DNA from: Candidatus Latescibacterota bacterium
Lineage (GTDB): Bacteria > Latescibacterota > UBA2968
DNA: 64,000 bases
Assembly: GCA_022823725.1 (NCBI GenBank)
Contig: JAJEHL010000017.1
Span: forward strand, 124,001-188,000
Reading direction: 5' to 3'
Under the pieces are notes generated by a model that saw nothing but the letters and a program-made list of their open reading frames with translations, was not told where the DNA came from and did not search any database. Positions 1 through 64,000 of this stretch are shown here, in pieces (the stretch's first letter is position 1; each line of letters opens with the position of its first letter). A program made the translations under genes and the position numbers.

Positions 1-259
1 CAGTAATAATGGACAGCAAACTGCTACTCGTGTAATAGGTAAAAGTCTGAGCACTCAGGCGCCCAAAATGACCGACCTGGCCTATGCCGACCACCCCGGA
101 AACAATAGAAGTGACGATCAAGGGGACGATAATCATTTTAAGACCCTTGAGGAAAAGTGTTCCCACAAAGGCGAAGTGAAGAACGGATTCCCCTAACAGC
201 AGGCCACTTATTGCGCCGAGGATCAACGCAATGAGGATTTGCACATGGAGCGAGCGCAT
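1..259 (-). CDS. Dicarboxylate/amino acid:cation symporter, N-terminal part (runs off left edge)
   Basis: First 86 residues of a membrane transporter that continues beyond base 1. The ATG is at 259 on the reverse strand, with a GAGAG ribosome-site-like stretch upstream. A hydrophobic first helix (IALILGAISGLLLG) is followed by LKMIIVPLIVTSIVSG and then TYYTSSSLLSI. These match the second-helix region and the TxxYY-type stretch of the DAACS (SDF) family, the GltP/DctA carriers that import glutamate, aspartate or C4-dicarboxylates with Na+ or H+. Substrate residues lie in the missing C-terminal half, so the substrate is unknown. It is divergent from the TlpA-like gene, with about 225 bases of shared promoter region. 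The family call is fairly sure despite the truncation. Confidence 0.8.
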   Translation of the reverse strand, partial: MRSLHVQILIALILGAISGLLLGESVLHFAFVGTLFLKGLKMIIVPLIVTSIVSGVVGIGQVGHFGRLSAQTFTYYTSSSLLSIIT

Positions 260-338
260 GTTTATTCTCTCGGGGTTTTGCAGTATTCTCTGATCTGATG
301 AGGTAAATAAAATAACCCTACATTCCACCTTTACACCA

Positions 339-367
339 TTGTTTTTTACCCCTCTTTGTTATATTTT
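339..367 (+). promoter_or_regulatory. Putative promoter of the TlpA-like/barrel pair
   Basis: TTGTTT (339-344), a 17-base spacer, then TATTTT (362-367). It fits the TTGaca-N17-TAnnTT pattern seen before other transcription units in this window. It lies about 120 bases upstream of the first start codon. Confidence 0.35.
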
Positions 368-485
368 ATATTAAATGCTCACCCTTATACCAGCAGGTGG
401 GAACATAGATACCGCCCCTACGTATAACATTTGAAAAGTCGGCTACTTCACACTTCATACTTCTCACTTCATAAGAGGTCATCTC

Positions 486-1022
486 ATGAAAAAAATTCTC
501 GCACTATGGCTCTGCCTTCTCGTCGCATCATCTGCCCGTGCAACCGAAGCCCCCGATTTCAACCTGCCGGGCCTCAGTGGCGAGCGGGTACAACTATCAG
601 CACTCCTCAAAAAGGGTCCTGTATTACTCGACTTCTGGGCCACATGGTGCAAACCCTGCATCAAAGCAATGCCCAAGCTCGAAGAAATCCACGCAAAATA
701 TGCCGACAAAGGACTCACCGTCCTCGGCGTGAACGAAGATGGCCCCCGTGGTCAAAATCGCATTCGCCCATTTTTGCGAGGGCGCAACATCACATTCCCA
801 ATCGCCATTGACGCCGATGGATCGGTTATGCAACGCATGCAAGTTCGCGCCCTGCCCACCACAATTCTCATTGCGCCAGACAGGGAAATTGTATTGCGAG
901 AGGCAGGTTTATCCGATGGGAAGGCCATCATCGACGCTTTAGAGGTCCTATTACCAGCAAAAAAAGCATCAGAGGAAAAGGACCCCCCCCAAAAAAAGGA
1001 AACGCCAGATGAAAGCAAGTAG
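486..1022 (+). CDS. TlpA/ResA-like thiol:disulfide oxidoreductase, exported
   Basis: 178 residues. Residues 1-19 are a cleavable signal peptide (positive MKK, hydrophobic core, cleavage after ARA), so the domain acts in the periplasm. The thioredoxin fold follows, with FWATWCKPC at about 50-58: C55 and C58 form the redox pair. A cis-proline (ALPTT) lies later. This is the AhpC-TSA/TlpA type that reduces disulfides, for example during cytochrome c maturation. The C-terminal 20 residues are lysine- and glutamate-rich and encoded partly by a run of eight C and seven A (983-997). The last 14 bases overlap the following barrel gene, so the two are probably translated together and the barrel protein may be its partner. 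Confidence 0.85.
   Translation: MKKILALWLCLLVASSARATEAPDFNLPGLSGERVQLSALLKKGPVLLDFWATWCKPCIKAMPKLEEIHAKYADKGLTVLGVNEDGPRGQNRIRPFLRGRNITFPIAIDADGSVMQRMQVRALPTTILIAPDREIVLREAGLSDGKAIIDALEVLLPAKKASEEKDPPQKKETPDESK
983..997 (+). repeat. Homopolymer tract C8-A7 near the end of the TlpA-like gene
   Basis: Eight C (983-990) followed directly by seven A (991-997), inside the last codons of the TlpA-like gene and about 12 bases before the ATG of the next gene. Such tracts are prone to slippage. A one-base change would alter the TlpA C-terminus and the position of its stop relative to the barrel start. Confidence 0.7.
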
Positions 1023-2550
1023 CCTCCTGCTCCTTTTCCTGCTCTTCACAGCCCCCATTTCTGCACAAATTACCATCACGGGATTGACGGAAATGCAGCG
1101 CGGCGAAGTGCCGGGGTCTGACTCTACAGCCATCTCTACGGCTTACAACCAACTGAACCTCGACTTTACGCAAAAGGGCTTGCAGGCCGGTTTAAGAGCA
1201 GAAATTTACAACACCTGGGGGGGTGCGGACCGAGAAACGTATCAAATCACACAAAAATACGCACGGTGGAACCATGGCGCTGCAAATGTGGAAATCGGCA
1301 ATTACTACGCAATTCTCGGACGGGGCCTCACGCTTCGCGCATTTGAACTGCCCGGCGTCGTACTCGAAAGCCCCATTTATCGCCTGCGCTATGCCCCGGC
1401 TCAGGACCTCGAAGGCGCGACAGCCTCATGGGCTGGCAATCGCGTAGAAGCCAGAGCACTCATCGGTCGATCAGCACTCAGCGATATTCCCCCAGGTGCC
1501 AAAACCGGCACCCCGCCACGCAGTATTTCCCGTCGCGGAGATTGGGCCACAGGCGGCGAACTCGCCATCAGGCTCTCTTCCAATCTTAAAATTGGCAGCA
1601 CGGGCGTCCACATTACCCCCAGAGATTCCCTCATCGACAAAAACTGGGCCTGGTCTGGTTTTGCCGATCTCGACCTCTCTAATATCCTGCAAAAGGCCGG
1701 TCTATACGGCAGCTTCTACGGCGAATACGCGCAACGCGAAGGCGAATATGCACGGCGCGAAGACGACGAAAAAGGATCTGCCCTCTACTTATCGGGCAAC
1801 ATGGGCTGGAACAATCTGGGCTTGAGTGTCGAATACAAAGATTACGACAACATGCACCTCCACTTCAATGACCCCCCATCGCTCATTCGCGAACACACTG
1901 CTGCTTTGCTCAACCGAAACACACATGTACTGCTACTCGCCAGTGAAAAAGGCTATCAAATCGAAGGCACTTATACGCCCCTGAGCCTGGGCAATTTCAC
2001 GGTCAATATCAGCCACGCACGCAATGATTTGGCTCCGACGGTACAGACCTTTTTCAAAGAAAGACATTTCTCTTTTGACCTGTACAAATTTGACAATCTG
2101 ACCGCCACCTTCTTCTTTAACTGGGGCAAAGACGACCTCGAAAGCATCGACAGCCACCGCACGGGCGGTGCGATTTTTGAAACCACAACCGCCCGGGGTC
2201 ATACCCTCGGCCTCGACCTCCAATATCAACGCGCCGTCCATTTTGAAGACGAACCGCACTTCTCCAATACTTATGGCGCGCTCTCTGCACAACACGCGCG
2301 CGGTTTTGGCGCAGCCCTTGTCGTCGATCACACAACCGACCCTTTTGAAGTTGACCGTCCAGAAACTTTCGACATCGAAACAGGCAGCCGCACCTTCGTG
2401 TCTCTCAACCTCAATGCGCGGTTTGGCTCGCATTACGACGCCATCCTCTTTGTGGGGGAGCGACGCGGAGGCACCGCCTGTACATCGGGAACCTGCTATC
2501 TGGTACTCCCCTTTAAAGGCGTGGAAATGCGCCTCAATACCTACTTTTAG
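1009..2550 (+). CDS. Predicted outer-membrane beta-barrel protein of unknown function
   Basis: 513 residues. A signal peptide (MKASSLLLLFLLFTAPISAQ, cleavage after about residue 19) is followed by alternating polar/hydrophobic strands rich in aromatic residues. It ends in an aromatic residue (LNTYF), as many outer-membrane barrels do. I recognise no catalytic motif. It may be the kind of protein annotated DUF6029, which also occurs beside TlpA-like thioredoxins; that family name is from memory and unverified. The ATG at 1009 lies inside the upstream gene (14-base overlap), so expression is probably coupled. A strong terminator follows at 2563. Confidence 0.6.
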   Translation: MKASSLLLLFLLFTAPISAQITITGLTEMQRGEVPGSDSTAISTAYNQLNLDFTQKGLQAGLRAEIYNTWGGADRETYQITQKYARWNHGAANVEIGNYYAILGRGLTLRAFELPGVVLESPIYRLRYAPAQDLEGATASWAGNRVEARALIGRSALSDIPPGAKTGTPPRSISRRGDWATGGELAIRLSSNLKIGSTGVHITPRDSLIDKNWAWSGFADLDLSNILQKAGLYGSFYGEYAQREGEYARREDDEKGSALYLSGNMGWNNLGLSVEYKDYDNMHLHFNDPPSLIREHTAALLNRNTHVLLLASEKGYQIEGTYTPLSLGNFTVNISHARNDLAPTVQTFFKERHFSFDLYKFDNLTATFFFNWGKDDLESIDSHRTGGAIFETTTARGHTLGLDLQYQRAVHFEDEPHFSNTYGALSAQHARGFGAALVVDHTTDPFEVDRPETFDIETGSRTFVSLNLNARFGSHYDAILFVGERRGGTACTSGTCYLVLPFKGVEMRLNTYF

Positions 2551-2562
2551 TCACAAGCGCAT

Positions 2563-2594
2563 AAATCGGCTGTAAATCCACAGCCGATTTTTTT
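2563..2594 (+). terminator. Intrinsic terminator after the barrel gene
   Basis: Perfect 11-bp stem AAATCGGCTGT (2563-2573) / ACAGCCGATTT (2580-2590), 6-base loop, and a T-run continuing to 2594. It ends the TlpA-barrel unit. Confidence 0.88.
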
Positions 2595-2656
2595 ATATTT
2601 GCCATAAGTGATACGAGAAACTTTAGACACTATTCGCGCGTCCAAACACTTGCAAA

Positions 2657-4093
2657 ATGGAATTCGGCATGTCCCTGGATATTCTACATCGCGTTGAAGC
2701 CTATATCCAACAAGAACGCCTCCTCACATTAGGTGATGGGGTGATCGTAGCCCTGTCTGGCGGTCCCGACTCCGTCACCTTATTCGACCTTCTCCACCGC
2801 CTCAAATCAAAATGGCACCTCACGCTTTATATCGCGCATCTCAATCATCAACTTCGCCCCAATGCCGAAAGCGATGTCGCATTTGTCAAACAGATCGCCC
2901 AAAACTATCCCATCTATATCGAAAAGGAAGATGTTGTGCAGCGGGCAAAGGATAAAAAGCAATCTCTCGAAGAAGCAGCGCGCGATGCACGACGGGCATT
3001 TCTCGACGCCGTAAAACAGAAAACTGGCGCAAACCGAATCGCGCTTGGCCATACAAAAAGCGATCAAGCAGAAACCGTCCTGTTGCGCCTTGTTCGAGGT
3101 GCAGGACTCACCGGATTGGGGGGTATGCGTCCGATTTCAGAATCACGCTGGATTCGTCCTTTGCTCTCATTTTCCAGATCGGAAATTGAATCTTATGTAC
3201 GCGCCCGCAATTTGCAGGTGCTGCACGATGAGACAAATAGCGATCCAAAATTTCTGCGCAATCGCATTCGCACAGATCTGATACCCCACTTGCAAAAGTC
3301 ATACAATCCCCAAATCGAAGACCTGCTTTCGCGTTCGGCAACCCTGCTGCAAAATGATGATGCACACCTCGAAAACATTGCGGAACAGGCACTTTCGGAA
3401 ACCATCCTGTACCGCGACAAACGAAAATTTATCCTTGATGTTAGGCGATTTTTCGGTTATCATATATCACTTCGGCGTCGCCTGATTCGGAAGGTGCTCT
3501 TTGCCCTCCAGGCCAGTGTCGAAGCCGCGCGTTTCCAGGTTGTTGAACGGATTCTCGAAATTTCTTCCACTCCTGGACACAGTGTTCAAATAACGCCAGA
3601 GATCTCAGCTTATCGCACGCATGACACACTCATTATAACCCAACCCGCCCGAGCTTACTGCTTTTTGGTTGAACCCGATGTGTCGCTCGATATCAACGGC
3701 AAATTCTCAATGAATATATTAAACCGCGTCAACCGTGATCATCTGCAAGCGGTGAACAACTGTATCAGCAGTTCAAAGACAGCGAAGCACACCGTCTTTT
3801 TTGATCTGGATCAACTTCCCAGCCGGTCGTTGTATCTCCGTTCACCCAGGCCGGGCGACTGGTTTTACCCTTTTGGCATGCAGGGGAAAAAAAAAGTCAG
3901 CAGATTGTTCGGCGACAGCAAAATACCCCGCCCACTGCGCGGTGAAATACCACTGCTGGTGAGCGGCGCGACCATTTTGTGGGTCGTTGGCCTTCGGCGC
4001 TCACAAATTGCACCCATCACACCAGCAACTCGGCGCGTGCTCAAAGCAAACTATAGCAGCGTGATCACACAATGCGAAAAGAGGCATTTATGA
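2657..4093 (+). CDS. tilS: tRNA(Ile)-lysidine synthetase TilS
   Basis: 478 residues. TilS uses ATP to attach lysine to C34 of the CAU-anticodon tRNA-Ile so that it reads AUA. The N-type ATP-pyrophosphatase P-loop SGGPDS is at 34-39. Further conserved pieces are HLNHQLR (about 60), [19 protein letters not shown] (about 135) and [14 protein letters not shown] (about 198). The C-terminal tRNA-binding domain is present (SPRPGDWF, about 395, and KKVSRLFGD). An in-frame ATG at 2669 (MSLDILHR) is an equally possible start because the first four residues are not conserved. The gene overlaps ftsH by four bases (ATGA), the common tilS-ftsH arrangement. Confidence 0.95.
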
Positions 4094-6216
4094 CCGACCC
4101 AAAAGACAGGGACTCGAAACCGGATGAAGAAACACAGTCATCCGACGAGACGCCTGATCGCACTCCCACACAGCCCGAAGATGATGCGCCTGAAGAGAAA
4201 AAAGAGCGGCGACCCAACTTGTCCGTACTCAATCGGGATAATGCTGATCGCAATGGGGCTTCGGAGAATGGCAAGTGGCCCTGGCGACGCATCTCAAAAC
4301 CACTGGCTTTCTGGGTCTTTTTTTTGCTGGTTATCATTTTTGCTTCCAAATTTTTTGGCAATTCTCCTTCCAGCGATGTCGTACTCAGTTATAAAGAGTA
4401 CAAAATGCTCCTCGAAGAGGGAAAAATCCAGAGCGCGATCATTATTGATAACGAATTTCACGGCCACCTCATCGCAGAAGAGCTTACCCCGCCAGGGCGA
4501 AGACAACAGCACACTTTTCGCGATTTTGTCGTTGATCTGGGCGTTGTAGATGCCCAGACCCGCGAAGAATGGCTCAAATACGGCGTTGACTTTCGCTTTC
4601 AAAGACCCTCCAACTGGCTCAACATATTTTTTAATTTTTTGCCGTGGATCCTGTTCATAGGGCTTTGGCTTTTCATTTTGCGTCAGATGCAAGGAGGTCC
4701 CAAAGGTGCGTTCAGCTTTGGCAAAAGCAAAGCAAAGCTCGTCTCTGAAGATAAATCAACAATCACATTCAAAGACGTTGCAGGTGCCGAAGAAGCCAAG
4801 CAAGAACTACAGGAAATCATCGAATTTCTGAAAGATCCGCGCAAATTTCAACGTCTGGGTGGGCGCATTCCAAAAGGCGTGCTCCTCGTTGGTCCCCCCG
4901 GCACGGGCAAAACGCACATGGCACGCGCCGTCGCAGGCGAAGCGGGTGTCCCATTCTTTTTAATGAGCGGATCTGATTTTGTCGAAATGTTTGTCGGCGT
5001 GGGTGCTTCACGTGTGCGCGATCTCTTTGAACAGGGGAAAAATCACGCCCCGTGTATCATCTTTATCGACGAAATAGATGCCGTGGGACGGCACCGCGGC
5101 GCAGGCATTGGAGGCGGTCACGACGAGCGCGAGCAAACCCTCAATCAACTCCTGGTTGAAATGGATGGTTTTGAATCCAAAGAAGGCCTCATCCTCATCG
5201 CAGCTACCAACCGTCCCGATGTGCTCGACCCCGCACTGTTGCGACCCGGGCGCTTCGACCGTCAGGTCGTCGTGGATCGTCCCGACGTCAGAGGGCGCGA
5301 AGGCATTCTAAAAGTCCACACCCGCAACACACCCCTCTCCGACGACGTCAACTTACAGGTGCTGGCGCGAGGAACCCCCGGACTGGCAGGAGCAGACCTC
5401 GCCAACCTGGTCAACGAAGCCGCTCTTCTCGCTTCCAGAAATAATCGAGACCGCGTAACCATGAGCGACTTTGAAGATGCCAAAGACAAAGTCATGATGG
5501 GTGCAGAACGACGCAGCCTTGTCATTTCCGACAAAGAAAAACGCCTCACGTCCTATCACGAAATTGGTCATGCACTGGTAGCCAAACTCATACCAGAAAG
5601 CGATCCTCTGCACAAAGTGACCATCATCCCTCGCGGGCGTGCCCTCGGTGTCACACACACCCTCCCCATCGATGAGCGCCACACTTATCCCCAGAGTTAT
5701 TGTGAAGCGGTTCTCGCTTACGCCCTGGGTGGCAGAATTGCCGAAAAACTCGTCTTTGGCGAAATCACAACAGGCGGGCAACAAGACTACCGCATGGCCA
5801 CCAATCTCGCCCGGCAAATGGTTTGCGACTGGGGCATGAGTCCCAAACTGGGTCCCATTGCTTATGGGCAGCAAAACGACGAAATATTCCTCGGGCGCGA
5901 AATGGCACAACGTAGAGATCACAGCGACAGAGTGGCCGAAATGATCGATGAGGAAATCAAAAACTTCGTAATCAAAGCCGAGTCCCGCGCCGAACAATTG
6001 CTCAGTGACAACATCGACAAAGTCCACATCCTCGCCAAAGCACTGCTGGAATTTGAAACCCTCGACGATGTGCAACTCAACCAGTTATTAGAAGGCAAAA
6101 CACTCGAGAAACCAGTTGAACCAGAAAAACAGCCAGAAAAATCCGAAGAAGAACAGGAAGACCAAACTTCGGAAAAGCATACCTCTGAACAAGAAAAACA
6201 GCCATCAGATAACTAA
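4090..6216 (+). CDS. ftsH: ATP-dependent zinc metalloprotease FtsH
   Basis: 708 residues from ATG 4090. That start has an AAGAGG ribosome site six bases upstream and overlaps the tilS stop as ATGA; an ATG at 4072 is possible but less likely. FtsH is a hexameric inner-membrane protease that degrades unassembled or short-lived membrane proteins. Two membrane segments ([18 protein letters not shown] and the [12 protein letters not shown] region) flank a short periplasmic domain. The AAA module has Walker A GPPGTGKT (about 268), Walker B IIFIDEID and the arginine-finger region [10 protein letters not shown]. The zinc site is HEIGH at about 490-494, with Ile where Ala is usual. The last 40 residues are a charged Glu/Lys/Gln tail of low complexity. 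Confidence 0.97.
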
Positions 6217-6246
6217 AAAAGAGATGGCAAACGCCATCTCTTTTTT
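6215..6246 (+). terminator. Intrinsic terminator between ftsH and folP
   Basis: A-run plus 8-bp stem GAGATGGC (6221-6228) / GCCATCTC (6233-6240), AAAC loop and six T (6241-6246). The first base is inside the ftsH stop region. The folP ATG is only 15 bases past the T-run, so folP needs read-through or a promoter inside this structure. Confidence 0.85.
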
Positions 6247-6260
6247 ATTACGCCGTCCCA

Positions 6261-7130
6261 ATGAAACACATACGCCCTATTTACCGGCTTTCGTGCTGTG
6301 GCACACCCCTTCAATTGGGTCATCGAACACTCGTGATGGGCGTTCTCAATGTCACGCCAGACTCGTTCTCAGATGGCGGCCTTTATTTTGAACCGCGCAA
6401 AGCGATTGAACGAGCACGGGCACTGGTTGAAGCAGGTGCCGACATAATTGATATAGGGGGTGAATCATCCCGTCCGGCCGGGCCTTATGGCAAAGGGGCG
6501 AGCGTTATCTCTCTAAAAGAAGAACTGGACCGCACCATTCCCATTATTGAGGCTATTGCCCCACAACTCGATGTACCCATCTCCATAGATACAACCAAAT
6601 CCGAAGTCGCCCGACAGGCCATTGACAACGGCGCCACCATTGTCAACGACATCAGTGCCCTGCGTTTTGACCCCGGCATGATGCATCTGATCGCAGAAAC
6701 GGGAGTTGCAGTTGTCCTGATGCACATGCGGGGAACGCCCTCAACCATGCAGCAGAACCCTGTTTACGACGATGTCGTGTCCGATATTCTCCACTTTTTA
6801 AGCGCACAAATCGATAGCGCACGGGCGATGGGCATTTCCCGATCTCAGATTGTAATTGATCCTGGACTGGGATTTGGCAAAAAATACGCGCACAATATCG
6901 AAATACTCGCCCGACTATCCGATTTTCACACGCTGGGATATCCCCTTCTCATAGGTGCATCGCGCAAGCAATTTACTGCGCCACAAAGTCTGCCTCACGA
7001 GCGCCTACCGGGCAGCATCGCTGCAGCCACCTATGGCGCAATCGCAGGCGTCCACATTATAAGGGTTCACGATGTCGCAGAAACTGTCCAGGCATTGGCG
7101 CTATCAGACAGCGTCTGCCGTATCAGTTAG
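6261..7130 (+). CDS. folP: Dihydropteroate synthase
   Basis: 289 residues. FolP condenses p-aminobenzoate with 6-hydroxymethyl-dihydropterin diphosphate to make dihydropteroate in folate synthesis. The first DHPS signature MGVLNVTPDSFSDGG is at 26-40 and the second, DIGGESSRPA, at about 62-71. IDTTKSEVARQAI, VLMHMRGTP and DPGLGFGKKYAHNIEIL follow in the usual order of the TIM barrel. Length is normal. The ftsH-folP order is conserved in many bacteria, but here a terminator separates them. No ribosome site is clear before 6261. Confidence 0.95.
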   Translation: MKHIRPIYRLSCCGTPLQLGHRTLVMGVLNVTPDSFSDGGLYFEPRKAIERARALVEAGADIIDIGGESSRPAGPYGKGASVISLKEELDRTIPIIEAIAPQLDVPISIDTTKSEVARQAIDNGATIVNDISALRFDPGMMHLIAETGVAVVLMHMRGTPSTMQQNPVYDDVVSDILHFLSAQIDSARAMGISRSQIVIDPGLGFGKKYAHNIEILARLSDFHTLGYPLLIGASRKQFTAPQSLPHERLPGSIAAATYGAIAGVHIIRVHDVAETVQALALSDSVCRIS

Positions 7131-7139
7131 TGAAACACC

Positions 7140-7169
7140 TTGACATCACATGGCAAAACCCTGTAGATT
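7140..7169 (+). promoter_or_regulatory. Putative promoter of the TolC-adaptor-RND operon
   Basis: Perfect TTGACA (7140-7145), 18-base spacer, TAGATT (7164-7169). It starts 9 bases after the folP stop and lies 33 bases upstream of the first operon gene. Confidence 0.5.
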
Positions 7170-7202
7170 TTTAGCAAATAATATTAACCTCACGCCTTCC
7201 AA

Positions 7203-8558
7203 ATGTCGATGGACTATATATCTCTTTGCCGATGGCTATGTACCATCGGCCTTCTGTTCCTTTTTTTTTCGCTTCCCAGAGCCTATTCCCGGTCTATTAC
7301 TCTCGAAGAGAGTTTGCAATACGCGCTATCTCACAACGAAGACCTGCTAATTGCGCGCGAAGACCTGGACAAATCACGCCAACGGATTCGCCACGCAGTA
7401 GCCGATGTTCTGCCCCAGCTCGATATCACCATGCAGTACACGCGCAACTGGTTGCTGCCCACCTTTTTTTTTGATACGCCAGCAGGCCAACAACAATTTA
7501 CCGTAGGAGCACACAATAATCTCATCGGCACGGTTGGCATTCGGCAACCTATTTGGGGCGGAGGCAAATCTTTTTCTGCCATGCGCGTCGCACGTCTTCT
7601 CCAACAATTTTCGATGGAAAAGATACGTGCTGCAAAGCAGCGATTACACACCCAGGTCGAAACGGCTTTTTACGACCTGCTACTGGCTCGGGAACTCACG
7701 CGCGTCAGCAAATCTTCTGTAGCGCGTGCGCGTGCAAATTTCAAACGCGTCGAAAAATTGCGCGAGGCAGGGCGCGTATCGGACTACGATTTATTGCGTG
7801 CACAGGTACAGGTCGCCGAACTGCTGGCCGATTCCATAAGTACGGAAAATGTGCGTGTATTGGCAGATCTCGCGTTCAAAAACCAGATCGGCATTGACCC
7901 CAATGAACCCATTACACCTCACGGGACTTTCCGCGAAAAATCCCACCTTTTATCGACCAGTACTGAAACAGCCCTGATTGACCTCTCAATGCAAATGAAT
8001 CCCATTATAAGCCAGTACCGTATCGAGGTCGAAATGCGCCAGCACGCGGAGACCATTGCCCGTGCAGAATCCCGCCCTACTGTAGATTTGATTGTCAATG
8101 GACAATGGCAGGCGCAAAAAAACGAATTTGATTTTGTAAAAGACGATTTTCACCAGAGCTGGTTTTCGGGTATCGCCATCAACATTCCCATATTCGATGG
8201 CTTTCGCACAAGTGCACAGGTTGCGCAAGCCCGCTCAGACACGCGGCAATCCGAACTGGTGCAAAAGCAGACCGAGCGCGATGTGCGTTTCAACGTCCTG
8301 CAGGCGTGGCGCACTTTCCTCGAAGTTCGCGCCAAAAAAAGCGCACAGATACAGGCCGTTGATCTCGCCCGTCGGGGCCTGGAAATCGCGGAATCGCGTT
8401 ATGAAAACGGCGTTGGCACCCAGATCGAAGTCATCGATGGACAACTCACCTTACAACGCGCCGAAGCCGAACTCGCGCGTGCAAAGCGAGATCTTGCGGT
8501 CGCCCTCGTACATTTAGAACTCAGTGCGGGCACTTTGGGTGAAGAGGATAAACCATGA
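7203..8558 (+). CDS. TolC-family outer-membrane efflux protein
   Basis: 451 residues. The N-terminus is hydrophobic and ends near PRAYS, a likely signal peptide. Two long alpha-helical repeats follow, typical of TolC/OEP channels: LTLEESLQYAL-type openings (here ITLEESLQYALSHNEDLL), YDLLLARELTRVSKSSVARA, then a second half with IPIFDGFRTSAQVAQARSD and ESRYENGVGTQIEVIDGQL. It forms the trimeric exit duct of the tripartite pump encoded downstream. The stop overlaps the adaptor gene start by four bases (ATGA). ATG 7209 is an alternative start. Confidence 0.92.
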   Translation: MSMDYISLCRWLCTIGLLFLFFSLPRAYSRSITLEESLQYALSHNEDLLIAREDLDKSRQRIRHAVADVLPQLDITMQYTRNWLLPTFFFDTPAGQQQFTVGAHNNLIGTVGIRQPIWGGGKSFSAMRVARLLQQFSMEKIRAAKQRLHTQVETAFYDLLLARELTRVSKSSVARARANFKRVEKLREAGRVSDYDLLRAQVQVAELLADSISTENVRVLADLAFKNQIGIDPNEPITPHGTFREKSHLLSTSTETALIDLSMQMNPIISQYRIEVEMRQHAETIARAESRPTVDLIVNGQWQAQKNEFDFVKDDFHQSWFSGIAINIPIFDGFRTSAQVAQARSDTRQSELVQKQTERDVRFNVLQAWRTFLEVRAKKSAQIQAVDLARRGLEIAESRYENGVGTQIEVIDGQLTLQRAEAELARAKRDLAVALVHLELSAGTLGEEDKP

Positions 8559-9604
8559 ATTTGTACAGGCTTTTAATACCCTGTCTCTTGATCGCGGTCC
8601 ATCTGGGCTGTGGCGACGAATCTTCGGCGCAAAAAGAAATGCCCACAGAGCGCACCACCAATGTATCTATATTTGTGCTCAAACCCGATTCGCTCGTCCA
8701 ATACAGCAGGCTATCTGCCACAGTAAAAGCCTGGCGCGATGTGACGATTAGCGCACTCGAATCTGGTGAGGTTATCAACACATACAAAGATGTGGGTGAT
8801 TACGTCAAACGAGAAGAGCATCTCGCACAACTCAACCTGGAGCTTCTGCAAGCGGCATTGATCGAAGCCGAGGCCAATCTCAAGTTTCAAACCTACAATT
8901 ACGAGCGCAGCAAACAACTTTTCTCGGAAGGATCAATTTCCGAGCAGGCGTATTTTGCCACAGAATACGACTTTCAAAAAGCCAAATCAACAGCGCAGAC
9001 CTTAAAACACCGGCTCTCTTATGGGCAGATACAAGCGCCGTTTTCGGGCACTATAGCAAAGCGTCACCTCTCACAAGGGCAACATATCACGCGAGGTGAC
9101 GCAACATTTCGTCTCGTACAAACCGATAGCCTGCGCATTGAGGCCTGGGTAGCTGAGAGCGAAATCATCGACTTCGCCAAAGGCAGTTTCGTCACCCTCA
9201 TCCTCGATGCTCTGCCCCACCAGACTTATGAGGGCACAATCGCCCATGTTGGGCCAGCAGCAGATACAGACCAGAGGGTTTTTCCCATTGAAATCCACTT
9301 GTCCAATCCAACAGGGCATATTCGCCCCGGCATGATCGGCACGCTGAAAGCTGTGCGGCGCATTCATCGGCAGGCCGTCGTCATTCCCCGAGAAGCCATT
9401 ATCGAACGCGAAACCGGGCCTGTGGCCTTTGTCGTAAAAGACGACACGGCCCTTATGCGCCCGCTCAGCCTGGGCCCATCGGAAGCCGAGCGCATCGTCG
9501 TCCAAAAAGGGCTTTCCTTTGGCGATCAGATCGTCGTCAAAGGCGGGCGAGACCTCATTGATGGCGATCGCGTAGCAATAAAATATGCGGAATCCATTCC
9601 ATGA
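8555..9604 (+). CDS. RND efflux periplasmic adaptor, lipoprotein
   Basis: 349 residues. The signal peptide ends in a lipobox (VHLGC, Cys at about 19), so the protein is probably anchored to a membrane by lipid. The membrane-fusion-protein architecture follows: a barrel-sandwich half (ISALESGEVINTYKDVGDYV), an alpha-hairpin (about 80-135), the second lipoyl half (IQAPFSGTIAKRHLSQGQHI), a beta-barrel domain (LRIEAWVAESEIIDFAKG) and a C-terminal domain (VVIPREAIIE). It bridges the TolC channel and the inner-membrane pump. It overlaps both neighbours by ATGA, indicating tight translational coupling. Confidence 0.92.
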   Translation: MNLYRLLIPCLLIAVHLGCGDESSAQKEMPTERTTNVSIFVLKPDSLVQYSRLSATVKAWRDVTISALESGEVINTYKDVGDYVKREEHLAQLNLELLQAALIEAEANLKFQTYNYERSKQLFSEGSISEQAYFATEYDFQKAKSTAQTLKHRLSYGQIQAPFSGTIAKRHLSQGQHITRGDATFRLVQTDSLRIEAWVAESEIIDFAKGSFVTLILDALPHQTYEGTIAHVGPAADTDQRVFPIEIHLSNPTGHIRPGMIGTLKAVRRIHRQAVVIPREAIIERETGPVAFVVKDDTALMRPLSLGPSEAERIVVQKGLSFGDQIVVKGGRDLIDGDRVAIKYAESIP

Positions 9605-12600
9605 CCATTACCGCGTACGCACTCAAACATCGCATCACCGTTTACGTCTTTGTCGGCATCCTGATCATATCGGGCATCTCGGCCTATCTGTCGCTTCCCC
9701 GCGAAGCCTCGCCGGATATTACCATACCCCTCATCATCGTCAACACACCGTATATCGGTGCCTCACCCCAAGATGTTGAAAACCTCATCACCCGACCTCT
9801 GGAAAAAGAACTCCAATCCATTGAAAACGTCAAAGTAATCCGCTCGAATTCGGTCGAAGGTGCTTCGTCAATCACAGTCGAATTTAATCCCAATGCCGAC
9901 ATTGACAATGCGCTTCAGCGCGTCAAAGACAAAGTCGATCTCGCCAAATCAGAATTACCCGATGATGCAGAAGACCCCGTGGTCCTCGAAGTCAACTTTT
10001 CCAATATTCCCATGATGATCGTCGCATTGTCCGGAGACTATGGACTGATTCGGCTCAAAGAAATTGCCGAAGACTTTGCCGATCATATCGAAACCATTCC
10101 CGGCATCCTCGAAGTACGCGTGGTCGGTGGTCTCGAACACGAAGTCAAAGTCGATGTCGATCCCGACCGCCTCATCGCCTACAAACTCGCCATCCAGGAC
10201 ATAATAGAGGCCATCCAACGCGAAAACTTGACCCTTCCTGGCGGCAGCGTGGATATAGGTGCATACAAATACGCCGTGCGCGTACCCGGCGAGCTTGAAA
10301 CCATTCCCCAGATTGGCGACCTTCTCATCAAAGCGTCGCAAGGCCGCCCGGTCTATATTCGCGATGTTGCCGATGTTGTGTATGGGTTTAAGGACCGCGC
10401 AAATTACGCCCGCCTCAACCACAAGCCCAGTGTGAGCCTTGAAATTGTCAAACGCAGTGGTGAAAATCTGATTGCCATAGCAGATCAAATTAAAATCGCG
10501 CTCGACGACTTGAAACCCACCCTTCCCGCAGGCACGCAAATCACCATTTTGGGCGACCAGTCCGAAGACATTCGCATGATGGTCACAGACCTCGAAAACA
10601 ATATCGTATCCGGCCTGATCCTCGTCATTCTGGTGCTTCTATTTTTCCTGGGCTTACGCAATGCCTTTTTTGTCGGTATCGCCATTCCTTTCTCTATGCT
10701 CATTGCCTTTGTCATCATCTCCATTATGGGCATCACGCTCAATATGATCGTTTTGTTTAGCCTGATCCTCGCACTTGGCATGCTCGTCGATAATGCCATC
10801 GTCATTGTCGAAAATATCTATCGCCACCGGCAAGAAGGCCAATCCCCCATCCAGGGGGCACTGGATGGCACGGGAGAAGTCGCATGGCCTGTGATCACCT
10901 CGACACTGACGACATTGTGTGCTTTTGCACCCATGATTGTCTGGCCCGGCATTATGGGCGAATTTATGAAATATTTGCCCATAACCCTGATCATAACCCT
11001 GTCATCGTCCCTCTTCGTGGGCCTCGTCCTCAATCCCACATTTTGTGCATCTTTCATGACAGTGCGAGGAACGGTCAAAGAAACATCACCCCGTCTTCAG
11101 CGCAGCCTCAACGCCTATCAGCGTCGCCTCGAACTGGCACTCAATTACCCGGGAATAACCCTCTCGCTTGCAGCGAGCACACTCATCCTCGTCATTGTGG
11201 CGTACTATTTTTTAGGTCGAGGCATCGAATTTTTTCCCGAAATTGAACCCAACACAGCCTACATCGACGTGCGCGCCCCATCTGGCACAAATCTCGAAAC
11301 ATCGGATCAACTGGCACGCCAGATCGAATCCATTCTCTCCGATATTCCCGATGTTGAAACCTATGTCGCCAACGTGGGTATCTCGGGCGGCGATGTATTT
11401 GCAGCCGGAGAAGGCGTTTCAAATGCCAGTCGTATTTCCGTTGATTTTGTCGATGAAAGTCTTCGACAGCAATCCTCTTTTGAGACCATTGAGGAAATCC
11501 GCAACAAACTCAAAAATCTGACCGGTGCCGAAATCGAATTGTCTCAAGAACGCGGCGGGCCACCCGTAGGCCCTCCCATCAGCGTTGAGGTATCCGGCGA
11601 AAATTTCGAAACTTTGGGACAACTATCCGCACGCATCAAACGCATCGTGGCCGAAGTGCCCGGCGTTGTCGATCTCAAAGACGACTACGACCGCGGGCGT
11701 CCCGAAGTCCGCATCGTCGTAGATCGAGAAGCCGCTGCAATAGCGGGCCTCAATACGCGCTTGATTGCCGCTACAGTGCGCTCGGCTGTTTACGGTTCAG
11801 AAGCATCCGAATATCGACTGGGCGAAGACGAATACGATATTCGCGTGAGATTCAAATCCAACAAGCGCAACACCCTCGCCGACCTCGAGCGCATAACTAT
11901 TGAAAAAGATGGCAAAATCACGCCCATAAGCGCAGTTGCACGCATAGAAACGGGCGGGGGATTTGGTAGCATTCGACGCAAGGATCTCAAACGCGTTATC
12001 TCCATTGAAGGCAAAGTGCAAGACCGCACATCTGATGCAGCCATGCGCGACGTGCAGGCGGCCCTATCCGATTTTTCCCTTCCACCGGGCTACCAGATCG
12101 CCTATTCCGGGGAAAATGAAGAACAGCAAAAAGCCACTGCCTTTCTTTCCAAAGCCTTGCTCATTGCATTGGCGGGCATCGCGCTCATTCTGATTACGCA
12201 ATTCAACTCCCTGGCCCTGCCCTTTACCATTCTCACATCCGTCATTTTGTCTATGATCGGCGTGCTGATCGGCCTGATTGTCACCGGAACCCCTTTTGGC
12301 ATTCTCATGACCGGCATTGGCGTGATCAGCCTTGCAGGCGTGGTTGTCAACAACGCCATTGTTCTAATCGGCTATACCCTGCAATTGCGCCAGCGCGGCC
12401 TTTCAGCACGCGAAGCGATCATACGCGCAGGCGTCGTAAGATTTCGCCCCGTCATTCTCACAGCCATAACCACTATCCTGGGTCTGTTGCCCCTTGCCAC
12501 GGGTATAAGTTTTGACTTTTTTTCATTTTCATGGGAAATTGGAGGCCGCAGCAGTCAGTGGTGGGGTCCCATGGGCGTGGCTGTGATCTTTGGTCTCGCA

Positions 12601-12717
12601 TTTGCCACCGCTCTCACACTGGTTGTCGTACCTGTTTTGATCAGCCTTATCTGGCGGTGGTTTGGCGCGCCAAAAATTGAATCCGCACCCCCATATCGCC
12701 ACACCGCCGCAGATTGA
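9601..12717 (+). CDS. RND-family efflux pump inner-membrane transporter
   Basis: 1038 residues, full length for the AcrB/HAE-1 family. One membrane helix near residues 10-30 precedes the porter domain (PREASPDITIPLIIVNTPY, PLEKELQSIENV). A block of five to six helices contains LILALGMLVDNAIVIVENIYRH, where the paired Asp region is part of the proton relay (an LVDN version of the usual LVDDAIVVVENV). The second half repeats this architecture with VVVNNAIVLIGYT, the family's Asn variant. The substrate (drug, metabolite or lipid) cannot be read from sequence. It is the last large gene of the efflux operon, and a small membrane protein gene follows 25 bases later. Confidence 0.93.
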   Translation: MTITAYALKHRITVYVFVGILIISGISAYLSLPREASPDITIPLIIVNTPYIGASPQDVENLITRPLEKELQSIENVKVIRSNSVEGASSITVEFNPNADIDNALQRVKDKVDLAKSELPDDAEDPVVLEVNFSNIPMMIVALSGDYGLIRLKEIAEDFADHIETIPGILEVRVVGGLEHEVKVDVDPDRLIAYKLAIQDIIEAIQRENLTLPGGSVDIGAYKYAVRVPGELETIPQIGDLLIKASQGRPVYIRDVADVVYGFKDRANYARLNHKPSVSLEIVKRSGENLIAIADQIKIALDDLKPTLPAGTQITILGDQSEDIRMMVTDLENNIVSGLILVILVLLFFLGLRNAFFVGIAIPFSMLIAFVIISIMGITLNMIVLFSLILALGMLVDNAIVIVENIYRHRQEGQSPIQGALDGTGEVAWPVITSTLTTLCAFAPMIVWPGIMGEFMKYLPITLIITLSSSLFVGLVLNPTFCASFMTVRGTVKETSPRLQRSLNAYQRRLELALNYPGITLSLAASTLILVIVAYYFLGRGIEFFPEIEPNTAYIDVRAPSGTNLETSDQLARQIESILSDIPDVETYVANVGISGGDVFAAGEGVSNASRISVDFVDESLRQQSSFETIEEIRNKLKNLTGAEIELSQERGGPPVGPPISVEVSGENFETLGQLSARIKRIVAEVPGVVDLKDDYDRGRPEVRIVVDREAAAIAGLNTRLIAATVRSAVYGSEASEYRLGEDEYDIRVRFKSNKRNTLADLERITIEKDGKITPISAVARIETGGGFGSIRRKDLKRVISIEGKVQDRTSDAAMRDVQAALSDFSLPPGYQIAYSGENEEQQKATAFLSKALLIALAGIALILITQFNSLALPFTILTSVILSMIGVLIGLIVTGTPFGILMTGIGVISLAGVVVNNAIVLIGYTLQLRQRGLSAREAIIRAGVVRFRPVILTAITTILGLLPLATGISFDFFSFSWEIGGRSSQWWGPMGVAVIFGLAFATALTLVVVPVLISLIWRWFGAPKIESAPPYRHTAAD

Positions 12718-12742
12718 GCCATTAGAAGGCACGGAGACACTC

Positions 12743-12916
12743 ATGTTGCTTCGTCTATTTCTCATCGTCCTTGCCCTTGTCCTGTTTTTTCGTTTTGTCA
12801 GTCGCTTGTTTCTCGCCATACTCATGCGCTCGACCACGCGTACATCATCAAAGAAAAACCCCCTGCGCGACATTGACGATTCAAAAATTCAAGACGCGGA
12901 CTTCAAAGACCTTTAG
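12743..12916 (+). CDS. Small single-span membrane protein, unknown function
   Basis: 57 residues from ATG 12743, chosen because GGAG lies eight bases upstream; a longer reading from 12662 would overlap the RND gene by 56 bases. One hydrophobic helix (about residues 2-27, LLRLFLIVLALVLFFRFVSRLF) is followed by a basic Ser/Thr/Lys stretch and an acidic tail ending IQDADFKDL. Small proteins with one helix plus an IEDADF/Y-like tail occur in other bacteria with no known role. It sits between the efflux operon and holA (18-base gap), so it may be transcribed with either. Confidence 0.65.
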   Translation: MLLRLFLIVLALVLFFRFVSRLFLAILMRSTTRTSSKKNPLRDIDDSKIQDADFKDL

Positions 12917-12934
12917 ACTCCTCGGATAACACAG

Positions 12935-13960
12935 ATGGCTACTCGACGTCCTCGCAAAACTGGCCCATCGCCCGCTCAGGTTCTCGATGCCGTAAAAAAA
13001 GGCGAAATCTCATCCCTCTACTACTTCTACGGGGAAGAAGACTTTCAACGCGACCAGCTTCTCGACACCCTCGTTAAAACCCTCATTGAACCCGCAGCAC
13101 GCGCCTTCAACCTCGACATCTATCGCGCCGAAGACATCGAGATTCCACAGGTTATTTCACAAGCACTCACCTTTCCAATGATGGCGCAACGCCGCCTGAT
13201 TGTCCTCAAAAACGCCGACCGCTTACCCGACTCAGCCACACGAGAACTCTTGCCCCTCATCGAATCTCCGCCCGAAACAACCACCATAATCATCACAGCC
13301 ACCAAACCCGATGGGCGCAAAAAACTATTTGCCGAACTTAGAAAACGCGCAATTACAATCGAATTTCGGCCGCCCTACGACAATGAAATTTCGGCCTGGA
13401 TCCAGACACATGTCAAAACCCTGGGCAGACAAATCGCGCCCGACGCGGCTCACCTGCTCCACATGAGCATTGGGTCAAATCTGCGTGAATTAGACGGCGA
13501 AATCGAAAAACTCTTTATCACGACCAAATCCAATCCAATCTCGCGCGAGGACGTCGCTCAGGTAATCGACAACACGCGGGGAGTCACGGTTTTTGAACTC
13601 GCCGACGCACTCGGACACCGCCAGTTGAACAAGGCACAGATCCTTATTGGACGGCTCCGCGAACAGGGAGAACACCCCGCTGGCACGATCGCACTGCTCG
13701 TCCGTCACTTTGGAATTCTGCGGCGTGCGCGATGGGCAACGGACCAGCGCCTGCCCAGAAATGCAATGGCTTCGCGTCTTAAAGTACCCGCTTTTTTTTT
13801 AAACAACTACCTCGATCAGGCCCGTTTATTTGATGAACGAGCGCTCTGGAATGCCCATGATGCCCTTCTCGATGCAGACAATCGCCTCAAGTCCAGCGGC
13901 GGTACACCACACGAAATCCTCGCCCATCTGGCCTACCGAATCTGTCGTGCAGCCCCTTGA
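12935..13960 (+). CDS. holA: DNA polymerase III delta subunit HolA
   Basis: 341 residues. HolA is the clamp-loader subunit that opens the sliding clamp. The N-terminus has the typical SSLYYFYGEEDFQRDQLLDTL, standing where a P-loop would be in related ATPases. FPMMAQRRLIVLKNADRLP follows, then the collar-domain region (TVFELADALGHRQLNKA, GTIALLVRHFGILRRARW). The match is to the low-identity HolA family in domain order and length. The first 15 residues are basic and variable. It is followed directly by the trxA promoter. Confidence 0.9.
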   Translation: MATRRPRKTGPSPAQVLDAVKKGEISSLYYFYGEEDFQRDQLLDTLVKTLIEPAARAFNLDIYRAEDIEIPQVISQALTFPMMAQRRLIVLKNADRLPDSATRELLPLIESPPETTTIIITATKPDGRKKLFAELRKRAITIEFRPPYDNEISAWIQTHVKTLGRQIAPDAAHLLHMSIGSNLRELDGEIEKLFITTKSNPISREDVAQVIDNTRGVTVFELADALGHRQLNKAQILIGRLREQGEHPAGTIALLVRHFGILRRARWATDQRLPRNAMASRLKVPAFFLNNYLDQARLFDERALWNAHDALLDADNRLKSSGGTPHEILAHLAYRICRAAP

Positions 13961-13985
13961 CAACCCCATAAAAATCTGGTAGTTT
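13957..13985 (+). promoter_or_regulatory. Putative promoter of trxA
   Basis: Perfect TTGACA (13957-13962) overlapping the holA stop codon, 17-base spacer, TAGTTT (13980-13985). The GTG start of trxA is about 46 bases downstream of the -10. Confidence 0.5.
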
Positions 13986-14031
13986 AGCACATTCTCATCA
14001 GAACAAAACCCAACCTGAAAGGAGTCTCAAA

Positions 14032-14358
14032 GTGGGAAGCCCATTGAATGTTACAGATGAAAATTTCCAGACAGTAGTTGTCAATTCCGATCTTCCAGTG
14101 CTCGTGGATTTCTGGGCAACCTGGTGCGGTCCGTGCCGCATGATTGCCCCCAGTATTGAAGAACTCGCTCGTGAATACGACGGTCGCGTTAAAGTCTGCA
14201 AAGTCGATGTAGATCACGCCCAGCAAACAGCACAGGGATTCGGCATTCGCAGCATCCCCACATTGCTCATCTTTAAAGACGGCAAACAGGCAGATCAGCT
14301 TATCGGCGCTGTTCCTAAAAGCGCGATAGAAGACAAACTCAAATCCGTACTCGCATAA
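14032..14358 (+). CDS. trxA: Thioredoxin
   Basis: 108 residues, the standard cytoplasmic thioredoxin length. Active site WCGPC at 31-35 (C32, C35), preceded by LVDFWAT. The cis-proline motif SIPTLLIF and the C-terminal KSAIEDKL helix are in place. There is no signal peptide. The start is GTG at 14032, with AAAGGAG seven bases upstream; no ATG is available in this frame near the conserved N-terminus. It reduces protein disulfides using thioredoxin reductase, which is not encoded in this window. It is monocistronic: its own promoter lies upstream and tandem hairpin terminators lie downstream. Confidence 0.95.
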
Positions 14359-14360
14359 AA

Positions 14361-14445
14361 GAAGCCGAGGACAGTGTCCCCGGCTTCCTGGTCAAAAAAA
14401 TAAAAAGCCCGATATCTTTTTGTGATACCGGGCTTTTGTTTTTTT
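14361..14445. terminator. Tandem hairpin terminators between convergent trxA and the radical SAM gene
   Basis: Hairpin 1 is GAAGCCG (14361-14367) / CGGCTTC (14381-14387) with an inner GGAC/GTCC stem. Hairpin 2 is AAAGCCCG-type arms (14403-14411 / 14429-14437) followed by GTTTTTTT to 14445. On the other strand the A-runs give T-tracts, so the pair can end both trxA and the reverse-strand gene. Confidence 0.85.
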
Positions 14446-14456
14446 CGCAGCGCGTC

Positions 14457-16292
14457 CTACCGCGCAGGCTGTAAACTGCTCTGTGTGGGATATGATTCGA
14501 GGATTGCTTCGATCTCTTGTTGAAAACGTTCAAGAGGTTCGGCAACCTGATGGCGAAATTCTTCGCGTATCAATCCGCAGTATTCCTGAGCCGCCTTCAA
14601 CATCACCTCGGCGTTGTGTTGCAAAGTGCGATAATCATCCTGAAAATGATCAATCCGCCCGTGCAAAGCGTGCATCAACTTGCTCGCGTAATCCCCGACG
14701 CTCACCTCTTTATATCCCTCGCTAAATCGCTTCAGGTGATCCAGCGCCTCATCCAAAAATGTCTGCACATCATCGACTTGCAGAGCGTCGCGCGTGGTGA
14801 GGATCAAATGACGGCCATGAATGGACATGCGTATGCCATCGCCAAAATCTCGGGGATGGTGTACGAGCATATGGGCCATAAATTTCCAGAACGTCCACCG
14901 ATAAGTTCCCACCACACCTTGATGCCAAAAAGAGCGCAATCCCGCCCTGAGTTCTGTCCAACCAATTGGCATTGATGGAATCGGTCTGCGCGCGCGGTGT
15001 GCATAGTGCGTACGGCAACGTTCAAAGAAAATCTCTGGACTGTTCAGCGTTTCCACGACCTTGCGATGACGCGCCAGCAGTTCGTCGGGATCAATGAGGG
15101 GCACATAACTCAACTCCCGACTGAAAATACCCGAATCACCCGTATATTTTACATCTTCACGCAGGCGCCCCAACCGCTTGTAGCGCTTGAAGTCGGGCGT
15201 GTCTCGCAGCACGCCCAAAACCCCCACCATAGCCACCGGAATACCCGCTTCTCTAATAAACGCAATCATGCGGTCGGCAATATCATCTGGATCTGTATCC
15301 AATCCCATGATAAAACCAGCCTGAACTTCCATGCCATAGTCTTGCAGAATCTTCACTTTGTCCAGCAAAGGCGTATCACCCTGCAAATTCTTTTGCGCGC
15401 CCATAAACTTCAGGCTCTCTTCCACTGGCGATTCAATCCCCGCAAAAATTTTATCAAATCCAGCGAGGTGCATCGCTTCTAACAAAGCGGGATCATCACT
15501 CACGCGAATGCTGGCCTGTGTAAATAACTGGAAAGGATATCCACGCTCTCTTTGCCAGGGCACCACCTCTTCTTCCAGCGTTTCTCGAATCTCTTCGCGA
15601 TTGCCCACAAAATTGTCATCCACCGCCATAACCGAACCGCGCCAGCCTCTATCGTAAAGCGCGTCCAGTTCTTGAATCACACGGCTACTATTTTTCAAAC
15701 GCGTTATCTTGCCGTAAAGCGCGGGGATATTGCAAAATGTACAACTTTCCGGACACCCCCTCGTAATCTGAATCACCATCACAGTATAATCGTCAAAATT
15801 GATCAGATCCCAATTCGGTAGCGGTGTAGTTGTGAGACTTTGAAATTCACCTCGCCGATCAATGTACTCTCGCCCCCCATGGTAGGGTTCGGTCACCAAT
15901 CGATTAACCACATCCATAAAACCATTTTCAGCCTCGCCCAAATAAAAGACCGCATCGCCCTCAATATCTTCGCAATACTGCGTGGGCAGCGGACCGCCAT
16001 TGAGCACGGGCACGCCTGCAACATTGCACTGAGCAATAATCTCTTCGAGAGAATGCCAGTGAATAATCATCGACGATGTAATCACAATATCCGCCCAATC
16101 CAGATCTTCATCTGTCAGTGGATGCACATTCACATCCACCACGCGCAAACTGTAGTCATCGGGCATCATACCGGCAATTGTCAACAACCCCAAAGGCGGA
16201 AAAGCAGACTTCTTTCCGATCAACCTCAAAGCCTCATCAAAACTCCAGAACGTCACCGGATTCTTTGGATATACAAGCAACGCGTTGGGCAT
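14457..16292 (-). CDS. B12-binding radical SAM protein with DUF4070-like C-terminus
   Basis: 611 residues. Residues 1-140 form a cobalamin-binding Rossmann domain (FPPLGLLTIAG, ADIVITSSMIIH, VLNGGPLP) without the DxHxxG ligand, as is usual in class B enzymes. The radical SAM motif is C180-x3-C184-x2-C187 (GCPESCTFC), followed by VDDNFVGN and FAGIESP. The region after about 430 resembles DUF4070. The HpnP hopanoid C2-methylase belongs to this group, and the opening FWSFDEALRLIGKKSAFPP is shared with it, but the group is broad and the substrate here is unknown. The last 150 residues are helical and variable. The start has GAAAGGA upstream. It is monocistronic, divergent from the serpin gene. 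Confidence 0.85.
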   Translation of the reverse strand: MPNALLVYPKNPVTFWSFDEALRLIGKKSAFPPLGLLTIAGMMPDDYSLRVVDVNVHPLTDEDLDWADIVITSSMIIHWHSLEEIIAQCNVAGVPVLNGGPLPTQYCEDIEGDAVFYLGEAENGFMDVVNRLVTEPYHGGREYIDRRGEFQSLTTTPLPNWDLINFDDYTVMVIQITRGCPESCTFCNIPALYGKITRLKNSSRVIQELDALYDRGWRGSVMAVDDNFVGNREEIRETLEEEVVPWQRERGYPFQLFTQASIRVSDDPALLEAMHLAGFDKIFAGIESPVEESLKFMGAQKNLQGDTPLLDKVKILQDYGMEVQAGFIMGLDTDPDDIADRMIAFIREAGIPVAMVGVLGVLRDTPDFKRYKRLGRLREDVKYTGDSGIFSRELSYVPLIDPDELLARHRKVVETLNSPEIFFERCRTHYAHRARRPIPSMPIGWTELRAGLRSFWHQGVVGTYRWTFWKFMAHMLVHHPRDFGDGIRMSIHGRHLILTTRDALQVDDVQTFLDEALDHLKRFSEGYKEVSVGDYASKLMHALHGRIDHFQDDYRTLQHNAEVMLKAAQEYCGLIREEFRHQVAEPLERFQQEIEAILESYPTQSSLQPAR

Positions 16293-16433
16293 ACAACTAT
16301 CCTTTCACAAAATGAAAAACAAAGAACTTCAATTAACTTCAATATACTACATTTTTTTTCTTCCTCATAGAAAAAACGAGAGCATCCAGATTGGAAAAAA
16401 TGTGATACCTCGGATCATCGCGAACAATAAACC

Positions 16434-16462
16434 TTGATTTACACCGTAATTTGAGATAATTT
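16434..16462 (+). promoter_or_regulatory. Putative promoter of the serpin gene
   Basis: TTGATT (16434-16439), 17-base spacer, TAATTT (16457-16462). It is about 45 bases upstream of the serpin ATG and fits the local TAnnTT pattern. GATAAT at 16455 is an alternative -10 with a short spacer. Confidence 0.4.
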
Positions 16463-16507
16463 TTCTGTACCTATCCATGGAGACAATAGCCGGGCAAGGA
16501 GGCTAAT

Positions 16508-17803
16508 ATGAAAATGATACAAAAGCCAACCAACCGTTTGCTACCTGCCATAATACTATCAATCTCACTACTCGGATGCAGTCAGGTATCACCACCCACG
16601 GCCCCTGAGACACAGGAAGTGCGATCAGAAAAGCCGCGAGTAACCGTACCTCTGGCAACAGATTCAGAGCTAACAGACCTGGTGCGTGGAAACAACGCCT
16701 TTGCCTTTGGCCTGTATCAAAAGTTGCGCGAAGAAGAAAGTGGAAACCTGTTTTATTCGCCCTACAGCATCTCGCTGGCACTTGCGATGACCTATGCCGG
16801 CGCCAGGGACGAAACCGAACGCCAGATGTCAAACGCACTACACTTCACCCTGTCCCAGGACAAGTTGCACCCCGCGTTCAACGCCCTCGACCTCCAGCTC
16901 GCCTCTCGCGGCGAAGGAAGCAGTGGCCAGGACGGCAAGGGATTTCGATTGAACATCGCCAATGCCATCTGGGGACAGCATGGCTATGCCTTCCTGCAGA
17001 ACTTTCTGGACAAACTGGCGGAAAATTACGGCGCTGGGATGAGAATCGCAAACTTCATTGAAGCGCCTGAAGACTCGCGCGTCACAATCAACGATTGGGT
17101 CGCCCAGCAGACCGAAGAGAAAATCCAAGACCTGATACCTTCCGGCGCCATTAACCCCTTGACTCGTTTAGTCCTGACAAACGCCATCTATTTCAACGCG
17201 GCGTGGCTCTCCCCCTTCGACGAAAAATCTACTGCTGCGGGCGACTTCCACTTGCTCACTGGCAACAGCATCAAAGTACCCATGATGCGACAGACCGAAT
17301 CATTCGGCTATGCGAGGGACACGGGATATCAAGCTGTCGAATTGCTCTACGACGGCAGTGAGATATCCATGGTCATCCTGCTTCCCGACAAAGGCACTTT
17401 TGATACGTTCGAAAAGTCGCTAAACGCCGAACTCATCAGTCAGATATCGAAAGACCTGAGACGCCAGCGCATAGACCTCACCATGCCCTCATTCGAGTTT
17501 GAAGCGCAATTCAAGCTGGGTGCAACCCTCAAGAAGATGGGAATGTCCGATGCCTTTGACCCGCAATTAGCGGACTTCTCGGGCATGGATGGAACAAAAG
17601 GCCTGTCCATTTCGGACGTCTTTCACAAGGCGTTTGTCCTCGTCAATGAGAATGGCACAGAAGCCGCTGCTGCTACTGGTGTAGTCATAGGGGTTACATC
17701 CCTCCCTCCCAGAGTCGCGGTCGATCGGCCATTCATCTTTCTCATCCGAGACATAGCGACCAAGACCACCCTGTTTGTCGGGCGAGTAATGGACCCGAGA
17801 TAA
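16508..17803 (+). CDS. Serpin-family protease inhibitor, lipoprotein
   Basis: 431 residues. The signal peptide ends in a lipobox (SLLGC, Cys24), so it is probably a membrane-anchored lipoprotein facing the periplasm or outside. Serpin core: NLFYSPYSISLALAMTYAGA (about 78), LTNAIYFNAAWLSPF (about 220), LPDKGTF and LTMPSFEFE. The hinge GTEAAAATG (383-391) is of the inhibitory type, rich in small residues. The C-terminal signature DRPFIFLIRD is followed by TLFVGRVMDP. Counting from the hinge as in antitrypsin puts the scissile bond near T397-S398. It follows a clear GGAGG-type ribosome site (AAGGAGG at about 16498). The two PhyH genes follow 17 bases later, perhaps by operon. Confidence 0.93.
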   Translation: MKMIQKPTNRLLPAIILSISLLGCSQVSPPTAPETQEVRSEKPRVTVPLATDSELTDLVRGNNAFAFGLYQKLREEESGNLFYSPYSISLALAMTYAGARDETERQMSNALHFTLSQDKLHPAFNALDLQLASRGEGSSGQDGKGFRLNIANAIWGQHGYAFLQNFLDKLAENYGAGMRIANFIEAPEDSRVTINDWVAQQTEEKIQDLIPSGAINPLTRLVLTNAIYFNAAWLSPFDEKSTAAGDFHLLTGNSIKVPMMRQTESFGYARDTGYQAVELLYDGSEISMVILLPDKGTFDTFEKSLNAELISQISKDLRRQRIDLTMPSFEFEAQFKLGATLKKMGMSDAFDPQLADFSGMDGTKGLSISDVFHKAFVLVNENGTEAAAATGVVIGVTSLPPRVAVDRPFIFLIRDIATKTTLFVGRVMDPR

Positions 17804-17820
17804 TACAAGGATATCACAAC

Positions 17821-18570
17821 ATGATCACAGAAGAAGACCTCTGGTATTTCAAAACCACTGGATTTTACAAAGTCCGCGAAACCCTGCCCGGCGACCTTGT
17901 CGATCGTCTAAATGAAGTCACTTCCCATCAGATTGCAAAGATGCGCGAACCCATTGTTTGGGAAGAAAAAGAAGCGCGCGAACCGAAAAATGTTCGCCGT
18001 CTCTCAAAAATTTTCTTGCGAGACCCCGTCTATTTTAAAGCCGCATCTCACCCCATCATCCTCAACGCCCTCGAAGGCATCATCGGTCCAAACATCGAGG
18101 TGCTCACCAACAAACACAACCACGTCATGGTGCGCCCATCCGGGTCTTATCCCGTCCCCTGGCACGCCGGTGAAGAACCTTATGACCACACCCTCATCAC
18201 CGGCTTGATCTACCTCGAAGAATCAACCGTTGAAAACGGCTGTGTACGCATCGTACCCGGCAGCCACAACCGGCCATTTCTCAACCCGCGCCGACCACAA
18301 AAACAAAGAGACAATTTTTACGACAGCGACAACTATTACCGCGCAGTGCCAATCCCCATGCCGCGCGGAGGCGTCCTCCTCTTTAACGACTGCTGTTATC
18401 ACGGCTCTGACACAAATCATTCCGATCATTCTCGCCGCAGCATGACAGTTGCTTATCGCGCCCACGACGCCCACGACGTGATCAAAGACGACCCGGAAAA
18501 AGTTCTCGTACGCGGCGAAAAAGTCTATACGGGACACCCACACCCCTATTCGCTCCCCATTCAGGAGTAG
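17821..18570 (+). CDS. Phytanoyl-CoA dioxygenase (PhyH)-family protein with HxG metal motif
   Basis: 249 residues, a double-stranded beta-helix Fe(II)/2-oxoglutarate oxygenase of the PhyH family. The first metal motif reads H115-A116-G117 (PVPWHAGEEPYD), where the family normally has HxD. The distal His (H194, CCYHGSD) and the 2-oxoglutarate-binding Arg region (SRRSMTVAYR) are present. NGCVRIVPGSH is the typical core strand. Loss of the carboxylate occurs in Fe/2OG halogenases, but also in large uncharacterised HGG-type PhyH subgroups; Glu118 might also substitute. The tandem downstream paralogue has HRD at the aligned position with no gap. Substrate is unknown. Confidence 0.85.
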   Translation: MITEEDLWYFKTTGFYKVRETLPGDLVDRLNEVTSHQIAKMREPIVWEEKEAREPKNVRRLSKIFLRDPVYFKAASHPIILNALEGIIGPNIEVLTNKHNHVMVRPSGSYPVPWHAGEEPYDHTLITGLIYLEESTVENGCVRIVPGSHNRPFLNPRRPQKQRDNFYDSDNYYRAVPIPMPRGGVLLFNDCCYHGSDTNHSDHSRRSMTVAYRAHDAHDVIKDDPEKVLVRGEKVYTGHPHPYSLPIQE

Positions 18571-18574
18571 GACA

Positions 18575-19282
18575 ATGCCCTCACTCACCCTGCGACAAAT
18601 TCAGCTCTTCCGAAACAACGGTTTTCTCTGTTTTCCAGACCGTCTGCCAGAAGAAATGGTTGAAAACCTGAAGACCGCTATTATGGAAGATATTGACCGC
18701 GAAATCGAACCCATCGTACGCAATAAAAATGGCCATGCCGTGCGTATCTCTGCCCTCATAGACCGCGCGCCGATCTTCCGAGAAGCAGTCACGCATCCAT
18801 ACGCACTCGACCCACTCGAATCGCTTCTGGGACCCAATATCGAAATCCTCACCAATCGCCACAACCACGCCACCTTACGCACGGCAGAGGACAACAAAGG
18901 CGCGTATCTTCATCGCGATGTCAGGCAGTGGACGCGCAACATCTACACCATCATCTTTTACCTCGAAGAAACCACCCTCGAAAATGGATGCACCCGCATT
19001 GTACCCGGATCGCATCACTTCCCCGGCGTCTCCACATCTATTCACGATGCAGACTGGGCAAGCGATGTCCTCGGTCAAGCACTCCCCGTACCCATGCCCG
19101 CAGGTGGGATGCTCGCAATCGACAGCATGGTCGTCCACGGCGCAGGCGAAAACCATACCGACGACACGCGCATGAGCATGACAGTTGGCTATCACAGCGT
19201 CGATGAACTCATGGACATTCCCAACCCCAAACGCCTGCTCGTGCGAGGAGAAGGACTCTATAACGGGAATGATCAAACGTAG
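18575..19282 (+). CDS. Phytanoyl-CoA dioxygenase (PhyH)-family oxygenase
   Basis: 235 residues. It has a complete Fe(II)/2-oxoglutarate facial triad: H113-R-D115 (YLHRDVRQW), the distal His in MVVHGAGENH, and Arg in TRMSMTVGYH for 2-oxoglutarate. The core strand NGCTRIVPGSH and the segment GPNIEILTNRHNH match the upstream paralogue closely, so the pair arose by duplication. It starts 4 bases after the previous stop, clearly one operon. Phytanoyl-CoA itself is unlikely to be the substrate; such bacterial proteins hydroxylate varied small molecules. The neighbouring sulfatase suggests catabolism of sulfated or organic substrates, but this is inference. Confidence 0.9.
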   Translation: MPSLTLRQIQLFRNNGFLCFPDRLPEEMVENLKTAIMEDIDREIEPIVRNKNGHAVRISALIDRAPIFREAVTHPYALDPLESLLGPNIEILTNRHNHATLRTAEDNKGAYLHRDVRQWTRNIYTIIFYLEETTLENGCTRIVPGSHHFPGVSTSIHDADWASDVLGQALPVPMPAGGMLAIDSMVVHGAGENHTDDTRMSMTVGYHSVDELMDIPNPKRLLVRGEGLYNGNDQT

Positions 19283-19385
19283 GACTGAAATTGATCAGTC
19301 TGGAACGCGCGAGGCCATTTTCTGGTCTAAGAATACGAGACCGGGGATCGCTTCTACATGGATGCAGGTGTATCAATTCTCAATG

Positions 19386-19409
19386 AACTGGTCTGGACTG
19401 CGACCAGTT
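19386..19409 (+). repeat. Inverted repeat upstream of the sulfatase start
   Basis: AACTGGTC (19386-19393) and GACCAGTT (19402-19409), perfect 8-bp arms around an 8-base loop. No T-run follows, so it is a weak terminator candidate; it may be an operator or an mRNA hairpin 20 bases before the ATG at 19430. Confidence 0.5.
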
Positions 19410-19429
19410 GTACAACGCTTCTTAATTTT

Positions 19430-20893
19430 ATGACTCCCAACATCATCATCATCATCTCCGACCAGCACAACCCCCATGCAATGGGATGTGCGGGAAATTC
19501 CATTGTACAAACGCCCAATCTGGACGCGCTTGCGCGTCGCGGAACCCGGTTTCGCAATGCGTATTGCCCCTATCCCCTCTGCGCGCCTTCGCGGTCGGGT
19601 TTTATGTCCGCACAGTACCCCAGCGATGTGGGCGTCTATGACAACAGCGGCGGCCTGACATTTGACACCCCCACATTTGCCCATGCTTATGGCGCGGCGG
19701 GATACGAAGCCGTGCTATGCGGCCGCATGCACTTTAGAAACCCCGACCAATTCCACGGCTTTGAAAAACGCATCCACGCCGACTGCGGCGGACTATCCGC
19801 AGAAATTCTCGGCTCTGGATACCACCGCACAACGGGACAGACCAAATACGGCGTCCAGGTATCCGGCTATGGCGAAACGGGCTATCGCTACTTTGACAAA
19901 TCCGTCACCGAAACAGCCTGCAAATTTATCGCCGATCGACAAAACAGCGACAGACCTTATGCCCTCGTCGTCGGCTACATCAACCCGCACAACCCCCTGA
20001 TCTGCGGCAGAGAAGACTTTGAGTATTACATGGCGCAAATCCCACCGCTCGAACCCGAATCACCCGAATACTTAGACGCCCTGCATCCGGCCCTGAAAAA
20101 ATGGCGCGAGCGACGCGGCGTTGACGACATCACCCCAGAACAGAATCGTCGCGGATTAGCCGCCTATTACGGCCTGACGACCGAACTCGACCGATACATC
20201 GGTCAGATTATCCAAACCGTACAATCCTCCTCTGATGCGGACAACACCGTCATCATCTACACCTCGGACCACGGCGACATGGCCCATGAACATGGCATGT
20301 GGTGGAAAAGCAGTTTTTACGAAGGCTCTGTGGGCATTCCCATGATCTGCTCATGGCCGAACCATATTCACGAAAACCGCACAGAAGATGCCATCGTCAG
20401 CCTCATCGACGTAGGCCCCACGGCTCTGGACATTGCGGGCGCAGACCCCATGCCCGATGTATCGGGCAAAAGTTTCGCCTCATTCCTCCAGGGTACCCCA
20501 CCACCGGACTGGCCCAATGAAATCTTTGCAGAATACATCGGCTTGCTCGGCGACCAGCCCGCGTGCATGCTCCGTACGGGACCGTGGAAATTGAACTATT
20601 ACTCCGAATTTGACTCCTGCCAATTGTTCAATATTGACGAAGACCCCGAAGAACGCCGCGACCTGTCCAATGATCCCCGGTATCAGGACGTGATCCAATC
20701 GGGCCTTGAAAAAATTTCTGCACGCTGGTCTGCCGATGATATCTTGCAGCAAGCCGAACGACAAACGCGCGCCAGAGCACTCATCGCGCGCTGTGGACAC
20801 AGCCATATCCCCCACGCCATCCCCCCATTCGCACCAGACATTGACGAAGTAAACGAATTTGACTTCTCACAATTGCCCGAAGACCCGAGATAG
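19430..20893 (+). CDS. Sulfatase, Cys-type (formylglycine-dependent)
   Basis: 487 residues from ATG 19430; the protein family begins at this point (MTPNIIIIISDQH), so the in-frame ATG at 19358 is not favoured. No ribosome site is clear for either. D11-Q12 of SDQH help bind calcium. C51 in CAPSR is the Cys that a formylglycine-generating enzyme would oxidise; none is encoded here. Later blocks are TVIIYTSDHGDMAHEHGMWWK (metal ligands Asp/His) and CSWPNHI. No signal peptide is visible, so action is probably cytoplasmic on an imported sulfate ester. It lies 147 bases after the PhyH pair, in the same direction. Confidence 0.92.
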   Translation: MTPNIIIIISDQHNPHAMGCAGNSIVQTPNLDALARRGTRFRNAYCPYPLCAPSRSGFMSAQYPSDVGVYDNSGGLTFDTPTFAHAYGAAGYEAVLCGRMHFRNPDQFHGFEKRIHADCGGLSAEILGSGYHRTTGQTKYGVQVSGYGETGYRYFDKSVTETACKFIADRQNSDRPYALVVGYINPHNPLICGREDFEYYMAQIPPLEPESPEYLDALHPALKKWRERRGVDDITPEQNRRGLAAYYGLTTELDRYIGQIIQTVQSSSDADNTVIIYTSDHGDMAHEHGMWWKSSFYEGSVGIPMICSWPNHIHENRTEDAIVSLIDVGPTALDIAGADPMPDVSGKSFASFLQGTPPPDWPNEIFAEYIGLLGDQPACMLRTGPWKLNYYSEFDSCQLFNIDEDPEERRDLSNDPRYQDVIQSGLEKISARWSADDILQQAERQTRARALIARCGHSHIPHAIPPFAPDIDEVNEFDFSQLPEDPR

Positions 20894-20895
20894 TA

Positions 20896-20923
20896 TTGCA
20901 CAAAACTGATATTGACGTATCTT
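20896..20923 (+). promoter_or_regulatory. Putative promoter of the lipoprotein-DUF350 unit
   Basis: TTGCAC (20896-20901), 16-base spacer, TATCTT (20918-20923). It is about 42 bases upstream of the lipoprotein ATG. The match is weak but fits the local -10 pattern. Confidence 0.3.
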
Positions 20924-20964
20924 AAGAAGACTCTCTTCAAATCCACCCATATCTGGAGGAGACT

Positions 20965-21696
20965 ATGACACGAGAACGATTGCCGATCTTGCTAATCGGC
21001 CTATTGTTATTGGCTGGGTGCGGCGGCGAACGCGATCCCGTAGTCGAAATGCAAAAATCGCTGGCCTCGGCACCGGCATATATGATTGTACTGGATGATA
21101 TGCGCGAAGAAGGCACTTTTTTCACCACGTATTATCACCGGTATCTAATAACACAGGGCAAAAAAAAGGTACAATCGGACTGGATAGAAGTATCGGAATC
21201 CATCTATCGAAAATACGAACCATTTTTGGGAATGGCGCTGGTAGCCAAATCTGAGCAAGATGGCGTCAACAACACGCCACATCCGCCCGGATACCACTAT
21301 GTGGGCAATCCGAGCTACGGACAATGGACGAATCGTGGAGGCACGTCGTTCTGGGAATTTTACGGTCAATACGCGATGATGAGTCATTTGCTCGGTTGGG
21401 GCGGCGGATTTGGCATGAGTCGCTACGACTACGACGACTATCGGTCTTATCGCCGAGATCAACGTCCGTATTACGGGCGCAATCGGGAGTATGGCACGCA
21501 GGGATCTGTCACGCAAAAACAAAAACCAACGACATTCCAGCGGCGCCAGGCAAACATAGCGCAAAAGAGACAATCGTTCGGACAAAAAGTGCAAAGTCGC
21601 ACGAGCCAGAGTCGGACTGGATTCGGAAGTTCGCGTTCAACGAGCCGCAGCCGATCTGGATTTGGCAGCCGCAGTTTTGGAGGGTTTGGAAAATGA
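20965..21696 (+). CDS. Lipoprotein with Ser/Arg/Gly-rich tail (YgiB/YjfM-like position)
   Basis: 243 residues with a GGAGGAG ribosome site. The lipobox LLAGC places Cys at about 18. The middle has a Trp/Phe/Met/Gly-rich stretch (SFWEFYGQYAMMSHLLGWGG, about 131-150). A Tyr/Arg-rich segment follows, then a low-complexity tail of SRSGFGSRSFGG type. This layout recalls the DUF1190 lipoproteins YgiB/YjfM of E. coli, which have a SFW...MM..GGG stretch and a tail ending SSRSMGG; the comparison is from memory. It overlaps the DUF350 gene by ATGA, and YjfM is likewise encoded beside a DUF350 protein. Function is unknown. Confidence 0.7.
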   Translation: MTRERLPILLIGLLLLAGCGGERDPVVEMQKSLASAPAYMIVLDDMREEGTFFTTYYHRYLITQGKKKVQSDWIEVSESIYRKYEPFLGMALVAKSEQDGVNNTPHPPGYHYVGNPSYGQWTNRGGTSFWEFYGQYAMMSHLLGWGGGFGMSRYDYDDYRSYRRDQRPYYGRNREYGTQGSVTQKQKPTTFQRRQANIAQKRQSFGQKVQSRTSQSRTGFGSSRSTSRSRSGFGSRSFGGFGK

Positions 21697-22538
21697 TTGG
21701 ACAAGATTTGATTGCAACGGGTATTTATCTCATCAGCGCGTTTATATTGTTCTGGCTCGGCAAATTGATCAAGGATTTGACGACAACGAGTTATAGCATG
21801 CGGGAAGAACTGGTCGAAAAAGACAACACTGCACTGGGTGTAGCCATGGCGGGATATTATTTTGGATTGATATTGGCCATTGGCGGCACCCTATCCGGAC
21901 CATCTCAGGGATTGGAAAACGATTTGATCGACATCGGCATATACGGATTGCTGGCGATCATCTTGCTAAATCTATCGCGTCTGGTAAACGACGGATTGAT
22001 CTTACACGGATTCAAAGTTCGGGATGAATTGATCGACGATCAAAACGCGGGCACGGGTGTTGTGGTTGCCGCGTCATATATCGCAACGGGATTGGTAATT
22101 TTTGGCGCCGTATCGGGTGAAATTGGCGGAATTGTGACAACAGTGATCTTCTGGGCATTGGGCCAGGCTGCTCTGGTATTGGCCGGGCTGATGTACGAAT
22201 GGATTACCCCGTATAGCATTCACGATGAAATTGAAAAAGACAACGTCGCCGCGGGCGTCGCATTTGCGGGTGCACTGATCGGCATTGGCGTCATCGTGTT
22301 TCACGCTTCGGCGGGCAATTTTATTTCCTGGACTATAAATTTGCAGGACTTTGCAATCGAAGTCGTCGCGGGATTGATCTTGCTACCCATCGCCCGTTTC
22401 ATCTCCGATGTGATCCTCTTGCCCGGACAAAAACTAACTGATGAAATCGCCAATCAAGAACACCCCAATCTGGCCGCAGGCTTCATCGAAGCCACGTCTT
22501 ACGTAGGCGCATCATTCCTGATTGTATGGAGTTTGTAA
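21693..22538 (+). CDS. DUF350-family membrane protein, two tandem copies
   Basis: 281 residues from ATG 21693, which overlaps the lipoprotein stop (ATGA) and has GGAGGG upstream. About eight hydrophobic segments form four similar half-units. Each carries a short loop motif of the form R/H/T-D/E-E-L/I...N-x-A-x-G, at residues 37-49, 110-122, 177-188 and 249-263. DUF350 proteins such as YjfL have about 130 residues and two such half-units, so this is a double-length version. Function is unknown; the family travels with PspA-like proteins. A terminator follows, then the aminopropyltransferase gene. Confidence 0.85.
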   Translation: MIGQDLIATGIYLISAFILFWLGKLIKDLTTTSYSMREELVEKDNTALGVAMAGYYFGLILAIGGTLSGPSQGLENDLIDIGIYGLLAIILLNLSRLVNDGLILHGFKVRDELIDDQNAGTGVVVAASYIATGLVIFGAVSGEIGGIVTTVIFWALGQAALVLAGLMYEWITPYSIHDEIEKDNVAAGVAFAGALIGIGVIVFHASAGNFISWTINLQDFAIEVVAGLILLPIARFISDVILLPGQKLTDEIANQEHPNLAAGFIEATSYVGASFLIVWSL

Positions 22539-22563
22539 AAAAGGAAATTGTATTAAATCTCTC

Positions 22564-22605
22564 CAACTCGGCGGGATAGAACACCTGCCGAGTTGTTTAT
22601 TTTTT
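22564..22605 (+). terminator. Terminator-like hairpin abutting the aminopropyltransferase start
   Basis: Perfect 9-bp stem CAACTCGGC (22564-22572) / GCCGAGTTG (22587-22595), 14-base loop, then TTTATTTTTT ending one base before the ATG at 22606. It may terminate the DUF350 transcript, attenuate the next gene, or both. Confidence 0.75.
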
Positions 22606-24141
22606 ATGCGACAAAGCTACCTCTTAAAAGCCTGTGTATTCGCCACGGGATGTGCTGGCATTGTAGCGGAATTTACGCTATCGACACTGGCGAGCTATCT
22701 ATTGGGCAATACGACATTGCAGTGGGCTGTGCTCATGTCGTTAATGTTATTTGCCATGGGCCTGGGCAGCCGATGGAGCCGACTGTTGACAGACCGGTTG
22801 CTGGATCGCTTTATCGCAATCGAATTTTATCTCTCGGCTCTGTGCGCCACCTGTGCGGTTGTAGCGTACTTTGGATCGGCACTGGTGTTATCGGCAGGTG
22901 TTTTCATCTATAGCTATGCCTTTGCCATCGGCGTGCTAATCGGCATGGAAATTCCGCTGGTGGCGCGCATGAACGAAGCGTACCAGGATTTGAGCACCAA
23001 CATCGCATCAGTCATGGAAAAAGACTATTTTGGCGCATTGATCGGCGGACTATTGTTCGCCTTTTTTTTGTTACCAGAACTGGGCCTGACGTACACACCA
23101 CTCGCGTTGGCCGCGATTAACTTTATCGTAGCATCGGTATTACTGTGGCAATATCGACACTTACTGGCGCGTCGCTGGCTGCTATTGACGGCATTCTGGA
23201 TTCTGGGCACAGGCCTTCTGGTACTGGGACTTTATATCCGTCCCATTGTAATATGGGGCGAGCAAAGTCGGTATCTCGACCGCGTGGTCTATCAAGATCA
23301 GACCGCCTATCAACGCATTGTCATAACAGAATGGAAGGGTTACCACTGGCTGCACTTAAATGGCAACGTGCAATTCAGCACATACGACGAAGAACGCTAT
23401 CACGAATCGCTGGTGCATCCGGCCATGAAACTATCCGGATCGCGGAACAACGTACTCATTTTAGGCGGAGGGGATGGACTGGCTGTGCGCGAAGTCGTAA
23501 AATACGCAGATGTGAAAGCGATCACCCTCGTAGATTTAGACAAAACGATAATCGATCTGGCGCGCACACACCCGGTTTTTGTAGAAGCGAATGCGCGGGC
23601 ACTGGACGACCCGCGTGTAAATGTGATAATCGGCGATGCGGGCGCATTTCTGGCGCATTCAGAAGCATTGTACAATATCATCATCATCGACTTGCCCGAC
23701 CCCAAAGGACCAGACCTCGCCAGATTGTATTCACGGGAATTTTATCGCCTGTGTGCGCGCCACTTAACACCCGATGGCGTACTGGTAACCCAAGCGTCGA
23801 GTCCGCTCAACGCGCGCCTTGCTTTTCTATGCATTGAGCGCACGATGACAGGCGCTGGTTTTTCCACCATACCCTATCACACCTATATACCGACAATGGG
23901 AGATTGGGGATGGGTATTGGGAATGAAAGCCGAAGAAATGAGCGAAGAGAATCTCATTCGCCGGACGCGACAACTCACCTTTGAGAATATAGAAACGCAG
24001 TTCTTGAATGCAGAAGCAATGCGGGGGATGTTGCACTTCTGGAAGGGCATGTTCGATGAAAAACATGCGATTGAGGTGAGTACAGAAATGGAACCGACCG
24101 TGGATCGATACTATCGAAAATCAGAGTGGGGATTTGAGTAA
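22606..24141 (+). CDS. Membrane-anchored spermidine synthase-like aminopropyltransferase
   Basis: 511 residues from ATG 22606, where the family's first helix begins; no ribosome site is visible. Residues 1-215 hold about seven membrane helices (YLLGNTTLQWAVLMSLMLFAMGLGS and so on). The cytoplasmic SpeE-type domain follows: LNGNVQFSTYDEERYHE, the SAM-binding loop LILGGGDGLAVRE, DDPRVNVIIGDAGAF and the catalytic-loop motif DLPDP (DSTDP in classical SpeE). It should transfer aminopropyl from decarboxylated SAM to a diamine or related acceptor; the acceptor is unproven. Membrane-bound versions are found near PspA genes in other bacteria. It ends 5 bases from the convergent DUF4178 gene, with no terminator between. 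Confidence 0.88.
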   Translation: MRQSYLLKACVFATGCAGIVAEFTLSTLASYLLGNTTLQWAVLMSLMLFAMGLGSRWSRLLTDRLLDRFIAIEFYLSALCATCAVVAYFGSALVLSAGVFIYSYAFAIGVLIGMEIPLVARMNEAYQDLSTNIASVMEKDYFGALIGGLLFAFFLLPELGLTYTPLALAAINFIVASVLLWQYRHLLARRWLLLTAFWILGTGLLVLGLYIRPIVIWGEQSRYLDRVVYQDQTAYQRIVITEWKGYHWLHLNGNVQFSTYDEERYHESLVHPAMKLSGSRNNVLILGGGDGLAVREVVKYADVKAITLVDLDKTIIDLARTHPVFVEANARALDDPRVNVIIGDAGAFLAHSEALYNIIIIDLPDPKGPDLARLYSREFYRLCARHLTPDGVLVTQASSPLNARLAFLCIERTMTGAGFSTIPYHTYIPTMGDWGWVLGMKAEEMSEENLIRRTRQLTFENIETQFLNAEAMRGMLHFWKGMFDEKHAIEVSTEMEPTVDRYYRKSEWGFE

Positions 24142-24146
24142 AGGTA

Positions 24147-24692
24147 TTAATCTACTGGCAAAATATTGGTAAATTGATATTCTTCGACAATCTCACCCAC
24201 CGCGGCATCAAAAGCGTCTTCGTCCCATTGCTCGATAGATAGGGTGCGTTCCTCCGACTCATCGAGATAATTCCAGATGATAAACTTCTGTCCCTCGTCC
24301 CCGCCATCTTTGTAAAAAGATCCAACGGCTGACGATACGCCATAGAACACAATCCCATGGCATCTAACTTCATCTGGGGGATCATCATTGTCGTGGTCGC
24401 GCATATACCCACGGATATCGCCTTCAACATCGGAAAGGTGAATTTTGCGCGTCAGGGCCCAGGCAATACTATCGTCTTCTGACCGCTCGAGATATGCCAC
24501 ATCATCGCCGCAGGTGAGTTCCCACTCATCCACGCGATCACCCTCATAATCGTAATAATGCTGCGCTGTAACCTGCCATGTTTTGAGATCGTAGTCGAGC
24601 ACATAACCCGTCTTGAGATCGGACAGCGTAATACTGAGGGGATCGATAGCTTCGGGTTCTTCTTTCTTTTTTTTAAAAGGATTCCAATTCAT
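24147..24692 (-). CDS. DUF4178-family protein
   Basis: 181 residues from ATG 24692, chosen for its GGGAGAG ribosome site; a longer reading exists upstream. A basic-acidic opening (NPFKKKKEEPEAID) is followed by the DUF4178 pattern: SDLKTGYVLDYDLKTWQVTA, a Tyr/Asp-rich turn, DEWELTCGDDVAYLE and IAWALTRKI. The protein is acidic and soluble with predicted beta structure. DUF4178 proteins are common beside PspA, DUF350 and aminopropyltransferase genes, and this is the third gene of the reverse-strand unit YbjN-like/PspA/DUF4178. Molecular role is unknown. Confidence 0.8.
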   Translation of the reverse strand: MNWNPFKKKKEEPEAIDPLSITLSDLKTGYVLDYDLKTWQVTAQHYYDYEGDRVDEWELTCGDDVAYLERSEDDSIAWALTRKIHLSDVEGDIRGYMRDHDNDDPPDEVRCHGIVFYGVSSAVGSFYKDGGDEGQKFIIWNYLDESEERTLSIEQWDEDAFDAAVGEIVEEYQFTNILPVD

Positions 24693-24767
24693 TTTCTCTC
24701 CCTGCAACGCAGCGAGTAAAAAACTCATCTGGGTGCGCCAGCGCCTCACTCACAGGCACACCCAGCG

Positions 24768-25478
24768 TCAGTCTTTTGCATTCATCCCCATCTTTGCCTT
24801 GAGTTCGGCAAGGCGTTGATCTGTGCCACTCGATGAAGTACTCAGTGCTGCGTCAATTTCCTCATCAACGCTCTTGGATTCATCGGCCATTTCGCCATAC
24901 GCCTGCGAGAGCGATTCATCTTCTTCAACGCGTTCTTTCATGCGCTCGAGCATGGCGATCGTACCAGACGAATCGACTTTGGCGAGTTGCTTGTTGATTT
25001 TCTTCGTCGCAGCGGCTGTTTTTGCACGCGCACGCAGTGAAATGAGTTCATTTTCGTGTGTTGCAATGGTAGATTTGAGTTTCTCCACCTGACTTTGAAG
25101 CTTCGCGGCCATATCTTCCTGCATCTGGGCATCCTGCTCAAACTGAGAGATACGGTTGTCGGCCTCTGATTTGCGGCTGAGGGCTTCGGTAGCCAACCGA
25201 TCGGCTTCTCCAGCATCCAGATCGCCGCTTTGGGCTTTTTGGAGCAAAACCATGGCCTTCCGCTCCCAATCAGCAGATGCCTTCTTATTGTCTTCGGCTT
25301 GCTTTCGCAATCGAATGGCCTGCCCCTTGACCTCTGCCAGGCTGGTCATTGCGTTATTGAGGTCTTGTTTTAGATCGCGAATGCCCTGTTCGGTCATTTT
25401 TATTGGATCTTCAAACTTGTCAATAGCTGAATGGACTTCGGACTTGCCCACATTGAAGAGACGTTGAAAGATGCTCAT
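24768..25478 (-). CDS. pspA: PspA/IM30-family membrane-remodelling protein
   Basis: 236 residues with AAGGAG six bases before the ATG. The protein is almost wholly helical coiled coil, as in PspA, Vipp1/IM30 and E. coli YjfJ: MSIFQRLFNVGKSEVHSAID, then DPIKMTEQGIRDLKQDL, long heptad regions (about 25-150), and the Ala-rich RAKTAAATKKINKQL. A short C-terminal Ser/Thr/Gly linker and helix (RLAELKAKMG) follow. These proteins bind stressed inner membrane and assemble into ESCRT-III-like scaffolds. There is no PspF activator in the window. It sits between the YbjN-like and DUF4178 genes, all on the reverse strand. Confidence 0.93.
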   Translation of the reverse strand: MSIFQRLFNVGKSEVHSAIDKFEDPIKMTEQGIRDLKQDLNNAMTSLAEVKGQAIRLRKQAEDNKKASADWERKAMVLLQKAQSGDLDAGEADRLATEALSRKSEADNRISQFEQDAQMQEDMAAKLQSQVEKLKSTIATHENELISLRARAKTAAATKKINKQLAKVDSSGTIAMLERMKERVEEDESLSQAYGEMADESKSVDEEIDAALSTSSSGTDQRLAELKAKMGMNAKD

Positions 25479-25510
25479 AAAATACTCCTTTTGGGGAAAT
25501 GGTCAGTGGT

Positions 25511-25523
25511 CAACTGACTACTG
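25511..25523 (-). repeat. Copy 1 of a dispersed 13-base motif
   Basis: Reads CAGTAGTCAGTTG on the reverse strand and includes the stop codon of the YbjN-like gene. An exact copy lies on the forward strand at 33234-33246. Related CTGACTGCTGACCACTGA text occurs at 52660-52677. Confidence 0.6.
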
Positions 25524-25913
25524 ATGACTATATTCGAGTAATTCGGCGGCATTTTCGGCTAAGGCGAGTTCGAGCGCAGTAATCGAGCCTTCAAGCTCAG
25601 ATCGGTCGAGCGTATCCAGGCGCAGGGTATCGCGGAAAAGAACCGTGCCGGTTTCATCGTCCAGGGTAAACGCCCCGTGAACAAGTGTGCGATTCATTTC
25701 CAGCAACCTTTTGTACAGATCACCGGGGACATTGGGAATGGGCATAATAGCCTGCTCAATAATGAGGATGGGATCCTCGCAATCGACAATGAGATGATTG
25801 ATACCGCGATCTTCGTCACTCACCACAACGAGCTCTTCAGCGGTATCTTCCTCGTCAACCGCGAGATTCAGGTCTTGAAGATAAGATTTGACTGTATTGA
25901 AATATTCTGACAT
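25518..25913 (-). CDS. YbjN / secretion-chaperone-like small acidic protein
   Basis: 131 residues, ribosome site AGGAG seven bases upstream. It has an alpha/beta layout like the YbjN and CesT-type chaperone fold: an N-terminal helix (YFNTVKSYLQDL), a beta-rich stretch (EELVVVSDEDRGINHLIVDCEDPILIIEQ), then NVPGDLYKRLLEMNRTLVHGAFTLD and TVLFRDTLRLDTLD, ending in a long helix (ITALELALAENAAELLE). It takes the place of YjfI (DUF2170) in the E. coli yjf cluster. It probably helps handle PspA or a partner, but this is inference from position. The unit is divergent from recJ across a 163-base gap holding a palindrome. Confidence 0.7.
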   Translation of the reverse strand: MSEYFNTVKSYLQDLNLAVDEEDTAEELVVVSDEDRGINHLIVDCEDPILIIEQAIMPIPNVPGDLYKRLLEMNRTLVHGAFTLDDETGTVLFRDTLRLDTLDRSELEGSITALELALAENAAELLEYSHQ

Positions 25914-26015
25914 TTTAAACTCCTGAAAGCGGTTAGCGGAAGAGGCATAACTTGCCCTCCGTCCTGCCTATGAGATTCCCAAGCGAAATATTAGTTTCAA
26001 AAATTAACGTTCAAA

Positions 26016-26030
26016 TTGACTTCAAGTCAA
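26016..26030. promoter_or_regulatory. Palindromic operator candidate between the PspA unit and recJ
   Basis: TTGACTTCAAGTCAA, perfect 7-bp arms around a central C. On the reverse strand its TTGACT could serve as a -35, with GTTAAT (26008-26003) as -10 at 16 bases, driving the YbjN-PspA-DUF4178 unit. A -10 for recJ at the usual distance is not clear. Confidence 0.45.
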
Positions 26031-26076
26031 GTATAGATCACATATACTCACTCTGACCAACCACACTGGAGATTTT

Positions 26077-27759
26077 ATGGACCCCAAATACCCGATATGG
26101 AACATACGCCATAAAGGCGGTTATCATTCTATTGCCGATGTCATTCTCGCAAACCGTTCATTGACAAAAGAAGATTTGGCCGACTCTCCCGATATTTTGA
26201 ATGACCCTTATTTAATGAAAGACATGCGCCGCATAGTTGAACGCATATCAGAAGCCATTCACAATAAAGAGCGCATTGTGGTTTTTGGCGATTACGATGT
26301 AGATGGCGTCACGAGCACCGCTGTTTTGCTGGATTTTTTCGACATGGTAGGTGCCAATGCCGCATTTTTGTTACCCGACCGTTTTCGAGATGGGTATGGC
26401 ATGAAGCCACCGGGTGTAGAGAGGGCTTATGCACAAGGCGCACAACTCATTGTAACCGCGGACAATGGCATCTCAGCCTTTGAGGCTGTTGATACGGCCA
26501 ATAACGCCGGAATTGATGTGGTGGTCATTGACCATCACCATCCACAGGACAAATTGCCAGACGCTCTGGCGCTGGTGAACCCCAATCGCGCAGACTGCGA
26601 ATATCCCTTCAAGGGACTGGCTGCCGTAGGGGTGGCATTTAAGGTGGTGCAGGCTCTGGCATCGGAGTTCCTGTCCGATTCAGAGCGCCGACGATATTTG
26701 AACTCGCTTCTGGATCTCGTCGCATTGGGCACTGTGGCTGATATGGCTCCCATGCTCGCAGAAAATCGCCTGCTTACGCGAAAGGGGATGCAGGTACTCA
26801 ACACCACCGAGCGACCGGGCTTGCAGGCACTCAAAGCCGTCGCGGGTACGACCAACCGTCCCGTTGACACAATCTCTATTGGATTCTTCCTGGGACCGCG
26901 CATCAACAGCGCCGGGCGCCTATCATCGGCCGATCTGGCACTCGATTTGTTGCGCTGCCAAAACCAGGTCCAGGCGGCAAAACTCGCCGAAGAATTAAAC
27001 GGTCTAAATGGCGAAAGACAGACGCTACAAAACGATGGCATAGCCGAAGCAGAACGCATGGTAGAAGATAACTGGTTGGATCAATATCGCATTCTGGTCG
27101 TGCGCGGTGAAGACTGGCATCTGGGTGTGGTCGGGCTGATCGCCGGGCGATTGGTCGAAAAATTTTCGCGCCCAGCGCTGGTGTGTACCAACTTTCGGAA
27201 AAATGGCATCTACACGGGTTCTGCGCGCACTGCGGGCGGATACAATATCGTCGAAGCGATTTTCCGCGTCTCAGATTTGCTCACCGAATTTGGCGGACAC
27301 GCCGATGCCGCCGGATTTTCAGTCCCCGCTGAAAATTATCTCGAATTTCAAGACCGCTTGATCGCAGATGCTCAAGCGCGGTTATCAGAGGAAGCACTGA
27401 CGCCCCAACTGGAAGTCGATGCCGCACTCAAACCATCCGATATTTCGCTGACGACAGTTGACACCCTGGACAAATTGGCACCTTTTGGTGCAAAAAACGA
27501 GTTGCCGCGTTTTATAGCTCGCGATTGCCGAATTGCAGATGCGCGCGCCATAGGCCACGGAGCGCATTTAAAACTCACAGTGGATACAGGTGCTGATCTG
27601 TGCGATGCAATCTGGTTTCGCCAGGGCGAGCGAGTTTACGAATTATCAGTGGGTGATCGCGTCGATCTCGCCTTTGCACTACAGGCCAATACATGGCAAG
27701 GCAGAACCAACGTGCAAATGCTGGTAGAAGACATGCGCCTGTCGAACCAGCTCGATTAG
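26077..27759 (+). CDS. recJ: Single-stranded-DNA exonuclease RecJ
   Basis: 560 residues, normal length; GGAG six bases before the ATG. RecJ is a 5'-3' exonuclease in recombination and mismatch repair. DHH-domain metal motifs are in order: VVFGDYDVDGVTSTAVLL (about 68), VTADNGIS (about 128) and VVIDHHHPQ (about 148). GFFLGPRINSAGRLSSADLAL follows. The DHHA1 domain has EFGGHADAAGFSV (about 405), and a C-terminal OB-like domain ends the protein. It is transcribed away from the PspA unit and may be in operon with the oxidoreductase gene 21 bases downstream. Confidence 0.95.
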   Translation: MDPKYPIWNIRHKGGYHSIADVILANRSLTKEDLADSPDILNDPYLMKDMRRIVERISEAIHNKERIVVFGDYDVDGVTSTAVLLDFFDMVGANAAFLLPDRFRDGYGMKPPGVERAYAQGAQLIVTADNGISAFEAVDTANNAGIDVVVIDHHHPQDKLPDALALVNPNRADCEYPFKGLAAVGVAFKVVQALASEFLSDSERRRYLNSLLDLVALGTVADMAPMLAENRLLTRKGMQVLNTTERPGLQALKAVAGTTNRPVDTISIGFFLGPRINSAGRLSSADLALDLLRCQNQVQAAKLAEELNGLNGERQTLQNDGIAEAERMVEDNWLDQYRILVVRGEDWHLGVVGLIAGRLVEKFSRPALVCTNFRKNGIYTGSARTAGGYNIVEAIFRVSDLLTEFGGHADAAGFSVPAENYLEFQDRLIADAQARLSEEALTPQLEVDAALKPSDISLTTVDTLDKLAPFGAKNELPRFIARDCRIADARAIGHGAHLKLTVDTGADLCDAIWFRQGERVYELSVGDRVDLAFALQANTWQGRTNVQMLVEDMRLSNQLD

Positions 27760-27780
27760 CTAATTTTCCGGAGGTACTTA

Positions 27781-28905
27781 ATGGGCATTGCTGAAAAACT
27801 AAACGTGGGTATCGTGGGGGCTGCTGGGCGTGGCGGCAGTTTTCGAGTCGCTTTTGAAGCGCATGAAACAGCCCGCATACACGCGGTATGCGATGTGCGC
27901 GAAGAGGAACTCGACGCCGCTGCGGAACGATTGGGCGCGTCTGAAAAATACGCGGATTACGAAACCATGCTCGCACGCTCGGAACTCGATGCGGTCGTCA
28001 TCGGCACGCCCATGCATTTTCACGCTCAGCAGGCAATTGAGGCATTGAACCGGAACATCCACGTCTTAAGCGAAGTCACAGCCGGGGTCTCCGTAGCGGA
28101 ATGCCGCTACCTGGTACACGCCGCTACATCGTCAAAAGCAATCTATATGATGGCTGAAAATTACACCTATACCCGCCCCAACGTACTCGTAAAAGAACTC
28201 GTGCGGCGGGGTTTGTTCGGCGATGTATATTACGGTGAAGGAGAGTATTTGCACGAATTGAAAGCCCTGAATGAAATCACAAAATGGCGGCGCAAGTGGC
28301 AAACGGGCATCGATGGTATCACCTATTGCACGCACAGCCTGGGACCTCTATTGCAATGGATGCCGGGCGACCGCGTGGTGCGCGTGTGTTGTGCGGGTAG
28401 CGGACACCATTACACAGACCCCCGGGGAGACCAGTATGAAAATCAAGATTCGTGCGTCATGTTGTGCCAGATGGCGAGCGGTGGACTGGTAAAAATCCGC
28501 GTAGATATGCTATCGGAACGCCCCCATGCAACGGGCAATTTTCAACTGCAAGGGACAAAAGGGTGTTATGAATCGGCGAGAGAGCGCGGCGGTATCAATC
28601 GCGTATGGCTTGCAGATATCTGCGGCGAAAAAAATGAATGGATGGATCTGGCAGATCTGGAAGAAAATTACATGCCCGACATGTGGCGCAACCCCACTGA
28701 AGCGGCATTAAAAGCCGGGCACGGTGGGGGCGACTATTTCGAGATCATGGATTTTATTCAAAGCATCAACGGCGAAATTGACTGTCCAATTGGCATTCAC
28801 GAGGCCATGGACATGACCTTGCCGGGTTTAATCAGTCAGCAGTCAATTGTGCAAGATGGCGCGTGGTTAGACGTACCCGACTCGCGCAAATGGGTAAAGG
28901 AGTAA
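27781..28905 (+). CDS. Gfo/Idh/MocA-family oxidoreductase
   Basis: 374 residues with a GGAGG ribosome site. The N-terminal Rossmann domain starts with VGIVGAAGRGGSFR. The motif VVIGTPMHFHAQQAIEALN matches the family's second strand-helix, and SEVTAGVS stands where the active-site EKP-type Lys motif is usual (NVHVLSEVTAG rather than ...CEKPL). The conserved catalytic Lys of that motif is therefore missing, as in other members of this subgroup. The C-terminal half is the beta-sheet substrate domain (GEGEYLHELK, GITYCTHSLGPLLQW, QGTKGCYES). It probably oxidises a sugar or polyol with NAD(P). It is followed four bases later by the PPK2 gene. Confidence 0.88.
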   Translation: MGIAEKLNVGIVGAAGRGGSFRVAFEAHETARIHAVCDVREEELDAAAERLGASEKYADYETMLARSELDAVVIGTPMHFHAQQAIEALNRNIHVLSEVTAGVSVAECRYLVHAATSSKAIYMMAENYTYTRPNVLVKELVRRGLFGDVYYGEGEYLHELKALNEITKWRRKWQTGIDGITYCTHSLGPLLQWMPGDRVVRVCCAGSGHHYTDPRGDQYENQDSCVMLCQMASGGLVKIRVDMLSERPHATGNFQLQGTKGCYESARERGGINRVWLADICGEKNEWMDLADLEENYMPDMWRNPTEAALKAGHGGGDYFEIMDFIQSINGEIDCPIGIHEAMDMTLPGLISQQSIVQDGAWLDVPDSRKWVKE

Positions 28906-28908
28906 AAT

Positions 28909-30390
28909 ATGGGACTACTGGATGATATTGATCTAAAAAAAACCATCAAAAAATCTGACTACGACGCCCGAATGGAAAAGCTGGAAATAAAAATGGGGCA
29001 ACTCGAGCGAAAAGCACTGGACAACAAATTGCCCGTCACAATCGTATTCGAAGGCTGGGGTGCTTCTGGTAAAGGACGGCTGATCAACGAATTATTGCAA
29101 GTACTCGACCCCCGCGGCGTCAAAGTATATTCGACGCAGATGCCCAATAAAGAAGAGATTTACCGGCCATATATGTGGCGGTTCTGGACCAAAATACCGG
29201 AACGCGGGCGCCTGGTAATTTACAGTCGGAGTTGGTACAGTCGTTTCATCGTAGAGAAAATGGATCCAACGATGGACGAGCTACCGGTTGATAAGGCGTA
29301 TCAAGAAGTAAATAGTTTCGAGCGACAACTCGTAGATGACGGTCATGTAATCATCAAGTTCTTCCTGCACATCTCGCGCAAAGAACAAAAAAAGCGTTTT
29401 AAGCAACTCGAGAAAAATCCCCTGACGTCCTGGCGCGTGACAGATTACGACTGGAAAAAAAATAAACAATACGAATGGTATGGAGGAGCCATTGAAGAAA
29501 TGATCGCACGCACGGACAAGAAATACGCCCCCTGGCATATTGTACCGTCTCAAAATTGGCGTTTTGCAACAATTTCGGTATTTGAAAAGGTAATAGAAGT
29601 TCTCGAAAAAAAACTGTCATCTCTAAACAAAAAGACGCGGACCAAATCCGTTTCCCTACCCTCAATCCCGCATTCTATGCTCGAAACTTCTGATTTGTCC
29701 AGAGAACTCACGCGAAAAGAATACGATCACCTGCGCCGCATTTATCAAAAAAAGATATGGGAAATCGAGCACGAAGTATATTTGCGAAGACAGTCAGTGG
29801 TCATTGTGTACGAAGGCTGGGATGCCGCGGGAAAGGGGGGCAATATCAAACGCCTGGTGCGCCGCATGGACCCGCGAGGATACGACGTATTCCCCGTCGC
29901 CGCGCCAAATGATATCGAACTGGCACATCACTATTTGTGGCGGTTCTGGATCAAAATGCCCAAAGCCGGCCATTTTGCCATCTTTGATCGGTCGTGGTAC
30001 GGGCGCGTCCTGGTCGAGCGCGTAGAGGGATTTGCGACAATACAGGAATGGCAGCGCGCGTACCGCGAAATCAACGAAATGGAAGAACAGATGGCAAATT
30101 ACGGCACCTTATTATTCAAATTCTGGATCGATATCGACAAAGACGAACAATTGAAGCGCTTTCGGGACCGCGAAAAAGTACCGTTCAAACAGTGGAAAAT
30201 TACAGATGAAGATTGGCGCAATCGAGAGAAATGGAATCAGTATCGCGAGGCTGTGGATGAGATGTTGTATCGCACGAACACAGATTACGCACCCTGGACC
30301 ATTGTAGAGTCCAACTGCAAGCTATACGCACGCATTAAAACACTAAAAACCGTGGTCAAGACCCTGGAAAAGTACTTGAACAAGCACTGA
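28909..30390 (+). CDS. pap: Two-domain PPK2: polyphosphate:AMP phosphotransferase type
   Basis: 493 residues, two fused PPK2 domains. The N-terminal domain has a Walker A-like EGWGASGKG (48-56) and the C-terminal domain has EGWDAAGKGG (about 300-309) with DPRGYDVFPVAAPN, YLWRFWIKMP and the lid DRSWYGRVLVERVEG. The N-domain has the weaker version (MWRFWTKIPERGRLVIYSRSWYS). Two-domain PPK2 (class II) enzymes phosphorylate AMP to ADP with polyphosphate; in the known enzymes only the C-terminal domain is catalytic. A ribosome site AAAGGAG overlaps the upstream stop region. Regulation is not visible. Confidence 0.9.
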   Translation: MGLLDDIDLKKTIKKSDYDARMEKLEIKMGQLERKALDNKLPVTIVFEGWGASGKGRLINELLQVLDPRGVKVYSTQMPNKEEIYRPYMWRFWTKIPERGRLVIYSRSWYSRFIVEKMDPTMDELPVDKAYQEVNSFERQLVDDGHVIIKFFLHISRKEQKKRFKQLEKNPLTSWRVTDYDWKKNKQYEWYGGAIEEMIARTDKKYAPWHIVPSQNWRFATISVFEKVIEVLEKKLSSLNKKTRTKSVSLPSIPHSMLETSDLSRELTRKEYDHLRRIYQKKIWEIEHEVYLRRQSVVIVYEGWDAAGKGGNIKRLVRRMDPRGYDVFPVAAPNDIELAHHYLWRFWIKMPKAGHFAIFDRSWYGRVLVERVEGFATIQEWQRAYREINEMEEQMANYGTLLFKFWIDIDKDEQLKRFRDREKVPFKQWKITDEDWRNREKWNQYREAVDEMLYRTNTDYAPWTIVESNCKLYARIKTLKTVVKTLEKYLNKH

Positions 30391-30404
30391 AGGCGAGACG
30401 TAAA

Positions 30405-31163
30405 GTGAATGAATTAGCCATTGAACTGCGAGATGTTCACAAGGTTTTTGTGACCGACAGCAACCGGATAGAAGCACTCGCACAAATTTCCCTGCAAATA
30501 GCGCAGGGTGAATTTGTCAGTATGATCGGACCCTCGGGATGTGGTAAAACGAGCTTAATGCGGATCGTCGGCGATTTGGAAACACCGACAAAGGGCGAGG
30601 TCCGCGTACTGGGGAAAATACCCGAAATCGCGCGGCGCGAACGGTTGGTGGGCTTTGTGTTTCAGCACCCCTCACTTCTCGCCTGGCGCACAGTTGAAGA
30701 AAATGTACGCCTACCCGCAGAGGTCTTTGGAGACGCAGAAATTTTAGGCCGGGTCTCTGAAATGATCGACATCGTCGGATTGGCTGGATTTGAGCAGGCG
30801 TATCCGCGCGAACTATCCGGTGGCATGCAATCGCGGGTCGCTATTGCCAGAGTCTTGACCTTCCGACCATCCGTTTTGCTTATGGACGAGCCTTTTGGGG
30901 CATTGGATGAAATGACGCGAGAAAAAATGCAAATTGAACTGTTGCGAATATGGCAGGCGACCGGTGCCGCTGTCTTATTTATAACCCACAGCATCTCCGA
31001 GGCATTGCTCCTCTCGGACCGCGTTGTGGTAATGTCCGCCAGACCCGGCAAAATCTCGGAAGACTTGCAAGTCAACTTTCCCCACCCTCGAGAAAACACC
31101 TTGCGTGCCGACCCTCAATTTGTGGCAATGGAATCCCATTTGCGCGAACAGTTGGAAGGATAA
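30405..31163 (+). CDS. ABC transporter ATP-binding protein, nitrate/sulfonate/taurine type, orphan
   Basis: 252 residues from GTG 30405; no ATG fits the frame near the conserved start. Walker A GPSGCGKTS (about 44), Q-loop FVFQHPSLLAWRTVEENV, signature LSGGMQSRVAIARVL (about 138), Walker B VLLMDEPFGALDE and the H-loop FITHSISEAL are complete, so it should hydrolyse ATP. FVFQHPSLLAWRTVEENV and AREDPLRADP-like tail features place it with NrtD/SsuB/TauB. No permease or binding-protein gene of that family is next to it: upstream is PPK2 and downstream is a convergent hydrolase. Its partners must be elsewhere or lost. Confidence 0.9.
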   Translation: MNELAIELRDVHKVFVTDSNRIEALAQISLQIAQGEFVSMIGPSGCGKTSLMRIVGDLETPTKGEVRVLGKIPEIARRERLVGFVFQHPSLLAWRTVEENVRLPAEVFGDAEILGRVSEMIDIVGLAGFEQAYPRELSGGMQSRVAIARVLTFRPSVLLMDEPFGALDEMTREKMQIELLRIWQATGAAVLFITHSISEALLLSDRVVVMSARPGKISEDLQVNFPHPRENTLRADPQFVAMESHLREQLEG

Positions 31164-31212
31164 CCCCCAGCGGTCAGCTATTAATCTCCTCCAGCCTCCA
31201 GCTCCTGTCTTT

Positions 31213-31235
31213 TATCTGCGTCCATCTGCGTTCAT
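31213..31235 (+). repeat. Tandem ATCTGCGTYC decamer
   Basis: ATCTGCGTCC (31214-31223) and ATCTGCGTTC (31224-31233), with flanking T and AT, in the gap between the ABC ATPase and the hydrolase. Similar degenerate text recurs in intergenic DNA of many bacteria; it looks like dispersed non-coding repeat. Confidence 0.5.
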
Positions 31236-31287
31236 GCTCGGAGAGGTGTACAACTGCGACGCTTCATCAGCAGTTCATTACTCGCCT

Positions 31288-33222
31288 TCATTCTGCGGAC
31301 CCCACCTCTCCCATATCCGCCCCCCAGGGCTGTATGAGCGCGAGTTTTTTATCCACCACATCCATCAGATCGGGCAGATCAAATGCTGTGAGAACGCCCC
31401 GGGGGATATTGGCAGTGGGCCAACTGACCAGAGGCGTTTGTGTCCAGGCGTGATAGGACAGCGGATAATTTTTCAGAGTTATAGTCGTCACTCCGGAATG
31501 GAGAAATCCGGCAAAGAGCGCGTGAATTGCACCCTGTCCGCGACCATAGAGATGAATTTTCTCCGCACCTTCATGAGCCAGCAGATCGAGCGTGGATAAC
31601 ACATCGTGTACCCGTCGTCCGAGAAAGCTTTGGCCGAGCATCAGACCATAGCCATTGCACATATAGTCATTGCCATAAGGGTGAAAAAAGTCGCGTTCAT
31701 CATCAGCAAGCGATTCCCCCAGGCCGCGCACATCGAGTGCATAGAGCGGGTGTTGTTCTTTGAGTTCTTTCGCCAAAGAATCTTCGATCAGATCTACTTC
31801 CGCAGAAACATGTGGCAAATAGAGATGAACTTCGCGCTCGACATCGAGCGTATGCGAATAAGACGGATTGGACAGGCGTTTCCGCATAATAGCGCGAATA
31901 TTGCCCTCGGTTTCAATCGCATACCGCGCCAGGCGAACGCCATCTTCTGTCGTACTGCGCAACCAGCGGTGATGGGGCAGGTCGCGGTCGTCAGACAAAT
32001 TGAGCGTATTTTGCACACAATGGGTGAGTTCGTCTTTACCCAACTCTTTGCGTTTTGATGCAAGAACATCTGCTTTTTGGGCAATCAAATCGTAAATGGG
32101 CGTAGCCCCTTCGGGCACAACCTCGCCTTTCGGGGTGACATTCAAGACATCGCTCAAGTCTTCGGTCTCTTCCAAACGGGTAACCTGCTGAATGCCAGCC
32201 TGTGTTGCAAAAAATTGCACCATAGCTTCCTGATTATCGCGGAAAAAACCGTGACCTTCTGACCCGATAAAAATATCAGTCGCATTAGCTGGCGCGCCAA
32301 TGATATCGTAGAAACGACGAACTTCAGAATAGGCTTGTTTGAGACCGCGTCGGTCAAAAAAGCAATAGGCTTGCCCGAGCAAAATGACAGGAGATGGTGC
32401 TCGGGCAATAAAAAAATCAGCCATGTCCAGGCCCGAGCCAATCACGCCTGGCGGATACTGTTCCGAATCCGCGGGCAATTCATTTTCGAGATTGGCGACA
32501 AAAGTGGTGACAAAACAACTGGGGGCAGCCATAGTAAAACGCTCTTCCACCGGCCATATCCAGCTGGTCATAGTACCGCCGCCTGAGTTACCCGTAAGCC
32601 CGACGCACTTGGGATCGACTTCGGGACGGGTAAGCAAATAGTCGAGCGCGCGGATACCATCCCATGCTCGCCACGCGCCAAACCATTCGCCCACAAGTTC
32701 GAGTTGTTTGCCCATCATATTGTGAGCATGTGTTGAAGACCGCACACTTTCGCGACTGTGCAGAGCATAGTATTGATCGCGTTCGCCTTGATTAAAGGGA
32801 TCGTAGATCAAAACGACAAAACCATTGCGCGCCAAGCGCTGACAAAATGCCTGATAAAGAGATGCATTTTTGCCATCGGCTGCATGACCACAAGAGCCAA
32901 TAATGCCAGGGGCTGGTCCATCGAGTTTGTCGGGCACGTAAAGGTGGGCGGTGACCAAACAGCCCGGGCGGCTCTCAAAGATGATTTTTTCAATGCGATA
33001 ATGGCGGCGTTCAATTGTACCGACGACACGCGCCCGAAGAGGTGTTTTGCTCGGCCAGGGGCGATAGGCGTTGTCAATGGCCTCACGCACTTCATCGCGG
33101 TATGCGAAAGCTTCTTTTTTTGTTCGGATAGACGACAGGCGTTTTGCGCGATAGGCATTTACAGCCCGCACGCGCGCGACATAGTCATCCAGCACCATGT
33201 GTCCATAACCATTTCGCGGCAT
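31288..33222 (-). CDS. Tandem alpha/beta-hydrolase protein, acetyl-xylan-esterase-like
   Basis: 644 residues. The first half is an alpha/beta hydrolase of the acetyl-xylan-esterase/dienelactone-hydrolase type: APGIIGSCGHAADGK, FVVLIYDPFNQGER, and the nucleophile elbow GNSGG (211-215, Ser213). GSEGHGFFRDNQ offers the catalytic His. The second half, after about residue 450, has the order of another alpha/beta hydrolase (YALDVRGLGES, HDVLSTLDLL, KIHLYGRGQGAIHALFAGF). Its elbow reads GRGQG (560-564), so the nucleophilic Ser is replaced by Gln563. It is probably a cytoplasmic esterase or peptidase (no signal peptide), with the second domain structural. It faces the ABC ATPase. Confidence 0.8.
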   Translation of the reverse strand: MPRNGYGHMVLDDYVARVRAVNAYRAKRLSSIRTKKEAFAYRDEVREAIDNAYRPWPSKTPLRARVVGTIERRHYRIEKIIFESRPGCLVTAHLYVPDKLDGPAPGIIGSCGHAADGKNASLYQAFCQRLARNGFVVLIYDPFNQGERDQYYALHSRESVRSSTHAHNMMGKQLELVGEWFGAWRAWDGIRALDYLLTRPEVDPKCVGLTGNSGGGTMTSWIWPVEERFTMAAPSCFVTTFVANLENELPADSEQYPPGVIGSGLDMADFFIARAPSPVILLGQAYCFFDRRGLKQAYSEVRRFYDIIGAPANATDIFIGSEGHGFFRDNQEAMVQFFATQAGIQQVTRLEETEDLSDVLNVTPKGEVVPEGATPIYDLIAQKADVLASKRKELGKDELTHCVQNTLNLSDDRDLPHHRWLRSTTEDGVRLARYAIETEGNIRAIMRKRLSNPSYSHTLDVEREVHLYLPHVSAEVDLIEDSLAKELKEQHPLYALDVRGLGESLADDERDFFHPYGNDYMCNGYGLMLGQSFLGRRVHDVLSTLDLLAHEGAEKIHLYGRGQGAIHALFAGFLHSGVTTITLKNYPLSYHAWTQTPLVSWPTANIPRGVLTAFDLPDLMDVVDKKLALIQPWGADMGEVGSAE

Positions 33223-33233
33223 AAGAATAGCTC

Positions 33234-33302
33234 CAGTAGTCAGTTGTCAGTCCGCCCCAGTCTCCAGCCCCCCTTTGTGTCTTCGCGTCTTTGTGTGAGT
33301 TT
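33234..33302 (+). repeat. Dispersed intergenic repeat text (two motifs)
   Basis: CAGTAGTCAGTTG (33234-33246, exact copy of 25511-25523 on the other strand), then CCTTTGTGTCTTCGCGTC and TTTGTGTGAGTTT up to 33302. The second motif recurs at 52768-52800 with small changes. No coding or RNA gene is apparent. Confidence 0.6.
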
Positions 33303-33413
33303 CTTTTTTTTACCTCCTACAATACATATATCCCGCGTATGGGGTCAACGGTTTTTTGGCCTGTATAGTCAAAAATCTCGCGCGGTTCGACTCAGTATTC
33401 CAGGCCGTTTTTG

Positions 33414-33442
33414 TTGCCATTACACTGGTTTTTGCCTACATT
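33414..33442 (+). promoter_or_regulatory. Putative promoter of the yggS-led run
   Basis: TTGCCA (33414-33419), 17-base spacer, TACATT (33437-33442). It is about 35 bases upstream of the yggS ATG. This is one of the best matches to the local promoter pattern. Confidence 0.5.
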
Positions 33443-33477
33443 ATGAAATCTATATTTCAATTTTGAGACCGAAATCT

Positions 33478-34161
33478 ATGTCGGCAATTGCTGAGAACTT
33501 AAAACGCGTTCAAGACCGCATTGATAGGGCTGCCCATCGATCCGGACGGTCGGCAGACGAGGTTAAATTGATTGTTGTAACAAAGACCTGGCCCGCCGAT
33601 GTCGTACAACAGGTTGTAGATGCGGGAACACGGATTTTAGGTGAGAGTCGCGTACAAGAGGCACAGCATAAAGTTCCAGAGGTAGCAGGCACCGTATCCT
33701 GGCATTTGGTTGGACACTTACAGCGCAACAAAGTCAAACAGGCGTTGCCTCTATTCGACCTGATTCACTCGGTTGACACACTGCGCCTGGCGAAAGAAAT
33801 CAGCCGATGGGCTGTGCGGAGAAACACCCCAACTCGCGTATTGGTACAGGTAAATACATCGGGCGAAGCATCGAAGTTCGGTATATCGTCCAACGCGGCA
33901 TTGGACCTGGTCCTGCAGGTCGATGACTTGCAGGGTGTTTCAGTGGCAGGGCTAATGACGATTGGTGCCTTTGATCCAGACCCTGAAATAGCGCGGCCAA
34001 ATTTTGTCTTATTGCGACAAATCAGGGATCGCATCGCAATTCACAAGCCCCCTGTGTCTATCCTGTCTATGGGGATGACCAGCGACTTTGAAGTTGCAAT
34101 TGAAGAAGGCGCAACAATGATTCGCGTGGGCACGGCAATTTTTGGTCAGCGGACGGTATAA
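33478..34161 (+). CDS. yggS: YggS-family pyridoxal phosphate homeostasis protein
   Basis: 227 residues from ATG 33478, the usual YggS N-terminus (SAIAENLKRVQDRID); an in-frame extension back to 32758 is antisense to the hydrolase gene and rejected. The PLP lysine is K36 in LIVVTKTW. GESRVQEAQHKVPEV, WHLVGHLQRNK, VLVQVNTSGEASKFGI, GLMTIGAF and SMGMTSDFEVAIEEGATMIRVGTAIFG follow in order. YggS binds PLP and balances B6 vitamers and amino-acid pools. It heads a run with yggT, divIVA and mtnP, an order shared with cell-division neighbourhoods of other bacteria. Confidence 0.95.
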   Translation: MSAIAENLKRVQDRIDRAAHRSGRSADEVKLIVVTKTWPADVVQQVVDAGTRILGESRVQEAQHKVPEVAGTVSWHLVGHLQRNKVKQALPLFDLIHSVDTLRLAKEISRWAVRRNTPTRVLVQVNTSGEASKFGISSNAALDLVLQVDDLQGVSVAGLMTIGAFDPDPEIARPNFVLLRQIRDRIAIHKPPVSILSMGMTSDFEVAIEEGATMIRVGTAIFGQRTV

Positions 34162-34164
34162 ACT

Positions 34165-34752
34165 ATGGTTGATGTGGTTGCTCAGGCGATTATTTTAATC
34201 CAACAAACCATTGACTGGATGCTTGTTGCATTGGTAATCGGCATGGTGGCGTTGTTGCTATTACGCGCTATTTTGGTGCGTATGAATTCCTTTGGCTGGT
34301 CTCAATATTATGTTCGGCGCATAACCGATCCGCTCGTGTGGCCCATTGCGCAACACATGCCAGGAAATACCGCTGCGGCACCATTGATTCTGGTGATAGC
34401 GACATTGATTGGGGCATTTTTTTTTAAATGGTTAACCAGCGATGTACTGCTTGCTCTCATAGGATTGCTACAAGGTATCTCTTCTGGCAAAATCCTGCAT
34501 GTCATCGGTTGGTTGCTCTATGGGGTCGTTGCGATCCTGCTGGTTTTAATTATTGCGCGTATTGTATTTTCCTGGTTGCCCTTTGTGCGCGGGGGCAGAT
34601 TTATGTGGACACTTTACAGCTTGACTGAGCCTATTATGGGACCTTTTCGGCAGATCGTCCCTCCGCTGGGCATGTTCGATTTGTCGCCTATTTTGTTAAT
34701 TTTGCTTCTGCAAATTGTTCAGAGTGCTATCCAAAGTGTATTTGAGCTATAA
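34165..34752 (+). CDS. YggT-family membrane protein
   Basis: 195 residues, beginning 3 bases after yggS. About five hydrophobic segments form two YggT-type units. The first carries YYVRRITDPLVWPIAQHMPG, the second VLIIARIVFSWLPFVRG and LYSLTEPIMGPFRQIVPPLG. The signature (TDP or TEP followed by a basic-loop P) is present in both. YggT proteins are small inner-membrane proteins linked by position to yggS and division genes, and to osmotic adaptation; the mechanism is unknown. Confidence 0.9.
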   Translation: MVDVVAQAIILIQQTIDWMLVALVIGMVALLLLRAILVRMNSFGWSQYYVRRITDPLVWPIAQHMPGNTAAAPLILVIATLIGAFFFKWLTSDVLLALIGLLQGISSGKILHVIGWLLYGVVAILLVLIIARIVFSWLPFVRGGRFMWTLYSLTEPIMGPFRQIVPPLGMFDLSPILLILLLQIVQSAIQSVFEL

Positions 34753-34775
34753 AATAGCTCCTGGAGGAGGGAACA

Positions 34776-35297
34776 GTGAACATCACACCACAAGATATTC
34801 GCAAACAGATTTTTAAGAAATCTTTTCGCGGTTATGATCAAGAAGAAGTGCAGGCATTTCTCGAAATGCTGGCTACAGAGGTTGAAAATCTCGGCGGCGA
34901 AAATATCGAACTAAAAGAACATCTCAATGCGCTACATACAGAAGTGCAACACTATCGGTCAATAGAGCAAACCCTCCAGGAGATGCTTAGAACTGCTCAG
35001 CAGACGGCTGAAGAAGTCAAGGAAAATGGGCATAAAGAAGCGCGGCTAATTGTGAAAGAAGCGGAAATCCGCAGCAGTCGGGCTATTGAAAAAGCGCGCA
35101 CACAGGTGCAGGAAATCCGCACAGAGCTTGTAGAGTTACAAAATCAACGCGATATGTTCTTGTCCAAGTTTAAGGCTCTGGTACAGGTTCAGACTGATTT
35201 TTTAGACCAATTTCAAATGACCCCCTTCAACGTGGTAAAAGAGAATATTCCCCAAATAGAAGATGACGCCACAGATCAGGACGACGAAGATGCCTGA
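34776..35297 (+). CDS. DivIVA-domain coiled-coil protein
   Basis: 173 residues from GTG 34776, with a very strong GGAGGAGGG site. The N-terminal DivIVA lipid-binding motif is ITPQDIRKQIFKKSFRGYD (about 3-21), with the Phe/Arg-rich loop that inserts in curved membrane, then QEEVQAFLEML. Residues 30-150 are coiled coil (EVENLGGENIELKEHL and so on), and the tail is acidic. DivIVA-type proteins mark poles and division sites and recruit partners. Its position after yggS-yggT is conserved in many bacteria. Its stop overlaps the mtnP start by 8 bases. Confidence 0.9.
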   Translation: MNITPQDIRKQIFKKSFRGYDQEEVQAFLEMLATEVENLGGENIELKEHLNALHTEVQHYRSIEQTLQEMLRTAQQTAEEVKENGHKEARLIVKEAEIRSSRAIEKARTQVQEIRTELVELQNQRDMFLSKFKALVQVQTDFLDQFQMTPFNVVKENIPQIEDDATDQDDEDA

Positions 35298-36165
35298 ACA
35301 GATTGTTCGACTGGGTGTTATAGGTGGATCTGGTGTTTATCACATGGAAGGTGTGGAAATCGTAGCCGAACATCGCCTTGCCACACCTTTTGGCAAGCCA
35401 TCAGATGCAGTTGTCGAAACGCGTATAGGCGACCAATCGGTATATTTTTTGCCCCGTCATGGACGCGGGCATGTGCTGCTGCCTTCTGAAGTGCCCTATC
35501 GCGCCAATATATATGCCATGAAACAGATGGGCGTGACGCATCTGTTGTCGATAAGTGCTGTGGGAATTATGCGGGAAGCTATAAAACCGGGTGATATGGT
35601 GGTGCCCGACCAGATTTTTGATCGCACCCGCGGCATCCGTGCGAGCACATTTTTTGGTAAAGGCATTGCCGGACATGTGGCCTTTGCCGATCCTTTTTGC
35701 GGCGAATTGCGCGACTTACTGCTGGCTGCTGCAAAAAACTCCGGAGTAACCACCCACGATGGTGGAACGTATATCTGTATGGAGGGGCCGCAGTTCTCCA
35801 CACGCGCAGAGTCCCATTTTTATCGTCGAGAAGTCAATGCGACCGTGATTGGAATGACGGCTTTGCCCGAAGCCAAGCTCGCACGCGAAGCCGAAATGTG
35901 TTATGCGATGCTGGCTATGGGCACCGATTACGATTGCTGGCATGAAGCAGAAGAAGATGTGTCGGTAGAAGCCGTAATCGCTGTGTTAAAAGCCAATGCC
36001 GAGCACGCAAATCAAATTGTATGTACATTGGCCGCACAGTTGCCCAGAACATCGGATTGCGATTGTCTCAATGCCGCACAATTTGCGATTATCACATCGC
36101 CAGATGCAATTTCCAGCGCGGCAAAAGAACGTCTCGGTCTTTTATACGATAAGTACTGGACCTGA
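35290..36165 (+). CDS. mtnP: S-methyl-5'-thioadenosine phosphorylase
   Basis: 291 residues from ATG 35290 (MPEQIVRLGVIGGSGVY), overlapping the divIVA stop. The enzyme splits methylthioadenosine with phosphate to give adenine and methylthioribose-1-phosphate. MTAP motifs: GVIGGSGVY, PRHGRGH (about 57), SAVGIMREAIKPGDMVVPDQ, TYICMEGPQFSTRAES (about 165) and GMTALPEAKLAREAEMCYAM (about 190). The last favours MTA phosphorylase over guanosine/inosine phosphorylases. Methylthioadenosine is the by-product of polyamine synthesis, so it could recycle the product of the aminopropyltransferase at 22.6 kb, though they are not linked in an operon. Confidence 0.93.
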   Translation: MPEQIVRLGVIGGSGVYHMEGVEIVAEHRLATPFGKPSDAVVETRIGDQSVYFLPRHGRGHVLLPSEVPYRANIYAMKQMGVTHLLSISAVGIMREAIKPGDMVVPDQIFDRTRGIRASTFFGKGIAGHVAFADPFCGELRDLLLAAAKNSGVTTHDGGTYICMEGPQFSTRAESHFYRREVNATVIGMTALPEAKLAREAEMCYAMLAMGTDYDCWHEAEEDVSVEAVIAVLKANAEHANQIVCTLAAQLPRTSDCDCLNAAQFAIITSPDAISSAAKERLGLLYDKYWT

Positions 36166-36166
36166 C

Positions 36167-36232
36167 GTAGATGTGGGTTGAACTGCTGGCGCAGTTGTAC
36201 ACCGTTCCAAACCCACATCTACAATAATTTTT
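36167..36232 (+). terminator. Branched terminator-like hairpin abutting the NUDIX start
   Basis: Perfect 13-bp outer stem GTAGATGTGGGTT (36167-36179) / AACCCACATCTAC (36210-36222), enclosing AACTGC (36181-36186) / GCAGTT (36191-36196). AATAATTTTT follows and runs to the ATG at 36233. TACAAT (36220-36225) in the same stretch could be a -10 giving a leaderless NUDIX transcript. Confidence 0.6.
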
Positions 36233-36697
36233 ATGATCGACAATAGCTGGTACATACGCCCCAAAGGGTTGCGAGAACGTCACGCTGCAGGCGGTGTAGT
36301 CGTGCGTCGGGATGGCGATCAGGCATTGTTGGCTCTCGCCCGCGAGAGAGGGCATACCGACTATGTATTGCCCAAAGGGCACATTGAAGCGGGCGAGAAA
36401 ATCGAATATGCTGCCAGACGAGAGATCGAAGAAGAAGTGGGAATATCAAAACTGCAACTCGTAGAAAAACTCGGCACAAAAGAACGGCTTGATTTTTACA
36501 AGACAGAGTGGAAAATAACACATTATTTTTTATATCTGACCGACCAGATTGATGCCGTGCCAACCGATACAACACATCATGAAAGCATGTCCTGGGTCCC
36601 GCTTGATCCGCTGCCCACTTTTTTTTGGCCGGAACAACGCGCGCTAATCAAAGAAAATGCATGTCAAATTTGGGAAGCTGTGGATAGAAAGGAATAA
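36233..36697 (+). CDS. NUDIX hydrolase
   Basis: 154 residues. The complete Nudix box is at 49-71: GHIEAGEKIEYAARREI then EEEVGI, fitting G-x5-E-x7-REUxEExGU. The box follows LPKG, and the earlier strand has HAAGGVVVRRDGDQALLAL. The type with KGLRERHAAGGVVVR and WVPLDPL resembles the Ap4A/ADP-ribose group, but the substrate is not determined. There is no ribosome site; the ATG follows directly on the T-tract of the hairpin upstream. The gene ends 1 base before the TraR/DksA-type gene, so they are in one operon. Confidence 0.93.
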   Translation: MIDNSWYIRPKGLRERHAAGGVVVRRDGDQALLALARERGHTDYVLPKGHIEAGEKIEYAARREIEEEVGISKLQLVEKLGTKERLDFYKTEWKITHYFLYLTDQIDAVPTDTTHHESMSWVPLDPLPTFFWPEQRALIKENACQIWEAVDRKE

Positions 36698-36698
36698 A

Positions 36699-37070
36699 AT
36701 GACAAACCAAGACCTGAAGTATTTCAAAAAACTTTTAGAGACCAAACGCTCCTCTATCGTAAAAGACCTGGGCACTTTACAGAGCCATTCCATGCAGATC
36801 ACCTCGGCAGAATCGTCGGGCGACCTGACGTATTCAGATCACATGCCCGATTTGGGCAATTCGACCATGGAACGCGAAAAGGCTTTTCTATTTGCAGCAC
36901 GCGACGGTGCTTATCTGGACCAAATTGACGCTGCTTTAACGCGCATCAAAAATCGCAAATTTGGCATGTGCCGAGAGTGTAAATCTCCCATCCCCAGAGC
37001 GAGATTAGAAGCTGTACCAACTACGGAAATTTGCGTTCCTTGTAAAGAAAAACAAAACAAATTAGCATGA
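36699..37070 (+). CDS. TraR/DksA-family zinc-finger protein
   Basis: 123 residues from ATG 36699, with AAAGGA seven bases upstream. A coiled-coil hairpin (LKYFKKLLETKRSSIVKDL ...) is followed by DHMPDLGNSTMEREKAFLF. The C-terminal C4 zinc finger reads GMCRECKSPIPRARL, then ICVPCKEKQ. DksA-type proteins bind RNA polymerase's secondary channel and work with ppGpp; the short form here may be a general regulator or a YocK-type protein. It precedes lspA by 9 bases. Confidence 0.88.
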   Translation: MTNQDLKYFKKLLETKRSSIVKDLGTLQSHSMQITSAESSGDLTYSDHMPDLGNSTMEREKAFLFAARDGAYLDQIDAALTRIKNRKFGMCRECKSPIPRARLEAVPTTEICVPCKEKQNKLA

Positions 37071-37079
37071 GGTATAATT

Positions 37080-37577
37080 GTGAGATTTTTGTGGATTACA
37101 GGTGTGGCATTGGTACTGGATCAACTTACAAAATGGTGGGTGTTGCAAACCATGACCCTGGGCGAATCTGTACCGGTGCTGGGATCTTTTTTTAAGCTGA
37201 CCTACATTCACAATCCAGGCGCAGTATTCGGCATCCGATTGGGCAATCCATACCTGCATCTATTACTGGCTTGTGTGGCACTTCTCGTGGTTGGTGGATT
37301 GCTGTGGCGTATCCCTCCCGAAGATCGCCTCGCAGCCATTGGTTTGGCTCTGGTGTTGGGAGGTGCAATTGGCAATATTATCGATCGCGTGCGATTCGGT
37401 GTCGTAATTGATTTTCTCGATTTTGGCATTGGAACTGCGCGGTGGTGGATTTTTAACCTTGCGGATACCTGTGTCAGTGTGGGAACCGCTCTCTTAATTT
37501 TTGCTTTTGGCATCACATCTAAACGCCGTGAGACAGTGTACAAAAGTGATTCATCTAAAAATTCTGCCCCAACATGA
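37080..37577 (+). CDS. lspA: Lipoprotein signal peptidase (signal peptidase II)
   Basis: 165 residues from GTG 37080, with GAGG seven bases upstream. An inner-membrane aspartyl protease that removes the signal peptide of lipoproteins. Four membrane helices are visible. Motifs: ALVLDQLTKWWVLQ, the box THIHNPGAVFGI (here YIHNPGAVFGI), GGAIGNIIDRVRFGVVIDFLDF with the first catalytic Asp, and FNLADTCVSVG with the second. Several lipoproteins in this window (adaptor, serpin, 20.9 kb gene) would be its substrates. Its 3' end overlaps the rluD-type gene by 32 bases. Confidence 0.96.
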   Translation: MRFLWITGVALVLDQLTKWWVLQTMTLGESVPVLGSFFKLTYIHNPGAVFGIRLGNPYLHLLLACVALLVVGGLLWRIPPEDRLAAIGLALVLGGAIGNIIDRVRFGVVIDFLDFGIGTARWWIFNLADTCVSVGTALLIFAFGITSKRRETVYKSDSSKNSAPT

Positions 37578-38526
37578 AGGCCAGCGTCTGGACCGCTACT
37601 TGGCCGATCAACGCCCTGAACTTTCGCGTTCACGCCTTCAAAAACTGATTGCCGAAGGTGCTGTTTGCATCAACGGGAAGACAACGCGGTCGAGCTATCG
37701 GGTGGTGGCTGGCGATAGCATCACAATAAACCTACCCCCTCCAATAGATAGTGCAATTAATCCAGAGGATATTCCTCTGGATATTTTTTTTGAAGATGAT
37801 CATGTACTGGTGCTCGACAAACCTGTGGGTATGATTGTACATCCGGCGGGAAGAGTGAACTCGGGAACACTCGTCAATGCCCTCCTGTCACACTGCACGC
37901 ATTTATCGGGTATCAACGGGGTTTTGCGACCGGGTATTGTACACCGGTTAGACAAAGACACATCGGGGCTGATGGTCGTCGCCAAAAGTGATGCAGGGCA
38001 TCGCGGATTGGCCGCCCAGTTGGAAGCCCGTGCAATGGAGCGGCGTTATCTCGCGCTGATATGGGGGGGCTTTGAAGCAGATGAAGGGCGCATAGAAGCA
38101 CCAATTGGAAGGCATCCCAAAGACCGAAAGCGAATGGCCGTTTCTCAGAAAGGAAGATATGCAGCAACGCGCTGGAAAATAAAGGCGCGCTACGATTTTC
38201 TCTCTTTGCTATCTCTCGCGCTGGAGACGGGTCGTACACACCAGATCAGAGTGCATCTCGCGCATCTCAATCGCCCTGTATTTGGCGACCCGCTATACGG
38301 TGGACGCGAGGAGCGGCTGTCTGGTATTGCCCCCCTGTTTCGGAGAGAGGCAACCCACCTGCTCGCGCAAACAAATCGACAGATGCTCCACGCGACTCAA
38401 TTGACATTCGTGCATCCCGTAACAAAAAAAGAAATGATGTTTGAAGCACATCCGCCAGAAGATATGCAGAAGATTCTTGCTTATTCCTCATCATCTTCTT
38501 CTGGCATAAGCACAAATTCGGGATAG
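37546..38526 (+). CDS. RluA/RluD-family rRNA pseudouridine synthase
   Basis: 326 residues taking GTG 37546; GTG 37528 is also possible, and the ribosome site is weak for both. An S4 RNA-binding domain opens it (GQRLDRYLADQRPELSRSRLQKLI). The catalytic motif GIVHRLDKDTSGLMVVAKSD contains the nucleophilic Asp (RLDKDTSG). ETGRTHQIRVHLAHLNRPVFGDPLYGG follows. It isomerises specific uridines of 23S rRNA; lspA-rluD is a common order. The C-terminus is odd: SSSSSSGISTNSG is encoded opposite the Asp/Glu tail of Amt, a 46-base tail-to-tail overlap. Confidence 0.93.
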   Translation: MIHLKILPQHEGQRLDRYLADQRPELSRSRLQKLIAEGAVCINGKTTRSSYRVVAGDSITINLPPPIDSAINPEDIPLDIFFEDDHVLVLDKPVGMIVHPAGRVNSGTLVNALLSHCTHLSGINGVLRPGIVHRLDKDTSGLMVVAKSDAGHRGLAAQLEARAMERRYLALIWGGFEADEGRIEAPIGRHPKDRKRMAVSQKGRYAATRWKIKARYDFLSLLSLALETGRTHQIRVHLAHLNRPVFGDPLYGGREERLSGIAPLFRREATHLLAQTNRQMLHATQLTFVHPVTKKEMMFEAHPPEDMQKILAYSSSSSSGISTNSG

Positions 38527-39863
38527 GCGTCAATTCCCAATTCTCCAACATCCTGCCCCAATTGTTCGACCTGACGCGACACGCGCACACTCAACGTCAT
38601 AGCAAGTACGCGCCAAAACACCCACGAAGTCACAAACACGAATGCGCCAACCGCCACGATGCCAATCAATTGCACGCCTAAGTTGCCGCCGCCAGCGATG
38701 CAGACCGCTATGGTGCCCCAGATACCGGCGAATAAGTGAGCCGGTATTGCCCCAACCACATCATCCAGCTTGACCTTTTCCAGAAACTTGATCCCAGCAG
38801 TACACAAAACCGCGCCAATAGCACCAATGATGACTGACCAGTAGTGATCGACAATATCAGGGCCAGCAGTAATCGAGACCAGACCGGCGATTGCGCCATT
38901 CAGCCCGGCGAACAGATCTACACGTCCCAGGATGGGCCGCGAAACGAAAAGAGCTGTCACAACACCGGCTGCGGCTGCCAGGTTGGTATTGACCAGCACA
39001 TGACTCATCGCGACCACGTCAAGCACGCTTCCCAATGCCAGTTGCGATCCGCCGTTGAAGCCGAACCAGCCGAACCACAGAATAAAGACACCCAGTGTTA
39101 CTATCAAAATATTAGAGGGTGGCGTGGATTTGACCGTACCATCGCTGCGGAATTTCCCGAACCTCGGTCCAACGACTATCGCACCAGCAAGTGCCGCCCA
39201 GCCACCGGTGCTATGCACAATGGTCGATCCAGCAAAATCCTTGAAACCCATCGCACTTAGCCATCCTTCGCCCCATGTCCACGCACCGACGATGGGATAG
39301 ATAATCGCTGTCAGCACCAAAATAAAAACAAAGAACGACCACATCTTAACGCGTTCGGCCAGCGCTCCAGAAACAATGGAAGCAGTGGTCGCGACGAAGA
39401 CCATCTGGAAAAACCAGTCGGACATGGTGGAATAGCCGTTCTTAACCACGGCCGCCGTTGCGGCCTCATTTCCCGCTATTAGAGCGATCTCATCGCCAGA
39501 TGGTCCGTATAAAAACTTAAATGAACCAATCACACTCCCCACATCGACGTACATGAGATTATAGCCGATAAAATAGTAGGCAAGCCCGGCAATGGAATAG
39601 AGGCCGATATTCTTCAGGCAGATCATGGAGGCATTCTTGGTGCGCACAGAACCGGACTCGAGCATAGTGAACCCCGCACACATCCACATCACCAGCGCGC
39701 CCCAAATGAGAAAAGAAAAAGTATTGAAAACGAACAGGGTTTCCTCGTCAACCGCTGCCTGTGCAGCGGTCGTAGCACACGCAAGAAAACCGAGTACCGC
39801 GAGTGTCTTTCCCACCAGGGTAGTGAACCGATGATGAATAAGGGCTTTAGAAAACGTTCGCAT
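38481..39863 (-). CDS. amt: Ammonium transporter Amt
   Basis: 460 residues from ATG 39863, which has GGGAGGAG six bases upstream (a longer reading from 39878 is less likely). A signal-peptide-like N-terminus (ATTAAQA) precedes about eleven membrane helices. Family motifs: FSFLIWGALVMWMCAGFTMLESG (start of TM1), DFAGSTIVHSTGGWAALAGAIVVGPR (with a conserved His of the channel) and FNGGSQL, then HLFAGIWGTIAVC (second His). Amt carries ammonium. It ends PEEDDEE. It lies 43 bases after the histidine-kinase gene on the same strand, so it is probably the last gene of that signalling operon. No GlnB/GlnK gene is next to it, which is unusual for amt. Confidence 0.93.
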   Translation of the reverse strand: MRTFSKALIHHRFTTLVGKTLAVLGFLACATTAAQAAVDEETLFVFNTFSFLIWGALVMWMCAGFTMLESGSVRTKNASMICLKNIGLYSIAGLAYYFIGYNLMYVDVGSVIGSFKFLYGPSGDEIALIAGNEAATAAVVKNGYSTMSDWFFQMVFVATTASIVSGALAERVKMWSFFVFILVLTAIIYPIVGAWTWGEGWLSAMGFKDFAGSTIVHSTGGWAALAGAIVVGPRFGKFRSDGTVKSTPPSNILIVTLGVFILWFGWFGFNGGSQLALGSVLDVVAMSHVLVNTNLAAAAGVVTALFVSRPILGRVDLFAGLNGAIAGLVSITAGPDIVDHYWSVIIGAIGAVLCTAGIKFLEKVKLDDVVGAIPAHLFAGIWGTIAVCIAGGGNLGVQLIGIVAVGAFVFVTSWVFWRVLAMTLSVRVSRQVEQLGQDVGELGIDAYPEFVLMPEEDDEE

Positions 39864-39906
39864 AACTACTCCTCCCATAGTGATGAGACAGTGCCTCCAT
39901 TCCCTC

Positions 39907-42069
39907 TTAGCTCGCTACCTCTTCAGTCGTCACCGCGGGCGGCACCAAAGGCAGTTCTACTACCATCTCGGTGAATTCACCGGGTTCGGATACGACCCGG
40001 ATGGTTCCCCCGTGTTCGCGTACAATATCATTGGAAAGGGCAAGACCGAGGCCAGTGCCCTTGTCTGTCGGTTTGGTGGTAAAGAAAGGATTGAAAATTT
40101 TATCGACAACCTCGGGCGGGATCCCATTTCCGTTGTCCCGTATGCGCACCTCTATTCGATCATCCAGGCGTCTGGTAACCAGCGACAGGGTAGGGAAATA
40201 GGTCTCGCCAGCATCTGCTTCGATAGCACGCCGTTTCTCGTCAGTAGCGTAACAGGCATTACCTACCATGTTGAGGAATACGCGCCCCAGGTCCTGCGGA
40301 ACGACCTCAATTAGCCCTGCATCTGGATCGAAGTCCGTCTCAATGGTCAAGTTGAAATCCGCGTCAGTCGCCCGTGCACTGTGGTAGGCAAGGCGGGCGT
40401 GTTCATCGAGCAGGTTGTTAATTTCAGTGGGATGTCGTTCGCCAGAGCCTCGCCCCATCTGGAGCATGTCGTGAACAATGCTGTCTGCGCGGTTGCCGTG
40501 TTGGCGAATGCGCCCCATGTTGTCGCTGAGATCCTGGCAGATCTCGTCAACCAATTCGCGCTGCTCCTCATCCAGGGCCTCGGCACTCTCGTCCAGAACC
40601 TCCACCAACTCCTCCATTAGTTCTTCCGACGCTTCCGAGAAGTTTTTCACAAAATTCAGCGGATTCTTGATCTCGTGCGCCACACCTGCAGTGAGTTCGC
40701 CGAGCGCGGCCAATTTTTCACGCATGACGATCTGATCCTGCGCCACACGCAATTCATCCAGCACCTTTTCGAGCTCTGCGTTCTTAGATTGCAACTCTTC
40801 GGCCAGTTTTTCCACCAGATTCAGGCGCTGCACCTCCAGCGCGTGGCGGCGAAAAACTTCAAGAGCTGCGGCCATGTCTGCCACCTCGTCGTGCCCACTG
40901 ATCTCGACCCTGCCCTCCAGATCGCCATCAGCCATGCCGCGCATTCGATCCGATAGCTTTTCAAGACGGCGCAACAACACCCGCCCCACGAACAAATAGG
41001 CAATCAGCACCGCCCCAATAATGCTGATCACGTTCAAAACCAACAGAAGATTGCGCCCGGTGCTTATCGCCTGCGTGGAAGCGCGGGTCGCTTCCCGCGC
41101 GCTCATGCGGGCCTCGCTTACCAGCCCCTCGGCTTCGGCGACCATATCCAGAGCGAGAGACTGATTGCGTGCGAGCAGGTCCCGCTGGTGCCCGGCGAGT
41201 TCGAGTTCTCGCGTACGCAGGTCAAACCCTCCTTGCTCTCCCAGACCCAACTGGAACAGACGAGCGCACGCCGGAGCGACCTGACTCCGCGCGCTGGCCG
41301 TTCCAAGTGCAGATAGGCTCCGCTCAATCCTGCCTTCAGCAGCCTCAAAGCGCTCCCGCAATGGCTTAATCAGGGGCGCGTCCGAAAGATTGAAAGCACT
41401 CGACAGAAGCTGGATTGCTATGGTGGCGTCCGCTTGCAACGCAGATAGATGGCGATAGCGCTCAAACTCATTTTCCGAAAAGTGCTGACTGCGCGGCGCA
41501 GGTGCCTCGCCGAGATTGCGATACCCCGTCATAGCGTAGAACAACTGATCGTCAATGAGCGGAACCAGAACACCAACCAATTCATTGCGCAGTTCGGCCA
41601 GTTCTGATCGCAGGGCTTCGCTCCGCGCTTGCAGAGCAAAACGCCTGGCTACCGAGCTTTCAATTGCCTCGATATTTGAGATCAGCGTACCACCCTGGGC
41701 GAGAATGCGCCTAAAGCGTTCCTCCTCTTCGCCTTGCTGCGTCAGAGCCGCTAACTGCGCCTCAAAGGTGCTTCGCTCTTTAGCGATCTCTGCGGTAACC
41801 TGGGCAAATGCCTTCGGCGTTGCGGCTGCGACCAGGCGCGGAGCTGCGGCTACAAGGGCACCGCTTTGCTGCGCAACTCCAAAAGCAGCCGCCATTCCGG
41901 GCACACTGCCTTCATTCACGCGGCTTTGCGCATCACCCACGCGATTGAAGGAAAACCAGCCGACGAGACTCGCTCCCATAGTGAGGATTACAGCACCGCC
42001 AATACCCAGATAGAGTTGCGACGAAATGCGAAAGCGCCCTTCGAACAGGCGTTTCAACATACCGGTCAT
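39907..42069 (-). CDS. Sensor histidine kinase with long periplasmic domain and HAMP
   Basis: 720 residues. TM1 at about 18-42, a 300-residue helical periplasmic region, TM2 at about 345-368 (LLLVLNVISIIGAVLIAYLFVG), then a HAMP domain (RRLEKLSDRMRGMADGDLEGR) and a coiled coil. The H-box LGELTAGVAHEIKNPLNFVKN contains the phosphorylated His. An acidic insert follows, then HATPase: NLVGNACYA-type N-box (here FLNMVGNACYA), DNGNGIPPEVVDKIFNPFFTTK and GTGLGLALSNDIV. There is no receiver domain. It overlaps the periplasmic binding-protein gene by ATGA, suggesting that protein is its ligand sensor. Confidence 0.93.
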   Translation of the reverse strand: MTGMLKRLFEGRFRISSQLYLGIGGAVILTMGASLVGWFSFNRVGDAQSRVNEGSVPGMAAAFGVAQQSGALVAAAPRLVAAATPKAFAQVTAEIAKERSTFEAQLAALTQQGEEEERFRRILAQGGTLISNIEAIESSVARRFALQARSEALRSELAELRNELVGVLVPLIDDQLFYAMTGYRNLGEAPAPRSQHFSENEFERYRHLSALQADATIAIQLLSSAFNLSDAPLIKPLRERFEAAEGRIERSLSALGTASARSQVAPACARLFQLGLGEQGGFDLRTRELELAGHQRDLLARNQSLALDMVAEAEGLVSEARMSAREATRASTQAISTGRNLLLVLNVISIIGAVLIAYLFVGRVLLRRLEKLSDRMRGMADGDLEGRVEISGHDEVADMAAALEVFRRHALEVQRLNLVEKLAEELQSKNAELEKVLDELRVAQDQIVMREKLAALGELTAGVAHEIKNPLNFVKNFSEASEELMEELVEVLDESAEALDEEQRELVDEICQDLSDNMGRIRQHGNRADSIVHDMLQMGRGSGERHPTEINNLLDEHARLAYHSARATDADFNLTIETDFDPDAGLIEVVPQDLGRVFLNMVGNACYATDEKRRAIEADAGETYFPTLSLVTRRLDDRIEVRIRDNGNGIPPEVVDKIFNPFFTTKPTDKGTGLGLALSNDIVREHGGTIRVVSEPGEFTEMVVELPLVPPAVTTEEVAS

Positions 42070-43238
42070 GGTTGCATCACATCCCGCAACGTGTCGATAG
42101 ATCGATAACTGCCATCGCTATCAATCACGGTGAGAAAGACAGCATCCGAACCCTGATTATCATTTTCGCCGTAACGAAGTTCAAAGCCGTCGAGATCAAT
42201 GGTGTCTGCACTACGCAAACTGTTGAGAAACCCGGCGCGATCAACCTCCCTGCCACAGCGTTCGAGAGCGGCGATAGCCAATCGACCCGCCAGATAGCCT
42301 TCGTAGGAGACAAAGCCGGGAGTCGCTTCGGGCGCGTGGGCCGCCAGAGCACGGCGATAGGCAATACCAATGCGCGGGATATTATCTGTCGGAAAAGGTA
42401 CGACCTGAGTGACGAAAACCCCAGCACCAGCGCGACCGAGTTCCTTGGCTAATGCATTGCTGCCCACAAAAGAGATGGTCATGAACACGGGATTCAAATC
42501 CGTGTGCCGCGCCCAGGCTATCAGCGTTGCCACCGGATGATAAGCACCGATCAGGATTACGGCATCGGGAGTTGCACTACGCAGAGCAAGCAAAGCTGTC
42601 TTTACGGCCGTAGTATTGCGCGGGTACACACCAATTACCACCGGCTTCATGCTGCGCCGCTCAAGTGCCTGCAACACGCCGCGGTAGCCCGCCTGTCCAA
42701 AGGAATCGTCCTGGTATATCACGGCGATGCGTTTAATGCCCAGGTCTGTGGTCAAACGAGCGACCATAGCCTCGGTCTCCTGGTTATAGGACGCCCGCAG
42801 ATTAATCACATTTTGCCACCTGGCTTCACGCAGGAAAGCGGCACCGGTAAAAGGGGCGATGTAAGGAACGCCCGCAGCCGCAGCCACAGGCGTAGCAGAA
42901 AGCGATGTAGGCGTACCGACAGCACCGATCAGCGCGAAAACCCCTTCCTGTTCAATCAGGCGACGAGTATTGGCGATAGCAGCTTCGGGTTCATAAGCGT
43001 CATCGAGAGACAACAATGTTAGCAACCGGCCATGCACGCCGCCCCGCGCATTGGCCTCCTGAAAAGCTGCCTCAATTCCGACCCGCATGTTCTTGCCCAG
43101 TTCTTGGGCGGGGCCACTAAAAGCGGCGGACTGTCCAAAAAGAATGCGCACGTCAGAGATTCCGGATTCTTCCGCGCGGATTTCTACAATCAGCAAAACG
43201 AGTAGTAAAACCGCACAACTGTAGCGCGTACTGCTCAT
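42066..43238 (-). CDS. Branched-chain-amino-acid-type periplasmic binding protein
   Basis: 390 residues with a signal peptide (SCAVLLLVLLIVEIRA, cleavage near 22). The type I periplasmic-binding fold (LivJ/Peripla_BP_6) shows as VRILFGQSAAFSGPAQELGKN, EAAIANTRRLIEQEGVFALIG, IKRIAVIYQDDSFGQAGYRG and a second lobe after about 240. Ligand is unknown; the family binds amino acids, amides and short-chain acids. No ABC permease or ATPase is near. Instead it overlaps the histidine kinase downstream and the anti-sigma kinase upstream, each by ATGA. This points to a sensory rather than transport role. Confidence 0.9.
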   Translation of the reverse strand: MSSTRYSCAVLLLVLLIVEIRAEESGISDVRILFGQSAAFSGPAQELGKNMRVGIEAAFQEANARGGVHGRLLTLLSLDDAYEPEAAIANTRRLIEQEGVFALIGAVGTPTSLSATPVAAAAGVPYIAPFTGAAFLREARWQNVINLRASYNQETEAMVARLTTDLGIKRIAVIYQDDSFGQAGYRGVLQALERRSMKPVVIGVYPRNTTAVKTALLALRSATPDAVILIGAYHPVATLIAWARHTDLNPVFMTISFVGSNALAKELGRAGAGVFVTQVVPFPTDNIPRIGIAYRRALAAHAPEATPGFVSYEGYLAGRLAIAALERCGREVDRAGFLNSLRSADTIDLDGFELRYGENDNQGSDAVFLTVIDSDGSYRSIDTLRDVMQP

Positions 43239-43657
43239 CCATTCCTCCGCTTAATCAGAGTAAGATGGTTCTTATTCTCCTCGCGGCGATAGTGTACATC
43301 GTCCATCATAACGCGCATCAGATGGATGCCCAGCCCCCCTATCGGTCGATCTTCTATCCCCGAGTCCAGGTCTGGTTCGGGGGCATCGTCCAGTGGATTG
43401 AAGGCATGCCCGTCATCTATAATCTCAACGGTGAAGACATCCTCATCCGAGATCAGCGTGATCTCTATCTCATGACTCGCATCGTCGTCGTATCCGTAGT
43501 TCATAGTATTGACGATCAATTCTTCGAGAACGAGATCGACCTGGTACACGAGATCGGGGGGCCAATCCCCCACCTCGCCGAGTTCTGCCACGGCGTCGTG
43601 CAGCCGATCCAACTCACTGAGATCCGACGCAATACACAGAGAACGCTTCACTTTCAT
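43235..43657 (-). CDS. Anti-sigma-factor serine kinase, RsbW/SpoIIAB-like ATPase
   Basis: 140 residues from ATG 43657 with AGAGATAGG upstream (a TTG at 43675 is also open). HATPase_c_2 fold: N-box VLEELIVNTMNYGYDD, G1 box IIDDGHAFNPL and G2 box GGLGIHLMRVMMDD. Proteins of this type phosphorylate a STAS antagonist and hold a sigma factor or other partner. The antagonist gene is at 45.3 kb on the same strand; no sigma gene is in the window. It overlaps the response regulator-PP2C gene and the binding-protein gene by four bases each. Confidence 0.9.
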   Translation of the reverse strand: MKVKRSLCIASDLSELDRLHDAVAELGEVGDWPPDLVYQVDLVLEELIVNTMNYGYDDDASHEIEITLISDEDVFTVEIIDDGHAFNPLDDAPEPDLDSGIEDRPIGGLGIHLMRVMMDDVHYRREENKNHLTLIKRRNG

Positions 43658-44823
43658 GTCCCTATCTCTCTGCAAAAAAGTGTCATACAGGTCATATCGT
43701 CAAATTGGGGCATCTCGCCCGCGAATGTCTGCACAGCTTGAAAAACCGCCTGATTCATTTCTCGGACATCCTGCTCACTCGCCTCGGACAATACCGCACG
43801 CAAACGCTCCATTTCAAATTCCTCGTTCTGGGCATTCACGGCTTCGGTGACACCATCTGTGTAGAGCACGAGGGTATCGCCGGGCGACAGGATGACCGAG
43901 TTTTGCTCGTATTCGACACCTGGCAGAATACCCAGAGCAATCCCATTGGTCTGGGGAAGCACAGTCGAACTGCCATCCGCGTGGACAACAATCGGGGGGT
44001 TGTGTCCCCCATTGGCGTACGACAGCGACCCATCCGCCGGGTTGTATTCGGCATAAAATACGGTGACAAACATCGCTGCGTCGTTGTCTTCTTGCAGGAG
44101 ATGATTGACCTCGCTCAACACCTCGGCCGGATTCGATTTGCCAATTGCGGCCCCTTTCATCAACGTGCGACTGGACATCATGAATAGAGCAGCCGGTACA
44201 CCTTTGTCAGAGACATCGGCAATTGCCAGGCCGACACGATCGTTTTCCAGATTGATAATATCAAAAAAATCGCCCCCCACTTCGCGTGCAGGCTCCATGT
44301 TTCCAAATATCTGATAGCCCGGTTTGTCGGGAAACACCTTCGGCAGGATAGACTGCTGCATCTCATGGGCAACGCGAAGCTCGTTTTGCAGTGCCACCAG
44401 CTTATCCCGCGAAGCCACAGCCTCGCGCCACAGTTTCAGGTGCTCCAAAGTGCGATCAATTGTAACCCTCAAATCCTGAAAATCAATGGGTTTGGTAACA
44501 AAATCAAACGCCCCTCGATTCATGGCCGTGCGGATATTTTTCATGTCGCCATAAGCCGAGACAATCACAGCGCGGAGGTCGGGATCGACTTCCGACATCT
44601 GTTCGAGCAACGTGAGACCATCCATCCGCGGCATATTGATGTCCGAGAGCACCATGTCGATATCCGGATCCGAGTTCAGTATCTCAAGAGCCTCAACGCC
44701 ATTTTGGGCAAAGGCAAACGCATAGTGCCCGGCGCGAACGTCACGCCGCATGCGCTGCCGCACAAGATGTTCGAGATCGGGTTCGTCATCAACCACGAGT
44801 ATTTTGTATTGCGCCTTTTTCAT
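43654..44823 (-). CDS. Response regulator fused to PP2C-type serine phosphatase (RsbU/SpoIIE-like)
   Basis: 389 residues from ATG 44823 with AAGAGGCG upstream. The receiver domain has DDEPD, the phospho-acceptor Asp in DMVLSDINMP (about 55-60), the Thr/Ser switch VIVSAYGD and Lys in FVTKPID. A helical linker leads to the PP2C domain: AREVGGDFFDII, IADVSDKGVPAALFM, ANGGHNPPIV and VLYTDGVTEAVNA. It should dephosphorylate the STAS protein when activated by phosphorylation from the histidine kinase of the same operon. It is the first gene of a five-gene reverse-strand run ending in amt. Confidence 0.94.
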   Translation of the reverse strand: MKKAQYKILVVDDEPDLEHLVRQRMRRDVRAGHYAFAFAQNGVEALEILNSDPDIDMVLSDINMPRMDGLTLLEQMSEVDPDLRAVIVSAYGDMKNIRTAMNRGAFDFVTKPIDFQDLRVTIDRTLEHLKLWREAVASRDKLVALQNELRVAHEMQQSILPKVFPDKPGYQIFGNMEPAREVGGDFFDIINLENDRVGLAIADVSDKGVPAALFMMSSRTLMKGAAIGKSNPAEVLSEVNHLLQEDNDAAMFVTVFYAEYNPADGSLSYANGGHNPPIVVHADGSSTVLPQTNGIALGILPGVEYEQNSVILSPGDTLVLYTDGVTEAVNAQNEEFEMERLRAVLSEASEQDVREMNQAVFQAVQTFAGEMPQFDDMTCMTLFCREIGT

Positions 44824-45291
44824 ATATGCGCCTCTTAATATTAATGGTATATTACTTATACTGATGTTAAGCGTTCTATGATCGGCGTACAATCATTGCG
44901 ATGGCAACAGTCCTTGCTTCAGGGGCCTCACCTCGCTGCGTTGAAAGAGAGAAGGTGCGAGGAGAAGTGCTAAAGAACATGGACAAATGCCAGATCGGTC
45001 ATAACTTGTAATGACAAACTGCGCGACACCAGTTACTGAGTTATAGCAGGGTGGTTGTTATTCGGGAGGTTTTGAAAGCGGATATACAGGGCATGAGAAA
45101 TACCCTGGAAAGTGACCTATGGAACAGATACACAGGAAAATCGGATCGGCGTGTGAATTCAATACGGTTTCGCCTACAACCCGATTGTAGAAAGCACATA
45201 GATTAAAACAGGGCGAGCCTCGGTCCAGGTTAAAACACGCCGGGTCTTTCATCTGTGGCTTGAGAACACACGCGATAAAGCGAAAAGCAGG
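44824..45291. other. Intergenic region, 468 bases, without a recognised gene
   Basis: Lies between the STAS gene and the response regulator-PP2C gene, both on the reverse strand. I see no convincing reading frame, tRNA, or strong hairpin with a T-run. It presumably holds the promoter of the signalling operon (AT-rich stretch at 44826-44875). Confidence 0.6.
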
Positions 45292-45630
45292 TTATCCGCC
45301 CAGTGCGGCGCAAGCCTCTGCCTGTGAGTCATAGATCGAAATGATCTTGTCAAATCCGCTGATTTTGAAGACCTCTCCGATGGGACCAGAAAGCGAGCAA
45401 AGCGCAAATTCCGCATTGCGATTCCGAAGTGACTTAGCAACCAGCAAAATGACCCGCAGGCCCGAGCTACTAATGTAAGAAAGCCCACCAAAATCTACGA
45501 CCACGCAGGTATCGTCGTCGCTGATTGCAGAGCTTAATACATTTTCGAACTCGCGGGCATTGGCACTATCAACCCGGCCATTCACATTCGCGATTAAAAT
45601 TCCATTTTCTCGTTGGGTCTTAATCTCCAT
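45292..45630 (-). CDS. STAS-domain anti-sigma factor antagonist (RsbV/SpoIIAA-like)
   Basis: 112 residues, a single STAS domain: ILIANVNGRVDSANAREFEN, CVVVDFGGLSYISSSGLRV, then FALCSLSGPIGEVFKISGFDKII. The phospho-acceptor Ser by alignment with SpoIIAA is Ser55 in the SSG triplet (DFGGLSYISSSGLR). Phosphorylation by the RsbW-like kinase should block it and dephosphorylation by the PP2C protein should release it. It is separated from those genes by 468 bases, so it is probably transcribed independently. It has a weak ribosome site. Confidence 0.93.
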   Translation of the reverse strand: MEIKTQRENGILIANVNGRVDSANAREFENVLSSAISDDDTCVVVDFGGLSYISSSGLRVILLVAKSLRNRNAEFALCSLSGPIGEVFKISGFDKIISIYDSQAEACAALGG

Positions 45631-45954
45631 TGAACTTTATCCTGATGTGTGAGAATTATATACGGAAATTCTTGCCGCACGTCGCGGGCAGAAAATTCTA
45701 CTTTAACATAAATCAAAACCAGATTAAGCCATTCGCTCAATTCGGTCAAGAGCTATTGCATCCTGTAGCGAGAATATATTCTTGCAGAGAATTGAGAAGT
45801 TCAGCTAAAATATTACTTGTCTGTACGAAAGTCAAATCTTTTTTTAAAATAAAATCTGCACTGTTTGACTTTACTAAAGGTTGTAATTTGTGCATAGCGG
45901 TCAAGTGGTTCCCTCACGCTTGACAACACAGCACCCCCACAATACTTTCCATCT
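45631..45954. other. Intergenic region, 324 bases, AT-rich
   Basis: Divergent spacer between the STAS gene and the TrpD2-like gene. It is richer in A/T than its surroundings. The only signal found is the promoter candidate at 45920-45948; no gene or RNA was recognised. Confidence 0.6.
45920..45948 (+). promoter_or_regulatory. Putative promoter placed for a leaderless TrpD2-like transcript
   Basis: Perfect TTGACA (45920-45925), 17-base spacer, TACTTT (45943-45948). The ATG at 45955 is at the expected transcription start, and no ribosome site precedes it. Confidence 0.5.
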
Positions 45955-47370
45955 ATGCCACTATTCGATCCCAATCCCCTCGTCCTTGAAGCTCAGGCGC
46001 GCGTGTGTACAGGTCCCACGCAATCTCGTCCTCTGGGCAACAAATTCGGCGATCCACAGCCGCAGCCCGTACTGGATGCCATCCTCAATACCCTGAAAAA
46101 CAAAGCGCATCATCCGGTCTCCGATATCCAGATGGGATCCTTTTTTGCAGCCATGCGTCTGCGGCGCAATTACCCGCCCAAAACAGCCTGGAGTCAGGCG
46201 GAAATCAATACCTTTGAACAATATACCCCCCTTCTACAAACCCATCTCTCACCGGACCTGCAATACATCTTTGGCCTAAAAGATCACTGTCCCGCAGAAT
46301 CACTCAACGAGCAGACCGTCATTACCGCGCTAAAAATCATTCTCGCCGGTGAGCACCTCACCTACAACCAGACGCGCCTTATGTGCGAAGCCATTCTCAC
46401 CGAAAGCGTTCGCGGCAGCTTCAAAGGCGCCGCACTGATAGGCCAGCGCATGAACCTCGAATCTTATGACGAGGTGCGAGGATACCTCCACTCGACCTTT
46501 GCGCCCGAACGCGCCCACACAGTACAGGTGAATAACCTCACCCACTTTGGTCAACCCTACAATGGCTCAACCCGCTACTTCAAACCCACCATTTTTGTCG
46601 CGGCACTGCGCGCAGCCCTTGGTCGCCCCACCGTGCTTCACGGTGTAGATGCCATGCCGCCCAAATGGGGTATAACCGACGAACAGATCCTCAACGCCCT
46701 CAATGCCCGCACCAATCTGTCGCTTTCAGAAGCAGCAGAACGACTCGAAAATCCCGAGATTGGCTTTGCTTACATCAGCCAACGCGAATATGCGCCATTG
46801 GCTTACGCAGCCCGCGACCTTCGCGCCCACATTGGCAAACGCCCCCCGTGGTCTGCCACAGAAAAAGCGCAGCAAATCTTTACCTGTGCTGGCAGCAATC
46901 ACATCGTCATCGGTTATTACCATTCGGGATACGAAATCCCCCTTCTGAAAATCGCACGCGAGACCGGGTTTACATCTGCAGTAGCGATCAAAGGAGAAGA
47001 AGGCACCAGCCACTTTTCTCTGCGCCTGGGAAAACCCACCGATAAAACGCGGAACGCCATCAATTTTTCACAGGGCTTTCGCGCCGATCAAACTTATGCT
47101 TGTGACATCAATCCCGCCACTTATGGTTTCCACTACACGCAAAATCCACGCCCCAAAGCCGTCGATGCACAGACCTTTGCCGAACTCGGCCTTGCAGCTC
47201 TTTCGGGGGAAAAAGGCCCTGTTTACGACCGCATTGTACTCAATGCAGCCCTCACAGATTACCTGCTCGGTTTCACCACTGATCCCCACGATGCAATTCG
47301 ACAGACACGAGAAGCAATAGACAATGGCCGTGCCCTCCAACACCTTCGAGCGTATCTATCTCATACGTGA
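45955..47370 (+). CDS. TrpD2/YbiB-like phosphoribosyltransferase-fold protein
   Basis: 471 residues resembling the anthranilate phosphoribosyltransferase / nucleoside phosphorylase III fold. A helical N-terminal domain (about 55-160, HHPVSDIQMGSFFAAMRLRR) is followed by the alpha/beta domain with PTVLHGVDAMPPKWGIT (about 223) and VAIKGEEGTSHFSLRLGKP (about 343). The latter corresponds to the RGTEGE-type stretch of YbiB. The phosphoribosyl-binding GTGGD motif of real TrpD is not evident. E. coli YbiB binds DNA and lacks TrpD activity, so an enzymatic role here is doubtful. It precedes a sulfatase gene by 18 bases. Confidence 0.7.
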   Translation: MPLFDPNPLVLEAQARVCTGPTQSRPLGNKFGDPQPQPVLDAILNTLKNKAHHPVSDIQMGSFFAAMRLRRNYPPKTAWSQAEINTFEQYTPLLQTHLSPDLQYIFGLKDHCPAESLNEQTVITALKIILAGEHLTYNQTRLMCEAILTESVRGSFKGAALIGQRMNLESYDEVRGYLHSTFAPERAHTVQVNNLTHFGQPYNGSTRYFKPTIFVAALRAALGRPTVLHGVDAMPPKWGITDEQILNALNARTNLSLSEAAERLENPEIGFAYISQREYAPLAYAARDLRAHIGKRPPWSATEKAQQIFTCAGSNHIVIGYYHSGYEIPLLKIARETGFTSAVAIKGEEGTSHFSLRLGKPTDKTRNAINFSQGFRADQTYACDINPATYGFHYTQNPRPKAVDAQTFAELGLAALSGEKGPVYDRIVLNAALTDYLLGFTTDPHDAIRQTREAIDNGRALQHLRAYLSHT

Positions 47371-47388
47371 CAATCACAGGAGAATTCA

Positions 47389-48672
47389 ATGTCCCATCCA
47401 AACATCCTCTACATCCACTCTCACGACACAGGTCGCTACATTCAGCCCTTTGGGCATGCCATGCCCACCCCCAATTTTCAGCGCCTCGCCGAACAGGGTG
47501 TTCTCTTTCGCCAGGCATTTTGCGCCAACCCGACCTGCTCGCCAAGCCGAGCCGCACTCCTGACCGGACAATCGCCCCACAGTTGTGGCATGCTGGGGCT
47601 TGCCCACCGCGGTTTTCGGCTCAAGGATTACAGCCATCACCTCGTTCACACACTTAAAAAAGCGGGTTACACAACCGCTCTCTCGGGTTTTCAGCACGTT
47701 GGTCGCGCCCCTGCAGCCGATCCCTCGGAAATCGGTTATGACGAAATATTCGACACAGCCAAAAATCAACAGACAACCTCTGACGCGGCCATTGAATTTC
47801 TCAATAGATCTCACGATAAACCCTTCTTTCTCGACGTCGGCTATACCGTCACCCATCGCAGCTTTCCCGAACCGGGGCCCGGAGACGACCCGCGCTATTG
47901 CATACCCCCTGCGCCCTTGCCCGACACCCCTGAAACCCGATACGACACCGCCGCATACAAAACCTGCGTTCGCATTCTCGATACCGAAGTCGGGCGCGTC
48001 CTAAACGCCATAGATCATGCCGGACTTGCCGAAAACACCATCGTCATCAGCACCACCGATCACGGCATCGCATTCCCCATGATGAAATGCAACCTCACCG
48101 ATCACGGCATCGGCGTCATGCTCATCATGCGCGGACCGGGTTTCTCCGGCGGCAAAGTCATCGATGGCATGGTCTCTCAAATCGACCTCTTCCCCACCTT
48201 GTGCGATGTGATCGGCATAGACCACCCAGACTGGCTGCAAGGCAAATCCGTGCTACCACTCGTCCGCGAAGAAACAGATGAAATCCACGATGAAATTTTC
48301 GCAGAAATCAACTACCACAGCTATTACGACCCACAACGCACCATTCGCACAAAAAAATGGAAATACATCCGCCACTGGTATCCCACACTGCGTCCCGGAG
48401 ACATCAACTGCGACGGCAGCCCCAGCAAATCCTACTTTCTCGCCCAGGGCTGGCGACAGAAAAACCAACCCCCTGAACAACTCTACGATCTCATTTTTGA
48501 CCCCCATGAAACCAACAACCTCGCCTCTGACCCCAAATATCAGGATGCGTTAGAAGACCTGCGCCATCGCCTCCAAACCTGGATGGAAACAACCGACGAT
48601 CCACTACTCGCAGGCTCAGTTTCTGCCCCAGAAGGCGCGCGCATCAACGACCCCGCGGACCTTCAGACTTAA
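47389..48672 (+). CDS. Sulfatase, Cys-type, N-sulfoglucosamine sulfohydrolase-like
   Basis: 427 residues with AGGAG upstream. C50 in CSPSR is the Cys converted to formylglycine; ALLTGQSPHSCGM follows. The first metal site reads IHSHDTGRY, the later one ISTTDHGIAFPMMKCNLTDHG. The stretch NPTCSPSRAALLTGQ resembles sulfamidase-type members, but the substrate is not proven. There is no signal peptide. It differs from the 19.4 kb sulfatase in length and metal-site sequence, so the two are not recent duplicates. A 17-bp hairpin terminator follows. Confidence 0.9.
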   Translation: MSHPNILYIHSHDTGRYIQPFGHAMPTPNFQRLAEQGVLFRQAFCANPTCSPSRAALLTGQSPHSCGMLGLAHRGFRLKDYSHHLVHTLKKAGYTTALSGFQHVGRAPAADPSEIGYDEIFDTAKNQQTTSDAAIEFLNRSHDKPFFLDVGYTVTHRSFPEPGPGDDPRYCIPPAPLPDTPETRYDTAAYKTCVRILDTEVGRVLNAIDHAGLAENTIVISTTDHGIAFPMMKCNLTDHGIGVMLIMRGPGFSGGKVIDGMVSQIDLFPTLCDVIGIDHPDWLQGKSVLPLVREETDEIHDEIFAEINYHSYYDPQRTIRTKKWKYIRHWYPTLRPGDINCDGSPSKSYFLAQGWRQKNQPPEQLYDLIFDPHETNNLASDPKYQDALEDLRHRLQTWMETTDDPLLAGSVSAPEGARINDPADLQT

Positions 48673-48676
48673 AGTG

Positions 48677-48719
48677 TACATAGAAAAGCCGCCCTTCAGC
48701 AAGGCGGCTTTTCTATGTA
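48677..48719. terminator. Bidirectional terminator between sulfatase and GPP34 genes
   Basis: Perfect 17-bp stem, arms 48677-48693 and 48703-48719, 9-base loop, with the core GCCGCC/GGCGGC and A4/T4 within the stem. It separates converging genes and can work on both strands. Confidence 0.8.
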
Positions 48720-48735
48720 TATAAACCCTATCTTC

Positions 48736-49386
48736 TCACGGCATCATCTGCACGGCGAGGGCGAGTGACAGCTCGATGTCTGTAATCGCCTGCGACACGG
48801 CCTGACCGATCAAATCCAGCTTTCGCACCTGGTCGATGCGGTCTGAAACACGCGCCAGTTCGCGTGCGGACAGAATTTCCTTAAATATATCGCACGCATG
48901 CGCCAGACCAATAATCACGACATCGCGCGGACCTGGAATCTGGTCGCTAAACAACACCTCCATAATCCTGAGCTTGACCTCGCGCTCGGCCGTGTTGTCA
49001 ATAACGGGATAGCGCCGCCCCTGGATTACCCATAAGAATCGGTCCTCTTCGCGATTGAGAATGCCCCGTTCTACGAGCCGATTGAGAGCCTCTTCTCGGA
49101 TCGTATCTGCGCGAAGCGCGGTGCGTTCCACCCAAAAGCGCGCATCCCTGGTCTCATCCATCTGGGCAATATCCGCCAGCGTGGGATCGAGCAAGCTATC
49201 CTGAACTCGGGTCGAATCGACGAGGATCAGTTTTTCGAGGTCTGTATCAATCCGATTTTCCAGCGCCAAATCCATCAACACACCGCCAGCGAGCGCGTAT
49301 CGCATCAACCTGTCTGGCACGCGCGCAAACCGCCCATTCTCATCGTCGAGTATCAGAAGCATAAGTTCTTCGGCAAATCTAAGCAT
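48736..49386 (-). CDS. GPP34 (Golgi phosphoprotein 3-like) family protein
   Basis: 216 residues from ATG 49386; GGAGGAA eight bases upstream supports it, and it shares TAATG with the ThuA stop. The all-helical GPP34 fold shows as LRFAEELMLLILDDENGRF at the start, YALAGGVLMDLALENRID and IREEALNRLVERGILNREEDRFLWV. The eukaryotic family member GOLPH3 binds PI4P; bacterial proteins of the family have no established role. Here it is translationally coupled to a ThuA-type protein, which gives no clear hint. Confidence 0.85.
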   Translation of the reverse strand: MLRFAEELMLLILDDENGRFARVPDRLMRYALAGGVLMDLALENRIDTDLEKLILVDSTRVQDSLLDPTLADIAQMDETRDARFWVERTALRADTIREEALNRLVERGILNREEDRFLWVIQGRRYPVIDNTAEREVKLRIMEVLFSDQIPGPRDVVIIGLAHACDIFKEILSARELARVSDRIDQVRKLDLIGQAVSQAITDIELSLALAVQMMP

Positions 49387-50033
49387 TACGAGTTTCCTCC
49401 AGTCCATTTTACGCCCTGCGTAACCAGTTGCTGCATCCCCGACCGCTCAAATGTACCTGGCCCGTGTCCCAGAGTCGTGTAAAATACCCGTCCTTCGCCA
49501 TAATCTTTCACCCAGGCCATGGGATGCTGCTTATCGCTCCAATCCGCAGTTGCCAAAATGTGAACAGCGGGATCCCATGCCGACATATAAATCTCGTCTT
49601 CCACTTCAAAATCATCAACCCCCTGCGTAATGGGGTGCGTGTCATCCGCAATATTCACGGTGAACGTCAATCCCGGCGGATGCCAGTTTGCGTGCCCGCC
49701 AATCAAATCCACAGCTCTCCCGCCAATCCACCAGGCCGTACCGTGAATACCCACCAGACCCTTGCCACCTGCTACAAAATCGAATAGCCCCTCTTCTTGA
49801 TCAGGCGTCAAATCCGGCAAGCGGTTCACCGTTCCATCCGCATCCCGCTCTGTGCGCGTGAAACCCGTACCGTGTACCAGCACATCAAAATCGTTCAAGG
49901 CATCTGAAGTCAGCACATCCTTATCGTCTTCAAGCGCAACAGACAAACCGTCCTGAGCACCCAAAAACCCATTGATAACCTCGGCACTTGCATCAAACCG
50001 ATGGTTTGGACCCGACAAAATCAACACATTCAT
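49386..50033 (-). CDS. ThuA-domain protein
   Basis: 215 residues from ATG 50033 with GGAGG upstream. A class I glutamine amidotransferase-like fold: MNVLILSGPNHRFDASAEVI, DFDVLVHGTGFT, GLVGIHGTAWW (the ThuA hallmark GxxGxH) and DDTHPITQGVDDFEVEDEIYM. RVFYTTLGHGPGTFE is near the C-terminus. ThuA proteins occur in sugar catabolism gene clusters (trehalose utilisation), but enzyme activity is unclear. It has no signal peptide. Its stop is fused to the GPP34 start. Confidence 0.93.
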   Translation of the reverse strand: MNVLILSGPNHRFDASAEVINGFLGAQDGLSVALEDDKDVLTSDALNDFDVLVHGTGFTRTERDADGTVNRLPDLTPDQEEGLFDFVAGGKGLVGIHGTAWWIGGRAVDLIGGHANWHPPGLTFTVNIADDTHPITQGVDDFEVEDEIYMSAWDPAVHILATADWSDKQHPMAWVKDYGEGRVFYTTLGHGPGTFERSGMQQLVTQGVKWTGGNS

Positions 50034-50116
50034 TTTTCCTCCTTTGTAATTATCCATACTTCAAAGCGCAGGCGTATATAATACACACCCGCAACATGGT
50101 CAAGTGCTTTTCAAAA

Positions 50117-50368
50117 TCAGCGATAAACATCTCGGCGGTGTTTCACCCTGTAGATAGTGACAACTCGCGTGTGATCATCTATGTCATAGAGAATCCGATA
50201 AACCCCCACACGCAAACTGTAATCTGTTCTTGCCCGAAGTCTTTTTGCATCTGCTGGACGAGGATTTTCGGAAAGACGATTAATATGATTACTCACCAAC
50301 CGGGCATATTGCGATGGAAGCCTTGAGATGTCTCTCATCGCACGCCGAAGGACTTGAACGCTATACAT
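50117..50368 (-). CDS. RelE/ParE-family toxin
   Basis: 83 residues. The compact RelE fold shows as YSVQVLRRAMRDISRLP, HINRLSENPRPADAKRLRARTDYSLRVGVYRILYDIDDHTRVVTIYRVKHRRDVYR in short blocks (RLR, RVGVYRILYDID and VYRVKHRRD-type end). The basic C-terminal residues expected of an mRNA interferase are present. It overlaps the upstream antitoxin gene by 8 bases. No insertion element is near. Confidence 0.88.
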   Translation of the reverse strand: MYSVQVLRRAMRDISRLPSQYARLVSNHINRLSENPRPADAKRLRARTDYSLRVGVYRILYDIDDHTRVVTIYRVKHRRDVYR

Positions 50369-50582
50369 CTATACCTTCTGTTCGCAGTTCTGCCTTAGCC
50401 TGTTCCCATGGAATCACTTCTTCACCTGCATCGCGAAGCTGGCGAATCTCTTCTATATCTTCCAAGTCTTCCAGTAAGGTCAGTAGTGCCTCCCAAGCCG
50501 TGTAGTCAAGCAGCACCGATTTTTTTTCGCCACCAGCGTCCACGACAAATTGGGCTTTTTCGAGTATATCTGTCACATTCAT
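50361..50582 (-). CDS. Antitoxin of the RelE-type toxin
   Basis: 73 residues with AAAGGAA upstream. It begins with a short DNA-binding-like segment (MNVTDILEKAQFVVD) and continues as a helical acidic region (LLTLLEDLEDIEEIRQLRDAGEE), with a C-terminal IPWEQAKAEL that would wrap the toxin. This is the usual Phd/RelB type layout, encoded before the toxin with an overlapping end. The pair is probably autoregulated, as is usual for such modules. Confidence 0.8.
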   Translation of the reverse strand: MNVTDILEKAQFVVDAGGEKKSVLLDYTAWEALLTLLEDLEDIEEIRQLRDAGEEVIPWEQAKAELRTEGIDV

Positions 50583-50707
50583 AATTGTTTCCTTTGTGTC
50601 AGAAAGAGTCGCAGTTCCAAATTGCTATTTCGCGCTCGCTGCATCAGAGCTATGCCCCTTAGTCAACGAGTGCTTCCAATTGTGTTCAGGTGAAATTTCA
50701 ATAGCAG

Positions 50708-51034
50708 TTAATCCGACCATACCTGAGCGGTCTTCTTGGCCCATTCCTTGGCTTCGGCTATATCCTGTTTAGTCACAACAGGAAGTTTGCGGAAGATGAT
50801 CTGGGAGACACGCTGTTTAGTTCCACTCGTGGAACGCTCGTAGCCGATGATCCACTGAAATATACTGCCGAGGCGCAGGTGCTGGAGATCGTCTTTTGAA
50901 ATCTCGGAGAAAGGAATGACGGCTTCTTCCTCTTCATGCGAAGACCCGGCAGTCAGGTCTAAAAGCCGCGCAGTGAAGTCGTCCTCTCCTATCTCTATGA
51001 CATATCCTTCCCATTCCTGAAGAACTTGAAACAT
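50708..51034 (-). CDS. 108-residue acidic protein of unknown function
   Basis: 108 residues; ribosome site GAGGAA about 10 bases upstream. The protein begins VLQEWEGYVIEIGEDDFTARLLDLT, continues as an acidic patch (EEEEAVIPFSEI) and has IFQWIIGYERSTSGTKQRVSQIIFRKLP followed by a helix (EAKEWAKKTAQVW). I recall similar uncharacterised proteins (FTARL.DLT ... IGYE...G...R.S.I.FR.LP) in many bacteria, often beside toxin or defence genes. It lies between the RelE-type pair and the Fic gene, all on the reverse strand. Confidence 0.75.
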   Translation of the reverse strand: MFQVLQEWEGYVIEIGEDDFTARLLDLTAGSSHEEEEAVIPFSEISKDDLQHLRLGSIFQWIIGYERSTSGTKQRVSQIIFRKLPVVTKQDIAEAKEWAKKTAQVWSD

Positions 51035-51152
51035 TACAGTATGTTCCTCTTAAGTATAACCTCTTTAAGAGCACATCCATTTATTCAGTTAATTATCGTG
51101 ACACTCTACTGGTGAGCTTCATGCACTTTTAGTCTCGTTATCACCCGGCTTC

Positions 51153-52499
51153 TCAGTTGTCAGATTGTTCCGATAGCTTGTTCATCATAAACCGTATCAT
51201 TTCGTTAAATATCTTCTTGAGTTCCTTCAAATCTTGCCCCGTATATTCTTTTTTATATTCATCAGTATAATCTTTATCATCATTATCAAAACCAGAAAAC
51301 TGAGAGTCGAATTTCCAGATACAACCACTTGAGTCTGCTTCATTTTTAATTGTAAAATCAAAATTGGCCCTCCGTGTGCCTTGAAAATCGTGTAACCCAA
51401 ATATGATATTGGTAGAAATAGAAAGCGCGAGTTCCGGCCATGCTTCATTCTGATCTTCGAAAGAAAAAAAAGCCATTTTATTGTTAGTCCTTCTCACTGT
51501 GGAACGAGCAGCATCATCTGTACGAAAACTCCATAAGAACATGTAGGAGAACTGCTCTATCTTTTCCTTAGTATAGAAAAAAAATGGATACAGCACCTTA
51601 TCCGCATATTCCCTTGCCCTAATTGCGTTGCCTGTGCTCTTTTCCAAAGAACGCTTGAAGATCGCGATCTCTTTGTCTATATCCTTCACATCTTCAATAT
51701 CCTCTCCTCGGGCGGCTTTTAGATGGAGATTCAAAGCATATTTGCAACAGGCTGCAATATAGGTGATAAACTCGGTCAAATCTTCGGTCTTATCCGCCTG
51801 CTCCAGCATCCCGATGTATTGATCTCTCTCCTCAATCGGGACTACAGCCACCGTATATCCGTGCTTGATCAAAATCATATTCATCAAAAGCCGCGCCATG
51901 CGACCATTACCATCGTCAAAAGGATGGATACGGATAAATCGATAGTGAAACGTAGCGGCTATAATAATCGGATGCTCGTCCTCATCTTCTTGTCTTCTAT
52001 ACCAATCAATGAGATCGCCCATCGCAGATTTCACCTGATCTGGCGGCGTAAAATAATAAATCTCTCCTGTAGAAGTCCGCACATTATTTGGCTGTGTCTT
52101 ATACTCTCCGATAGCAATGCGCCGTTTCACCGGCTGTCCATCGGGCGTTATCGCGTCGTTTTCATAAGGCTCCTTCAGCAACACTTTATGGAGATTTCGG
52201 ATAAAGACCTCATTGAGTAATTCATCTCTTTTTACTGCATCCTCCATCGCCTTTACCGCCTCATCGTGTCCCTCAATGTCCAGATGATCGCGCATCGGTT
52301 TCCCGCGAGCAGTAAGCCCATGAAGAATCAGACTTCTCGTTTCTCCGAGCGTCAGACTATTGCCTTCTACAGCATTGGAGTGATAATTCGACTCAATTCG
52401 GAGCTTTTGTTCTATCTGGCCCACGATCTCAGAAGGCAATGGGCGCAGTGCGTCCAACTCTTCTTTAAGCCGATCAGTTTCTTCAATGACATTGCTCAT
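51153..52499 (-). CDS. Fic-domain protein with N-terminal inhibitory helix
   Basis: 448 residues. The Fic motif HPFDDGNGR is at 192-200, complete for AMP transfer (the H is catalytic; D and GNGR bind phosphate and metal). The N-terminal inhibitory helix motif S/TxxxE(G/N) is present as SNAVEGN (41-47, Glu45), making this a class II Fic that is switched off until the helix moves. A helical region and a C-terminal alpha/beta region of about 200 residues with no known name follow. Targets are unknown. The start is weakly supported. It may be the effector of a toxin or defence island with the TA pair and the 108-residue protein. Confidence 0.93.
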   Translation of the reverse strand: MSNVIEETDRLKEELDALRPLPSEIVGQIEQKLRIESNYHSNAVEGNSLTLGETRSLILHGLTARGKPMRDHLDIEGHDEAVKAMEDAVKRDELLNEVFIRNLHKVLLKEPYENDAITPDGQPVKRRIAIGEYKTQPNNVRTSTGEIYYFTPPDQVKSAMGDLIDWYRRQEDEDEHPIIIAATFHYRFIRIHPFDDGNGRMARLLMNMILIKHGYTVAVVPIEERDQYIGMLEQADKTEDLTEFITYIAACCKYALNLHLKAARGEDIEDVKDIDKEIAIFKRSLEKSTGNAIRAREYADKVLYPFFFYTKEKIEQFSYMFLWSFRTDDAARSTVRRTNNKMAFFSFEDQNEAWPELALSISTNIIFGLHDFQGTRRANFDFTIKNEADSSGCIWKFDSQFSGFDNDDKDYTDEYKKEYTGQDLKELKKIFNEMIRFMMNKLSEQSDN

Positions 52500-52800
52500 G
52501 GTATATTCTCACACAAAGGCACTAAAATATAAAGAATAACGCGATGTGTAACTTCAAAATCGCCACAGAATAATGCCGACAAACAGAGATAAGAAAGTCA
52601 AAATCACTGGATTGCGGCTTACACCCTGCCGCAATGACGGCTCTAAAATCCTTGTTTTGCTGACTGCTGACCACTGATTGCTTGTTTTTTTCACCATTAT
52701 TCTAAAGTCACACATGACGTAAAGAATAGTCCCACATAAAACTACAAAGTCCCAAATATCCCTTTTTCCCTTTGTGTCTTTGTGCCTTCGTGTGAGTTCC
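52500..52800. other. Intergenic region, 301 bases, with dispersed repeat text
   Basis: Between the Fic gene and the nitroreductase, both reverse strand. It contains CTGACTGCTGACCACTGA (52660-52677) and TTTGTGTCTTTGTGCC... (52768-52800), related to text at 25.5 and 33.2 kb. No gene was found. Confidence 0.6.
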
Positions 52801-53553
52801 TTACCGCCGCAACTTAAACCCCTGCGCCGTCAGAAACTCGTCCAATTCCTCACGCACATGAAATTGCCCAGTGCGCCCTCCTACCACTGTAGTCCAGCGT
52901 TGATCTCCTTCGTGCATCCCCTGTGACGCATAAAACGCCACCATCTTCTGGTCGTACTCCTTCATAATTGCGCAATGCGTCTCATCGTCTAAATAACGCT
53001 CCCGATGCAACACCGCATCGAGCGGCAAACGCGGTTTCACCTCTGGCTCCTGCGCTGGATACCCAATACAAAAACCCGACACAGCCGCAACATAAGGCGG
53101 CAAACCGAGCAATTCACCCACAGCCTTTGGATTATTTCGCATCGCCCCAATCATACAAATGCCCAACCCCATCGACTCTGCCGCAACAGCCACATTCTGC
53201 ATCATCAACGCGACATCCACCGTCGCAATCATCAACGCCTCGACATAATCCCCATCAAACCGCTCAACCCCATGCATCTGATTCGCCATCCGATCCCGAT
53301 GCAAATCCGCACAAAAAGCCAAAAAAGCCGCACTCTGATGAATCTGCACCTGATCAGCACACAACTCAGCCAGCTTCTTTTTGCGCTCCGAATCAGCCAC
53401 ATGAATCACCGTATAAGCCTGCAAATTACTCGACGTACTCGCCTGCTGCCCACACCGAATCAGGGTTTCCAACACCCCATCGGGCAATGGTCGATCTTCA
53501 AACCTCCGAATACTCCTGTGCGACATCAGCAAATCAATCGTGGGATTCGACAT
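52801..53553 (-). CDS. Nitroreductase-family flavoprotein, NfsA-like
   Basis: 250 residues with AAAGGA seven bases upstream. It begins MSNPTIDLLMSHRSIRRFEDRPLP, the typical FMN-binding opening with SHRSIRRF. Continuing blocks are GQQASTSSNLQAYTVIHV, AESMGLGICMIGAMRNNP and VSGFCIGYPAQEP. This order fits the NfsA/FRP branch of FMN-dependent NADPH nitroreductases. The natural substrate may be a quinone or other electrophile. It lies after a gap holding repeat text and has no apparent partner gene. Confidence 0.9.
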   Translation of the reverse strand: MSNPTIDLLMSHRSIRRFEDRPLPDGVLETLIRCGQQASTSSNLQAYTVIHVADSERKKKLAELCADQVQIHQSAAFLAFCADLHRDRMANQMHGVERFDGDYVEALMIATVDVALMMQNVAVAAESMGLGICMIGAMRNNPKAVGELLGLPPYVAAVSGFCIGYPAQEPEVKPRLPLDAVLHRERYLDDETHCAIMKEYDQKMVAFYASQGMHEGDQRWTTVVGGRTGQFHVREELDEFLTAQGFKLRR

Positions 53554-53610
53554 AATAATCCTTTCTAAGGGAGGGCGGGCACAGAACTTGCTCCGTAATG
53601 CTTTTATACG

Positions 53611-53630
53611 GAGGCACCGCCTCTACATGG
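53611..53630 (+). repeat. Degenerate element GAGGCACCGCCTCTACATGG
   Basis: It contains the short inverted repeat GGAGGC/GCCTCT and ends CTCTACATGG. A related ending CTTCTACATGG lies at 19351-19361, and ACCGCCCCTACG at 411-422. This suggests copies of a dispersed non-coding element. Confidence 0.4.
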
Positions 53631-53667
53631 CACGTTATTTTTCAATGAAGCCATGAAACCAAACTTT

Positions 53668-53682
53668 GTCAAGAAACTTGAC
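53668..53682. promoter_or_regulatory. Inverted repeat upstream of the BNR-protein gene
   Basis: GTCAAG-AAA-CTTGAC, perfect 6-bp arms. It lies 57 bases before the ATG at 53739. Possible operator; no companion promoter of the usual type was found. Confidence 0.3.
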
Positions 53683-53738
53683 GCGACTTTCCTTTTTCCT
53701 TTTTTTAGCATCGTCAAATTTCATACAAAGGAGAAAAC

Positions 53739-55148
53739 ATGACCCTCACCTTAAACCAAAAAGACACGGGCTATCGCGGGATATGGTATTACAATCAGCC
53801 ATCCGGCGATGAATACGTGTACAAATACAGCGGTGGATTAGGCACGTACTGTGCCAAACATCGCCCCTTTGCCGTGTACCGTCCCGAAGTCGAAAAAACC
53901 TTCTTCTGTTACGGTGGCACACCTGTTGACGCACACCTCAAACACACCGAAGAAGACCTCAACGGCGACCACTCTTTTGCGCGCAATCGCAGTGGCTTTC
54001 TCCTGCACATGATCTCCTACTTCGACCACAAAACCCGACAGGTTCCCCGACCGACCATCCTCCTCGACAAAAACACAGCCGATGCCCACGACAATCCAGT
54101 CATATCCATAGACGACGACGGCTATATATGGATCTTCTCAACCGCACACGGCTTATCGCGTCCCTCATATATCCACCGAAGCGCAAAACCCTACGCCATC
54201 GACGAATTTGAACAAATTGACGCGACCTATCAACTCAATGGCGAAGAACGCCCCATGGACAACTTCTCCTACATGCAAGCCTGGCACTTACCAGATCGCG
54301 GCTTCATCAACTTTGTCACGCGCTACAAAGATCCAGCCGATCGCACCCTCTTCTTCACGACCAGCCCCAACGGCGTCAAATGGTCTGAATGGACGCGCCT
54401 CGCCGCCATTGAAAAAGGACATTATCAAATCAGCATCTGCTCCAGTCAAAAAGCCGTCACAGCCTTTAACTACCACCCCAACCCTCACGGTCTCAACTGG
54501 CGCACCAACCTCTACTATCTCGAAACCCCCGACTTTGGACAAACCTGGCAAAATGCAGCCGGAGAAACCGTTGATGTTCCGCTCACAACCCCACACAACA
54601 ACGCCCTCGTGCGCGATTACGCAGCCGAAGGATTAAAAGTCTATCTCAAAGACATTCGCCTCGATCCACAGGGCAAACCCGTCATCCTCGTCATCACCAG
54701 CAAAGGTTATGAATCTGGCCCGGAAAATAGCCCGCGCACCTGGACCCTATTACAATGGACTGGAAGCGACTGGCACACCCACCCCATCACCATATCCGAC
54801 AGCAACTACGACATGGGATCCCTCTACCTCGAAGCAGACGGCACCTATCGCGTCATCGCCCCCACGGAAACCGGACCACAACCCTACAATCCCGGTGGAG
54901 AAATGGCAATGTGGAAACGCAAGGGACAAACGTGGAAGCGCGTCAAACAACTCACGCAAAACAGCACCCGAAACCACACCTATGCCCGAAGCCCCGTCAA
55001 TGCACATCCCGACTTCTACGCCCTATGGGCCGATGGCAATGCGCGACGTGCATCCAAATCATGCCTTTACTTCTGCGATAAAAAAGGCAACGTCTATCAA
55101 CTCCCCGAAACAATGGAAAGCGATTTCGAGCATCCGATCTCTCTTTGA
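53739..55148 (+). CDS. BNR-repeat (BNR_4-type) beta-propeller protein
   Basis: 469 residues with AAAGGAG upstream. It matches the BNR_4 pattern: GYRGIWYYNQPSGDEYVYKYSGGLGTY, FFCYGGTP, GYIWIFSTAHGLSRPSYIHRS and several more blades with S/T-x-D-x-G-x-T/S-W-type turns (PDFGQTWQNA). No signal peptide is evident. Proteins like this are usually assigned to sialidase-like or polysaccharide-acting folds with unproven activity. It is transcribed alone; the ZTP riboswitch and folD follow. Confidence 0.82.
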   Translation: MTLTLNQKDTGYRGIWYYNQPSGDEYVYKYSGGLGTYCAKHRPFAVYRPEVEKTFFCYGGTPVDAHLKHTEEDLNGDHSFARNRSGFLLHMISYFDHKTRQVPRPTILLDKNTADAHDNPVISIDDDGYIWIFSTAHGLSRPSYIHRSAKPYAIDEFEQIDATYQLNGEERPMDNFSYMQAWHLPDRGFINFVTRYKDPADRTLFFTTSPNGVKWSEWTRLAAIEKGHYQISICSSQKAVTAFNYHPNPHGLNWRTNLYYLETPDFGQTWQNAAGETVDVPLTTPHNNALVRDYAAEGLKVYLKDIRLDPQGKPVILVITSKGYESGPENSPRTWTLLQWTGSDWHTHPITISDSNYDMGSLYLEADGTYRVIAPTETGPQPYNPGGEMAMWKRKGQTWKRVKQLTQNSTRNHTYARSPVNAHPDFYALWADGNARRASKSCLYFCDKKGNVYQLPETMESDFEHPISL

Positions 55149-55178
55149 AAAATACGGGCTGGTAATCTATAAAAAAAT

Positions 55179-55207
55179 TTGGATTGTCTGCCCAAATTCC
55201 TTAAATT
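55179..55207 (+). promoter_or_regulatory. Putative promoter of folD
   Basis: TTGGAT (55179-55184), 17-base spacer, TAAATT (55202-55207). The transcription start would fall near 55214, a few bases before the first stem of the riboswitch. Confidence 0.55.
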
Positions 55208-55218
55208 TACAGAAATCT

Positions 55219-55329
55219 CCAGTGTAACTGGCGGAAGAGTGGAAATAACCACGAGGAAGCACTGGACTACAATCACACGCCGACCGCCTGGGCTGAAAAC
55301 AATCCATCGCCCGGGCGTATTTTTATTTT
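55219..55329 (+). promoter_or_regulatory. ZTP (pfl) riboswitch with terminator, controlling folD
   Basis: Stem P1 CCAGTG (55219-55224) / CACTGG (55260-55265), ACTGGCG at 55227-55233, stem P2 GTGG (55239-55242) / CCAC (55249-55252), and the conserved CCGCCTGGGC at 55284-55293. The same bases CGCCTGGGC (55285-55293) can pair with GCCCGGGCG (55309-55317), followed by TATTTTTATTTT. This is the expected switch: ligand (ZTP/ZMP, signs of folate shortage) stabilises the aptamer, blocks the terminator and lets folD be transcribed. folD is a known target of this class. Confidence 0.88.
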
Positions 55330-55355
55330 GGGCATTCACATGGGAGAAAGCGACC

Positions 55356-56237
55356 ATGGCAAAAATCATAAACGGCACAGACCTGTCCCAAACCATGCGC
55401 GCAGAAATGTCCGAAGAAGTCAGGCACCTCAAAGCGGCGCACAACCTCACCCCCGGCCTCGCGGTCGTACTCGTCGGCGACGATCCGGCATCCATATCCT
55501 ACATCAAAGGCAAACGCAAAGCATGTGCAGACATCGGCATATATTCTATCGAACACACCCTGACAACTGACCAGCCCGAATCCGATCTCCTCGACACCAT
55601 TGAACAACTCAACGACGACCCCGCCATTCACGGCATCCTCGTTCAACTTCCCCTGCCCGAAGGCTTTGACGAACAAACCGCCCTCAACAGCATCTCACCC
55701 GACAAAGATGTAGATGGTCTCCACCCTGTCAACCTCGGTCGCCTCATGCGCGGCGAAGAAGGCTTTTTGCCCTGCACGCCCCACGGCGTACAACAAATCC
55801 TCAAACGCGGCAATTTCGAAGTCGCCGGCAAACACGTCGTCATCGTGGGTCGCAGCACCCTGGTGGGCCGTCCACTCGCCAACATCCTTTCGCAAAAAGC
55901 CACAAATGCCACCGTCACCTTATGCCATACCGGCACGCGCGACCTCGGGCACTTCACCCGTCAGGCAGATATCCTCATCGTAGTAACAGGGCATCCCAAC
56001 ACCGTCACAGCAGACATGGTACAGGATGGCGCAGTCGTCATCGACATCGGCGTCAACCGCGTACCCGACAAATCAAAAAAAGCGGGTTATCGTCTCGTTG
56101 GCGATGTCGATTACAAAGCCATCAGCAAAAAAGCCCGCGCCATCACTCCCGTCCCGGGCGGTGTTGGTCCCATGACCATCACCATGCTCCTGTACAACAC
56201 CATAACATCGGCCAAACGCATGCACGGCCTCACATAA
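55356..56237 (+). CDS. folD: Methylene-THF dehydrogenase / methenyl-THF cyclohydrolase FolD
   Basis: 293 residues from ATG 55356 (MAKIINGTDLSQTMRAEM); an in-frame extension back to 55179 covers the riboswitch and is rejected. Signatures: GLAVVLVGDDPASISYIKGK with the Tyr-x3-Lys pair at the active site (YIKGK), GILVQLPLPEGF, DKDVDGLHPVNLG and the Rossmann block KHVVIVGRSTLVGRPLA. The final PVPGGVGPMTITMLLYNT is intact. It makes 10-formyl-THF for purine synthesis and supplies NADPH, so its control by ZTP fits. Confidence 0.97.
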   Translation: MAKIINGTDLSQTMRAEMSEEVRHLKAAHNLTPGLAVVLVGDDPASISYIKGKRKACADIGIYSIEHTLTTDQPESDLLDTIEQLNDDPAIHGILVQLPLPEGFDEQTALNSISPDKDVDGLHPVNLGRLMRGEEGFLPCTPHGVQQILKRGNFEVAGKHVVIVGRSTLVGRPLANILSQKATNATVTLCHTGTRDLGHFTRQADILIVVTGHPNTVTADMVQDGAVVIDIGVNRVPDKSKKAGYRLVGDVDYKAISKKARAITPVPGGVGPMTITMLLYNTITSAKRMHGLT

Positions 56238-56240
56238 AAA

Positions 56241-56272
56241 AACCGCCGACTGCTGAGATGCAATCGGCGGTT
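56241..56272. terminator. Terminator between convergent folD and epimerase genes
   Basis: AACCGCCGA (56241-56249) / TCGGCGGTT (56264-56272) with a 14-base loop. Seven T follow on the reverse strand (the A-run at 56236-56242), so it ends the reverse gene well; the forward T-run is short. Confidence 0.65.
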
Positions 56273-56286
56273 CTTAACATTTCTCG

Positions 56287-57018
56287 CTACACATAATCCT
56301 CGGCATTATCCACGGGATCATACCCGATCTCTTCGCGCGCGTTCTGAAGATCCCAATACGCTCGCGTATTGCCCGAAATCCCGTAATAAATCGCAAAATC
56401 AATTTTCTCCGATGCCTCAATGCTTCGCCAGGTCAATTGCACCGTATCTTTATAACTCAGCCAGGTCGATAAAATGCGGTCACTGCCTCGATTCTGAACA
56501 GAAGAAACGGGCTGAAAAGACCCAATCCGATGGCAAATCACAGACAGGCCATACTCATCGACATAATACCGTCCCAACGCTTCGCCATACGCTTTGCTCG
56601 CACCGTAATAACTATCGGGACGCACGGGCATTTCCCAGGTCGTATAAATCGGTCCCTTCTTTTCATACATACCCGTAACGTGATTTGTACTGGCAAAAAT
56701 CACCCGCTTCACCCCTCTGCGCTTGCACGCCTCGTAAATATTGTAGGTCCCAATAATATTCGCCTCAACTGTTTCTTCAAACGTCGCACCACCCGACGGA
56801 TTGCCCGCCATGTGAACCACCGCATCCATTCCATCCACTGCCTCTTCCATCTTCTCCAGATCCGTGATATTCCCCACCATCACTTCCTCGTCATACTTCT
56901 GATCTAAAATCGTGCGATTGTAAAGCACTCGCAGTTGATACCGCTCGTGCAAACCATCTGCGAGCACCACGCCAATTCGCCCTGCTGCACCTGTAATCAA
57001 CACCTTCTTTCTCGACAC
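56287..57018 (-). CDS. NAD-dependent epimerase/dehydratase (SDR family)
   Basis: 243 residues from GTG 57018, chosen because AAGGGAG lies a few bases upstream and the protein then begins directly at VSRKKVLITGAAGRIG. Nucleotide-binding GAAGRIG (about 10-16), VVHMAGNPSGG, the Tyr-x3-Lys pair YYGASKAYGE, and RIGSFQP. It is an extended-SDR type, similar to uronate dehydrogenase or UDP-sugar epimerases; substrate is unknown. It lies 34 bases after rqcH. Confidence 0.87.
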   Translation of the reverse strand: MSRKKVLITGAAGRIGVVLADGLHERYQLRVLYNRTILDQKYDEEVMVGNITDLEKMEEAVDGMDAVVHMAGNPSGGATFEETVEANIIGTYNIYEACKRRGVKRVIFASTNHVTGMYEKKGPIYTTWEMPVRPDSYYGASKAYGEALGRYYVDEYGLSVICHRIGSFQPVSSVQNRGSDRILSTWLSYKDTVQLTWRSIEASEKIDFAIYYGISGNTRAYWDLQNAREEIGYDPVDNAEDYV

Positions 57019-57052
57019 AATATCTCCCTTGAAAAAATGTAAAAATTTACGT

Positions 57053-58768
57053 CTATTCATCCTCGCGCTTGAGTTCACGAGGCGAGACCATCACGGTTTT
57101 TTCGTTGCGAATAGTCACCAGGCCCGGCGGTGCCCCGCGCGGCTTTTGCACATAGCGCACCTCCGTATAATTAACCGGCACGCTTTGGGCACCCCGCGCT
57201 TTGCTCCAGTAAGCCGCCAGACTGGCCGCTTCTTCAAGTGTTTTTCGAGAAGGGCGATCCGCTCTGCCATCGCGTTTGAGAATCACATGGGATCCCGGAC
57301 ATCCGTGAACATGCAAAAAGAGATCGTCGCGCCCTGAACTTTTGGTAAGCCTATCGTTTTCCGCATTATTCCGCCCCACCAGCACGCGCCAACCATCTTG
57401 TGTGAGATATCGCCTGGGGTGAATATCGCCGCTTTGGCGTTTAGACCTGACTTGCCGTCTCTTTTTTGGCGCTTTGATCAAGCGGGCGTCTTCCAATTCC
57501 TGTCGTATCTCATCGAACTCAATTTCTGAACGAATGGCGTTGAGGCGATCTATGTACTGCTGGATTTCATTCTTCTCCCTCTGTGCGGTCACGAGGCGTT
57601 TGGCGAGAATAGGCGCACCTTTTCTCGCTTTCCGTGCCCGCTTGAGATACGCACTGGCATTTTCCGAAGCCGTGCGCCGCGGATTGAGGGGAATAACCAT
57701 ATCCCCACTGGATGGACTAAACACATCGGGCAACGTGATAGTATCGATATTCGGAGGAATCTGTGCGATGTGGCACATCAGTACATTCCCCATCTTTTCA
57801 TACAAATCTGCATTGCTCGCATCGTCGATATCGGCGCGGATCCGCGCAATTTTCCGCTCGCAGACAGTCAGGCGTTTTTCCACATCCTTCTCGATATTTT
57901 TCTGTCGCCCTTTAAGTGCTTCAGCCTGAACTTCACACGCCACAACATCCGATATGGCTTCGCTGAGCGTACCATACGCTTGTTCTATCTGCGTATGCCG
58001 AACATCAAGAGCACAAATCGCGTTGTGATTATCCCCTTCGCGCACGCGCAGGCCCCCGTCATAAAATGGTGGATTCGCAAAAAAGGTGCGAACAATATCT
58101 TCAAAATTTGCGAGATCGCTGGCGGAAAGCCGGCGTTTTTCCACAAAACCAGCAAGATGAAGCAATTCGCGTGCGGATATAAGATCGAGGCCCGCAATAT
58201 GTTGCACAAGCGCGTTTGCGCGCATATCCTGGGGAATATCGATCAAAAAGGAAAACTTCGCACTTTCCGGTAGCATGCGGTCAAGTGCTGGCGGCGGCTG
58301 ATAGATCTTTCCCGGGGATATTTCCCGCACGCGGTTCTGACGCGCGCGAATGGACCTGAGCGCCCCCAGGATCCGTTCCGTTTTCATATCTACCAGAACA
58401 ACATTGGCATACCTGTTGATCAACTCGCATATAATGCGGGAATCGGTAGCTGTGCCAATGCGGTCGCGCTTGCGAACCACGAGATGCACAATGCGTTCGT
58501 GGGGAACATGCTCAATGCCAATAATACCCGCACCGCGCAAATAGCGATCCGCCCAGGGGATGCGCACATGCTGGGCGTCGATAGGCGGCCGGGTCAGCAT
58601 CAGACAACTTCGACCTGGATGTGAGGAAAGCAAAAGGTCCCCTGCATCGCCCAGATGTAAAAACAGATCGTGCCTGCCTACGAGGTACACATCGCGGATC
58701 AGACGATGGTCGATCTGAGGCTGCAATTCATCGCATAATCTGCGAAGTGTTAGTGGACTGAGGTTCAT
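57053..58768 (-). CDS. rqcH: Rqc2/RqcH-type NFACT ribosome quality-control protein
   Basis: 571 residues. The NFACT-N region opens with LSPLTLRRLCDELQPQIDHRLIRDVY, HLGDAGDLLLSSHPGRSCLML and continues to DMKTERILGALRS. The central region is coiled coil (about 280-400). The NFACT-R domain has VLVGRNNAENDRLTKSSGRDDLFLHVHGCPGSHVILK (blocks GRNNAEND, DLFLHVHG and PGSHVIL) near 470-500. RqcH binds obstructed 50S subunits and adds Ala tails to stalled chains. Its mRNA leader carries AGGATGAG upstream of the ATG. It diverges from the ClpX-like gene, which may degrade such tagged chains (inference). Confidence 0.93.
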   Translation of the reverse strand: MNLSPLTLRRLCDELQPQIDHRLIRDVYLVGRHDLFLHLGDAGDLLLSSHPGRSCLMLTRPPIDAQHVRIPWADRYLRGAGIIGIEHVPHERIVHLVVRKRDRIGTATDSRIICELINRYANVVLVDMKTERILGALRSIRARQNRVREISPGKIYQPPPALDRMLPESAKFSFLIDIPQDMRANALVQHIAGLDLISARELLHLAGFVEKRRLSASDLANFEDIVRTFFANPPFYDGGLRVREGDNHNAICALDVRHTQIEQAYGTLSEAISDVVACEVQAEALKGRQKNIEKDVEKRLTVCERKIARIRADIDDASNADLYEKMGNVLMCHIAQIPPNIDTITLPDVFSPSSGDMVIPLNPRRTASENASAYLKRARKARKGAPILAKRLVTAQREKNEIQQYIDRLNAIRSEIEFDEIRQELEDARLIKAPKKRRQVRSKRQSGDIHPRRYLTQDGWRVLVGRNNAENDRLTKSSGRDDLFLHVHGCPGSHVILKRDGRADRPSRKTLEEAASLAAYWSKARGAQSVPVNYTEVRYVQKPRGAPPGLVTIRNEKTVMVSPRELKREDE

Positions 58769-58808
58769 ATCTGTATCTCATCCTGGCATAGTATGTTTTG
58801 ATGATAAC

Positions 58809-58837
58809 TTGACAGTTAGAAGCAGTATTGGTATTGT
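58809..58837 (+). promoter_or_regulatory. Putative promoter of the ClpX-like gene
   Basis: Perfect TTGACA (58809-58814), 17-base spacer, TATTGT (58832-58837). The transcription start would be near 58843, so translation from ATG 58842 would be leaderless, and ATG 58911 would have a 65-base leader. Confidence 0.45.
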
Positions 58838-58910
58838 TTAGATGCTTTCAGTTATTACCCTGGATGGACTGAGAGCTTATCCCCAGCCCTTTGACCCTGG
58901 AGCTTTTTTT

Positions 58911-60440
58911 ATGTCTGAAAAACGACCTTTTTCTCCTGCAGAATTGCAAAAAGATCTCAAAAACTTCCTCGAAGAAAAATACGGGAATCAGGTGGTATTT
59001 CCCGAAGGGGAGACTGATGGGATGCAGGAAGGTCCCCGCGTGGAAGAACCCGCAGAACAAACCATAGATTTTGATCTCAAGCCCGAAGAGCTGGAGGCTT
59101 ACTTAAACGAGTATGTGGTGCAGCAGTCCGAAGCAAAAGAAGTATTAGCCACCAAAATATGTACGCACTACAATCGCATGAAACTCGACCGCGAAGACCC
59201 GGAATTTTCGCACAAAAATGTAGGACAAATCAAAAACAATATACTCCTGATTGGCCCTACGGGCGTGGGCAAAACGTATTTGATCAAGTTGATTGCACAA
59301 CGCATTGGCGTTCCATTTGTCAAGGGCGACGCGACAAAATTCAGCGAAACGGGATATGTGGGTGGCGATGTCGAAGACCTGATTCGAGAACTCGTGCGCG
59401 AAGCCGATGGCAGCATTGAAATGGCGCAATACGGTATCGTGTACATCGACGAAATAGACAAAATCGCATCAGCCTCAAATCTGGTTGGTCCAGATGTATC
59501 GCGCACGGGCGTTCAGCGCAACCTGCTCAAACTCATGGAAGAAACCGATGTCGATCTCAAAGCACCGCACGACCTCACATCGCAGATGGAATCCATGATG
59601 CAATTTCAGCGCAGTGGCAAAGTAGAGCGTCAAAAAATTAACACGCGCAATATCCTGTTTATCGTAAGCGGTGCATTCAGCGGACTCGATGACATCGTGC
59701 GAAAACGTCTCAATCTGGGCAAAGTCGGGTTTCAATCTGGGCGCGATATTTCTCACGAACAGGATAGCACAGAACTTTTGCAATACGCCAAAACAGAAGA
59801 CCTGATCGAATACGGTTTTGAGTCTGAGTTTGTGGGGCGGTTACCCGTAACAGCAGTTTTAACGCCCTTGAGCGTTGACGATCTCTACGCGATTTTGCAG
59901 AGCCAGACCAGTTCGGTGATCCTGGGCAAGAAACGCGACTTCAAAGCCTATGGCATTGATCTGACGTTTGACGACGACGCGCTCAAGTTATTGGCCGAAC
60001 AAGCAGCCCAGGAACAAACCGGCGCGCGAAGTCTGGTCAGCGTATGTGAACGCACATTGCTAAAATTTGAAAAATCATTACCATCGACAAACATCACTTC
60101 GTTTCACGTCACAAAAAATGTGATTGAAAATCCCGATCACGCACTTCAGCAGTTGCTGATCCTGCGGGGCACAAACGCGTTTGTCAAGCGATTCCAGGAC
60201 GCTTATGGCATCGCGCTCATCTTTGACGATGATGCACTGGGCGCACTTGCCGAAAAGGCCGCTAAAGAAAATCGAACAGTTGACGAAGTGTGTCCGGATT
60301 TATTCGATGATTATGGGCATGGGCTAAAGCTGTTGGGGCACCAATCTTTTGTCATTACCGCAGAAGCCGTGCGCCAGCCCAAAAACTTTCTCGACAGTCT
60401 GGTAAAAGCATTCTATCAAGGAGAACAAAACAAGGCTTAA
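58911..60440 (+). CDS. ClpX-like AAA+ ATPase without zinc finger, duplicated small domain
   Basis: 509 residues from ATG 58911 (GGAG upstream; an in-frame ATG at 58842 is possible). Walker A GPTGVGKT 115-122, GYVGGDVEDLI, Walker B IVYIDEID 176-183, DVSRTGVQRNLLKLMEET, and a VGF loop at 272-274 in the place of ClpX's ClpP-binding IGF. EFVGRLPVTAVLTPL and GARSLVSVCE (371-380, sensor-2 Arg373) complete a ClpX core. There is no N-terminal C4 zinc domain. Residues 343-412 recur at 429-502: AYGIDLTFDDDALKLLAEQA versus AYGIALIFDDDALGALAEKA. The second copy lacks GAR. It could unfold substrates for ClpP. Confidence 0.88.
   Translation: MSEKRPFSPAELQKDLKNFLEEKYGNQVVFPEGETDGMQEGPRVEEPAEQTIDFDLKPEELEAYLNEYVVQQSEAKEVLATKICTHYNRMKLDREDPEFSHKNVGQIKNNILLIGPTGVGKTYLIKLIAQRIGVPFVKGDATKFSETGYVGGDVEDLIRELVREADGSIEMAQYGIVYIDEIDKIASASNLVGPDVSRTGVQRNLLKLMEETDVDLKAPHDLTSQMESMMQFQRSGKVERQKINTRNILFIVSGAFSGLDDIVRKRLNLGKVGFQSGRDISHEQDSTELLQYAKTEDLIEYGFESEFVGRLPVTAVLTPLSVDDLYAILQSQTSSVILGKKRDFKAYGIDLTFDDDALKLLAEQAAQEQTGARSLVSVCERTLLKFEKSLPSTNITSFHVTKNVIENPDHALQQLLILRGTNAFVKRFQDAYGIALIFDDDALGALAEKAAKENRTVDEVCPDLFDDYGHGLKLLGHQSFVITAEAVRQPKNFLDSLVKAFYQGEQNKA
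60195..60416 (+). repeat. Second copy of the ClpX small-domain coding region
   Basis: Encodes residues 429-502, matching residues 343-412 (59937-60146). 16 of 22 residues are identical in the best stretch (AYGI-L-FDDDAL--LAE-AA). The sensor-2 GAR becomes NRT. Confidence 0.75.
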
Positions 60441-61345
60441 TCCACCAGGACCTTATTGATAACGCCGTCGTTTTGCCGCAGTAAATCGCGGGCTGTTTCT
60501 ATAGAGACAGCCCGTTTTGTCATAATAATAGCCGTTTTGAGATCGCCCTCTGCATCGTCGAGTACCCGGCGACTTTCTTCAGGCGTCAGCTCAGATACGA
60601 TCCCCAAAATGCGTTCGGCACGGTCTATGAGTTTGTCGCAAGTCGGCGCGAGGTCAACCATCAGATTTTCATAGACCTTACCCAGACGGATCATAGCCGT
60701 TGTAGTAATCATATTGAGCACGAGCTTGGTAGCCGTGCCCGCTTTCATGCGCGTCGAACCGGCAATGACTTCTGGTCCCACCACAGGGACGATCGCAACA
60801 TCTGCGCGTACTTTTTCTACCACATCCGGATTACATGTAAAAAACAAAGCCTTCGCGCCAATGCGTTGTGCGTATTCAAGCGCACCGAGCACAAAAGGTG
60901 TAACCCCACTCGCCGCAATACCCATAACGACATCCTCAGAGGTACAGCCGCGATCTTTGAGTGCTCCTTCGCCATCTTCATGATAGTCTTCCGCACCTTC
61001 TTGTGAATGCGTCAAAGCGGGAATACCGCCAGCGATAATACCCTGCACGAAATCGGGTGACACGCCATAGGTCGGCGGGCATTCAGACGCATCGAGAACG
61101 CCGAGGCGACCACTGGTTCCCGCGCCGACATAAAAGAGGCGGCCGCCCTTTTTAAATGCCGATACCACGAGATCGACAGCACTGGCAACATCATCTATTA
61201 CATCTTCAACAGCACGCGCTACTTTTTGATCTTCGGCATTGATAAGGCGCAATGCATCCGCCGTCGAACACCGGTCAATGTGGGTGCTATTGGGATTGCG
61301 CTGTTCAGTGAGTAAATCGGCCCACTTTGAGACCTGTCTATTCAT
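60437..61345 (-). CDS. murQ: N-acetylmuramic acid 6-phosphate etherase MurQ
   Basis: 302 residues from ATG 61345, the normal family length; an in-frame extension to 61876 is antisense-like shadow and rejected. MurQ splits the lactyl ether of MurNAc-6-P to recycle cell wall. SIS-type fold with RLFYVGAGTSGRLGVLDASECPPTYG, GIAASGVTPFVLGALEYA, VEKVRADVAIVPVVGPEVIAGSTRMKAGTATKLVLNMI and ITTTAMIRLGKVYENLMVD. LTP-type C-terminal helix follows (LTPEESRRVLDDAEGDLKTAIIM). It overlaps the UPF0182 stop upstream by 8 bases and the ClpX-like stop downstream by 4. Confidence 0.95.
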   Translation of the reverse strand: MNRQVSKWADLLTEQRNPNSTHIDRCSTADALRLINAEDQKVARAVEDVIDDVASAVDLVVSAFKKGGRLFYVGAGTSGRLGVLDASECPPTYGVSPDFVQGIIAGGIPALTHSQEGAEDYHEDGEGALKDRGCTSEDVVMGIAASGVTPFVLGALEYAQRIGAKALFFTCNPDVVEKVRADVAIVPVVGPEVIAGSTRMKAGTATKLVLNMITTTAMIRLGKVYENLMVDLAPTCDKLIDRAERILGIVSELTPEESRRVLDDAEGDLKTAIIMTKRAVSIETARDLLRQNDGVINKVLVD

Positions 61346-64000
61346 CTCGTCTATTTTGTTCTTCACTTTCATACATACGCCGAAGCGTTTGACGCAGGGC
61401 CTCAACGCTTTGTCCATAATCGGAGAACTCGCCTGCGCGCAACTGCTTTTGAGCCTCTTCAAATTGCCGATAGGCCTGGCGAGCAAGTGCTTTGAGATCT
61501 TCTGGCAAAATTTCAGTATCCCGAACTCGCGTACCCGTTCTTTTGGCAAAAACCCTGTTGAGGGCATCGTTGAGATCTTCGCCCATAGCGAGGCGGTCGC
61601 CGTGAATAGCGAGCACGCGCTTGAGTTCTGGCATACCGTGTTGCGACGCGCGCAAATAAAGCGGCTCGACATAAATAAACGAATTGCGGATGGGAATAAC
61701 CAGCAAATTACCGCGTATGACATCTGATCCTCGCTGGTCCCATAGCGTAATCTCTCGAGAAATATCAGTATCTTGATTGATGCGTTGTTCGATAAGCATC
61801 GGCCCGTAAATGAGCTTTTCCTTGGGCAATTTATAGACCACGAGTCGTCCGTAATTTTCCCCGTCACAGCGCGCAAATATCCAGCCGATCATATTGGGTT
61901 TGTTGGAAGGCGTAGCCGGCAGCATAAGAATATATTCTTCGCTGTCTTCATCCGGCAAACGCGCCATCACATAATACGGACGCATGCGAATGGGGCGGTC
62001 AACTGTCCCATAATATTCGGTGGGAATCTCCCACACATCTTCGCGGTTGTAGAACACAATCGGAGTGGTCATGTGATACGTATTGAAAAGCGATGCCTGA
62101 ATATCAAAGAGATCTATCGGATACCGCAGGTGTGCGCGAAGTGCGGGACTGATTTCATCGGCCGACTTGAACAGATGCGGGAAAATAGCCATATAGGTCT
62201 TGAGAAGCGGGTCGCTCGTATCCCAGGCGTAAAAAGTGACGCTGCCGTTGTACGCGTCGAGCACCACTTTGACAGAATTTCGGATATAGTTCATCTCTCG
62301 CACATAAGGCCGTCCATAAGGCATCGAATAGGGAAACATATTGGAGACGGTATAGGCATCCTGTATCCAGACCAGGCGACCTTCAACCAGAGCGAGATAG
62401 GGATCGTTGTCAAAACGGAGAAACGGAGCTATTTTGTCAAACCGCCGCGGGGCATCTTCGCCAAAGCGAGTGCCGATGTGCCGGTCAAACACAATGCGAC
62501 TTTGAGGCGTTATCGCATCGGTAAAAAGAATAAATGGATCGACAAAGCGAATGGCAAATACAAGGCGTGTCAAAAATCCACCCAATGGCACACCACCGCG
62601 TCCCTTATAAGTCGTGTATATATTCTCATCCCCTTTGGGATAGTCAAATTCGGGTGTGTTGGTCTGAACGATAACATAATCGCGCATATCCTCCCCGTAA
62701 TAGAGTTCGGGACGGACAACCTCAAGGCCATCCGATGTAACCGGTGGAATATCTTTGAGCAGAAATCCCGGCAGTCCTTCGGCTGCTATCTCATTCGCTG
62801 GACTCATGACCAGACCGTATCCATGCGTGTACACAAGACGTCGGTTGACCCATGTATCCCCTGGTAAATCGCGCGGATTTCTCGCCAGTTCGCGCGCGGC
62901 CAGCATAACCTGCCGATACGTTCCGTCAATGCGATACCGATCCACATCGACACTTCGAAATTTGTAGTAGGACCGAATTTCCTGAATCTGCGCATACGTA
63001 TCCATAAGCGGGCGGCGATCCCAAAGCGGAATACTTTGTATGGTAGCCTGATTATCTGCGATATCATCCGCAGTGAGGTCAGATTCGCCGGGAAAAGGCA
63101 CCTCCTCGATTTTGTCCAGACTATATGCTTTGCGCGTATAATTAATAGCATGTTGTATATACGGTTTTTCTCTATCGAATTCATTGGGCCGCACAACCAC
63201 CAATTCAAAGACCACAGGGATGCACCAACTCACGACAATGAGCGCACCGAGATAGCCCGCCGCGCCAAATCTGGGAATCGTCCATGTGCGAACGCGCACG
63301 TTGTAAAAGAGCAAACCCGCCAGAACAATAAGCCCCAAAAGCATCAGATAATAAGCCCAAATCTGAATAGTGAGGTCTGTATAACCCGCGCCAAAAAAAG
63401 CTTCTTTGCGAAAAGAAAAGAGCAACTCATATCTTTTTAGCCAATACCCCCACGCGAGTAAAAGAGCGAGAACAGCGCCGAGAATTGAGACGTGTGCCCG
63501 CACATACGGGGTCGTAATCCAGCGCTTGTCATCGAACCGAATCGCTCTATCCTGGTGATAGGAAACAACTGTAGCAATCCCCGTCACAATAACTGCAGAA
63601 ATGAGCCAACCCTGCAGAAAATTGTACAGCGGCAAACTAAAAACATAAAATGCTATGTCGTACTCAAATATGGGATCGGTCAGATCAAAAGGAGTGGGAT
63701 TGGCGTATTTGAGAACAACGGACCAGGCTGAAGTGCCCGCAACACCCATAAAAAAGGACAACAGCGCAACAATCCCGATCCAGGCGTAGCGCTGTCGGAG
63801 GGAATGGTCTGGCGGTATGGGAACATCGCCATCGATAATAACCTCAAGCGCCATGATGCGCGTGGGCTGTCCATAGCGCCGGGCAGCGACAATACTAATA
63901 CCGCAGATCAGTGCAAAAATACTTCCAAATGCGAAAAGGGCGAGGGTTTTTGTGCGTATAATAGTGACAAAAGCATTTTGAAAGCCGAGTTCTGAAAACC
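61338..64000 (-). CDS. UPF0182-family large membrane protein (N-terminus beyond right edge)
   Basis: 887 residues in the window; the frame stays open to base 64000, so the true start is outside, and ATG 63854 is internal. N-terminal part: about seven membrane helices, beginning SELGFQNAFVTIIRTKTLALFAF. The rest is a large extracytoplasmic region: WDRRPLMDTYAQIQEIRSYYKF, YTHGYGLVMSPANE, DPYLALVEGRLVWIQDAYT and RNSVKVVLDAYNGSVTFYAWD. A C-terminal helical tail (QAYRQFEEAQKQLRAGE) ends it. COG1615/UPF0182 proteins have no assigned role. murQ overlaps its end and is likely in the same operon. Confidence 0.93.
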   Translation of the reverse strand, partial: FSELGFQNAFVTIIRTKTLALFAFGSIFALICGISIVAARRYGQPTRIMALEVIIDGDVPIPPDHSLRQRYAWIGIVALLSFFMGVAGTSAWSVVLKYANPTPFDLTDPIFEYDIAFYVFSLPLYNFLQGWLISAVIVTGIATVVSYHQDRAIRFDDKRWITTPYVRAHVSILGAVLALLLAWGYWLKRYELLFSFRKEAFFGAGYTDLTIQIWAYYLMLLGLIVLAGLLFYNVRVRTWTIPRFGAAGYLGALIVVSWCIPVVFELVVVRPNEFDREKPYIQHAINYTRKAYSLDKIEEVPFPGESDLTADDIADNQATIQSIPLWDRRPLMDTYAQIQEIRSYYKFRSVDVDRYRIDGTYRQVMLAARELARNPRDLPGDTWVNRRLVYTHGYGLVMSPANEIAAEGLPGFLLKDIPPVTSDGLEVVRPELYYGEDMRDYVIVQTNTPEFDYPKGDENIYTTYKGRGGVPLGGFLTRLVFAIRFVDPFILFTDAITPQSRIVFDRHIGTRFGEDAPRRFDKIAPFLRFDNDPYLALVEGRLVWIQDAYTVSNMFPYSMPYGRPYVREMNYIRNSVKVVLDAYNGSVTFYAWDTSDPLLKTYMAIFPHLFKSADEISPALRAHLRYPIDLFDIQASLFNTYHMTTPIVFYNREDVWEIPTEYYGTVDRPIRMRPYYVMARLPDEDSEEYILMLPATPSNKPNMIGWIFARCDGENYGRLVVYKLPKEKLIYGPMLIEQRINQDTDISREITLWDQRGSDVIRGNLLVIPIRNSFIYVEPLYLRASQHGMPELKRVLAIHGDRLAMGEDLNDALNRVFAKRTGTRVRDTEILPEDLKALARQAYRQFEEAQKQLRAGEFSDYGQSVEALRQTLRRMYESEEQNRRDE

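Follow-up and report, generated by a model that had tools for sequence, protein, structure and literature searches.

Locus and metal site

The window analyzed here, a 64,000-nucleotide stretch of a Candidatus Latescibacterota genome, carries two adjacent forward-strand genes of the PhyH family, here called PhyH1 and PhyH2. PhyH1 (positions 17821 to 18570) is a stop-free open reading frame of 249 amino acids, which we annotate as a PhyH-family Fe/2-oxoglutarate (2OG) oxygenase with a predicted two-His (HxG) metal site. An hmmscan search returned PF05721 (PhyH) as its sole Pfam match, at 87.1 bits against a cut-off of 22, and hence no match to the AspH family PF05118 (Asp_Arg_Hydrox). PhyH2 (18575 to 19282) follows after 4 bp, also belongs to the PhyH family by Pfam profile match, and at 38% identity is the nearest relative of PhyH1 within the genome. 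Upstream lie a gene on the reverse strand for a B12-binding radical SAM protein with DUF4070 (14457 to 16292), a divergent neighbor that accompanies the PhyH1-PhyH2 pair in both genus g1 and family f2, and, between it and PhyH1, a forward-strand serpin gene (16508 to 17803). In the genus, 17 bp separate this bacterial serpin gene from PhyH1 downstream of it, and a serpin is unusual in an oxygenase operon. It was found at the locus in the closest relatives only and was absent in the other relatives examined, so the serpin is probably outside the PhyH1 pathway.

A reading of this DNA from its sequence only had described the pair as an HxG protein (H115-A-G117) next to a normal HxD paralogue (H113-R-D115), and translation, a codon check, and an alignment that needs no gap between the metal His and the LEE strand all confirm this. 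At the metal motif PhyH1 reads W-H115-A-G117-E118-E, with H115 to E118 at 18163 to 18174 (H115, cac, 18163 to 18165; G117, ggt, 18169 to 18171; E118, gaa, 18172 to 18174), so that Gly replaces Asp and an invariant Glu stands at +3 from the metal His, versus L-H113-R-D115-V in PhyH2 (H113-R-D115, 18911 to 18919; H113, 18911 to 18913; D115, 18917 to 18919). The typical HxD/E...H facial triad is absent from PhyH1. Its distal metal His, H194 (18400 to 18402), and R205 (18433 to 18435), which we take from family knowledge to bind the 2OG carboxylate, are retained in the alignment and invariant among orthologues, as had been claimed. That reading was correct on the HxG, the His, and the Arg of the metal site but overlooked Asp190 (18388 to 18390), four residues before His194 (FND-CCYH), whose invariance in PhyH1 is new in this analysis. 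The position is Asp in 30 of 30 matched sequences; the equivalent residue of PhyH2 is Ser (19124 to 19126), and Ser or Gly in the 17 rows read.

Conservation, selection, and distribution

WHxGE was found in every PhyH1 orthologue whose motif was read (about 30 proteins, 57 to 98% identical), a set drawn from Latescibacterota plus three Poribacteria-labeled metagenome-assembled genomes (MAGs). H115, G117, E118, H194, and R205 were all invariant across set A1, comprising 15 orthologues 62 to 96% identical to the window protein, and the relatives of PhyH2 had HRD in 29 of 29 cases. Comparison of the window copy with its relatives gave dN/dS values of 0.07 to 0.15 for PhyH1 and 0.10 to 0.15 for PhyH2, and by this measure PhyH1 is under strong purifying selection. 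Given the invariance of HxGE, a dN/dS of about 0.1, and the retained His and Arg residues, the HxG of PhyH1 is neither an error nor the product of decay; the Gly has become fixed and is maintained by selection.

Searches at the genus, family, order, and class levels found PhyH1 orthologues. Across 84,980 species genomes scanned, they occurred only in Latescibacterota-type MAGs, some of which carry a Gemmatimonadota label, and in the three labeled Poribacteria; other groups yielded more distant PhyH hits only, and a search of viral contigs found no relatives. The close relatives are Latescibacterota MAGs, some of them probably sponge-derived.

These data bear on the possibility that PhyH1 is a pseudoenzyme or a regulatory partner of PhyH2. 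Such a role would fit the missing ligand and the tight tandem arrangement, 4 bp from an active-looking PhyH2 and kept in two families, but is at odds with strong purifying selection and with the invariance of both His ligands, the 2OG Arg, and Asp190. The two genes also occur singly: PhyH1 without a PhyH2 orthologue in G027, G033, G037, G042, and G044, among which G037 is a single contig, and PhyH2 without PhyH1 in G021, G022, G029, and G045, which counts against an obligate partner or regulator. We therefore regard this role as quite improbable, and the earlier suggestion of a decayed regulator is contradicted by the selection data together with the genomes that hold PhyH1 in the absence of PhyH2.

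Origin of the ligand loss

PhyH is reported to outnumber all other domain families in Poribacteria, mostly with unknown function (PMC3909097), and is likewise expanded in the host genome, where 5.3 Mb hold at least 154 PhyH matches; the finding on PhyH1 bears on this expansion. When the PhyH proteins of the genome were aligned, 147 could be scored at the HxD position, comprising 118 with HxD/E and 29 without that acid, the latter made up of 21 HxG proteins including PhyH1 and a remainder with S, N, A, or L. With about 20 further HxG proteins in the same genome, mostly LHGG, PhyH1 could have been an ordinary member of a large HGG-type PhyH group, the home that the sequence-only reading had offered among others. 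However, a FastTree phylogeny of 164 proteins placed the remaining non-HxD proteins in one region and PhyH1 as sister to the HxD protein PhyH2 with full support, and the HGG-type proteins differ from PhyH1 in their flanking motifs. Forcing PhyH1 and the sampled HGG-type proteins into one clade cost 112 log-likelihood units and was rejected (approximately unbiased [AU] test, p = 7.6e-6) on a smaller tree under a mixture model, with the HGG-type rows sampled. HGG-type membership thus has next to no chance of being correct. Because PhyH1 is sister to an HxD protein and the one-clade constraint fails, its Asp was most likely lost independently of the HGG-type group, from a WHxD background.

The other 28 scored non-HxD proteins of the genome form the HGG-type group, with an acidic residue four or five positions before the distal His. 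One PhyH protein, L097 (G000:C35:235838), has WHRG in surroundings that resemble WHxD, together with Glu at distal His -4. It branches basally in the HGG-type clade of the FastTree phylogeny and is a possible intermediate. Another, L114 (G000:C45:221603), is an HxD protein nested within the HGG-type clade that retains Glu at distal His -4, meaning that the ligand was regained or that the row is misplaced.

Structure model and the role of Glu118

An AlphaFold2 model of PhyH1 built from 41 sequences (mean pLDDT of 86.5, pTM of 0.85) predicts a confident PhyH-like fold whose nearest structures are hydroxylases and oxidative cyclases; the closest PDB folds were EvdO1, human PhyH, the H11 proline hydroxylase, GriE, and SnoK/SnoN. 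We set aside H215, D216, H218, and D219, all invariant in PhyH1, as substitute metal ligands, because in a profile alignment the motif is partly shared with an HxD enzyme, human PhyH (...SADCHYID).

A more direct substitute would be Glu118, which could bend back to ligate the iron in a shifted triad (H-x-x-E...H) and so preserve ordinary hydroxylase chemistry. Its invariance in PhyH1, at a position occupied by V, I, M, S, A, or N in PhyH2, is compatible with this, as is the model, in which G117-E118 lie in coil just past the end of the strand. Yet acids at +3 also stand alongside an intact Asp, both in EvdO2 (WHQDEAY) and in L090 of the same genome (WHQDEIY), and we know of no HxxE Fe/2OG enzyme. 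SyrB2 has an acid at +3 (WHQAD) as well but uses chloride at the third site (PMC2767507). Since such acids are found beside an intact Asp or a chloride site, +3 is not normally a ligand position, and we consider coordination by Glu118 unlikely.

The residue at distal His -4

If neither a protein carboxylate nor a halide takes the vacant position in PhyH1, water might. In human AspH the iron is held by two His residues only, and D721, at H725 -4, hydrogen bonds to a water (W1) that takes the place of the missing ligand; the D721A variant has substantially reduced activity, and no halogenation was observed (PMC13168262, PMC6817910). AspH is a hydroxylase with an HXG...H motif (PMC10947486), and PhyH1 has this AspH-like two-His arrangement, HxG...H with an acid at distal His -4, in the form of the invariant Asp190 and His194. 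Replacement of the Asp ligand by Gly leaves some activity in FIH (PMC10947486) but abolishes both reactions in P4H (PMC2767507), so a two-His site does not function in every setting, which counts against reading PhyH1 as a two-His hydroxylase.

In this genome, the position four before the distal His is acidic in 22 of the 29 scored non-HxD PhyH proteins versus 6 of the 118 HxD proteins, and the remaining seven non-HxD proteins had Asp at -5. The corresponding Fisher p of 5e-15 counts related proteins and not independent events, and an independent-pairs test found three pairs of changes on the tree only, leaving it no power. Few independent losses therefore underlie the correlation, a point against the AspH-like reading, as is the halogenase HctB, in which Glu223 lies at His227 -4 and is said to be unique to HctB among reported halogenases (PMC6218459). 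For the latter reason we dropped the idea that an acid at -4 bars a protein from being a halogenase. SyrB2 and CytC3 have Ser there, as read through a comparison with L194. An acid at -4 thus accompanies two-His sites and favors water over halide without proving it.

Searches for halogenases also led to a conserved family of HxA type (WHQASTF) found in other bacteria (L194 and L195 to L206), closest in the PDB to SyrB2 (4e-38) and, at 175 bits, below the NCBIfam chlorinating-enzyme cut-off of 226. Glu stands at distal His -4 in every row whose distal motif was read, and these sequences may represent a new family of two-His oxygenases or halogenases.

Across PhyH1, the HGG-type proteins, the L194-type HxA family, AspH, and HctB, loss of the Fe/2OG Asp may have been accompanied repeatedly by an acid at distal His -4. 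We tentatively suggest that many PhyH proteins called inactive or halogenase-like from their motif are active two-His oxygenases in which a carboxylate holds a water, and that the residue at -4 could serve as a guide to water or halide; this generalization is somewhat more doubtful than not.

Genomic context and the case for a halogenase

Mining for Fe/2OG halogenases has relied on HxG/A as a signature (PMC11186838, PMC12871659), and PhyH1 has that HxG...H motif. A halogenase would place chloride or bromide in the vacant site and pass it to the substrate, a chemistry that would suit halide-rich seawater and sponge habitats, and neither the acid at +3, shared with SyrB2, nor that at -4, shared with HctB as Glu (PMC6218459), is foreign to such enzymes. 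Against this, PhyH1 scored 27.7 bits with the NCBIfam chlorinating-enzyme model TIGR01762, whose cut-off is 226.3, and the HxD paralogue PhyH2 scored higher (39.6). There was no Fe/2OG halogenase among the top 50 PDB folds for the PhyH1 model, and the residue at -4 is Asp, not Ser as in SyrB2 and CytC3. No chlorinating-enzyme match at E <= 1e-30 was found in the same genome or close relatives, and no authentic SyrB2-type enzyme above the cut-off among relatives, with L194 as the one hit below threshold.

A survey of the neighbors of close homologues, as had been proposed, turned up catabolic genes in the scanned loci. Beyond genus g1 and family f2, PhyH1 has no adjoining PhyH2 and lies near genes for an M19 dipeptidase, enolase-superfamily proteins, glycoside hydrolases, or other seemingly catabolic proteins; Gfo/Idh/MocA genes are further neighbors. 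From these annotations the neighborhood looks catabolic and not like a natural-product locus, and no natural-product machinery (nonribosomal peptide synthetase, polyketide synthase, or carrier protein) was seen among the scanned neighbors, of which a subset of genes was annotated. Together with the low TIGR01762 score, the folds, and the Asp at -4, this leaves a halogenase improbable, and it is not supported as the leading idea. The statement that HxG is the hallmark of halogenases was too strong, as AspH is an HXG...H hydroxylase in which no halogenation was observed (PMC6817910, PMC10947486, PMC13168262), though several chemistries had rightly been left open for PhyH1.

A putative two-His, AspH-like hydroxylase

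From the features carried by the sequences themselves, namely, the substitution, its conservation, purifying selection, its independence from the HGG-type group, and Asp190 where the HxD sister has Ser, together with the PhyH-like fold of the model, we infer that PhyH1 may be an active PhyH oxygenase with two His ligands, in which Asp190 holds a water as in AspH, acting as a catabolic hydroxylase, a proposal to which we give about an even chance. The Asp ligand would have been lost once, in the ancestor of PhyH1 and from a WHxD-type background, with Gly taking its place. Fe(II) would be bound through H115 and H194 alone, and a water would fill the vacant iron position, held by Asp190 as Asp721 holds W1 in human AspH. 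PhyH1 would then decarboxylate 2OG to yield a ferryl species capable of hydroxylation or another oxidation of a small substrate in a catabolic pathway, and the invariant Glu118 would more likely serve in substrate binding or in the second sphere.

With its plausible AspH-like substitute for the lost ligand, an HxG enzyme as conserved as this one suggests that the motif alone overcalls halogenases, and it offers another residue worth inspecting. In the tandem, one sister combines HxG with Asp190 and the other HxD with Ser, in effect a natural swap experiment at exactly the ligand and the proposed compensating position.

Comparison with known systems

Human AspH shares with PhyH1 the two His ligands, the HxG, the Asp at distal His -4, and the 2OG Arg, but belongs to the Asp_Arg_Hydrox family and acts on a protein substrate, and we claim no homology behind the likeness beyond the DSBH fold. 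The HxD enzymes PhyH2, human PhyH, EctD, and EvdO1/EvdO2 share the family, fold, and remaining active-site residues of PhyH1, whereas they keep the carboxylate where PhyH1 has Gly, and PhyH1 has Asp190 where PhyH2 has Ser. The HGG-type PhyH proteins of Latescibacterota, represented by the 28 scored in this genome, likewise lack the carboxylate ligand and carry an acid at distal His -4 or -5, but form a separate clade with motifs of their own and an independent loss. SyrB2/CytC3-type halogenases share the HxA/G...H two-His signature, and SyrB2 also the acid at +3; they differ in the Ser at distal His -4, and PhyH1 lies far below the TIGR01762 cut-off and outside any natural-product context in the scanned neighbors. 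The HctB halogenase domain resembles PhyH1 in its two-His site and in its acid (Glu223) at distal His -4, a likeness taken from its published description, but differs in acting on carrier-bound substrates (PMC6218459).
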